Virus record (IMG/VR): IMGVR_UViG_3300032307_000134
Location: 1 to 31,807 of that record
From: a virus
Strand: one strand, 5' to 3'
Length of the DNA stretch: 31,807 nucleotides
The stretch's first letter is position 1. Each line of letters opens with the position of its first letter. The notes beneath the pieces are model-generated. The model was not told the DNA's origin and searched no databases. It worked only from the letters and a program-made list of their open reading frames with translations. Of this stretch, positions 1-31,807 are shown piece by piece. The position numbers and the translations under genes were made by a program.

Positions 1-123
1 AACAATGTGTTTATGCAAGCGGGGCTGAAACGCTTTGAATAAACATTAGCACTTAATTTATATTTGTGCATCTATGAAGCGGTAGTGCTAATAATCCCCG
101 CCTGACATAAACACTTGACCGTT
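1..123 (-). repeat. attC-like hairpin site 1 (cassette recombination site candidate)
   Basis: A long imperfect inverted repeat fills this stretch. The outer triplets AAC (1-3) and GTT (121-123) pair, GTGTTTATG (7-15) pairs with CATAAACAC (106-114), GCGGGG (19-24) pairs with CCCCGC (96-101), and inside them ATTAGCAC (45-52) pairs with GTGCTAAT (85-92). Between the two main boxes one arm has three unpaired bases and the other four, so there is an extra-helical base. This is the layout of an integron attC site: R box, unpaired spacer, L box with a protruding base, variable terminal structure. On the minus strand the R''-like end begins 2 nt after the stop of the WDGH gene, as in a gene cassette. 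The strict RYYYAAC/GTTRRRY consensus is not fully met, so this could also be another class of mobile hairpin. Confidence 0.55.
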
Positions 124-132
124 GTGTGCCAT

Positions 133-540
133 TTAAAGACGCCTCAAACGATTTAAAACATCCTCTGACGTATGACCGTCAAAATTTGGGGCGAACTCCA
201 ATGTTGGAGCAAAATCTGTTTCATCCCATTTAGACAATGGTAAATGATAAGTTATTTGTTCGCCACGTTCTGCACCTATACCCATTACAAACCATCCATT
301 AAAACTACTTCCATCAGAATGTTTTAATGACCTCCAAATTTTACTCTTTTGCCCAGTTTGATATTGTGGGTCAACCCAAAGCGTTTTACATAGAGCAATA
401 AACAATGTTATCCTATGCTCATAAAGTTCATCAAATGTGTGGTATCCGTCTGAAATTTTACCTTTCAACCCACCGATACCTAAACTATCCACTTCTTTTT
501 GGACTTTTTGCAAAAGATTTTCTCTCAAATGCTCAATCAT
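133..540 (-). CDS. WDGH-family phage protein
   Basis: The 135-residue product has the features of a small protein common in Bacteroidetes phages: SDGYHTFDELYEHR near residues 30-43, a conserved HSDGSSFNGWFVMGIG core, ITYHLPLSKWDETDF, and the C-terminal NFDGHTSEDVLNRL, a variant of the WDGHTS motif that names the family. Its biochemical role is unknown. I chose the ATG at 540 because the family begins near MIEHLREN; an in-frame ATG at 594 would add 18 residues lying in the flanking hairpin site. The gene sits alone between two attC-like hairpins, whose inner flanks are perfect 10-bp inverted copies (GTTGTGTGCC at 121-130, GGCACACAAC at 569-578). That suggests it moved in as a single-gene cassette. 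Confidence 0.8.
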   Translation of the reverse strand: MIEHLRENLLQKVQKEVDSLGIGGLKGKISDGYHTFDELYEHRITLFIALCKTLWVDPQYQTGQKSKIWRSLKHSDGSSFNGWFVMGIGAERGEQITYHLPLSKWDETDFAPTLEFAPNFDGHTSEDVLNRLRRL

Positions 541-575
541 ATATTTCTTTTTTAGTTTGACAAAAAACGGCACAC

Positions 576-653
576 AACACTGTGTTTTACGCAAGGGCCG
601 ACAGTTAATCAGGCTGACACTTCACGCTGGCCCCTGCGTAAAGCACCCACGTT
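576..653 (-). repeat. attC-like hairpin site 2
   Basis: An 18-nt arm at 582-599 pairs with 629-646 with two mismatches (GTGtTTTACGCAaGGGCC against the reverse complement of the right arm). Outer AAC (576-578) and GTT (651-653) triplets pair around unpaired spacers. The enclosed 29 nt contain the small palindrome TCAGGCTGA. Site 1 has the same architecture but a different sequence, as expected for attC sites, which conserve structure more than sequence. The left flank GGCACACAAC is the exact reverse complement of 121-130 at the other end of the WDGH gene. In a cassette, the R'' box is complementary to the cassette's own start, and that is what is seen. A strong hairpin acting only as a terminator is an alternative. 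Confidence 0.5.
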
Positions 654-732
654 AGCGATAATTTTGACACCAATATTCTAAATGTTCTTCGTGTTCTTTT
701 TGACAATATTCTGCTATTTATTTTGGTGTCAT
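652..732 (-). pseudogene. Very short phage ORF interrupted by an in-frame stop
   Basis: Read leftward from the ATG at 732, the frame gives MTPK, a TAA stop at 718-720, then IAEYCQKEHEEHLEYWCQNYR and a final TAA at 652-654. If the internal TAA were GAA, the result would be a smooth 26-residue acidic peptide beginning MTPKEIAEY, a start typical of small Bacteroidetes phage proteins. I therefore read it as a tiny gene with a single nonsense mutation. Re-initiation downstream or a sequencing error are alternatives. The final stop overlaps the outer box of hairpin site 2, and the start lies just after the stop of the next gene upstream, so it belongs to the leftward operon. Confidence 0.35.
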
Positions 733-736
733 TTTG

Positions 737-958
737 TTAAGGTTTAAAGGTTCTTATATAATAATCTTTACAAGTTTGTTCGGCTATTGGAATATCTTGA
801 CCTCCATCCCAATACGCTTCCTCTATCTGCTCACGTTCCATTTGTAGGGCTTGTTGAAACTTTGCATGAAATTCTAAAGCTAATCTAATTGGTATAATTA
901 AATATATGTCAGGCATATTATGTTGCAGCCATTCAACCGCAGTTTGTTTCTTTTCCAT
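737..958 (-). CDS. Small phage protein (MEKKQTAVEWL type)
   Basis: The 73-residue product starts MEKKQTAVEWLQHNM and ends in a YYIRTF segment, with a glutamine- and glutamate-rich helical middle (QQALQMEREQIEEAYWDG). Small acidic proteins with this start (M-x-K-Q-TAVEWL), a middle with E/Q-rich MEKEQI-like text and a C-terminal YY-x-x-TF are frequent in Bacteroidetes phages; their function is unknown. It is the third gene of a tight leftward set: the gene upstream ends 3 bp before its ATG, and the broken short ORF begins 4 bp after its stop. Confidence 0.75.
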   Translation of the reverse strand: MEKKQTAVEWLQHNMPDIYLIIPIRLALEFHAKFQQALQMEREQIEEAYWDGGQDIPIAEQTCKDYYIRTFKP

Positions 959-961
959 AGG

Positions 962-1042
962 TTATAAGTTTTGTACATACCCCGCAATAGCTAGGCATAT
1001 TGTAATTGCAATAATTGCTTTGATTGGCTTAATGTCTTTCAT
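962..1042 (-). CDS. 26-residue putative single-pass membrane peptide
   Basis: The frame reads MKDIKPIKAIIAITICLAIA followed by GYVQNL and a stop. A short basic N terminus precedes about 14 hydrophobic residues, enough for one membrane span. Its ATG shares a base with the stop of the upstream 26-codon frame (TAATG), and its own stop lies 3 bp before the next gene, so translational coupling in an operon is likely. Its function is unknown. The length is at the limit of what can be called by eye, but tight packing between neighbours and intact start and stop support it. Confidence 0.5.
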   Translation of the reverse strand: MKDIKPIKAIIAITICLAIAGYVQNL

Positions 1043-1122
1043 TATCTTCTAGGTTTAGCTTTTAACATTACCAGTATTATAGCTGTTTGGATTGCTTTGG
1101 TTTGTGATTTGCGTTTAGGCAT
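1042..1122 (-). CDS. 26-residue basic peptide, first gene of leftward operon
   Basis: The frame starts MPKRKSQTKAIQTAIILVML and ends KAKPRR. It is strongly basic at both ends with a short hydrophobic middle. It is the first frame after the leftward promoter box at 1142-1149, with a leader of only a dozen or so bases, and its stop overlaps the next start as TAATG. No known family is recognised. It could be a leader-like peptide for the operon rather than an independent product. Confidence 0.45.
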   Translation of the reverse strand: MPKRKSQTKAIQTAIILVMLKAKPRR

Positions 1123-1141
1123 GGTTATTTGGTTTAGGGTT

Positions 1142-1149
1142 CAAATATA
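1142..1149 (-). promoter_or_regulatory. Leftward promoter, Bacteroidetes -7 box TATATTTG
   Basis: On the minus strand the sequence is TATATTTG, a perfect TAnnTTTG -7 element of the Bacteroidetes primary sigma factor, about 20 bp upstream of the first leftward ATG at 1122. A clear -33 TTTG is not visible. The 11-nt context GTATATTTGAA is repeated before the other leftward gene at 23531, which supports both. The 87-bp gap between the divergent genes is otherwise AT-rich; a rightward start box is not obvious. Confidence 0.55.
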
Positions 1150-1209
1150 CAAATAGTTTATTGAAATAAAAAATTATTTTTTCTTAATTATTTTATGTAA
1201 TATTGCTTT

Positions 1210-1563
1210 ATGAAAATATACATTAGAGATTCTTACAAGGATAACCATTGCGTTTGCTATGCAATAATATTTGATACTGGCTATTTTTATATTGGTGCTA
1301 CTACTATGTTTAAGGAGAGAACTAGTATGCACGTTCAAGCTATTAAAAAAAGACCAAAAGATTATTTAATAGGCATAGAGCATAATCCTAAAGAGTGTGA
1401 AATTATAAAATTAGTTTTATGCCATGATAAAGAATTAGTATTTAAAAGAGAAATTGCTTTGCTTTCTTATTACGCAGATGACCCTAAATTAATTAACAAG
1501 AAAACAATAAACAAGTTTATAAGGTCAAACATTTTTGAAATCAATAAATATAAAAACAAGTAA
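1210..1563 (+). CDS. GIY-YIG endonuclease-like protein
   Basis: The 117 residues show a compact GIY-YIG nuclease pattern: Tyr17 in the CYAIIFDTG strand (GIY position), YIG at 27-29, the catalytic-type Arg37 and His41 (FKERTSMH), and a later Glu81 in KREIALLSYY at the position of the metal-binding glutamate. The family cuts DNA, and free-standing phage members act as homing or host/phage-degrading nucleases. There is no added DNA-binding domain, so target choice is unknown. This is the first rightward gene after the divergent intergenic region; the following HTH gene starts 1 bp after its stop, suggesting joint transcription. Confidence 0.65.
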   Translation: MKIYIRDSYKDNHCVCYAIIFDTGYFYIGATTMFKERTSMHVQAIKKRPKDYLIGIEHNPKECEIIKLVLCHDKELVFKREIALLSYYADDPKLINKKTINKFIRSNIFEINKYKNK

Positions 1564-1564
1564 A

Positions 1565-1762
1565 ATGGAAAAATTAAAAAACTACATCAAGTCTGAAAAA
1601 GTATTTAACGTACAAGCTATATGCAAAAAGGCTAATATTGACCGTTTGCATATGCACAGATTCTTAAACGACCAAAAAGAATTAAAGGATTCAGAGGTAA
1701 AATCTTTAACAAAAGTTATGAGTAAGTACGGTTTTAAACAATCTGAAAAAATATTTTCATAA
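1565..1762 (+). CDS. Small helix-turn-helix-like protein
   Basis: The 65-residue product starts at the ATG at 1565; an in-frame start at 1535 would overlap the GIY-YIG gene. Residues 15-40 (VFNVQAICKKANIDRLHMHR and following) read as a helix-turn-helix of the small Cro/XRE style: helix, turn at ANID, recognition helix, then a second helical pair up to KVMSKYGF. It is lysine-rich. A regulatory DNA-binding role is plausible given its position just after the divergent promoter region, but no specific family is recognised. Confidence 0.55.
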   Translation: MEKLKNYIKSEKVFNVQAICKKANIDRLHMHRFLNDQKELKDSEVKSLTKVMSKYGFKQSEKIFS

Positions 1763-1821
1763 ATATTTGGTAGTTTGAAATATTTATTTCAACTTTACTC
1801 CATAATCAAAAACCAAAAACC

Positions 1822-2067
1822 ATGAACACGACTATTTCAAAAAAAGGCGAATCCGTAAAAATCAAAGGGCAATTTTATGTAACTTACTCGGCGGAAAGGT
1901 TTGGCAAAACTTACACCACCGTTCATCTTAACCCGATTTCTAATGAATCTGAAATATCGGCAGATGAACTAAACGAATCCTGGAAATTAAAGTATAAAGG
2001 CTTATGCCCGTTCAACGGGGATTCTAATTTTCAGGTATTAAAAATCCAAAAAAGAACTCAATTTTAA
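1822..2067 (+). CDS. Hypothetical protein, 81 aa
   Basis: This unrecognised product has beta-rich text (VKIKGQFYVTYSAERFGKTY) in its first half and a short C-terminal strand VLKIQKRTQF. It starts after an A-rich leader without a Shine-Dalgarno sequence (AAAAACC-ATG). It lies first in a run of three short, closely spaced genes leading into the AAA ATPase, so it likely belongs to the early operon. Confidence 0.65.
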   Translation: MNTTISKKGESVKIKGQFYVTYSAERFGKTYTTVHLNPISNESEISADELNESWKLKYKGLCPFNGDSNFQVLKIQKRTQF

Positions 2068-2088
2068 CAACCAAACAACCCAACAAAC

Positions 2089-2364
2089 ATGACAAATTCA
2101 CAAATTCAATTACACCAACAAGCCTTACACGTTCTTAACCTTATTGAAGAAAACAACACGCAAATCGCAAAAATGTACGATAAATGCGTAGAAATTGAGA
2201 AATGCCCGAACACAGACCCGTCATTTAAGAAAATGTTTATAGAGCAGTTTCACGACATGATTCGCTCAACTCGTGCAACCAAAGTAAACAATGCGGCTAC
2301 TTACGCCGAAATAATGGCAAAGCTAGTCAAACCAGCAATGGATAGAACTTTACAAAATCAATAA
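2089..2364 (+). CDS. Hypothetical helical protein, 91 aa
   Basis: The product is predicted largely helical, with heptad-like text in its first third (LHQQALHVLNLIEENNTQIA) and a Cys/Lys segment VEIEKCPNTDPSFKKMF. No motif of known function is seen. The start is preceded by AACAACCCAACAAAC, a typical A/C-rich leader here. It is spaced 21 bp from the previous gene and 11 bp from the next, consistent with one early transcript feeding the RecA-like ATPase gene. Confidence 0.65.
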   Translation: MTNSQIQLHQQALHVLNLIEENNTQIAKMYDKCVEIEKCPNTDPSFKKMFIEQFHDMIRSTRATKVNNAATYAEIMAKLVKPAMDRTLQNQ

Positions 2365-2375
2365 ACCTTTAAACA

Positions 2376-2621
2376 ATGGCAATCAAAGTAACGTTGGGCG
2401 CAACTGAAAATACGCAGCAAAAGAAACCGTTTCCGAAGTTGATGAAACAAGTTGACGGCGATATATTAATTTATGTACTAACTCCGCCAAATGAAAAAGG
2501 CGAATGCGCGGTTGTTTATTTGAATAGATATATGGAAAACCCATACAGGAAAACGTTTTTATTAAACGGCGTTTCAAGATACACCGACTACAACGAACCA
2601 ATCACAATTCAAAACCTTTAA
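2376..2621 (+). CDS. Hypothetical protein, 81 aa
   Basis: The product begins MAIKVTLGATENTQQKK and has a beta-rich middle (GDILIYVLTPPNEKGECAVV) and an acidic-aromatic end. No family is recognised. Start context is TTTAAACA-ATG, the dominant leader type in this window. It ends 10 bp before the AAA ATPase start, so the two are probably co-expressed. Confidence 0.65.
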   Translation: MAIKVTLGATENTQQKKPFPKLMKQVDGDILIYVLTPPNEKGECAVVYLNRYMENPYRKTFLLNGVSRYTDYNEPITIQNL

Positions 2622-2631
2622 ACACAAAACA

Positions 2632-3486
2632 ATGCAATTACAGAAAGCAACAAGAAAGAAAGTTAAGTTAAGGCTAGGGTTATCAGCCGTTAGTGGTGGC
2701 GGTAAAACGTATTCTTCTTTATTATTAGCTAAAGGATTGGTAGGCGACTTGTCTAAAGTAGCCGTTATTGATACCGAAAACAATAGCGCATCGCTTTATA
2801 GCCACTTGGGAGATTTCAATACCATTGAATTAACTTCTCCTTACACCCCTGAAAGATACATTCAAGCAATTAAAACTTGCGAGGATGCGGGAATGGAGTG
2901 TATTATTATTGATTCCATTACTCACGAATGGGATGGTAAAGGCGGTATGCTTGAAATACATAGCAGCATGACGGGCAATAGCTTTACCAATTGGAGTAGT
3001 TTAACGCCACGCCACCAAAAGTTTATTGATTCAATATTGCACAGTAAATGCCATGTAATTACTACCGTAAGGCGTAAGCAAGATTATGAGTTAAGCACTA
3101 ACGATAAGGGCAAGATTACGCCTACAAAGGTTGGGTTAAAAGAAGTTACTAGAGAGGGGTTTGAATACGAATTAACGGTTAACTTTAACTTAGATGAAAA
3201 GCATAATTGCACCGCATCTAAAGACCGTACTGGAATGTTTATGGATGCTCCAATATTTAAGATAACCGAAGAAACGGGGCAAATGATACGCAACTGGTGC
3301 GAGAATGGCATTGAACCTGAAAAGCCATTAACCGTTATGGAGTACATTGCTAACATTAATGCAGTAGATGATTATGAAGTACTAAAAGCATTGTACAAGT
3401 CGTTGCCTACCAATACGCAAAAAGACCCTGCAATCATCTTAGCTGTTAATACTAAAAAAGCAGAACTACGTGAAACTACCAAATAA
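2632..3486 (+). CDS. RecA-like AAA ATPase (AAA_24/Sak4-like)
   Basis: The 284-residue protein has a Walker A loop at residues 19-26 (AVSGGGKT), a DTEN motif at 47-50 and a hydrophobic Walker B strand ending in Asp94 (CIIIDS), followed by ITHEWDG. This is the single-domain RecA-core pattern of the phage AAA_24 group, which includes Sak4-type recombination proteins. Such proteins act on single-stranded DNA in phage recombination or recombination-dependent replication, usually with a partner SSB; an SSB-like gene lies 1 kb downstream at 4504. The C-terminal 60 residues look like an appended helical region. A packaging or other ATPase role is less likely given the early location. Confidence 0.75.
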   Translation: MQLQKATRKKVKLRLGLSAVSGGGKTYSSLLLAKGLVGDLSKVAVIDTENNSASLYSHLGDFNTIELTSPYTPERYIQAIKTCEDAGMECIIIDSITHEWDGKGGMLEIHSSMTGNSFTNWSSLTPRHQKFIDSILHSKCHVITTVRRKQDYELSTNDKGKITPTKVGLKEVTREGFEYELTVNFNLDEKHNCTASKDRTGMFMDAPIFKITEETGQMIRNWCENGIEPEKPLTVMEYIANINAVDDYEVLKALYKSLPTNTQKDPAIILAVNTKKAELRETTK

Positions 3487-3679
3487 CGACCACGCCCTAA
3501 ATCAACACGCAGCCGAACACTATCCTGCTTCATCTAGCGGCGGGGTAGGTTCGTTTTGGAAAGAGAAACAAGCTGAAAGATTAGCCGAAGAAAAGTGGTG
3601 GGCTAGTTTAAGCCAAGAGAGGAAAAAGGCTATCTTGGATATGGAGCAAAGGAATGATGAATATTATTTACATAAATAA
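3470..3679 (+). CDS. Hypothetical protein, 69 aa, GTG start
   Basis: It begins with GTG inside the end of the ATPase gene (17-bp overlap), indicating translational coupling. The sequence is rich in Trp, Glu and Lys with an amphipathic helical middle (WKEKQAERLAEEKWWASLSQ). No function is recognised. The GTG choice is the earliest start in the frame; no ATG gives a better fit before residue 57. Confidence 0.55.
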   Translation: MKLPNNDHALNQHAAEHYPASSSGGVGSFWKEKQAERLAEEKWWASLSQERKKAILDMEQRNDEYYLHK

Positions 3680-3688
3680 ATTTAAACA

Positions 3689-4024
3689 ATGAAAAGAGAA
3701 ATAAAGTTTAAGCTGTATAATAAGCACGTTAATCGTCAAGTTTCAGCCCCAGCTTGTTACTACATGTCAGTTAACGATGACGGGAGTATGGCTGTTATGA
3801 ACAATATAGCTGTTTGCCAATTCACTGGCTTAACCGATAAGAACGGCAAAGAGATTTATGAGGGGGATGTATTATCTGTAGATAACTACAAAGTATTAAT
3901 AAAGTTTATTGGGGGTCAATTTGTTGGGTATAATTCTAATTACGCAATAACCGAAACTCAAAATAGAAATTGGTTGCAATGGACTGTTATCGGAAACATT
4001 TACGAAAACCCAGAACTCCTATGA
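3689..4024 (+). CDS. YopX family protein
   Basis: The 111 residues match the YopX pattern: an N-terminal MKREIKFKLYNK strand, the central signature FTGLTDKNGKEIYEGDVL (about 47-64), and the terminal VIGNIYENPELL. YopX proteins are common in phages and prophages of Firmicutes and Bacteroidetes and form oligomeric beta structures; their biochemical role is not established. The stop overlaps the next start as ATGA at 4021-4024. Confidence 0.9.
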   Translation: MKREIKFKLYNKHVNRQVSAPACYYMSVNDDGSMAVMNNIAVCQFTGLTDKNGKEIYEGDVLSVDNYKVLIKFIGGQFVGYNSNYAITETQNRNWLQWTVIGNIYENPELL

Positions 4025-4308
4025 CCCCAAAAGAAGCTATCTCTTGGCTAGTTGACACAAACCTAGAACTTGCAAGGCAGTACCGTTGCGCAATAGAGCG
4101 TGAAATTTGGCACGTAAACCGCATATACAATAACAAGTTAAGCGAAGAGGTTAAAAGGCTGCTAAAGCAAAGTATAAAGGAAATACAAATACCTACTTAC
4201 CCAAAGCCGCCTTGTAGGGAAGCAGTTGCTGCGGTATTTAACAAAGTGCCAAAGATAAATTTTTTACTAATAAGGGCGGAATATCTGAATACGATTGACA
4301 GCCTTTGA
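4021..4308 (+). CDS. Hypothetical helical protein, 95 aa
   Basis: I chose the ATG at 4021, which overlaps the YopX stop (ATGA), over an upstream in-frame GTG-type start at 3970. The product begins MTPKEAISWLVDTNLELARQ and is helical and basic, with a proline-rich patch (IPTYPKPP) before a final helix. No family is recognised. It ends 7 bp before the tRNA-like element, which may share its transcript. Confidence 0.6.
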   Translation: MTPKEAISWLVDTNLELARQYRCAIEREIWHVNRIYNNKLSEEVKRLLKQSIKEIQIPTYPKPPCREAVAAVFNKVPKINFLLIRAEYLNTIDSL

Positions 4309-4315
4309 TAACATT

Positions 4316-4466
4316 TGCAGCGTGGCGGAATAGTCATGGCGCTGGGATAAAAACTGGGGCCGCAGACTTTGGTAGACGCACGAGGGAGCAACGGTAGTAA
4401 CTCACAACTAGGAGTGATGCTTGAGGGTCGTTACTACAAATGCAGGTTCGAATCCTGCCGCTGCAA
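4316..4466 (+). tRNA. tRNA-like element, 151 nt, atypical middle
   Basis: The ends are those of a tRNA. TGCAGCG (4316-4322) pairs perfectly with CGCTGCA (4459-4465) as a 7-bp acceptor stem, TG follows at positions 8-9, and GCAGG/CCTGC (4442-4446/4454-4458) encloses the invariant-type loop TTCGAAT. A D-stem GCG/CGC is available at 4325-4327 with either 4340-4342 or 4377-4379; the second gives a leucine-tRNA-like GGTAGACGC. The total is about 60-75 nt too long, and no normal anticodon arm is found. Extra helices are AGTC/GACT (4332-4335/4365-4368) and GTAGTAAC/GTTACTAC (4394-4401/4430-4437). It could be a tRNA with an intron or insertions, a tRNA-like decoy, or a decayed tRNA. Amino-acid identity cannot be given. 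Confidence 0.45.
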
Positions 4467-4503
4467 CTTAAACAAATCGGCTCTGTATAAACCGACCTTT
4501 ACT

Positions 4504-4797
4504 ATGAGTACACTTTACAATGGCAGCATCTGCCTAAGCGACATTCCAAAAGAAAAGATCACCACTTCTGAAAAGAATGGTAAGAAGTATTTAAACTTTA
4601 ATCTTTGGGTAAATGATGAAAAGGACCAATACGGCAATATTGGTTCAATCAATGTAAGTCAGTCAAAAGAAGAACGTGAAAGCGGAGCGAAGAAAGTTTA
4701 CTTCGGCAATATTAAGCCAGTAGAACGTAACGCTGCACAACCGCAAACGGCCGCACCGAGTAATGAACCCGCTCCAGTAGATGACCTACCCTTTTGA
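4504..4797 (+). CDS. Putative single-stranded DNA-binding protein
   Basis: The start is the ATG at 4504; the frame is open upstream through the tRNA-like element, but that text is not protein-like. The 97-residue product begins MSTLYNGSICLSDIPKEKIT, has a beta-rich core (KKYLNFNLWVND), then a Pro/Ala/Gln-rich linker and the acidic tip DDLPF. The order of small OB-like core, disordered linker and acidic DD-x-PF tip is the hallmark of SSB proteins, whose tip recruits replication and repair partners. The core does not match canonical SSB by eye, so this is an inference from architecture and from its place among replication genes. Confidence 0.55.
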   Translation: MSTLYNGSICLSDIPKEKITTSEKNGKKYLNFNLWVNDEKDQYGNIGSINVSQSKEERESGAKKVYFGNIKPVERNAAQPQTAAPSNEPAPVDDLPF

Positions 4798-4814
4798 TCT
4801 AACCTAACAACCGA

Positions 4815-4842
4815 GTAGAGGCGGTTAATCCTCTACACCTTT
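4815..4842 (+). terminator. Hairpin GTAGAGG/CCTCTAC, weak terminator
   Basis: GTAGAGG (4815-4821) pairs with CCTCTAC (4830-4836) across an 8-nt loop, with a short CCTTTT tract after it. It sits in the 49-bp gap between the SSB-like gene and the next gene. The T-tract is short, so termination would be partial; an RNA-stability hairpin is equally possible. Confidence 0.4.
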
Positions 4843-4846
4843 TAAC

Positions 4847-5056
4847 ATGAAACACTACACCACAACCCCAACAGAATATTTACGCCGCAAGAATAACCTA
4901 ACGCAAACCACCTACATTAGGCGCAACGGTACTGGATTCTACCTTATCAACGGCGAAGAAATACCCGCCGAAGAATGGGAAGAAGCGAACAAGCTACCGT
5001 TATCTTTGGTATTAGGTAAGGGAAACCCGTCAAAAAAGCAATCATGGCAGTATTAA
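4847..5056 (+). CDS. Hypothetical protein, 69 aa
   Basis: A short product with a basic N-terminal half (PTEYLRRKNNLTQTTYIRR) followed by NGEEIPAEEWEEAN, an acidic helix. No family is recognised. The stop lies 13 bp inside the PP-loop gene, so the two are translationally linked. Its leader TTTTAAC-ATG matches others here. Confidence 0.6.
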   Translation: MKHYTTTPTEYLRRKNNLTQTTYIRRNGTGFYLINGEEIPAEEWEEANKLPLSLVLGKGNPSKKQSWQY

Positions 5057-5838
5057 ATAAATATATTAGTTTTAGCGGCGGCGTAGAATCAACTACCATG
5101 TGCATACTTTACGGTTCAAATGCTAAAGCTATTTGGGCAGACACTGGTTCAGAGCATAAACTAATGTATCAACGGATTGAAAAAGTTGAATCAGAAATAA
5201 GAAAAATACATCCGCGTTTTGAAATAATTAAGTTAAAGGCTGAGGCAAAATACAAGGGAGAAGTTTACGATAATTTAGAAAAGTTAACTATTGCTCAAAA
5301 GTTTATGCCATCAAATCAGGCTAGGTTTTGCACACGCTTGTTTAAAATTGAACCAATAGATAGATATTTAAGCGAACAAGAAGAATGCGAATTGATGATA
5401 GGATTAAATGCGGATGAAGAAAACAGTAGAGTGGGTAATTGGGGATTGCAATCAAACGTTAAATACACATACCCATTAATAGATGATGGGTTGACTAGGG
5501 ATGATTGCGAGGCAATATTAAATGAGCATTGCTTACACCCAAATATGCCCGTCTACATGAGTAGAGGCGGCTGTAGGATGTGCTTCTTTAAAAGTAAAAA
5601 AGAGTATAAAGCAATGTATTTTTTAGCCAATGATGAATTTAATGAAGTTATGGCGTTTGAAAATGCTATTCAAGATAAAAGGCAAAAGTTTTATTCTATT
5701 ATGGGCAACGGCATATCTTTAGAACAATTATCAATAGAATGCGAGAGAGAGCGTTCTTTTATGGGTAGTAACGATTGGAAAGAATTATATAAATCACTTA
5801 AAAAAGAAACGTCTTGTGGTGCGTTTTGCCACAGATAA
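5044..5838 (+). CDS. PP-loop ATP pyrophosphatase, PAPS-reductase-like
   Basis: The 264-residue protein has the PP-loop SGGVES at residues 11-16 right after the first strand, then WADTGSEH, the usual second-strand motif of the adenine-nucleotide alpha-hydrolase fold. A Cys pair C177-x-x-C180 (RGGCRMC) and further cysteines (FCTRL, SCGAFC) suggest metal or Fe-S binding. Phage proteins of this type are usually labelled PAPS reductase, but lack of the reductase signature and the early location fit a nucleic-acid or nucleotide modification enzyme better. A DndC-like or QueC-like chemistry is possible; the substrate is unknown. Confidence 0.75.
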   Translation: MAVLNKYISFSGGVESTTMCILYGSNAKAIWADTGSEHKLMYQRIEKVESEIRKIHPRFEIIKLKAEAKYKGEVYDNLEKLTIAQKFMPSNQARFCTRLFKIEPIDRYLSEQEECELMIGLNADEENSRVGNWGLQSNVKYTYPLIDDGLTRDDCEAILNEHCLHPNMPVYMSRGGCRMCFFKSKKEYKAMYFLANDEFNEVMAFENAIQDKRQKFYSIMGNGISLEQLSIECERERSFMGSNDWKELYKSLKKETSCGAFCHR

Positions 5839-5842
5839 TATT

Positions 5843-6220
5843 ATGAACATACTAGAATACCGCTCCGCCCTCGCGCACTTTGAACAAGTGACACGGCAAT
5901 ATATTGAACAGTCAAACGATGATAGTAAGATAGTAGAGTTATTTCGCTTCTTTGTTTGGGATGCGTTTAAAGTTGACCCTATGTTTAAAACAGACGGTAA
6001 AGACACAATCAGACGGTCAGAGGCAAAGCATTGCCTTCGCGCTATGTTGGCGAATTATACTAATCTAAGTAAAAATACAATAGGCAAGATGACTTGTGTT
6101 AAAGACCATTCGGCAGTTAGCACATCTATTCAAAGGCATTACCAGTTGCTAAGTTCGGAAGCTTATGCAGCTAAAGCGGAAATAGTAGAAAATAAAGTAA
6201 AGAACTACATAAACAATTAA
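5843..6220 (+). CDS. DnaA domain IV-like DNA-binding protein, copy A
   Basis: I start this at the ATG at 5843; an upstream GTG at 5816 lies inside the PP-loop gene. The 125 residues contain DAFKVDP at 40-46, a region with two Arg before a long helix, then NTIGKMTCVKDHSAVSTSI (IG at 80-81, KDHSAV at 87-92). This matches the DnaA C-terminal duplex-DNA-binding domain: a helix, the IG turn, and a loop ending DH-S/T-x-V before the recognition helix. There is no ATPase domain. Sequence-specific binding at an origin or operator is inferred. The following gene is a diverged second copy, 3 bp downstream. Confidence 0.65.
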   Translation: MNILEYRSALAHFEQVTRQYIEQSNDDSKIVELFRFFVWDAFKVDPMFKTDGKDTIRRSEAKHCLRAMLANYTNLSKNTIGKMTCVKDHSAVSTSIQRHYQLLSSEAYAAKAEIVENKVKNYINN

Positions 6221-6223
6221 TAC

Positions 6224-6658
6224 ATGAATGACCATGATAAAATAAGAAAGGCAATGATAGCTTTAAGGCAATCATATGAATTACTTGCAGAACTATTGCC
6301 TAAAGAAAAAGGGGCGGAAGTAAAGCCAGTACTTGATAACGACGAAACTGTTAATAAAATTAGGCAAATAGTAACTGATGTATTTTCAGTTGACCCACTA
6401 ATTAAAAGCCGAAAAGAAGATGTAGTTATTACCCGTCATGCTTACCGCTTCCTGCTTAGATTTATTACTAATAAAACCTACAAATCAATCGGAGTGCTAA
6501 CAAACGATATAGATCATCATGGCGTTATCAATAGTGTTAACATATGCAAACAGATGATGGAAAACTATCCGTGGTATATGAGATTAATGCATGAATGCAA
6601 GAAAAGATTGAAAACTGAAATAGAATTAGCTGAAAAAGAAAAAGGAATCAACTTTTAA
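6224..6658 (+). CDS. DnaA domain IV-like DNA-binding protein, copy B
   Basis: The 144-residue product has DVFSVDPLIKSRKEDVVITR around 52-71, then YKSIGVLTNDIDHHGVINSV (IG at 89-90, DHHGV at 97-101). The basic SRKEDVVITR segment and the IG...DH-x-x-V arrangement closely follow DnaA domain IV. It shares the D-x-F-x-VDP block and the DH motif with the gene before it, so the two are probably an ancient tandem duplication. The N-terminal 40 residues are helical and could mediate dimer formation. A role in phage origin recognition or in titrating host DnaA is inferred. Confidence 0.65.
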   Translation: MNDHDKIRKAMIALRQSYELLAELLPKEKGAEVKPVLDNDETVNKIRQIVTDVFSVDPLIKSRKEDVVITRHAYRFLLRFITNKTYKSIGVLTNDIDHHGVINSVNICKQMMENYPWYMRLMHECKKRLKTEIELAEKEKGINF

Positions 6659-6672
6659 CATATACTTACTAA

Positions 6673-6834
6673 ATGAATCAAAACAAACCCCTCCGCGCCT
6701 GGCGATTATTACAGCGCATCAATCCGATGATACGCAAAGTTGATAAGCGTATTTACAAGTATGGCCTGATTAAAGACATAAAGCGGTTGGATGATTTGTT
6801 TAAAAGGAGAGAGATAATCAGAAAATTTTTGTAG
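6673..6834 (+). CDS. Small basic protein, 53 aa
   Basis: The frame starts MNQNKPLRAWRLLQRINPMI and continues with RKVDKRIYKY and DIKRLDDLFKRRE to a TAG at 6832-6834. About a third of its residues are Lys or Arg and it is likely all helical, suggesting nucleic-acid binding; no family is recognised. It starts 14 bp after the DnaA-like copy B. Its stop codon lies within the TAGATTTG promoter box of the next transcription unit. Confidence 0.55.
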   Translation: MNQNKPLRAWRLLQRINPMIRKVDKRIYKYGLIKDIKRLDDLFKRREIIRKFL

Positions 6835-6839
6835 ATTTG
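6832..6839 (+). promoter_or_regulatory. Promoter -7 box TAGATTTG
   Basis: TAGATTTG matches TAnnTTTG exactly. No good -33 TTTG lies 19-21 bp upstream. With the usual short distance to the start site, transcription would begin at or near the first hairpin (6845). It would therefore drive the structured RNA candidate and, by read-through, the helicase gene at 6934. Confidence 0.5.
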
Positions 6840-6844
6840 TAACC

Positions 6845-6928
6845 GATGCGTAGCGGCATCATTAGAAACTTTTTGACCCCAAAGAATTGGAGTGCGCCCG
6901 CTACCGCCTCTAATTCCGAGGGGTTTTT
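6845..6928 (+). ncRNA. Structured small RNA or leader with two complementary loops
   Basis: Hairpin 1: GATGC (6845-6849) and GCATC (6856-6860) close the hexaloop GTAGCG (6850-6855). Hairpin 2: CCCC (6877-6880)/GGGG (6920-6923), a 3x3 internal loop, then a 9-bp helix 6884-6892/6908-6916, closing a 15-nt loop that contains CGCTAC (6899-6904). TTTTT follows at 6924-6928. The two loops are exactly complementary over 6 bases, so a kissing-loop fold is possible. Hairpin 2 with its T-tract looks like an intrinsic terminator. The element sits between a TAnnTTTG box and the helicase ATG, 5 bp after the T-tract. It may be a free RNA of about 84 nt or a leader controlling read-through. It does not match any RNA family I know. 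Confidence 0.5.
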
Positions 6929-6933
6929 AAATT

Positions 6934-8460
6934 ATGGTTTTAAGAGAATACCAACAAAAATTGACACATAATTTAGCCGTCAAATTATCGCAAGGTAAAC
7001 GAAAGATTATTGCGCAACTTGCAACTGGCGGCGGCAAAACAATTTCCTTTTCTGCCATTGCTAAAAGATTTACGGACAAATCAAAAAAGTCTGTATTGAT
7101 TTTAGTACATAGAAAAGAACTACTGCAGCAAACAAGGCGAACACTTTACAAGGCTTACCAATTAGATTGTCAAATTATTATTGCAGGAATGAAGCACGTT
7201 CCTTCTGCAGATGTTTACGTTGGTATGGTTGAAACGGTTAACCGTAGAATTGACAGACTGCATAACGTAGGGTTGGTAATTATTGACGAATGTCATATTG
7301 CTAATTTTAACAAAATACACGAACATTTTAAAGATGCTTTTTTTATTGGATTTACCGCTACTCCTTTGGCAGCATCAAAAGAAAAGCCCTTAAATCAATT
7401 TTATGATGATATTGTATGCGGAATAGATATACCCGAACTTATCCAAATGGGTAGCCTTTGCCCTAACCAAACATTTGCCGCAAGGGATAGCGTAGATCGT
7501 TCTTCATTGAAAATGAAAGGCGGCGATTTTGATAGCGGGTTAATGGGTATTGAATTTAGCAAACAACAACATGTTAATAATACTGTTAAAATTTACAAAG
7601 AGAAAGCAGACGGAACAAAGGCAATAGTATTTAATTCAACAGTTGAACACTCTTTAAAAGTTGCAGAGGCTTTTATTGCTGCAGGTTACAACTGCATACA
7701 CTTTGATGGCATGACAGAATCAAAAGAAAGAGCGCAAGTTTTAGAATGGTTTGAGAGAACTGCAGGGGCAATCCTTTGCAACGTTGGTATAGCTACAACG
7801 GGTTTTGATGAACCGACTATTGAAACGGTTATTGTTAATCGTTCTACTATGTCAATGCCTTTATGGCTACAAATGACTGGCAGGGGCAGCAGACGGACAG
7901 ACTATAAAAAAATGTTTACTATAATTGATATGGGTGGCAATGCTATTACGCATGGGGATTGGTGCGATACAAGGGATTGGGAGCAAATATTTAGAAACCC
8001 TCCAAAGAAAGGCAAAGAGGGCGTTGCCCCTGCAAAGAATTGCCCCGAATGCGATAGCATACTTTCTGCATCTGCAACTACTTGCAAGTTTTGTGGTTTT
8101 ATATTTCCGCCACCAAAGCAAAAAGTTGAAGAAGAATTAGGGGAATTTATCCTATTTACTAAAAATATGGATGTGCTAAAAATGATTGAACACGCGAAGT
8201 TGCAAGGGCATAAAGAATATGCTTCATTTTTTGCAATAGCGAACCAGGCGGCGCAGGAACTTAAATACACAAAAACAAAATTAACCGAAGAAAGGTTTAA
8301 TTTTAGCCTCCAACTAATTTACGACAAAGCTAAAGAATGGTGCAGAAATGCGCCAACAGAAAAGGCGAAACGCTTAGATGAATGGCACAAACAAACAATT
8401 AAAAAAACTTTTATAACTGAACTTCAAAAACTATACCCAACATGGCAACCACCTCAATAA
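6934..8460 (+). CDS. Superfamily 2 DEAD/DEAH-type helicase with zinc ribbon
   Basis: The 508-residue protein has the SF2 motif set: an N-terminal LREYQQ Q-motif-like start, Walker A TGGGKT (31-36), LVHRKELLQQT (motif Ia), DECH (118-121), FTATP (140-144), an ATTGFDEP motif, and a C-terminal RecA lobe ending QMTGRGSRR (motif VI). A treble-clef-type zinc site follows, C370-x2-C373-x10-C384-x2-C387, then a helical tail. This resembles phage UvsW/RadD-like helicases that unwind branched or duplex DNA in replication or recombination. It overlaps the primase gene by 19 bp, so the two are coupled. Codon use and leader (TTTTTAAATT-ATG) are like the neighbours. Confidence 0.9.
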   Translation: MVLREYQQKLTHNLAVKLSQGKRKIIAQLATGGGKTISFSAIAKRFTDKSKKSVLILVHRKELLQQTRRTLYKAYQLDCQIIIAGMKHVPSADVYVGMVETVNRRIDRLHNVGLVIIDECHIANFNKIHEHFKDAFFIGFTATPLAASKEKPLNQFYDDIVCGIDIPELIQMGSLCPNQTFAARDSVDRSSLKMKGGDFDSGLMGIEFSKQQHVNNTVKIYKEKADGTKAIVFNSTVEHSLKVAEAFIAAGYNCIHFDGMTESKERAQVLEWFERTAGAILCNVGIATTGFDEPTIETVIVNRSTMSMPLWLQMTGRGSRRTDYKKMFTIIDMGGNAITHGDWCDTRDWEQIFRNPPKKGKEGVAPAKNCPECDSILSASATTCKFCGFIFPPPKQKVEEELGEFILFTKNMDVLKMIEHAKLQGHKEYASFFAIANQAAQELKYTKTKLTEERFNFSLQLIYDKAKEWCRNAPTEKAKRLDEWHKQTIKKTFITELQKLYPTWQPPQ

Positions 8461-10607
8461 GCATTTACGACAACATTCATCAAAGTAACGGCGGTAAAAC
8501 AATACCTATTGACATATTCCTAACCGACATAAAGGACGGCAAATGGCAGGATCAAGTGTTAAAGGTTAGAACTATCCACGACCACGACCAAAGGCAAAAT
8601 GAAAAAAAGAAAATGCCTTACGTAACTATTTCAGGTTACTTTGGTAGCGAACGCAAAGCGGATAAGCTATCAAAGCATACTGGATTTATTGGGATGGATA
8701 TTGATAACATTGGTTCTGAGTTAAATGGAACTAAAGTACTCCTATCTAAAGACCCGTACATTTACTCAATATTTATGAGCGTAAGCGGTACAGGCTTATG
8801 TGTAATATTTAAAATAGACCCCGAACGCCACAGCGATGCTTTTTTAGGCATTGCAGATTATTTGTTAAAGAACTATCAAATTGTTGTAGACCCTAGCGGC
8901 AAAGATGTTAGCCGAGCAAGGTTTGTAAGCTATGACCCAGATTTATATTTAAATGAATCTGCAGTAACATTTAAAAAGTATTTACCAAAGCCGAAGAAAA
9001 GAAAAATAGTTTCTACCATTTTTGTAAAGTCTGAGTTTGACGAAGTTGTGAATGAAATGGTAAAAAATAACGTTAGCTGCGTTGATGATTATCGGGATTG
9101 GTTAGCAATCGGTTTTGGGTTGGCAGACCATTTTGGCGAAGCGGGGCGGTCATATTATCATCAGCTTTCATCCTGCAGCGATAAGTACGAGCAATCGGTT
9201 TGCGATAGGCAGTACACGCATTGCCTTAGGCAAAATACGGGAACAGGTAAAGTAACTATTGCAACTATTTATTGGTTTGCTAAACAAGCAGGTATTAATA
9301 CTTACAGCGAGAAAACAAAAAAGATAGCTGCAGTCACTTCAACACAAAAGAAAGCGGGTTTATCTGCAGAACAAATCGCAAACAATTTAGAAAAGTTTGA
9401 GGGTATCGCAAAGCAGGAGGCGGACGATATTATACGACAAGCATTTTCATCAAACGTAAGTTTTAGCGCAAACGAAAACATAGTTGATAATATTAGAGCA
9501 TACTTAAGGCATACGCACGATTTAAAGAGAAACGTAATTACACGCAAAATTGAGGACGGCGGAAAAATATTAGAAGAGATTGATTTTAACACAATGTTTT
9601 TGGATGCAAAGGTTTTGTTTGAAGAATTGACTTTTGATTTATTTATGAAAATTATATTTTCTGCCAACACGCCGAATTATAACCCTCTTTCAGAATGGTT
9701 TGAGAATAATAAATCGGATAGTACTGGACATATTGAGCAGTTTTTTAGCGCATTTAAAACAAATGATGATATACAATACTTTGGTAAAAAATGGCTTGTT
9801 TCGCTTATTTCTTCCATACATGGCATACATAGCCCATTAATGTTAATACTTGCAGGGGAAAGGCAGGGAACGGGCAAAACAGAAGCCTTTAGGCGGATGC
9901 TTCCTGCAGAACTTAGAGCGTATTACGCCGAATCAAAGTTGGACGCAGGAAAGGATGATGAAATACTTATGACTCAAAAGTTAATTATTATGGATGACGA
10001 AATGGGCGGTAAGTCAAAAAAGGAAAGTAAGCGTCTAAAGGAACTAACATCAAAGCAAACTTTCACGTTACGTGAACCATACGGCAAAATGAACGTAGAC
10101 CTTAACAGATTAGCAGTGCTTTGCGGAACAACAAATGATCTTGAGATACTAAATGACCCGACTGGAAACCGTAGGCTTTTACCGATTCAGATTGAATCAA
10201 TAGATTTTGAAGTTTATAATTCGGTTGATAAGCGATTAATGCTTATTGAAGCATATAATTTGTGGAAAGATGGATTTAATTGGCAAGTGAATCGTGAAGA
10301 TGTGAATAGAATGCAATTAGAGCACTCAAAATTTGAGGAATACAGTAAAGAGTATGAATTAATACAAAAGTACTTTAAGGTGCCTGAATCACATTTTATT
10401 AGCGAATTTACCGCATCGGATATACAAGTAAAGATCGAACAAGCAACCGGACAAAGATTAATTTTAAAGCGTATTGGCGCAGAATTAAAGCGAATGGGCT
10501 TTAATCAAATGTTAAAAAAGGTTAACGGTAAAACAGTAAGGCTTTACGAAGTTGAAGAAATTAGCCATTTGCACGTGCCTAAAATTGAAGAACCTATGCC
10601 TTTTTAG
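8442..10607 (+). CDS. Primase-helicase, BT4734-like N terminus, PriCT_2 and VirE domains
   Basis: The 721-residue protein reads as three parts. Residues about 20-190 resemble the BT4734/VirE N-terminal primase-like domain (GFIGMDIDNI, SVSGTGLCVIFKID). About 200-290 resemble PriCT_2 (DYRDWLAIGFGLADHFGEAG). About 400-640 are the VirE-type helicase ATPase, with Walker A GERQGTGKT at 472-480, an IIMDDEMG Walker B and a GTTND sensor followed by GNRRLLPI. Such proteins prime and unwind at phage and plasmid origins. The gene ends directly at the first GTTACAGA repeat, placing the repeat cluster just downstream as a likely origin. Confidence 0.88.
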   Translation: MATTSISIYDNIHQSNGGKTIPIDIFLTDIKDGKWQDQVLKVRTIHDHDQRQNEKKKMPYVTISGYFGSERKADKLSKHTGFIGMDIDNIGSELNGTKVLLSKDPYIYSIFMSVSGTGLCVIFKIDPERHSDAFLGIADYLLKNYQIVVDPSGKDVSRARFVSYDPDLYLNESAVTFKKYLPKPKKRKIVSTIFVKSEFDEVVNEMVKNNVSCVDDYRDWLAIGFGLADHFGEAGRSYYHQLSSCSDKYEQSVCDRQYTHCLRQNTGTGKVTIATIYWFAKQAGINTYSEKTKKIAAVTSTQKKAGLSAEQIANNLEKFEGIAKQEADDIIRQAFSSNVSFSANENIVDNIRAYLRHTHDLKRNVITRKIEDGGKILEEIDFNTMFLDAKVLFEELTFDLFMKIIFSANTPNYNPLSEWFENNKSDSTGHIEQFFSAFKTNDDIQYFGKKWLVSLISSIHGIHSPLMLILAGERQGTGKTEAFRRMLPAELRAYYAESKLDAGKDDEILMTQKLIIMDDEMGGKSKKESKRLKELTSKQTFTLREPYGKMNVDLNRLAVLCGTTNDLEILNDPTGNRRLLPIQIESIDFEVYNSVDKRLMLIEAYNLWKDGFNWQVNREDVNRMQLEHSKFEEYSKEYELIQKYFKVPESHFISEFTASDIQVKIEQATGQRLILKRIGAELKRMGFNQMLKKVNGKTVRLYEVEEISHLHVPKIEEPMPF

Positions 10608-10895
10608 GTTACAGAAGTTACAGATGGTTACAGATAAAATAATATATATCTGTAACCTTTAATATGATAGACTAGTATTGATTCTTATTTAATATTATTA
10701 CTATGGTTACAGAAGTTACAGATATTTTATATAGGTTTATAGAGATTAATAATAATATACATAATACGCACATTATTATTTTATTTCTAGTATAGTTAGA
10801 AAAAACGCTTTTTATCTGTGTATCTGTAACCGATACCATGAAAGGCTTATAAACATTGAATTATTAAAAGTTACAGATATATGAAAGTTACAGAT
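10607..10895 (+). repeat. GTTACAGAT iteron-like cluster, candidate replication origin
   Basis: GTTACAGA[A/T] occurs directly at 10608, 10617, 10627, 10706, 10715, 10870 and 10887, and inverted at 10648 and 10822, with a partial inverted copy at 10814. A 19-nt double unit (10607-10625) is repeated exactly at 10705-10723. GGTTACAGATA (10626-10636) and TATCTGTAACC (10647-10657) form a perfect 11-bp inverted repeat. The section 10730-10800 between clusters is very AT-rich. Iterons plus an AT-rich unwinding zone directly after a primase-helicase gene is the usual look of an origin. The last copy lies within the first codons of the next gene. An operator array for that gene is the main alternative. 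The 273-bp gap contains no gene. Confidence 0.6.
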
Positions 10896-11240
10896 AAAAT
10901 TGAAAGCGAAGATAAAATTCACGCAGATTGTACCACTTGGGCGCATAATACGTACCCTGAATTTCGTTTAAATTGGTGGCACGTTCCAAATGGAGGAAGT
11001 AGGAGCAAAATAGAGGCACGTAAAATGAAAACGATGGGGGTAACTGCAGGAGTATGGGATTTACATTGCTTCTACAAAGGAGTGTTTAGTATAATTGAGT
11101 TTAAGACTTCAGCCGGTAATTATAGCGAACCGCAAATAAAATGGGGAAAGTGCATGAAAGTAAACGGGGCTAAACTATATTTGTGCCGATCGCTGCAGGA
11201 CTTTCAAAAAGTATTCTCCGAAATATTTAATATAAAATAA
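10881..11240 (+). CDS. VRR-NUC domain nuclease
   Basis: The 119 residues match the stand-alone VRR-NUC fold: an N-terminal Glu/His helix (EDKIHADCTTWA), HVPNGGSR at about 34-41, the GVTAGVWDLH strand with the catalytic-type Asp, then IIEFKTSAG with Glu and Lys, and a final Gln in EPQIKW. This is the PD-(D/E)XK-type metal-dependent active site. Phage VRR-NUC proteins are structure-specific nucleases of recombination or replication. The start codon is embedded in the repeat cluster (the last GTTACAGAT copy is codons 3-5), so expression may be linked to initiator binding. Confidence 0.88.
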   Translation: MKVTDKIESEDKIHADCTTWAHNTYPEFRLNWWHVPNGGSRSKIEARKMKTMGVTAGVWDLHCFYKGVFSIIEFKTSAGNYSEPQIKWGKCMKVNGAKLYLCRSLQDFQKVFSEIFNIK

Positions 11241-11246
11241 CTCAAC

Positions 11247-11294
11247 ATGAAACAATGCACCAAATGCAAACAGACAAAACATATACCCAAATAG
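11247..11294 (+). pseudogene. Truncated Cys-motif ORF (HNH/zinc-finger start remnant)
   Basis: The frame reads MKQCTKCKQTKHIPK then TAG. The start M-K-x-C-x-x-C-K-x-T-K is that of many small phage HNH or zinc-finger proteins, which run on for 60-150 residues. Here it stops after 15 codons and no continuation is seen in any frame before the sigma-like gene. It is probably a remnant of a lost gene. Confidence 0.35.
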
Positions 11295-11353
11295 AAACGT
11301 TAAATTTTTCTTAAAGTACTTATGACTAAGAAAATAGTTGTAAATTAGCAAAC

Positions 11354-11896
11354 GTGAGTGCAAACGCAATAATCAATTCCTACTATACCGCAACATGGCT
11401 AACGGATGCTTTGTCAAAGATGCACCCCGAAGATTTGAGAGAAGATTTAAAGCAAGAAGTTTTTTTAGTAGTATTAGAAAAAGGACAAGATTGGATTATT
11501 GACGCTCACGAGAAAGGTTTTTTAAAATGGTTTATCGTTCGCGTTATGCTTAACTTGATTAAGTCGGACAGTTCAAAGTTCTGGTATATGTTTAGAAACT
11601 TCGTACCGACTGATGGGCATGAAAAACTATTTAGCGGCTTTTTTGATCCTGATGAAGAACAACCACCAGAACCACCTGAGTTAAACCTTGATGAAGTATT
11701 TGGAACGACTAGAGAGGGGCTTTACGAAAGAGATATGCTTTATCACTACGTTTTTACTTTTAACTCAAATGCCCTTAAACTTTCACAAGCTACACAGATA
11801 CCATACAAAACAGTAACACGAACACTACAAATAGCAAAACAACGATGCAAGAATTACTTAATGCAGCAGCAGCCACCACAACCGCAATCTACCTAA
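11354..11896 (+). CDS. Sigma-70-like RNA polymerase factor
   Basis: The start is GTG at 11354. The 180-residue protein has a sigma region 2-like part at about 20-85 (HPEDLREDLKQEVFLVVLEK and WFIVRVMLNLIKSDSSKF), an acidic proline-rich linker (DEEQPPEPPELN), and a region 4-like helix-turn-helix at about 137-170 (LKLSQATQIPYKTVTRTLQI). This two-domain layout is that of short ECF-like sigma factors. It could direct host RNA polymerase to the phage-type promoters found at 23571, 24195 and 26480. The N-terminal domain is weakly conserved, so function is an inference. Its stop lies 52 bp inside the next gene. Confidence 0.65.
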   Translation: MSANAIINSYYTATWLTDALSKMHPEDLREDLKQEVFLVVLEKGQDWIIDAHEKGFLKWFIVRVMLNLIKSDSSKFWYMFRNFVPTDGHEKLFSGFFDPDEEQPPEPPELNLDEVFGTTREGLYERDMLYHYVFTFNSNALKLSQATQIPYKTVTRTLQIAKQRCKNYLMQQQPPQPQST

Positions 11897-12087
11897 TTGT
11901 ATTTGCAAATTGGCACAATATGCTTAGAATCAATTTTAAGCCATTTAATTGCGCTTTATGCCTTTCAGTGTGGGTTTATATTCTTTTTTATTTTTTGCCT
12001 CCATATGTGTCTCTAAATGCATTCTACGCATGTTTAGCAGGTTGTAGTGCAGCAATCATACAAAAATTACTCCAAAAATGGCAATAA
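11845..12087 (+). CDS. Small membrane protein, 80 aa
   Basis: Three hydrophobic stretches are visible: residues about 7-22 (AAATTTAIYLIVF), 36-53 (FNCALCLSVWVYILFYF) and 57-74. A Cys-x-x-Cys-x3-Trp element (CALCLSVW) opens the second. Similar small phage membrane proteins with a C-x-x-C-x-S-x-W element exist in Bacteroidetes phages, function unknown. A holin role is conceivable from size and topology, but no endolysin lies nearby. It overlaps the sigma-like gene by 52 bp and the following gene by 10 bp. Confidence 0.6.
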   Translation: MQELLNAAAATTTAIYLIVFANWHNMLRINFKPFNCALCLSVWVYILFYFLPPYVSLNAFYACLAGCSAAIIQKLLQKWQ

Positions 12088-12446
12088 CCGAACAAGATAG
12101 ACAAGTCTTAATTGCTAACGAGCATCACATGACAACGGCAAAAGATGGATGGGTGCAGCAGGTTTATGATTTAACTAAGTTGCATGAAATCTATGAGCGA
12201 AATGTTGCTCACTATCCACTAACCACATGGTGCCCATCTTGTGTTATTAATTTTATGCAAAGGTTGGGTGCTTGGTGGGATGGGGTGAAGTTGGAATCAG
12301 AACTTAGAAGATGCCCTAATGTAAGTCATGTTGAATTGTGTACTTGCAAAAATGAGTCTGAATGCGGTGTAAAAAAAGCATTAATAGAACAGCCAAGTAT
12401 CGTGGTATCTAACCAATCACAAACCAAACAGAAACGCCGCAAATGA
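12078..12446 (+). CDS. Cys-rich hypothetical protein, 122 aa
   Basis: The product has a C-P-S-C pair at about residues 52-55 (TTWCPSCVINFMQRL) and later cysteines (CPNVSHVELCTCKNESEC), suggesting zinc binding. The C terminus is basic (KQKRRK). The N-terminal half resembles small phage proteins with a HYPLTTWCPSC-like element whose function is not known. It overlaps both neighbours slightly (10 bp and 4 bp), indicating coupled translation with the glycosyltransferase cluster. Confidence 0.6.
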   Translation: MAITEQDRQVLIANEHHMTTAKDGWVQQVYDLTKLHEIYERNVAHYPLTTWCPSCVINFMQRLGAWWDGVKLESELRRCPNVSHVELCTCKNESECGVKKALIEQPSIVVSNQSQTKQKRRK

Positions 12447-13456
12447 ACATACTAGCATTATCGTCAACAACCTCAGGTGTAGGGTATCACCGTATTATAA
12501 TGCCGCTTACCTACATGATGCAGGATAAGCCAAATGATTCTGTATTAATTACTAATATCATTGACGAAGAAACACTAAGCCGTAAACATTGGGACGTGGT
12601 TGTAATGAATCGGAGTGTATCGTTTCCTGCAGAACGAATGGTTAAGCTGCGTGAGAAGTACGGTTTTAAATTAGTAGTTGATAACGATGACCATTGGGTT
12701 TTAGATCCGCATCATAATCTTGCAGACCATTACGCCGAAAGCAAAATAGCCGAACAGATTATAAGCTACATTGAAATAGCTGATATTTGTACAGTAACGC
12801 ATGAAAGATTAGCAGCTGAGGTTTACAAGCATAACAAGAATGTTTATATCTTGCCAAACGGATTGCCTTATGGCGATGGTCAATTCTCGGCGCATAAGCA
12901 ACCAAGTGAAAGAGTAAGATTGTTTTGGTCTGGTAGTGATACTCACGCTCAAGATATATCAATACTTAGAAACCCAATGAATCGCGTATGGTCCGACTTT
13001 GATTTGAGGTGCAAGGTTAAAACAGTTATGGCAGGATATAGTGAACGTTCAAAACCAGTTTGGGACGTAATGGCATCTGCTTTTACTCAAGCATTAAGGT
13101 TTGAGTCAACCATTTACCAAATGTCAATGCCTGACAGATATATGGCAGCTTATTGTGATTCGGATATATCTGTTATACCTTTACTCAATACTAGGTTTAA
13201 CTCAATGAAATCAAACCTGAAAGTATTAGAGGCTGCAACTAAACGTAATCCAGTCGTTGTTAGTATGGTTGACCCGTATTTAGATATGCCCGTTTGTTAT
13301 GTACGTACACAGCAGTATTGGTACAGATGGATAAAAGAGTTGGTAAACGATGCGGCTATGCGTGAGGAGAAAGGCAATGAGTTGTATGAGTTCTGCAATA
13401 AACATTTTAACATAAACACGATAAACAAAAAAAGATATGCCATTTACTCAAAATAG
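12443..13456 (+). CDS. GT-B-type glycosyltransferase
   Basis: The 337-residue protein begins with a Rossmann strand and GVGYHRI loop (about 12-18), has DNDDHW and a second-domain start (PNGLPYGD), and in its C-terminal part the SVIPLLNTRFNSMKSNLKVLEA motif typical of family 4/1-like glycosyltransferases, where the S-x-K-x-LEA segment binds the nucleotide-sugar phosphate. It probably transfers a sugar to a phage or host glycan, possibly DNA or a virion protein. It starts a three-gene carbohydrate cluster and overlaps the acyltransferase gene by 20 bp. Confidence 0.78.
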   Translation: MNILALSSTTSGVGYHRIIMPLTYMMQDKPNDSVLITNIIDEETLSRKHWDVVVMNRSVSFPAERMVKLREKYGFKLVVDNDDHWVLDPHHNLADHYAESKIAEQIISYIEIADICTVTHERLAAEVYKHNKNVYILPNGLPYGDGQFSAHKQPSERVRLFWSGSDTHAQDISILRNPMNRVWSDFDLRCKVKTVMAGYSERSKPVWDVMASAFTQALRFESTIYQMSMPDRYMAAYCDSDISVIPLLNTRFNSMKSNLKVLEAATKRNPVVVSMVDPYLDMPVCYVRTQQYWYRWIKELVNDAAMREEKGNELYEFCNKHFNINTINKKRYAIYSK

Positions 13457-13958
13457 CCAATACATAAAAGTAGGCAGTTCGTATATCCATCCTACTGCTG
13501 TTATTTACCCAAATGTAACGATAGGCGAAAACTGTTACATTGGAGCATACTGTATTATAGGCGCACCTGCGGAGTGGAAAGGGAGGGAACATGAGAGTAA
13601 AGGGGTAATAATTGGGAATAATGTTAGAATAACGGGGCATGTTACTATTGATAGTGGAGTTGATAAGCCTACTGTTATACATGATTGGTGTTATATTATG
13701 AAAGGGGTTCATATTGGACATGATTCAATTATTAGAAAGAATGTAACATTATCATGTCACGCTTTGATTGGAGGTCATAGTATTATTAATCATGATGTTA
13801 ATATTGGACTAGGAGCAATACTTCATCAAAAAATTATAGTTCCTTATGGCTGCATGATCGGAATGGGAACAGTAGTTACTAAAAAAACCGAAATGCAACC
13901 TAATTCAAAATACGTTGGTAATCCTGCGAGATACCTTGCACCAAACATTAAACCATGA
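13437..13958 (+). CDS. Left-handed beta-helix acyltransferase
   Basis: The 173-residue protein consists of hexapeptide repeats ([LIV]-G-x4) from about residue 15: HPTAVIYPNVTIGENCYIGA, then GVIIGNNVRITGHVTID, IGHDSIIRKNVTL, IGGHSIINHDVNIG, and a final VGNPAR motif. This is the LpxA/hexapeptide acetyltransferase fold; active-site histidines may be those in the IGGHSIINHDV region. It would add an acyl group to a sugar, probably one made or attached by the neighbouring glycosyltransferases. Its start lies inside the previous gene and its stop overlaps the next (ATGA). Confidence 0.85.
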   Translation: MPFTQNSQYIKVGSSYIHPTAVIYPNVTIGENCYIGAYCIIGAPAEWKGREHESKGVIIGNNVRITGHVTIDSGVDKPTVIHDWCYIMKGVHIGHDSIIRKNVTLSCHALIGGHSIINHDVNIGLGAILHQKIIVPYGCMIGMGTVVTKKTEMQPNSKYVGNPARYLAPNIKP

Positions 13959-14161
13959 CAAAGGAAACAGAAACTTTGCTTGACAATATGATTATAAAAG
14001 CAAATAAAAATATGTTAAAACCTGCTGCTTTTTATATGCACCATAATACTAAAGAGGATAAAAAGATACCAGACTCTTTCAAAGGTGTTGATGTATTTGT
14101 AAGTGGCTTAATGCCTATTGATTCAATTTACTTAACAGAACAAACTTGTTTATGGGAGTAA
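13955..14161 (+). CDS. Hypothetical protein, 68 aa, in glycan cluster
   Basis: It begins MTKETETLLDNMIIKANKNM and has a later beta-like segment (GVDVFVSGLMPIDSIYL). No family is recognised. It overlaps the acyltransferase stop by 4 bp and the GT-A gene start by 10 bp, so it is part of the same translational unit and may assist the glycan enzymes. Confidence 0.5.
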   Translation: MTKETETLLDNMIIKANKNMLKPAAFYMHHNTKEDKKIPDSFKGVDVFVSGLMPIDSIYLTEQTCLWE

Positions 14162-14775
14162 CAATCATTCTTTTAGACTACTTACGCCACGAACACACGC
14201 AGCGTGTTAAAGATGTTAACCTTAACAATGCAGGCCATCCGTTTGAATTAGTTACAATAGACAAACAAGGTATATCAGCAGCCATTAACGAGGGTATTGC
14301 ACAAGCAACAGGAGATGTAGTTACTATGGCAAACGATATACTAATGCCAGATAATTGGTTGTTTAACTTTGTTCGCTACCGTTCACAGATACCTAATTCA
14401 GCTATGATAGGTATTCATACGGTTGAAGGCTTACCAGCACCAAGTGAAGTTAATAGTTTAAAGATATGGCCGTGCTGCCCATTCGGCAATGTGCTAATAA
14501 CACGCGAGGCTATAGATAAGGTAGGATACTTCAATCTTGACCTTGATCCGTACAGCGTAAACGATAGAGATTATTGGCTAAGATGCGAACTTGCAGGAAT
14601 GTTAAGTTACTACATTCCAGGTACAGCCGAACACATTGGGCATGACGTAGGAGAAAAAACAGACTACCGATTAATGAAAGATAAAAGCCTAAATGAGAAG
14701 TGGCGTAAGGGGGAGCAATGGTTTGAATACTATAAAAATACGGGCAATATCTATTTAGGATATAAACAAGATTAG
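14152..14775 (+). CDS. GT-A (family 2-like) glycosyltransferase
   Basis: The start is the ATG at 14152; a TTG two codons upstream is possible. The 207-residue product has a GT-A nucleotide-binding start (VTIILLDYLRHEHTQRV), then QGISAAINEGIAQATGDVV and a MANDIL motif standing in place of the DxD metal site, followed by a WLFNF element and later DPYSVNDRDYWLRC, the acceptor-side ED/RD-type motif of GT2 enzymes. It probably transfers a hexose. The gap to the terminase is 3 bp, so the cluster and the packaging genes may share a transcript. Confidence 0.75.
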   Translation: MGVTIILLDYLRHEHTQRVKDVNLNNAGHPFELVTIDKQGISAAINEGIAQATGDVVTMANDILMPDNWLFNFVRYRSQIPNSAMIGIHTVEGLPAPSEVNSLKIWPCCPFGNVLITREAIDKVGYFNLDLDPYSVNDRDYWLRCELAGMLSYYIPGTAEHIGHDVGEKTDYRLMKDKSLNEKWRKGEQWFEYYKNTGNIYLGYKQD

Positions 14776-14778
14776 ATT

Positions 14779-15291
14779 ATGAGAAGAAAGTTAGAACCGC
14801 CAAAAGGCGTACCAACTAAAGGAATAGGTTTAAAAGGAGAGGATAAACCTAATACTTCGCCAACCAAACAGCATTATGTTGGCGTTAATCAATTAATTGA
14901 TTTGTTTTATGAATATTGCGAAGATGTTAAAGCAAACCCAATACTTGAGGAAGACTATGTAGGCGGGGCAGGAATAAAGGTTGAAAAGAAAAAACAAAGA
15001 CCATACACCAAACAAGGCTTTTTCGTGTTTGTAAAGCATAGAACTGGGTTTAATGTATCTCACTATTTTAAGCCATCGCAGCAAAATGATTACTCAGCCT
15101 ACAAAGATGTTATTGAAGAAATTGAGCTAACAATAGCAGATAATCAAATTAGCGGTGGCATGGTTGGGATATTTAATGCTCGTATGTCTTCTCTTATGCA
15201 AGGATTGGTTGAAAAGACCGAAAACAAGAACGATAATAAAATTACCGTAACAGTAGAATATGCCGACAGAAGTAAAGGTAGTATTGAATAA
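14779..15291 (+). CDS. terS: Terminase small subunit
   Basis: The 170-residue basic protein begins MRRKLEPPKGVPTKGIGLKG and contains a HTH-like region in which KQGFFVFVKHRTGFNVSHYF (about 75-94) reads as the recognition part, followed by helices and an acidic tail. The product and position directly before the large terminase fit the small subunit, which binds the packaging site and loads DNA on the motor. It overlaps the large subunit by 32 bp. Confidence 0.8.
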   Translation: MRRKLEPPKGVPTKGIGLKGEDKPNTSPTKQHYVGVNQLIDLFYEYCEDVKANPILEEDYVGGAGIKVEKKKQRPYTKQGFFVFVKHRTGFNVSHYFKPSQQNDYSAYKDVIEEIELTIADNQISGGMVGIFNARMSSLMQGLVEKTENKNDNKITVTVEYADRSKGSIE

Positions 15292-16438
15292 ACCACATGC
15301 AGGGCAGCAAAAGGTCTTAGATGAAGCACAGCGTTTTAACGTGCTTTGTTGCGGTAGACGATTTGGGAAGTCCGCTTTAGCTGTAAACCTACTAAGCGAA
15401 ACAGCGTTAGACGGTTTTCCTGCGGGGTACTTTGCGCCTACGTATAAACTTTTAGACGGCACGTATAACGAATGTTTACACGCTTTAGAGCCTATTGTTA
15501 AACGTAAAAACGAGCATCAGTTTATTGAACTATTGAACGGAGGGCGCATTGAGTTTTGGTCGCTTGAGAATGAGTTGGCAGGTCGTTCACGAAAGTATAA
15601 ACGTACCATTTTAGACGAGGTTGCTTTCGCAAAGTCATTGTACAAACTTTGGACTGAATCAATACGTGCAACCTTATCAGATATGAAAGGTGACGCTTGG
15701 TTTATGTCTACGCCAAAGGGTAAGAATGATTTTCATAAGCTATTTATGCGAGGCGTTATGGAACACCCTAATTGGCAGTCATGGCAAATGTCAACCTACA
15801 CTAACCCGTTTATTGACCCTAGCGAGATTGATGATGCAAAAGCAGATTTGCCTGAGTTGGCTTTCTCTCAGGAGTACATGGCTGAGTTTAACGATAATGT
15901 GGCTAATCCATTTGGTACGGCTTACATCGCTCAATGTACGTTTCCGATGTCAACACTTCCCGCCGTATGTTACGGGGTTGACCTCGCTAAGTCTTTTGAC
16001 TTTAGCGTTATTGCTGGCTTAGATAAACACGGCAGCGTATGTTATTTAGACCGTTGGCAGTCCGACTGGAGAACGACAAAGGAAAAGATATTGAGATTAC
16101 CACAAGCAGCTATTGCAATAGATAGTACGGGAGTAGGTGACCCGATAGGCGAAGACTTGCAAAGGGTAAGGGGTAATATTGAAGCGTTTAAGTTTACGGC
16201 TGCATCAAAGCAGCAATTAATGGAGGGGTTAGCCGTTGCAATACAAAGCAGAATTATAACATTTCCTGAGGGAGTTATTACCGAAGAATTAAATAACTTT
16301 GAGTATATTTACACACGTACTGGAGTCCGTTATTCTGCACCCACTGGCTTACATGATGACGTGGTATGTGCTTTGGCTTTGGCGTGGAAGAAGTATCAGG
16401 AAGTTGGTAAAGGGGCGGGGCAGTATTCGTTTGCGTAA
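15260..16438 (+). CDS. terL: Terminase large subunit
   Basis: The 392-residue protein carries the ATPase Walker A CGRRFGKS (31-38), Walker B ILDE with Asp119-Glu120, and a motif III-type STPKGKNDF. The nuclease domain follows with Asp241 (GVDLAKSFDFSV), Asp288 (AIDSTGVGD) and Asp366-Asp367 (GLHDDVV), the acidic triad of the RNase H-like fold. It is somewhat short for a terminase but complete in all motifs. It powers DNA translocation into the prohead and cuts the concatemer. The portal lies 10 kb downstream, an unusual separation. Confidence 0.95.
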   Translation: MPTEVKVVLNKPHAGQQKVLDEAQRFNVLCCGRRFGKSALAVNLLSETALDGFPAGYFAPTYKLLDGTYNECLHALEPIVKRKNEHQFIELLNGGRIEFWSLENELAGRSRKYKRTILDEVAFAKSLYKLWTESIRATLSDMKGDAWFMSTPKGKNDFHKLFMRGVMEHPNWQSWQMSTYTNPFIDPSEIDDAKADLPELAFSQEYMAEFNDNVANPFGTAYIAQCTFPMSTLPAVCYGVDLAKSFDFSVIAGLDKHGSVCYLDRWQSDWRTTKEKILRLPQAAIAIDSTGVGDPIGEDLQRVRGNIEAFKFTAASKQQLMEGLAVAIQSRIITFPEGVITEELNNFEYIYTRTGVRYSAPTGLHDDVVCALALAWKKYQEVGKGAGQYSFA

Positions 16439-16453
16439 TTAAAACCTAAAAAT

Positions 16454-16774
16454 ATGTTTCAAAGTAAAAAAATAAAACACTTAGAAAAAGAAATTGAGTT
16501 TTTGAATGATAGGATTTGGGCTTTAGAGAACCCGCCTAAATTTAAAAAAGGAGATAAGCTTTATTATAAAAACGGAAATGATGTTTGGGTAAATGAACTA
16601 GTTGTCGTAAGTATTCAAAAAGATAATAAATATATATTAGGCTCAAAGTGTAAGGTATGGGGGTATAAGCTTTATAATAATTTAAATAATGACATTAATT
16701 GGATAGACGAAGATAATTTAATACTAACTACTGATGTGGAACAAACTAACAATACAACAAGCGCAAGAGATTGA
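16454..16774 (+). CDS. Hypothetical protein with N-terminal coiled coil, 106 aa
   Basis: The first 25 residues form a short coiled coil (KKIKHLEKEIEFLNDRIWAL), then comes a beta-rich part with KKGDKLYYKNGNDVWVNELV and a terminal strand. The fold resembles small SH3-like phage proteins, but no family is recognised. It has 16 bp to the terminase stop and overlaps the next gene by 41 bp. Confidence 0.6.
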   Translation: MFQSKKIKHLEKEIEFLNDRIWALENPPKFKKGDKLYYKNGNDVWVNELVVVSIQKDNKYILGSKCKVWGYKLYNNLNNDINWIDEDNLILTTDVEQTNNTTSARD

Positions 16775-17387
16775 TAAGCTAAGACGCAACGTATCTAAAG
16801 AAGATACTGAAATTGATATTGAAACGAAGCTACTATCAATTATCTTAAACAAGCAGCAATCCGAAATTGACAGTTTAGGATGGCAGGAGTATTTAGACCA
16901 ACGGGCAGCTTTGAAGTTTTTAGAGCAAGAGCCTGAGGGTTCGCCTATTCAGTACGTTACTATTGGCAAACGTAAGTACCGTTTTGTTTACGATATTAGA
17001 CAAATGCCATTCGCTAGGTACATTGAAAGCAAAACCTTTGCTAAAGATTTTATTGGCAACTTGCATAAGTTAGCCGCCTCAATGGTTATACCGCAGCACA
17101 AAACGTGGTACGGCAAATGGAAAGATGCAAAATACGACGCAGCAAAGCATATTGAATATTCTACCGATATGCTTCAAGCACCGTTTGAGGCTGTTTACGG
17201 ATCAGCGGTTTTTTTTTATCATCTATACAAGAATTGGATAATAGCTTCAAAGGATTATATGATAGCCGAACAAGTGAAGAGGGGAAAGAGTCAGGAAGAA
17301 GCAGAAAAGCTGGTGAACGATTTATGCAGCAGTTTGGATGGCATTACACGGCTGAGGAAATTGCGCAATATCTCAGAATTAGTCTAG
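16734..17387 (+). CDS. Tail assembly chaperone candidate (unshifted product)
   Basis: The 217-residue product begins MWNKLTIQQAQEIDKLRR and is mostly helical. Its 3' end overlaps a second frame (17234-17485) lying in the -1 phase. In the overlap, GGGAAAG at 17282-17288 sits in exact zero-frame phase (AG-G|GGA|AAG), the same slippery heptamer as lambda G/GT; a run of nine T (17209-17217) also provides a T-TTT-TTT site. Slippage at GGGAAAG would give a 250-residue fusion (185 from this frame plus 65). This is the classic pair of tail assembly chaperones that load the tape measure. Here the tape measure is 4 kb downstream, unusually far. Confidence 0.7.
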   Translation: MWNKLTIQQAQEIDKLRRNVSKEDTEIDIETKLLSIILNKQQSEIDSLGWQEYLDQRAALKFLEQEPEGSPIQYVTIGKRKYRFVYDIRQMPFARYIESKTFAKDFIGNLHKLAASMVIPQHKTWYGKWKDAKYDAAKHIEYSTDMLQAPFEAVYGSAVFFYHLYKNWIIASKDYMIAEQVKRGKSQEEAEKLVNDLCSSLDGITRLRKLRNISELV

Positions 17388-17485
17388 AATCTGTATTTGA
17401 ATTGCCAACTATTGAGGCTATTAACGCAATGAGTTATTTAAAAGGAAAATCAAAATATTTACAAGAATTACAAAGAAATGCTTAA
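17234..17485 (+). CDS. -1 frameshift C-terminal extension of tail chaperone
   Basis: This frame probably has no start of its own: the first possible codon is TTG at 17234, and the conserved-looking part (FMQQFGWHYTAEEIAQYLRI and on to YLQELQRNA) begins near 17321. It is in -1 phase relative to 16734-17387 and open through the slippery GGGAAAG at 17282-17288, after which reading would resume at 17288 (ESGRSRKAGE...). It would therefore be made as the tail of the longer chaperone form, like T in lambda GT. Independent translation from ATG 17324 is the alternative. Confidence 0.6.
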   Translation: MDNSFKGLYDSRTSEEGKESGRSRKAGERFMQQFGWHYTAEEIAQYLRISLESVFELPTIEAINAMSYLKGKSKYLQELQRNA

Positions 17486-17490
17486 ATTTG
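17483..17490 (+). promoter_or_regulatory. Promoter -7 box TAAATTTG
   Basis: A perfect TAnnTTTG box overlaps the stop codon of the chaperone extension. TTTA at 17458-17461, 21 bp upstream, is a one-mismatch -33 element. Transcription would start near 17495 and run into the terminator at 17539-17571, giving a short RNA, or read through to the gene at 17610. Confidence 0.45.
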
Positions 17491-17538
17491 TCACTTCTTC
17501 ATAATGGCAATTTTGAATGAATCATGTTTAACAGGTTT

Positions 17539-17571
17539 ACCCGCTACGTTTCTACGTTTGGCGGGTTTTTT
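17539..17571 (+). terminator. Intrinsic terminator in the 17486-17609 gap
   Basis: ACCCGC (17539-17544) pairs with GCGGGT (17561-17566) and is followed by a run of T. The loop holds an exact 8-bp tandem repeat (CTACGTTT twice, 17544-17559). It separates the terminase/chaperone unit from the tail unit at 17610. The ATG-initiated frame 17503-17649 running through it is probably not a gene. Confidence 0.65.
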
Positions 17572-17598
17572 ATACCCGCGCCTAGAATCCCAACTTTT

Positions 17599-17605
17599 CT
17601 ATTTA
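17599..17605 (+). promoter_or_regulatory. CTATTTA box 4 nt before ATG (partial late-promoter module)
   Basis: CTATTTA is followed by exactly 4 nt and the ATG at 17610, as in the three complete modules at 23571, 24195 and 26480. The upstream TTTGACC element is absent here, so it is a weak or degenerate member of the set. Confidence 0.35.
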
Positions 17606-17609
17606 ATGT

Positions 17610-18260
17610 ATGGCTATTACGGCAAATCAGGTAAAGTTTTTAAAGGATAATCTTCTAAGCAAGTTAGGGAGTGAACGCTCTAATAACAAGCTACCCATAG
17701 TTGAACAGATATTGGCAGATTACGCCAAAGAGTTCATAGATACCGCCAATGCTAACGCCGATAAAGCAGGGTTAACTTACAAGGGTACAATACAGACCGA
17801 TTTAACATTCAGGGTGACACAGAACGGCAGAAGTTACGAAATAGCCATTGGCTACCCATTAGACAGCCCTGCTGCTGAATATTACGACTTTCAAAACAAA
17901 GGGGTTGCAGGAGTTGGGAAGTCTATTGCTTCGCCTTATTCGTTTAAGACCATGTACCCGTCGCGCAAAATGGTATCAGCTATTGAAGAATGGGTAAGAT
18001 TTAATGGCATATCAAATAGAGCCGAAGACCAAACACGTAACCTATCCGCACTACAAACTAAGCGTAAACGACTAAGCGATACGCAAGAAACAGCCTTTGT
18101 AATAGCAATGGGTATTAAGCGTAAGGGTATTAAACAAACGCTATACTTTGACAATGCAATAACATCAACTTTTAATAAAGACTTTGTGAACGTACTCAGC
18201 AAGGCATTAGCCGCCGATGTTTCACTAAAACTAATACAGACAAATGGCAATAACAATTAA
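17610..18260 (+). CDS. Putative tail completion/neck protein
   Basis: The 216-residue product starts MAITANQVKFLKDNLLSKLG and has a beta-rich centre (TDLTFRVTQNGRSYEIAIGY) followed by PLDSPAAEYYDFQNKGVAG, which looks like the Y-x-x-FVNKGV region of tail completion proteins of Bacteroidetes phages. The second half is helical and basic. Role as neck or tail-terminator component is inferred from this and its place in the tail unit. It overlaps the next gene by 17 bp. Confidence 0.55.
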   Translation: MAITANQVKFLKDNLLSKLGSERSNNKLPIVEQILADYAKEFIDTANANADKAGLTYKGTIQTDLTFRVTQNGRSYEIAIGYPLDSPAAEYYDFQNKGVAGVGKSIASPYSFKTMYPSRKMVSAIEEWVRFNGISNRAEDQTRNLSALQTKRKRLSDTQETAFVIAMGIKRKGIKQTLYFDNAITSTFNKDFVNVLSKALAADVSLKLIQTNGNNN

Positions 18261-19467
18261 TTCAGTACCCGCTACTTTTGCGTCATTACACGATGATGCT
18301 TGGTTTGTTGTAAGTAGCGATAACGCAACTTCGGACAATTTTAAATACGTATTTGATGCTTACGTATCGGGTGAACTTACTAGTAGGGTTAAGGTAGTGC
18401 CGTCGCCATCTGCTGAGGGTAGTTATGGCATTTACAATTCAGCCCCTATCATTCGCAACTACATGAGCAACTACTTTAAACCAGTTGAGGGTAGTGTATT
18501 GCAGCATAGTTCGGATGAAATAAGGATTGAGTACGATATACGTTTTGGTGAGGAGGTATCGGGCGTTTTGACTACTAACCTAGCATCAGGAACCTACAAG
18601 GGATACAACTACTATTCGCCATTGTTCTTTGATGGCATATTACTATTAGGTGGCGGCGATGGTGACCTATTGCTTAGTGACCAATACGATAACTTACTTA
18701 TTTCAAACTATGCAGATGACTGGTTGACAGAACGCAAGATAGATGAGATTGAACTAATTTTTGGTAAGCGGTTGTTTATATCGTTCTTAGCCAACGAAGT
18801 AACGGGCGGTAAGATTGAAGTCCAAAAGATAGACGGTAACGGCAATTTAGGTACAGCCGCAACGGGTGGCGATATTACCTTTACTGGTGAGTTTAACCTG
18901 TTTGAGTTCGGACAAGCGTCAATTAACGATTACTTGGGTTCGGAGTTTATTACAGAATCAGATTACGGTTATAAGGTGAGGTTAAATTATGACGGAATTT
19001 CATCAAACTGGATTGTAATCCGTCACGTATGCTACGATAGAAGCAACCCGGTTAACGTTCACTTCCTAAACCGTTTGGGCGGTTGGGATACATTTGGGTT
19101 CAACCTTATTAACAAGCGGCAAACGGAGTTTATTCGTAGGTCGTTTAGAAGATTACAGTATCAGCTATCAGGCGACCAAATGTCAAACAACGATGTTTAC
19201 AACCGATACAATGAGGGTACAATAAACTTCAGTACAGAGCATCGGGATAATTACCGATTAATATCGGACTATGTACGTGAGGAAGATTATACATGGTTGG
19301 CTCAGTTAGTAGCTTCGCCTTTGGTTTACCTTGAGGTTAGAGGGGCTTATTTCCCTGTAACGGTTACGGAGAATAACTACGAGTATAAGACGGAGAAATC
19401 AGACCAACTGTTCAACCTTGAACTTACAATAGAAGTTTCCAAATATGTAAACAGCCAATACAGATAA
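18244..19467 (+). CDS. Tail/baseplate structural protein, 407 aa
   Basis: The product starts MAITINSVPATFASLHDDAW and is beta-rich, with a Gly/Asp-rich loop around residue 140 (LLLGGGDGDLLLSDQ) and a NRLGGWDTFGF element near 280. The latter recurs in tail proteins of Bacteroidetes phages. It lies between a tail completion candidate and a second baseplate-like protein upstream of the tape measure. A distal-tail or baseplate-hub role is inferred; no enzymatic motif is seen. Confidence 0.6.
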   Translation: MAITINSVPATFASLHDDAWFVVSSDNATSDNFKYVFDAYVSGELTSRVKVVPSPSAEGSYGIYNSAPIIRNYMSNYFKPVEGSVLQHSSDEIRIEYDIRFGEEVSGVLTTNLASGTYKGYNYYSPLFFDGILLLGGGDGDLLLSDQYDNLLISNYADDWLTERKIDEIELIFGKRLFISFLANEVTGGKIEVQKIDGNGNLGTAATGGDITFTGEFNLFEFGQASINDYLGSEFITESDYGYKVRLNYDGISSNWIVIRHVCYDRSNPVNVHFLNRLGGWDTFGFNLINKRQTEFIRRSFRRLQYQLSGDQMSNNDVYNRYNEGTINFSTEHRDNYRLISDYVREEDYTWLAQLVASPLVYLEVRGAYFPVTVTENNYEYKTEKSDQLFNLELTIEVSKYVNSQYR

Positions 19468-19468
19468 G

Positions 19469-21472
19469 ATGCGTACACGGTTATATTTAGAGGGTATTAA
19501 CTTAGATTTATACGAGGACATAGATACCACGTTTACGTATGTTATTGACGATGTAAAAGAGTTTGGCAGCCGTAATACTTCATTTAGTAAAACGATAACT
19601 ATTCCTGGGAACGCTACCAATAACAAAGCATTTGGGCATATATTTAATTTAGGTAGCGCCAACGACTACGATAGCGGTTCACCTAATATTGGTTATAACT
19701 TTAACGCTTCGGTTTCGGCTCGTTGTATTGTTTTTATAGATCAGGTGCAAGTGTTTAAGGGTTCACTAAGATTGCTTGAGATTGTAGATACCGCAGGGGA
19801 ATTAGAGTACCAATGTTTTGTATTTGGCGAACTAGGTGGCTTTATCTTTGAGTTGGGTAACAGAAGATTGCAAGACCTAGACTTTAGCGACTATGATTTA
19901 GTGTACAGCGTTGCGAATATTAAAGCAAGTTGGGATGTCATTAACGGACAAGGTGTCGCATTCCCTTTAATTGATTACGGCAATGTGTCAACCAATAAAG
20001 AGGACTTCCAATACAAAGCGTTTAGACCTGCATTATACGTGAGGGATTATCTTGAGCGTATTATTTCAGGCACTACATACACGATTCAAAGTAACTTCTT
20101 TTTAACCGCTCTGTTTGACCGTTTGGCTATACCGCATAATCAGAAACGGTTAACCAAAAAGAACACAGCATTATTAGACAGAACGGCTGAAGTTCGCACC
20201 ACTATAGACCCGCAGTTCTTTATTGAGTTTGAATCGGGAACATTAGGGGCTTTTACTTCAGGTACTAATATAACTTTTACGTATGCCGCAGCGCCATCTA
20301 GTTCGGATATTGAACTGTTTGTTGACGTTGACAGTACGGGATTCCCTGACCCGTTAGAAATAAAGTTGTTTAAAAATTCAACCGTTATTAATTCAGCAAC
20401 AGCAACTACGGGAGGTACTTATAATCTGTCTATCAATTCGGTTGCGTTTAACACGGGCGATACTTTCCGCGTTCAAATTACGGGTAATACTAGAGGAGAA
20501 GATGTTACATACTCCGCTCAAATATCTGTAAGCAGCCAAACGCAAGTTGATACCGAAGTTGTATTGGGGGATACCATCGTTATAAACGACACGATACCAA
20601 AAGGTATATTTCAAAGGGATTTCTTTATATGGATACTAAAGATGTTCAACCTACTCGTTTACGAAAGCCAATTTGATGAAAAGACTATTATTATAAGCAC
20701 CTTTGACGAGTTTAATAGCAACAATGCAAACACAGCGATTGATTGGACCGATAAGATAGACCGTTCACAGCCTATCCGTCAAATACCAATGAGTGAACTA
20801 AATGCGCGTTACTATCAATACAAGTTCAAAGAAGATAACGACTTTTACTCCGAAGAATACCGTAAGGCTTACAATGAGGGGTATGGAGATTTTATTTACG
20901 ATACAGAGTTTGAGTTTAGCAAGGAAACAGATATTTTGGAGGTTGGTTTTGCCAATAGCGTATTGTACCAAAATGTCGGCACAACTAAAGTGTACCCCGC
21001 TATTTACAAATTATCGGGCAGTACTGAAACGCCAATGGATCACGTAATCCGTATTGTACAGCTTAAAAAGATTACGGGCATTGCGGCATGGGATATATTA
21101 GACAACTTAACCGTACTAGACAGCCCTACATCGTATCTCTATTGCGGTCACGTAGATGACCCTGATAATCCGACAAATGATATTTGTTTTGGAGCGCCGC
21201 AGTCGTTACAGTTTACGCCAACGGGAAGTTATCCTACAACTAACGTGTTCAATACGTTTCATTCAGGTTACATATCCGAAATAACAGATAAGGATAGCAA
21301 GTTGGTAGTGGCTTATGCCTATCTTAATACGGTTGATATAATGAACTTAGATTTCAGTAAGTTGATTTACGTAGACGGTGTACTGTTTAGATTAAACAAG
21401 ATTAACGAGTATAATCCGACTGATTTAGGAACTACTCAAATACAATTACTAAAAGTGATAAACTTAATATAA
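19469..21472 (+). CDS. Tail/baseplate-associated protein, 667 aa
   Basis: The product begins MRTRLYLEGINLDLYEDIDT and has SFSKTITIPGNATNNKAFGH at about 38-57, a start common among Bacteroidetes phage tail-tip proteins. A beta-sandwich-like, threonine/serine-rich section follows around residues 255-360, then alpha/beta text with IFQRDFFIWILKMFNLLVYE near 380. It probably belongs to the tail tip or baseplate. Its stop overlaps the tape measure start (TAATGG), so these two are translated together. Confidence 0.6.
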   Translation: MRTRLYLEGINLDLYEDIDTTFTYVIDDVKEFGSRNTSFSKTITIPGNATNNKAFGHIFNLGSANDYDSGSPNIGYNFNASVSARCIVFIDQVQVFKGSLRLLEIVDTAGELEYQCFVFGELGGFIFELGNRRLQDLDFSDYDLVYSVANIKASWDVINGQGVAFPLIDYGNVSTNKEDFQYKAFRPALYVRDYLERIISGTTYTIQSNFFLTALFDRLAIPHNQKRLTKKNTALLDRTAEVRTTIDPQFFIEFESGTLGAFTSGTNITFTYAAAPSSSDIELFVDVDSTGFPDPLEIKLFKNSTVINSATATTGGTYNLSINSVAFNTGDTFRVQITGNTRGEDVTYSAQISVSSQTQVDTEVVLGDTIVINDTIPKGIFQRDFFIWILKMFNLLVYESQFDEKTIIISTFDEFNSNNANTAIDWTDKIDRSQPIRQIPMSELNARYYQYKFKEDNDFYSEEYRKAYNEGYGDFIYDTEFEFSKETDILEVGFANSVLYQNVGTTKVYPAIYKLSGSTETPMDHVIRIVQLKKITGIAAWDILDNLTVLDSPTSYLYCGHVDDPDNPTNDICFGAPQSLQFTPTGSYPTTNVFNTFHSGYISEITDKDSKLVVAYAYLNTVDIMNLDFSKLIYVDGVLFRLNKINEYNPTDLGTTQIQLLKVINLI

Positions 21473-23232
21473 TGGCAGAAGAAATAGTAGGCGTTAAGGT
21501 CGTAGTAAACGGAGGCGAAGCCACAGCTAAAACAGTTGGCTCAATTAAAAAAGAACTTCGTGAAGCGCAACAAGCCGTAGTTGAATTATCGGCAAAGTTT
21601 GGTGCTACTTCTAAAGAGGCGATTGAAGCGGCTAAACGTGCAGGGGAATTAAAGGACGCCATTGGTGACGCTAAGGCATTAACGGATGCATTTAACCCCG
21701 ATGCAAAGTTCAAAGCGTTCAGCGCATCTATTGCAGGGGTCGCTAGTGGTTTCGCTGCGGTGCAGGGTGCTATGGGGTTACTAGGTACGGAGTCCGAAGA
21801 AGTACAAAAGACTTTACTAAAGGTGCAGTCGGCTATGGCTATTTCTCAAGGCTTACAAGCCGTAGGGGAAAGCATAGATAGTTTTAAGCAATTAGGGGCG
21901 GTTATTCAACAATCAACCGTATTTTTAAAAGCTAATGAGGTTACAACAAAAATAGCAGCCGCTACTCAAAGATTGTTTGGTTTGTCGGTAGACGCAACAT
22001 CAACATCGTTTAAGGTACTTAAAGGCGCTATTGCGGCAACGGGTATCGGTTTATTGGTTATCTTATTAGGTGAAGCGGTTGCAGCGTTTCAAAACTATAC
22101 AAGTGCAGCCGAAGATGCAGCTAAGGCTCAGGAAGAGTTTAATAAAAAGACTGTTGAATATGCAGATGCTCAGTTAAAGGGTGAGTTAGAGATATTAGAC
22201 AGAAAGCAAAAGGGATTGGTTTCTGAGGCTAAGGCAAGGGGTGCAAACGAGGCTGAAATATTTGAGATTGAACAAGCTGGTAGGCGTTTGAGATTGGATG
22301 CACTAAATCGCTATTACGAGCAAGTAAAAGGAGTTAACGATAAAGCAGAAACTGAGGTTATAAAGCAAATTAAAGATACTGAAACAGATATAACAGTTGC
22401 ACAAAACGAAGAACGTGCAAGGCGCAGAAGTAAACAAATAGCCGACAATGAAGCAGCTTTTATTGAGCAACAAGAGGCGCTAAAGAAAAGCATTAACGCT
22501 CAGTATCAATTAGAACTTGACGCATACAATCAAAGAAAGGCGCTAAGGGATAGAGAACAAGCAGAGATAATTGATGCAAGTAAAACGCTGACCGAACAAA
22601 GGGCAGAGCAAAAGATTAAAGACGAAGAGCAAAGAAAAGCGGATGAAGAGGCTTTAGATAGAATGCGTGAAAGTCAATTAGGTAAAAGCATTGAGGCTCA
22701 GGTTGCCGCAAACGCTGCAAGATTAGCAAATGAAAAGCAAACATCTGATGCGAACATAGCCATTGCCACAGCCGAAGCAGAATCTAAACGTGTTCTACTT
22801 GAAACAACAGCCTCAGCGCTTACTAACCTTTCCATTGTGGCGGGGCGTGAAACAGTAGCGGGTAAAGCATTAGCTATTGCATCGTCTATTATTAACACTT
22901 ATCAAGGCGCTACAAAGGCATTGGCTCAAGGTGGTATTGCCGGTCCGATTGCCGCAGCGGGTATTATTGCAGCGGGGTTAGCTTCGGTAAAGCAGATTGT
23001 ATCGGTTAAAGTTCCAGGAGCATCAGGTGGCACTCCATCTGTATCAGCCCCGTCTTTAAATTCAGGCTCACCGTTAGCGCCTACAACCATTGCAGCTAAT
23101 CAGGTTACACTAGACCAACGAAGCATTAACGCAATAGGCAATAAAGCAATAAGAGCGTATGTGGTTGAATCGGAAATATCCGCAGCGCAACAAAAGGTAA
23201 GGCGAATACAAAGGCAGACTACGTTTGGTTAG
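21472..23232 (+). CDS. Tape measure protein
   Basis: The 586-residue product is rich in Ala, Glu, Lys and Gln, with coiled coil from about 210 to 460, a hydrophobic segment near 185-205 (ATGIGLLVILLGEAVAAF) and a Gly/Ala-rich hydrophobic end (GPIAAAGIIAAGLASVKQIV). These are the usual features of a tape measure, which sets tail length and may form the DNA channel in the host membrane. At roughly 0.15 nm per residue the tail would be near 90 nm, an estimate only. The gene overlaps the leftward gene at 23229 by 4 bp. Confidence 0.85.
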   Translation: MAEEIVGVKVVVNGGEATAKTVGSIKKELREAQQAVVELSAKFGATSKEAIEAAKRAGELKDAIGDAKALTDAFNPDAKFKAFSASIAGVASGFAAVQGAMGLLGTESEEVQKTLLKVQSAMAISQGLQAVGESIDSFKQLGAVIQQSTVFLKANEVTTKIAAATQRLFGLSVDATSTSFKVLKGAIAATGIGLLVILLGEAVAAFQNYTSAAEDAAKAQEEFNKKTVEYADAQLKGELEILDRKQKGLVSEAKARGANEAEIFEIEQAGRRLRLDALNRYYEQVKGVNDKAETEVIKQIKDTETDITVAQNEERARRRSKQIADNEAAFIEQQEALKKSINAQYQLELDAYNQRKALRDREQAEIIDASKTLTEQRAEQKIKDEEQRKADEEALDRMRESQLGKSIEAQVAANAARLANEKQTSDANIAIATAEAESKRVLLETTASALTNLSIVAGRETVAGKALAIASSIINTYQGATKALAQGGIAGPIAAAGIIAAGLASVKQIVSVKVPGASGGTPSVSAPSLNSGSPLAPTTIAANQVTLDQRSINAIGNKAIRAYVVESEISAAQQKVRRIQRQTTFG

Positions 23233-23531
23233 TCTGTAATATACTTGACTCTATGCGGAGTGCTTAATTTAACAAAGTTAGGCACTTTGTATTTTAATGT
23301 AGACTCCAATTCAGTTCTTAAATATTCGCCATCAGTTTTAATTCTTTCAAAGTCGATTATTAAAACGCCCTTACAATGCCCGTTAACTGCAACATTTCTT
23401 CTAATTCTATTTGCAATAACTTTAACAGGCTTGTTTATTCTTTTTACTAAACCTGATTCAAGCAAAAGTTTTCTTAACTGCGCTTTAATATCTAACTTAA
23501 GTTGTTTAGCTTCTTGAAGTTCTTGTATCAT
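23229..23531 (-). CDS. Lone leftward protein in the structural region, 100 aa
   Basis: The product starts MIQELQEAKQLKLDIKAQLR and is helical and basic in its first third, then beta-rich (GVLIIDFERIKTDGEYLRTE). It is the only leftward gene after position 1122 and has its own host-type -7 box TATATTTG just upstream (23550-23557). The opposite-strand frame in the same place is hydrophobic and lacks a promoter, so I prefer this one. Function is unknown; small leftward genes in late regions can be regulators or superinfection factors. It is convergent with the tape measure gene. Confidence 0.6.
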   Translation of the reverse strand: MIQELQEAKQLKLDIKAQLRKLLLESGLVKRINKPVKVIANRIRRNVAVNGHCKGVLIIDFERIKTDGEYLRTELESTLKYKVPNFVKLSTPHRVKYITD

Positions 23532-23549
23532 GTGTTAGGTTTTATAATT

Positions 23550-23557
23550 CAAATATA
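23550..23557 (-). promoter_or_regulatory. Leftward promoter, -7 box TATATTTG
   Basis: The minus strand reads GTATATTTGAA, the same 11-nt context as at 1140-1150 before the other leftward operon. It lies 19 bp upstream of the ATG at 23531. It is back to back with the rightward late-promoter module starting at 23571, so the two may compete. Confidence 0.6.
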
Positions 23558-23570
23558 CTAAACTTTTCTA

Positions 23571-23601
23571 TTTGACCAACAAATTACGGGCAATCTATTT
23601 A
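23571..23601 (+). promoter_or_regulatory. Late-promoter module 1 (TTTGACC, N17, CTATTTA)
   Basis: TTTGACC (23571-23577), 17 bp, CTATTTA (23595-23601), then 4 nt to the protease ATG at 23606. The same arrangement precedes the scaffold gene and the gene before portal. A start site 6-7 nt after the -10-like box would fall at the ATG, so the mRNA would be nearly leaderless. It differs from the host-type TAnnTTTG box. Confidence 0.6.
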
Positions 23602-23605
23602 AGTT

Positions 23606-24199
23606 ATGGATTTGCCCGTTTTTTTATTAGACATATCTGAAGACCAACAAGCGGAAACCGAGGTTAATTACATAGCCTTAGTAGACAAACCCGCTATTAA
23701 AATGAATTGGACTGCGTTTAAGGAAGCGCCGCAACGATTTGCAATAGACGAAGAAAAGCGCATTGTATCGGGACCTTTAATGGTTGCGGATATGAAAATC
23801 TACCGTAAAGACGAAGAATTCGGAGAATATTGGGCGGTATTTACAGCCGATGCCATAGAAAAGATTGCACAGAAATTTTACCAAAAAGGATTTCAATCTA
23901 ACGTGAATTTAATGCACGATGGAGGTATGCAAGTTGAGGGCGCTACCATGTTTGAATCGTGGATAGTGGATAGAGATAACGGTAAGATGCCGCTTAAAGG
24001 GTACGAAGATATTTCCAACGGGTCATGGTTCGGGTCGTTCAAAGTTGACAACGAATCAGTATGGCAGATGGTAAAAGACGGCTTAATTAAAGGATTTAGT
24101 GTGGAGGGAATGTTCCAATACAAGCCAAAGAAACAAGAAATGAGTGAAGAGCAGATACTTGAAAAGATTAAAAACTTATTGGCTCAAATTTCTATTTGA
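23606..24199 (+). CDS. Prohead protease (XkdF/Peptidase_S78_2-like)
   Basis: The 197-residue protein shows the phage prohead serine protease pattern: IVSGPLMVADMKIYR at about 53-67, YWAVFTADAIEKIAQKF, a catalytic-type His in NLMHDGG near 111, and the catalytic-type Ser in GLIKGFSVEGMF near 170. The family cleaves scaffold and capsid proteins during head maturation. It begins the head module and has its own late-promoter module. The helical C-terminal tail (SEEQILEKIKNLLAQISI) may bind the scaffold, which follows immediately. Confidence 0.85.
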   Translation: MDLPVFLLDISEDQQAETEVNYIALVDKPAIKMNWTAFKEAPQRFAIDEEKRIVSGPLMVADMKIYRKDEEFGEYWAVFTADAIEKIAQKFYQKGFQSNVNLMHDGGMQVEGATMFESWIVDRDNGKMPLKGYEDISNGSWFGSFKVDNESVWQMVKDGLIKGFSVEGMFQYKPKKQEMSEEQILEKIKNLLAQISI

Positions 24200-24225
24200 C
24201 CATATTAACAAACAAATACTATTTA
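24195..24225 (+). promoter_or_regulatory. Late-promoter module 2 (TTTGACC, N17, CTATTTA)
   Basis: TTTGACC (24195-24201) includes the protease stop codon; after 17 bp comes CTATTTA (24219-24225), then 4 nt to the scaffold ATG at 24230. Spacing is identical to module 1. It would boost scaffold and capsid expression above that of the protease. Confidence 0.6.
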
Positions 24226-24229
24226 GATT

Positions 24230-24895
24230 ATGACAGCGAAAGAAATTTTAAAAGGAATCAAGGCTTTATTTGCCGAAATGCCACAAGAACCAGCTCCATC
24301 TCCTGCGCCAGTTCAAGAACCCGTGCAAGTTGAGATGAAGGAATACTCTTTGGCTGATGGCACTATCGTAAAGTTAGATAAGCTAGAAATTGGCGGTATG
24401 GTTACCGTAAACGATTTACCTGCACCAATGGGCGAACATATGTTAGCCGATGGCACTAAGATTCAATTAGACGAAGCGGGTAAGATTGTTGAGATTGAAG
24501 CGGCTGAGCCAGCTGACCCTGCGGAATTAAAAACTCCTGAGCAAATGCAACAAGCGTTAGCAGCTTTTGCAGATGGCGTAAACAGCCCTGATATGAAGAA
24601 AATGGCTACTATCTTAAAAGCCGTTTTTGAAAACGTATTTGGTTGGCAGCTTAGAGAGGCTCAAGAAAAAGCAGCAAGAGATCAAGCAATCGCATTGTAC
24701 CAAGCGGGTTTTAAAGAGCAAGAGAAATTAAAAGACGGCTTCAAGCAGCTAGTCGCTTTGGTTGAAGCGTTAACCGAAACTCCTGCTGACGAACCTATTG
24801 AGCCTCAAAAAACTCAGTTTGGCGAAGTAATTGAAGCAAAGAAAAATCGCTACAAAGCAATTCAAGAAGTATTAGCAAAACACAAAAACAAATAG
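24230..24895 (+). CDS. Scaffold-like protein
   Basis: The 221-residue acidic protein has a Pro/Glu-rich N-terminal part (PQEPAPSPAPVQEPVQVE), two beta blocks with the recurring LADGT element (SLADGTIVKLDKLEIG and MLADGTKIQLDEAGKI), and a long helical C terminus ending EVLAKHKNK. Position between protease and major capsid, together with this layout, fits a head scaffold that is later cleaved. Similar LADGT-containing proteins occur next to capsid genes in Bacteroidetes phages. Confidence 0.7.
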   Translation: MTAKEILKGIKALFAEMPQEPAPSPAPVQEPVQVEMKEYSLADGTIVKLDKLEIGGMVTVNDLPAPMGEHMLADGTKIQLDEAGKIVEIEAAEPADPAELKTPEQMQQALAAFADGVNSPDMKKMATILKAVFENVFGWQLREAQEKAARDQAIALYQAGFKEQEKLKDGFKQLVALVEALTETPADEPIEPQKTQFGEVIEAKKNRYKAIQEVLAKHKNK

Positions 24896-24919
24896 TTTAA
24901 AATTTAAAATTAGATAACA

Positions 24920-25867
24920 ATGGCATTTAATGTATCAGCCCTAACAGACTACGTAAAAGAAGACGAAAGGTCGCTCTTTACATCATCTTTGTTTGACGCA
25001 AAGACCCAGCAATTAATTCAATCAGCGGGTAACGTTATGGTTGAAGTTAAGTCTGCTGCAACCGTAAACATTATGGACACAGACGCTGCGTTCCAAGACG
25101 ATAGCGGTTGTGCTTTTAACGCATCAGGTACAACTACCTTTACTCAGCGTACACTAACCGTTGGTAAAATTAAAGTACAAGAGGCTTTATGTCCTAAAGA
25201 CTTAGAAGCTAAGTACTTGCAAAAGGCTTTACCAGCAGGAACTAACTATACTGAAATCATCTTTGCTCAAGAGTATACTAACCGAAAAGCAGGTAAGATT
25301 GCCGAGCAATTAGAAACTGCTATCTGGCAAGGTGATACCGATAGCGTAAACATCAACCTAAATAAGTTTGATGGTTTGCAAAAAATTATTGCTAATGCAT
25401 CAGGAGTTATTGACGCAAACACTACTCCATTTGTAAGTGCTACCGTAACAAGCATTACAGTTGCTAACGTATTAAGCGTTATCAAAGGAATTAAGAACGC
25501 TATTCCTGCAAGAGTTAAAGGCAAGGATGACGTTAAATTGTTCTGTGGTTGGGATATTTTTGACCTAATCGTAGATGCTCACGTTAACGCTAACTTGTTT
25601 AACTACGGCTCTCAAAACATCGGTGACGGTACTTTCACTATTCCTGGCACTCGCTACGTTGTAGAAGCAGTACACGGTTTAGATGGTACTAACGACCTTT
25701 ACGCAATGAGAACTAGCAACATGTTCTTAGGAACAGACTTGTTAAGCGACCAAGATCAGTTTGAAATGTGGTACTCTCAAGACGATAGAAATGTTAAGTT
25801 TCACGTTGGTTTCAAAATGGGTGTACAGATTGCATTCCCTAACGAGATTGTTAAGTTTATCGTTTAA
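24920..25867 (+). CDS. Major capsid protein
   Basis: The 315-residue product starts MAFNVSALTDYVKEDERSLF and has an N-terminal helix and then an HK97-like mixture, with TTFTQRTLTVGKIKVQEALC and the aromatic WDIFDLIVDAHVN segment near residue 210. Gene order protease, scaffold, capsid and a terminator directly after it support major capsid. It lacks its own promoter module and is probably expressed from the scaffold promoter. The codon choice is even and the start context (TAACA-ATG) is the standard one here. Confidence 0.85.
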   Translation: MAFNVSALTDYVKEDERSLFTSSLFDAKTQQLIQSAGNVMVEVKSAATVNIMDTDAAFQDDSGCAFNASGTTTFTQRTLTVGKIKVQEALCPKDLEAKYLQKALPAGTNYTEIIFAQEYTNRKAGKIAEQLETAIWQGDTDSVNINLNKFDGLQKIIANASGVIDANTTPFVSATVTSITVANVLSVIKGIKNAIPARVKGKDDVKLFCGWDIFDLIVDAHVNANLFNYGSQNIGDGTFTIPGTRYVVEAVHGLDGTNDLYAMRTSNMFLGTDLLSDQDQFEMWYSQDDRNVKFHVGFKMGVQIAFPNEIVKFIV

Positions 25868-25873
25868 TTCATA

Positions 25874-25901
25874 GGGTAGGCGTAAAAACCTACCCGTTTT
25901 T
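25874..25901 (+). terminator. Intrinsic terminator after the capsid gene
   Basis: GGGTAGG (25874-25880) pairs perfectly with CCTACCC (25889-25895) across an 8-nt loop and is followed by GTTTTT. It ends the scaffold-capsid transcript and may partly release polymerase before the tail-tube candidate. Confidence 0.8.
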
Positions 25902-25915
25902 AAAAACACAATATT

Positions 25916-26428
25916 ATGGCTTGTGCCTTAACTTCGGGATATACTTTAGACTGCCGAGATTCGGTAGGTGGAGTAATTGAAATGTACTTTATTGAGGCGG
26001 GTAATGTTACAGCCATTACAGAAGCATCAGGGGTAGTAACAGCAATTACTAAAGCGTCAGGTAAGGTTTTCCGTAAATACGAGCAAGACCAAGACGTAGC
26101 GTTCTTCGTTGAGAATTTAAACAGTAACGTGCAAAACGGTACTATTTTCTATCAGCAAGAACTAACCGTTGTAATCAATAAAATGGCAACAGCTATTCGT
26201 AACGAGTTGTTATTGCTTAATAAAAATAGATTGATTGCAGTTGTTAAAGACGCTAACGGTTCTTATTGGTTGTTGGGTAAGACTAGATTTTTACACGCTA
26301 CTGCTGGTAACTCAGGAACAGGTACTGCGTCAGCAGACCGTAACGGATATACTTTTACTTACACAGCTTTAGAACCATCTTTAGCGCCATCGGTTAATAG
26401 TGGAATTATAGCTGGTTTACTAACCTAA
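25916..26428 (+). CDS. Tail tube/major tail protein candidate
   Basis: The 170-residue product starts MACALTSGYTLDCRDSVGGV and has an internal near-repeat (AITEASGVV/AITKASGKV), then ENLNSNVQNGTIFYQQELTV, LLLNKNRLIAVVKDANGSYW and NGYTFTYTALEPSLAPSV. These blocks are those of the small tube or major tail protein of many Bacteroidetes phages. It is flanked by terminators on both sides, so it forms its own short transcript or one fed by read-through. A capsid decoration protein is the alternative. Confidence 0.65.
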   Translation: MACALTSGYTLDCRDSVGGVIEMYFIEAGNVTAITEASGVVTAITKASGKVFRKYEQDQDVAFFVENLNSNVQNGTIFYQQELTVVINKMATAIRNELLLLNKNRLIAVVKDANGSYWLLGKTRFLHATAGNSGTGTASADRNGYTFTYTALEPSLAPSVNSGIIAGLLT

Positions 26429-26449
26429 AGTATTACAGATTATTTGCGA

Positions 26450-26482
26450 AGCCTCACCTAAAAAGTGGGGCTTTGTTGTTTT
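26450..26482 (+). terminator. Intrinsic terminator after the tail-tube gene
   Basis: AGCCTCAC (26450-26457) pairs with GTGGGGCT (26465-26472) with one wobble, across a 7-nt loop, followed by a T-rich tract (TTGTTGTTTT). It directly precedes late-promoter module 3. Confidence 0.7.
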
Positions 26483-26509
26483 GACCAAAATACAAGCATT
26501 TTCTATTTA
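26480..26509 (+). promoter_or_regulatory. Late-promoter module 3 (TTTGACC, N16, CTATTTA)
   Basis: TTTGACC (26480-26486), 16 bp, CTATTTA (26503-26509), then 4 nt to the ATG at 26514. It matches modules 1 and 2 except for one base less in the spacer. It would drive the portal and connector genes. Confidence 0.58.
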
Positions 26510-26513
26510 GTTT

Positions 26514-26882
26514 ATGATTAATTTGGTAAAAGGAGTTACTTCTTCAATAATTGTTACGTTAACAGAAAAGCAACTGTTAACTAACCCAAATTACCTTTTT
26601 GTGTTTACGGGGCGTACTACCAATACGGAAACTAAGTTTGTTTTATTAAATAATGCTGATATAAGCCCATCAAAAAGCAGGTATAACAAGTTTAGTTTAA
26701 ATCAAGTATTATTTGCTACTTCTAAAATTCAGCAGTACACTTACAACATATACGAACAAACAAGTACAACTAATTTAAATACTGCTGGATTAAATTTATT
26801 AGAAACAGGCATAATGGTTTTAAGTGAGCCGACGGAAGTATTCACAGAGCCAACAGCCGAAACAGAATTTACTATATTATGA
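26514..26882 (+). CDS. Hypothetical structural protein, 122 aa
   Basis: The product starts MINLVKGVTSSIIVTLTEKQ and is beta-rich throughout (NYLFVFTGRTTNTETKFVLL), with a Thr/Glu-rich end (TEVFTEPTAETEFTIL). Similar short beta proteins accompany tail or connector genes in Bacteroidetes phages. It has its own late-promoter module and overlaps the portal start by 4 bp, so it is made with the portal. Confidence 0.6.
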   Translation: MINLVKGVTSSIIVTLTEKQLLTNPNYLFVFTGRTTNTETKFVLLNNADISPSKSRYNKFSLNQVLFATSKIQQYTYNIYEQTSTTNLNTAGLNLLETGIMVLSEPTEVFTEPTAETEFTIL

Positions 26883-28879
26883 CAGAACCAAATATTATCA
26901 TATTAAACTTTGCAGAAGCAAGACAGCCTGAATATAAGGAAAAAAAAGGCGTTGGATATATGGAATTTGGAGAGCGCAACGACTATCCTAACTATTTGCT
27001 AGAACTTGCTCAGAAGTCTACTAAGCACGGGGCTATTATTAACAATAAAGCTAAATACATTAGTGGTAATGGTTGGACTACTGAAAGTGGAGTTGAGTCG
27101 CCTATCATTAAAAAATTAATGTTAGATGTATTGCTTCGTAAGGTTGTAATAGATATTGAAACATTTGGCGGTTGTTATTTGGAAATAATTTGGTCACAGT
27201 TGGGAAGAACTATTGCTCAGGTTAATCATTTAGATTACACAAGGGTAAGAACTAATCAAGATAACACGCAGTTTTGGTACAAAAAAGAATGGAAGCAATA
27301 CAGCAGAAACCAAGAAGAAGCAATCGTATTAAATGCTTTTAACCCTGCTACCAACGATAAAAAGCAGATACTATTTATTAAAGAATATAAACCAGGTTCT
27401 AAGGCTTACCCATTGCCAGGTTATATTAGCGGGTTAAACTTTATTGAGTCGGATATTGAAGTTAGTAAGCACGTGTTAGGGAATGCATCTACGGGCTTTA
27501 CTCCGTCTAAAATGATTACGCTTACAAATGGTGAACCCGCGCCCGATCAAAAGAAAGATATTACCAAAATGTTTGAGAAACGGTATACTGGCTCAGACGG
27601 TAAAAAAATTATTTTAAACTTTGTACAAAATAAAGACCAAGCGCCAATAGTTGAGGATTTAGGCGCATCTGATTTAACCAAAGAAGATTTTACAGCAATT
27701 GACACACTTATACAAAACAATATATTTGCGGGGCATGAAATTACTTCACCATCTTTATTTGGTATTGCGCAACCTGGAAAACTAGGAGGCACAACTGAAT
27801 TACGTGACGCTTACGAGATATTTAAAAATACTTACGTAAACGATAAGCAGCGTTTAATTGAGGGCGTGTTTAATTTATTGGTACGTTATGCGGGCGGCAG
27901 CGAAGTGTTGAAAATACAGCCCGTTAACCCCGTAGGATTGCAGGTATCTATGGCAGACCTTATTAGCATGGGTGCGCCAAAAGAGTACTTGTATGAAGTT
28001 GCGGGAATTGATGCGACTAAATACGGAATACAGCCAACTGTAACAGATGGCACACCACAAGGCACAAACGAGGCATTGCGTTCACTAACTGGCAAACAGC
28101 ATCAGCAATTATTACGAATTATTCGCCAAGTTGGGCAGGGTAAGCTAACCCGTGAGGCTGCTACCGTAATGCTTAAAAGCGCATTAGGCTTAAACGATAT
28201 CGAGATTGAAACAATGTTAGGGGTTGATGAGATACCACAACAAATGAGTTCACAAGATGCATTAGAAGTATTCGCAGCCTTTGGTGAATCTAAATCCAAC
28301 TACAATGTACTTGCTTCCCGTGTACGTTTTAACGATAACTCTGAATACGAAGCGTTTGCAGATGTGACACAAACTGAAAGCAATGTGTTAGATCTGATTG
28401 CTAAAGACAAACGCATTACTCCCGAAGTCATAGCAGATACGCTAAAGTTGACAGTTGCAAGAGTTAAGGGTGTTATTGATAGCGCAGTTGAAAAGGGTTT
28501 AATTGAAACTAAAGAAACAGTTGAAGGTAAAGGTTTGCAAAAGAACGTGATTATTGAACGCAAACTAACGCAGCCATTAAGTAAGATTGTTGAGCAGATC
28601 AAGCCAAAAACAACTGAGTTTTTAATCCGCTACTCTTACGAATGGAGACCAGAAATACCTGCAAACGAACGTAACACAGCAGCGCATCCTTCTCGTGAGT
28701 TCTGTAAAGCGCTTATGGCATTAGATAAGGTTTATAGCCGCGCAGATATTGAGCAAATTAGCAACCGTTTAGGGTATAGCGTATTTGACCGTCAGGGCGG
28801 ATGGTGGAACGATGACGGAGATATTAAGCCACATTGCCGTCATACTTGGGTAAGTCAGGTAGTAATTAAAAAATCATAA
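26879..28879 (+). CDS. Portal protein with winged-helix and C-terminal minor-head-like extension
   Basis: The first 380 residues fit a portal: FGERNDYPNYLLELAQKST, AIINNKAKYISGNGW, FGGCYLEIIW, PLPGYISGLNFIE and LGGTTELRDAYEIFKN. About 500-560 form a winged helix-turn-helix (LDLIAKDKRITPEVIADTLK and KGVIDSAVEKGLIETKE). The last 80 residues (HPSREFCKALMALDK, RQGGWWNDDGD, KPHCRHTW) carry the Cys/His/Trp pattern of phage Mu F-like minor head proteins. At 666 residues it is long for a portal, and the head minor protein seems fused rather than separate. The portal forms the DNA entry ring. Confidence 0.85.
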   Translation: MTEPNIIILNFAEARQPEYKEKKGVGYMEFGERNDYPNYLLELAQKSTKHGAIINNKAKYISGNGWTTESGVESPIIKKLMLDVLLRKVVIDIETFGGCYLEIIWSQLGRTIAQVNHLDYTRVRTNQDNTQFWYKKEWKQYSRNQEEAIVLNAFNPATNDKKQILFIKEYKPGSKAYPLPGYISGLNFIESDIEVSKHVLGNASTGFTPSKMITLTNGEPAPDQKKDITKMFEKRYTGSDGKKIILNFVQNKDQAPIVEDLGASDLTKEDFTAIDTLIQNNIFAGHEITSPSLFGIAQPGKLGGTTELRDAYEIFKNTYVNDKQRLIEGVFNLLVRYAGGSEVLKIQPVNPVGLQVSMADLISMGAPKEYLYEVAGIDATKYGIQPTVTDGTPQGTNEALRSLTGKQHQQLLRIIRQVGQGKLTREAATVMLKSALGLNDIEIETMLGVDEIPQQMSSQDALEVFAAFGESKSNYNVLASRVRFNDNSEYEAFADVTQTESNVLDLIAKDKRITPEVIADTLKLTVARVKGVIDSAVEKGLIETKETVEGKGLQKNVIIERKLTQPLSKIVEQIKPKTTEFLIRYSYEWRPEIPANERNTAAHPSREFCKALMALDKVYSRADIEQISNRLGYSVFDRQGGWWNDDGDIKPHCRHTWVSQVVIKKS

Positions 28880-28882
28880 GAA

Positions 28883-29461
28883 ATGAGCAGTAACACACTA
28901 CTAATAACAGTACAGCAAATAAAGGATAGAACTTCTTTACATTCAAACGTGGATGAAAAGATGGTCAAGCCTGATATTAAATACGCTCAAGATGCTTATA
29001 TCCTGCCAATGCTAGGAACGGCTTTAATGCTAAAGCTGCAAACAGATATTGGGGGTTCGGGAGTTACGGGCAATTATGAAACTTTATTAAATGATTACAT
29101 TGTTGATGCTTTGGTTTATCACACGTTGGCGGAATCGCCAATGACCTTATCCTACCAGCTTTACAATAAAGGCGCAGTTAGAAAGACGGGGGTTGACACA
29201 GATACGCCAAACGTTAACGAGGTTATTCAGTTAGCGGACAAATACCGTAAACGTGCAGAATGGTACACGCAAAGATTGGCAGACTATTTATTAGAGAATC
29301 ATACGTTATTCCCAGAGTACGATAATCCAGGAACGGGCATTGATGTATTTATTCCTGAGGTAGCGCAGTATAACACTCCGTTCTTTTTAGGAGATGATTG
29401 CAAATGTACAGATGGAAGTTTTGATGTAGCACCAAGTAAATATAAAAAAGGATGCAGATGA
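28883..29461 (+). CDS. Head-tail connector (DUF6712-like)
   Basis: The 192-residue product has an N-terminal strand-helix start (LLITVQQIKDRTSLHSNVDE), a DIKYAQDAYILPMLGTALML region and a YRKRAEWYTQRLADYLLEN helix, matching the DUF6712 group of connector proteins. A Cys-x-Cys pair (DDCKCTDG) and Gly/Cys end are present. It follows the portal by 3 bp. A head completion role at the portal ring is expected. Its stop overlaps the next start (ATGA). Confidence 0.78.
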   Translation: MSSNTLLITVQQIKDRTSLHSNVDEKMVKPDIKYAQDAYILPMLGTALMLKLQTDIGGSGVTGNYETLLNDYIVDALVYHTLAESPMTLSYQLYNKGAVRKTGVDTDTPNVNEVIQLADKYRKRAEWYTQRLADYLLENHTLFPEYDNPGTGIDVFIPEVAQYNTPFFLGDDCKCTDGSFDVAPSKYKKGCR

Positions 29462-29592
29462 GTAATAAGACTTATCATTTAAAGAATCAAGAAAAGTTAG
29501 CAAAGTTTATTGAGCAGCAAAAAAAGAAAGATGACACTCAACCAAATCGTACAAAGAATAAAAGCAATAGCAGAGGCTCACGAACAAATTAA
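29458..29592 (+). CDS. Short basic ORF overlapping two neighbours, 44 aa
   Basis: It begins at an ATG that overlaps the connector stop (ATGA at 29458-29461), reads MSNKTYHLKNQEKLAKFIEQ and then a lysine/serine/asparagine-rich tail to TAA at 29590. It overlaps the next gene, whose ATG is at 29531, by 62 bp in another frame. Coupled start and clean stop favour expression; length and overlap are against. Unknown function. Confidence 0.4.
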   Translation: MSNKTYHLKNQEKLAKFIEQQKKKDDTQPNRTKNKSNSRGSRTN

Positions 29593-29995
29593 CACGTTTG
29601 TCTTTGGTGACTTAGACGAAGTGTTACGTAGCGAGGTTGTTTATCCTGCTTGTTTTATGCCTTACCCTAGAGAACGGGGTAATAGCAGCGATTTACTTAT
29701 GAATTGCACTTTGTTTTTTATGGATAGAGTTATTGTCGGCGGCGGCGAAGTAGATAAGACATTTAACGAATTAGAAGTCACTAGCGATATGCGAGAAGTT
29801 GCTAAAGATATTTACGCTCAACTTCGCTATCAAAAGTTTGATCCACGTTGGAATGTGCAAACAGACTTCGCCATTAACCTAGCCAACGAAGCACAGCCCG
29901 ATTATTTAGCAGGGGCGCAGTTAGAATTTACTATTAAATTACCGTACAATACAGATAGATGTAGCGTACCAACAACTTATACGTATGGCAATTGA
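29531..29995 (+). CDS. Putative tail completion/terminator protein, 154 aa
   Basis: I start at the ATG at 29531; a TTG seven codons upstream is possible. The product begins MTLNQIVQRIKAIAEAHEQI and has LRSEVVYPACFMPYPRERG, DLLMNCTLFFMDRVI and LEFTIKLPYNTDRCSVP. Length, location after the connector and the beta-rich layout fit a tail terminator or head closure protein. The stop overlaps the start of the next gene by 11 bp. Confidence 0.6.
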   Translation: MTLNQIVQRIKAIAEAHEQINTFVFGDLDEVLRSEVVYPACFMPYPRERGNSSDLLMNCTLFFMDRVIVGGGEVDKTFNELEVTSDMREVAKDIYAQLRYQKFDPRWNVQTDFAINLANEAQPDYLAGAQLEFTIKLPYNTDRCSVPTTYTYGN

Positions 29996-30362
29996 TAAAC
30001 GGATAGACCAACTTGCAGCAGCCGTACCTGAGTTATCAGACCTATTGGCTTTGTACGACCTTAGTAATCCAGGCACTAAAAAGATTACCATTAGTCAGCT
30101 TGTTTCACTTATAAGCATTTCGGCAGGTAACGTATTGACAATATGGGCAACAGCAACAGAAAGTAACAGCTTTTATGATGCTCGTTTAATTGGCCGTGCA
30201 GTTAGGTTAGTTTTATTAGGCGGAATCGGATCAGGTGAAATAATTACAACAGGAACACCTACTGGTAATCAATTACTATTTGATTCGGCAGCAGGTACAT
30301 TAACTAAGCCGTCTGGAGAAACATTTGCAGATGGCGAATTATTGACAATAATGTATTTATAA
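29985..30362 (+). CDS. Small tail-fibre-associated structural protein, 125 aa
   Basis: The product begins MAIDKRIDQLAAAVPELSDL and continues LALYDLSNPGTKKITISQLV, a start shared by tail-fibre-proximal and structural proteins of Bacteroidetes phages in which D-x-RI-x-QL precedes a beta domain. The rest is beta-rich and glycine-rich (GGIGSGEIITTGTPTGNQLL). It is followed 6 bp later by the large fibre gene, so it may be an adaptor. Confidence 0.6.
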   Translation: MAIDKRIDQLAAAVPELSDLLALYDLSNPGTKKITISQLVSLISISAGNVLTIWATATESNSFYDARLIGRAVRLVLLGGIGSGEIITTGTPTGNQLLFDSAAGTLTKPSGETFADGELLTIMYL

Positions 30363-30368
30363 TATAAT

Positions 30369-31807
30369 ATGAGATACCTATTAATACTTTTACTATTCAT
30401 TTCAGGTGCTGCATCGGCACAGTTTCTTCCTACATCAAGTAGGACCGCTTTCAAATGGGGTGTATCAATCGGTACACGCGATTCGTCTGCTTACGCGGCT
30501 AATGACAGCCTTGTAGTTACTATTAACCGTCAAGGGCGAATGATGTACCGTTCAACAGATGGATATTGGAAATTATTGGCAAACGCAGCTTCATCGGATT
30601 ATGTACCTTATGTAGGGGCGGTTACAAACGTAAACTTAGGAAACTTTAGACTAACGGCTCGTAGTTTGCGTACAGATAGCATATACAGCAACAGTTCGGC
30701 TGGTGGCATACTTTCTGCAACTGGAGGTAGTTCGGTTATGTCATGGGGTGCAGGTGGTTCAGTTGAGGTGGACTTTCACGGCTTTGCAGGTTACGATGCG
30801 AATAGGTCGTCGTCTTATACATCTCGTAGCTTTACTGATAAGAATTATGTAGATAGTAGCGCATCATTAAGACTTCGCATATCGGACACGGCTGCAATGT
30901 TAGCACCTTATGCAAGAACATCGTCTTTAGGTAGCTATTTGTTAAAAGCAGATAGTTTAAGCGGTGGTTATACCACTTGGTTATTAACCAAAAAAAAGGT
31001 GGACAGCTTGGGTTCTGTTATTTCAACGTCAAATGCACTAAAGTTGAATATTAGCGATACAGCATCAATGTTAAGTAATTATCGTAGGGCAACTACCTTA
31101 ATTGAAAATGCAGACCTAAGAAATAGCGCAATAACGATTAATGGCAGTTCTACTTCTCTTGGTGGCTCTATTTCGGTTGGAACGGTAACAAGTGTGGCTG
31201 CAAGTGCGGGAACGGGAATAAGCATATCAGGAAGCCCAATAACATCAAGTGGTACTATCACCATAACTAATACAGCCCCCGACCAAACAGTAGCTTTAAC
31301 GGGTGGTACGGGAATTAGTATTTCAGGAACATACCCCAACTTTACTATTACTAACAGTTCACCTTCAAGTGGTGGTACGGTAACAAGCGTAAGTGCAGGT
31401 ATTGGAATGAGTTTTACCACAATTACAAGTACAGGTGCAGTTAATGCAGATACAACCGTTTTGGCGACAAGGGCATTTACAACGGGTGGATTAGTAGCTA
31501 AAGCAAATACTTCGCTAAATAACGTAAACGGAGTCCTATCATCTACTTACGGTGGTGCTGGTTCTGTTAGTGGTATTTTAAAAGCCAATGGAAGTGGGGT
31601 GGTAAGTGCAGCAGTAGCAGGAGATATTACAAGTCTTATTTCAGGAACTTATTTGCCTTTGAGTGGGGGAACGCTTACGGGTGGACTCAACGGCACAAGT
31701 GCAGCGTTTAGTGGGAATATAGATTTATCGGGTGATTTAAGGTATCAATCAAATGCAGGTTTTGGTATAAAGTCAGCAGATGGCACAAGATTACTTGAAA
31801 TATATAA
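30369..31807 (+). CDS. Tail fibre protein, 5' part (runs off the window)
   Basis: The frame is open from the ATG at 30369 to the last base, 479 codons without a stop. It begins MRYLLILLLFISGAASAQF, a signal-peptide-like segment with an A-x-A-Q cleavage site typical of Bacteroidetes. Two copies of an ISDTA-x-ML element follow (RISDTAAMLAPYAR and NISDTASMLSNYRR), then repeated Ser/Thr/Gly beta text (GTVTSV twice, GGTGISISG) and LPLSGGTLTGGL, the classic fibre motif. The part seen is a repetitive stalk; the receptor-binding tip lies beyond the window. Confidence 0.8.
   Translation, partial: MRYLLILLLFISGAASAQFLPTSSRTAFKWGVSIGTRDSSAYAANDSLVVTINRQGRMMYRSTDGYWKLLANAASSDYVPYVGAVTNVNLGNFRLTARSLRTDSIYSNSSAGGILSATGGSSVMSWGAGGSVEVDFHGFAGYDANRSSSYTSRSFTDKNYVDSSASLRLRISDTAAMLAPYARTSSLGSYLLKADSLSGGYTTWLLTKKKVDSLGSVISTSNALKLNISDTASMLSNYRRATTLIENADLRNSAITINGSSTSLGGSISVGTVTSVAASAGTGISISGSPITSSGTITITNTAPDQTVALTGGTGISISGTYPNFTITNSSPSSGGTVTSVSAGIGMSFTTITSTGAVNADTTVLATRAFTTGGLVAKANTSLNNVNGVLSSTYGGAGSVSGILKANGSGVVSAAVAGDITSLISGTYLPLSGGTLTGGLNGTSAAFSGNIDLSGDLRYQSNAGFGIKSADGTRLLEIY

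Follow-up and report, generated by a model that had tools for sequence, protein, structure and literature searches.

The window, that is, the whole stretch of DNA analysed here, is a single strand of 31,807 nt of IMG/VR virus record IMGVR_UViG_3300032307_000134 and belongs to a Bacteroidota phage. Its replication genes include those for AAA, DnaA-C-like, SF2 helicase and VapE primase proteins. The SF2 helicase gene (ResIII and Helicase_C; 508 aa) is found at 6934–8460 on the plus strand, with its ATG at 6934, and is directly preceded on the same strand by a compact element at 6832–6933.

TAnnTTTG is a promoter type of the Bacteroidota, and the element opens with such a box (TAGATTTG, 6832–6839), whose TAG doubles as the stop codon of an ORF at 6673–6834. 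Boxes of this form are not enriched across the whole window (33 seen and 46 expected), and the weight of this box comes solely from its conserved position within the element. Judged from the box position, transcription would start within 6840–6846. The first hairpin, P1 (6845–6860), is evident in both sequence and fold and consists of a 5-bp stem, GATGC (6845–6849) with GCATC (6856–6860), and a 6-nt loop, GTAGCG (6850–6855). An A/T-rich linker (6861–6874) leads to a terminator-type hairpin (6875–6925), in which the outer stem P2 (6875–6880/6920–6925) and an internal loop enclose the inner stem P3 (6884–6896/6905–6916). The apical loop of this hairpin (6897–6904) is CCCGCTAC and contains the word CCGCTAC (6898–6904), of which CGCTAC is at 6899–6904. 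This word is complementary to the first kissing word, GTAGCG in the P1 loop with G6856 as an optional seventh nucleotide (6850–6856). On its 3′ side the hairpin runs through GGGG TTTTT (6920–6928), which ends in a U-tract of five T (6924–6928). The predicted minimum free energy of the element is −32.5 kcal/mol (z = −3.4; 1 of 200 shuffles as good), and both kissing loops are wholly unpaired in the secondary-structure ensemble and thus free to pair with each other.

On direct reading, the promoter box, the two hairpins, the complementary loops and the T-tract before the helicase ATG, all of which had been pointed out in the initial annotation, are exact to the base. The terminator-like character that it gave to the second hairpin is borne out by a stem followed by a U-tract that is conserved in relatives, but the hairpin is longer than had been described, as it comprises both P2 and P3.

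Loop complementarity and covariation in relatives

A helicase-protein search of IMG/VR defined a near clade of helicases, for which the 100–120 nt before the ATG were inspected. These leaders possess the same anatomy with other sequences, and their loops are still complementary. The kissing words are GTAGCGG/CCGCTAC in the window, GGTAGAAGC/GCTTCTACC in L001 and L134, GTTGCAGC/GCTGCAAC in L054, L056 and L136, GGTGGAATC/GATTCCACC in L058, GTGAGAAC/GTTCTCAC in L059, GTCGCAG/CTGCGAC in L060, CCGACA/TGTCGG in L139 and GTGAGAGA/TCTCTCAC in L141, while the loops of L137 pair imperfectly. In twelve helicase leaders picked by gene position and recognisable anatomy, with complementarity not being a criterion, the longest complement between a leader's own loops averages 7.75 nt, compared with 5.48 nt for swapped and 5.23 nt for shuffled loops, and the observed sum of own complements was reached by 0 of 100,000 permutations. 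The complementarity seen in the window is therefore not a coincidence.

The element is absent from L061 and a few others of similar identity, from the front of the helicases of the more distant clade (L002–L005 and L062 onward) and from the front of the Cellulophaga, Nonlabens, Pippivirus (lotta8-2) and FPSV helicases. Nor was it found in phiST, phi14:2, phi19:1 and FPSV-S1, the scanned part being the first 50 kb for the three Cellulophaga phages among them. A DNA similarity search with the window RNA returned zero phage records.

Covariation was examined in sets chosen in different ways. The RNAs of the mumin, hemulen and morran phages differ little, yet their kissing words are GTGGAACG, GTGAGACG and GTGAGAAG, and their partner words are CGTTCCAC, CGTCTCAC and CTTCTCAC, respectively. 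All 29 pairs of this set are kept (100% paired), and six show double-sided changes, three of which are in the kissing helix. In L326, L318 and L053, where the element precedes unrelated genes, 9 of 21 pairs are changed on both sides with 100% pairing (0 of 500 shuffles), and L281 and L291, which share the same primase gene downstream, have GAGCAAG/CTTGCTC and GAGTAAG/CTTACTC, respectively. Independently of these sets, IMG/VR was searched for the terminator of a single subfamily, with the loop and all upstream sequence unconstrained. In the resulting 34 distinct sequences, pairing reaches 98.7% over the predicted helices (P1, kissing helix, P2 and P3), versus 29–44% for controls in which the partner was slid, and double-sided changes occur in 10 pairs and 71 cells (0 of 500 shuffles). 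Both P3 pairs closing the kissing loop are formed in 34 of 34 sequences and occur as AU/GC and GC/UA/AU/CG, which indicates that the terminator stem and the kissing helix are maintained together. Relatedness is ignored by the shuffle controls, but the slid controls and the small sets of near-identical RNAs give a concordant result.

All helices, including the kissing helix, thus covary, and pairing is strongly supported by sequence comparison. Complementary loops with double-sided changes, as expected of a kissing-loop RNA, are present, and such changes in every helix of the relatives indicate that the loop-loop pairing and both hairpins are under selection, as had been claimed. The initial annotation had staked its reading on covariation across relatives, which is found in loops and helices alike. 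Covariation is evidence of pairing and not of an effect on termination, and it fits pairing within a molecule as well as between molecules.

Distribution of the class and the genes behind it

The class as a whole is beyond alignment with MAFFT, and in place of a covariance model a custom descriptor was run on 272 viral loci (2.85 Mb); it combines the box, P1, a kissing word of 6 nt or more, the terminator stem and the U-tract. At scores of at least 20 it returned 41 hits versus 0 in reversed and 0 in dinucleotide-shuffled sequences, and at scores of at least 18 it returned 67 versus 4 and 4, both counts including duplicates because some loci overlap. The window copy scores 19.2, where the controls give about 2. 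Since the descriptor demands a kiss, its hits alone cannot prove kissing, and that proof rests on the synteny-chosen leaders, the terminator-chosen subfamily in which the loop was free and the near-identical pairs described above. After removal of duplicates, 41 distinct elements with 32 kissing words are found at scores of at least 18.4. Their medians are 4 nt from box to P1, 5 bp for P1, 9 nt for its loop, 7 bp for the kiss, 24 nt from kissing word to P2 and 83 nt for the whole length; the kissing helix ranges from 6 to 10 bp across the class, and the stem ends 7–46 nt (median 12) before a co-directed ATG. Element counts are lower bounds, as a stricter descriptor missed the third element of Flavobacterium phage snusmum6-2, whose first loop is 14 nt long. 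A first scan of IMG/VR with the loop words had given 41 hits, nearly all of them by chance; only L027 was real, and it was later recovered by the descriptor.

In 0.98 Mb of Bacteroidota chromosomal loci the best descriptor score is 18.4, without a perfect box and with nothing comparable, and the subfamily pattern is found in 0 of 397 Flavobacteriaceae genomes. Rfam 15 gives no relevant match, including to c4 (RF01695), abiF (RF03085) and riboswitches, for the window at gathering scores, and none for the window element and eight member-bearing loci at E-value thresholds. Cultured members of the class are found in Muminvirus and related genera (46 records) and in phage 11b. The cultured virulent phage snusmum6-2 contains three elements, each with a loop pair of its own, which precede a helicase gene, a NUMOD4-HNH endonuclease gene and a small ORF ahead of a second helicase gene. 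Where a phage has several elements, the loops of one element pair over 6–11 nt and those of different elements over 2–4 nt, with one case of 7 nt. Deposited CDS annotation covers some of these RNAs, such as L357 1481–1624 (morran9-1 gp42) and L053 from 718 onward (the start of snusmum6-2 helicase gp033), so that elements are hidden as hypothetical genes or as wrong gene starts.

BLASTP sorts the 40 ORFs downstream of the terminator-chosen subfamily into 17 unrelated groups, including helicases, NUMOD4-HNH and GIY-YIG proteins, N6/N4 methyltransferases, DUF6291 proteins and replication proteins. Elsewhere in the class the element is followed by genes for VapE primases, a helicase-methyltransferase fusion, and HNH and GIY-YIG endonucleases. 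A T-run follows the stem in 33 of 33 members of the subfamily, compared with 34 of 216 ordinary gene starts, and was outside the search pattern. Because its downstream genes are many and unrelated, the element is a portable module rather than a helicase regulator. The special tie to the helicase suggested in the initial annotation does not hold, as the same kind of RNA precedes at least 17 unrelated gene groups, by which helicase-specific control is ruled out.

Two further observations concern the relation of RNA to gene. In L027 a GIY-YIG endonuclease gene (2546–3350, minus strand), just ahead of a primase-like gene, is found behind an RNA nearly identical to that of the window; the RNA is thus kept while the gene differs. 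Before the 17 unrelated groups (L353 33634–33718 and loci L358–L393) the kissing word is CGGGCAGG with little variation, while the word drifts freely elsewhere in the class. This near-constancy could reflect a trans factor or target, a shared factor, recent spread or recombination.

A putative kissing-locked terminator and its alternatives

We consider it probable, from the comparison of sequences, that the element acts in cis as a portable 5′ leader whose intrinsic terminator is stabilised by the kiss, and that the gene behind it is controlled in this way through premature termination. The Bacteroidota-type promoter would start an RNA almost at P1, whose loop would kiss the apical loop of the intrinsic-terminator hairpin shortly before the next start codon. 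Most transcripts would end at the U-tract as compact RNAs of about 85 nt, and a minority would read through and serve as the mRNA of the downstream gene. The kissing pair would lock P1 onto the terminator, which may raise or tune termination, and it may also tune translation initiation by covering the start region. Expression would then be low by default or set by the strength of the kiss, and a signal might alter kissing or termination during infection.

A stable stem and a U-tract, the signature of an intrinsic-terminator leader, are found between promoter and start codon. Since P1 follows the box after about 4 nt and the ATG follows the terminator after a median of 12 nt, the downstream gene could hardly be expressed from this promoter without read-through, and transcription from upstream would meet the same terminator. 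In a classical attenuator, an antiterminator competes with the terminator stem so that only one of the two can form; no such competing stem is found in the fold of the window. The kissing word is inside the terminator loop, so that pairing and terminator can coexist, and P3 is conserved, which favours a kissing-locked terminator over a competing antiterminator; of the two roles initially considered for the loop pairing, holding termination fits better than breaking it.

The same anatomy would suit a trans-acting phage sRNA with its own promoter, compact fold and terminator, for which the downstream gene is incidental and the kiss folds or protects the RNA. The near-constant kissing word of one subfamily before 17 unrelated gene groups is in line with this idea, but a common seed is lacking, given that loop sequences are unconstrained across the class and unlike one another in the copies of a single phage, and a co-directed ATG follows within 7–46 nt (median 12), where expression is hardly possible without read-through. 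We regard an sRNA gene of this kind as unlikely, and the independent small RNA of about 84 nt proposed initially is less likely than a cis leader. The P4 CI RNA and the P1/P7 c4 antisense RNA (Rfam RF01695 for c4) serve lysogenic immunity in trans. The phage element resembles them as a short phage RNA that is encoded in a leader, has segments complementary to one another and lies ahead of replication or antirepressor genes, and, as in P4 CI immunity, P1 c4 or plasmid copy control, a terminated RNA could pair with a like nascent leader and drive its termination. As a word and its complement are present in every RNA, copies could pair mutually; loop specificity diverges between phages, and replication genes are among those that the element precedes. 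However, the element precedes many unrelated genes, homing endonuclease genes among them, has no Rfam match, and shares one word among many phages of one subfamily. Moreover, Muminvirus phages, in which it is found, are reported to be virulent (PMC7077304), and none of the 397 Flavobacteriaceae genomes contains the subfamily pattern, both of which disfavour lysogenic immunity and a temperate element. Such feedback in trans is in our view decidedly improbable.

The short two-hairpin RNA at a promoter of the replication region, which is probably early judging from the neighbouring genes, also recalls HK022 putL and putR, RNAs of about 70 nt with two stem-loops that are made at an early phage promoter, act alone and suppress termination by binding RNA polymerase (PMC9378689). 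By analogy, P1 and the kissed hairpin might bind the polymerase, for put at its zinc-binding domain, and carry it past this and later terminators. HK022 put is, however, not described with its own terminator or a covarying loop-loop helix, whereas the phage element has a predicted terminator with a conserved U-tract as its second hairpin, has a covarying loop-loop helix and, as a class, is without conserved sequence for polymerase contact; we consider a put-like antiterminator very improbable. That the kissing words are merely inverted repeats in DNA, as operators or an origin near promoter and replication genes, is hardly credible given the directional order of box, hairpin, nested hairpin and U-tract, the covariation of all four nested or crossing helices and the 0 hits in reversed DNA at scores of at least 20.

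The leader with a kissing-locked terminator may also be compared with known cis-acting systems. The purine riboswitch is a cis leader with kissing loops, and such riboswitches share with the element the loop-loop contact and the terminator. In contrast to them, the element is without conserved ligand-pocket sequence, its loops and stems change freely, and no common core of aptamer nucleotides is seen among 41 elements with 32 kissing words. The rep attenuators of plasmids such as pT181 and pIP501 depend on an antisense RNA that is counter-transcribed and on stems that exclude each other. They likewise combine a leader terminator of a replication gene with loop-loop pairing, but the two loops of the phage element belong to the same RNA and can coexist with the terminator. 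To the best of our knowledge, a freely covarying loop-loop helix between a 5′-end hairpin and a terminator is known from no attenuator. The closest likeness in layout is to RCd22-abiF (Rfam RF03085), a structured leader RNA of about 100–130 nt in a Clostridioides difficile prophage, for which premature termination that lowers the gene behind it has been shown experimentally and in which promoter, RNA, intrinsic terminator and a gene fed by read-through follow one another (PMC12373285). The conserved motifs of the abiF RNA bind the toxin that it precedes, whereas the phage element precedes varying genes, shows no class-wide conservation of sequence and makes a kiss with the terminator loop; the cognate toxin family that adjoins the RNA in AbiF and type III toxin-antitoxin systems is replaced by 17 unrelated downstream groups.

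The element represents a new, unnamed RNA class of a known general kind, the terminator-bearing leader, and is widespread among phages. A literature search, with most subscription journals outside its reach, found no description of it, and an earlier one is possible. Tentatively, we propose a more specific reading that is possible though short of probable: a phage regulatory RNA class in which a 5′-end hairpin kisses its own terminator loop may be a termination device independent of sequence and gene, put by virulent Bacteroidota phages in front of single early genes to set dose or timing, with loops diversified against cross-talk. Regulation of gene expression in these phages is little explored, and the cultured members (Muminvirus and related genera, and phage 11b) make the effect of kissing loops on intrinsic termination directly testable. 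Its freely exchangeable loops could also make the element useful where a termination element is to be designed.

Other features were observed apart from the element. Upstream of the replication genes, the window contains a free-standing GIY-YIG ORF (1210–1563) and a gene with a PAPS-reductase domain (5044–5838). At 4316–4466 (plus strand) is a tRNA-like sequence (Rfam tRNA, 30.9 bits) with the acceptor TGCAGCG/CGCTGCA, a perfect T arm and a long insertion between the D and T arms, for which ARAGORN makes no call; it may be a tRNA that is split, interrupted by an intron or decayed, or else a tRNA-like RNA. In L065, at about 7420–7510, palindromic units GTTGCAAC/GTTGCAACTT are repeated in a short stretch and are possibly iterons.
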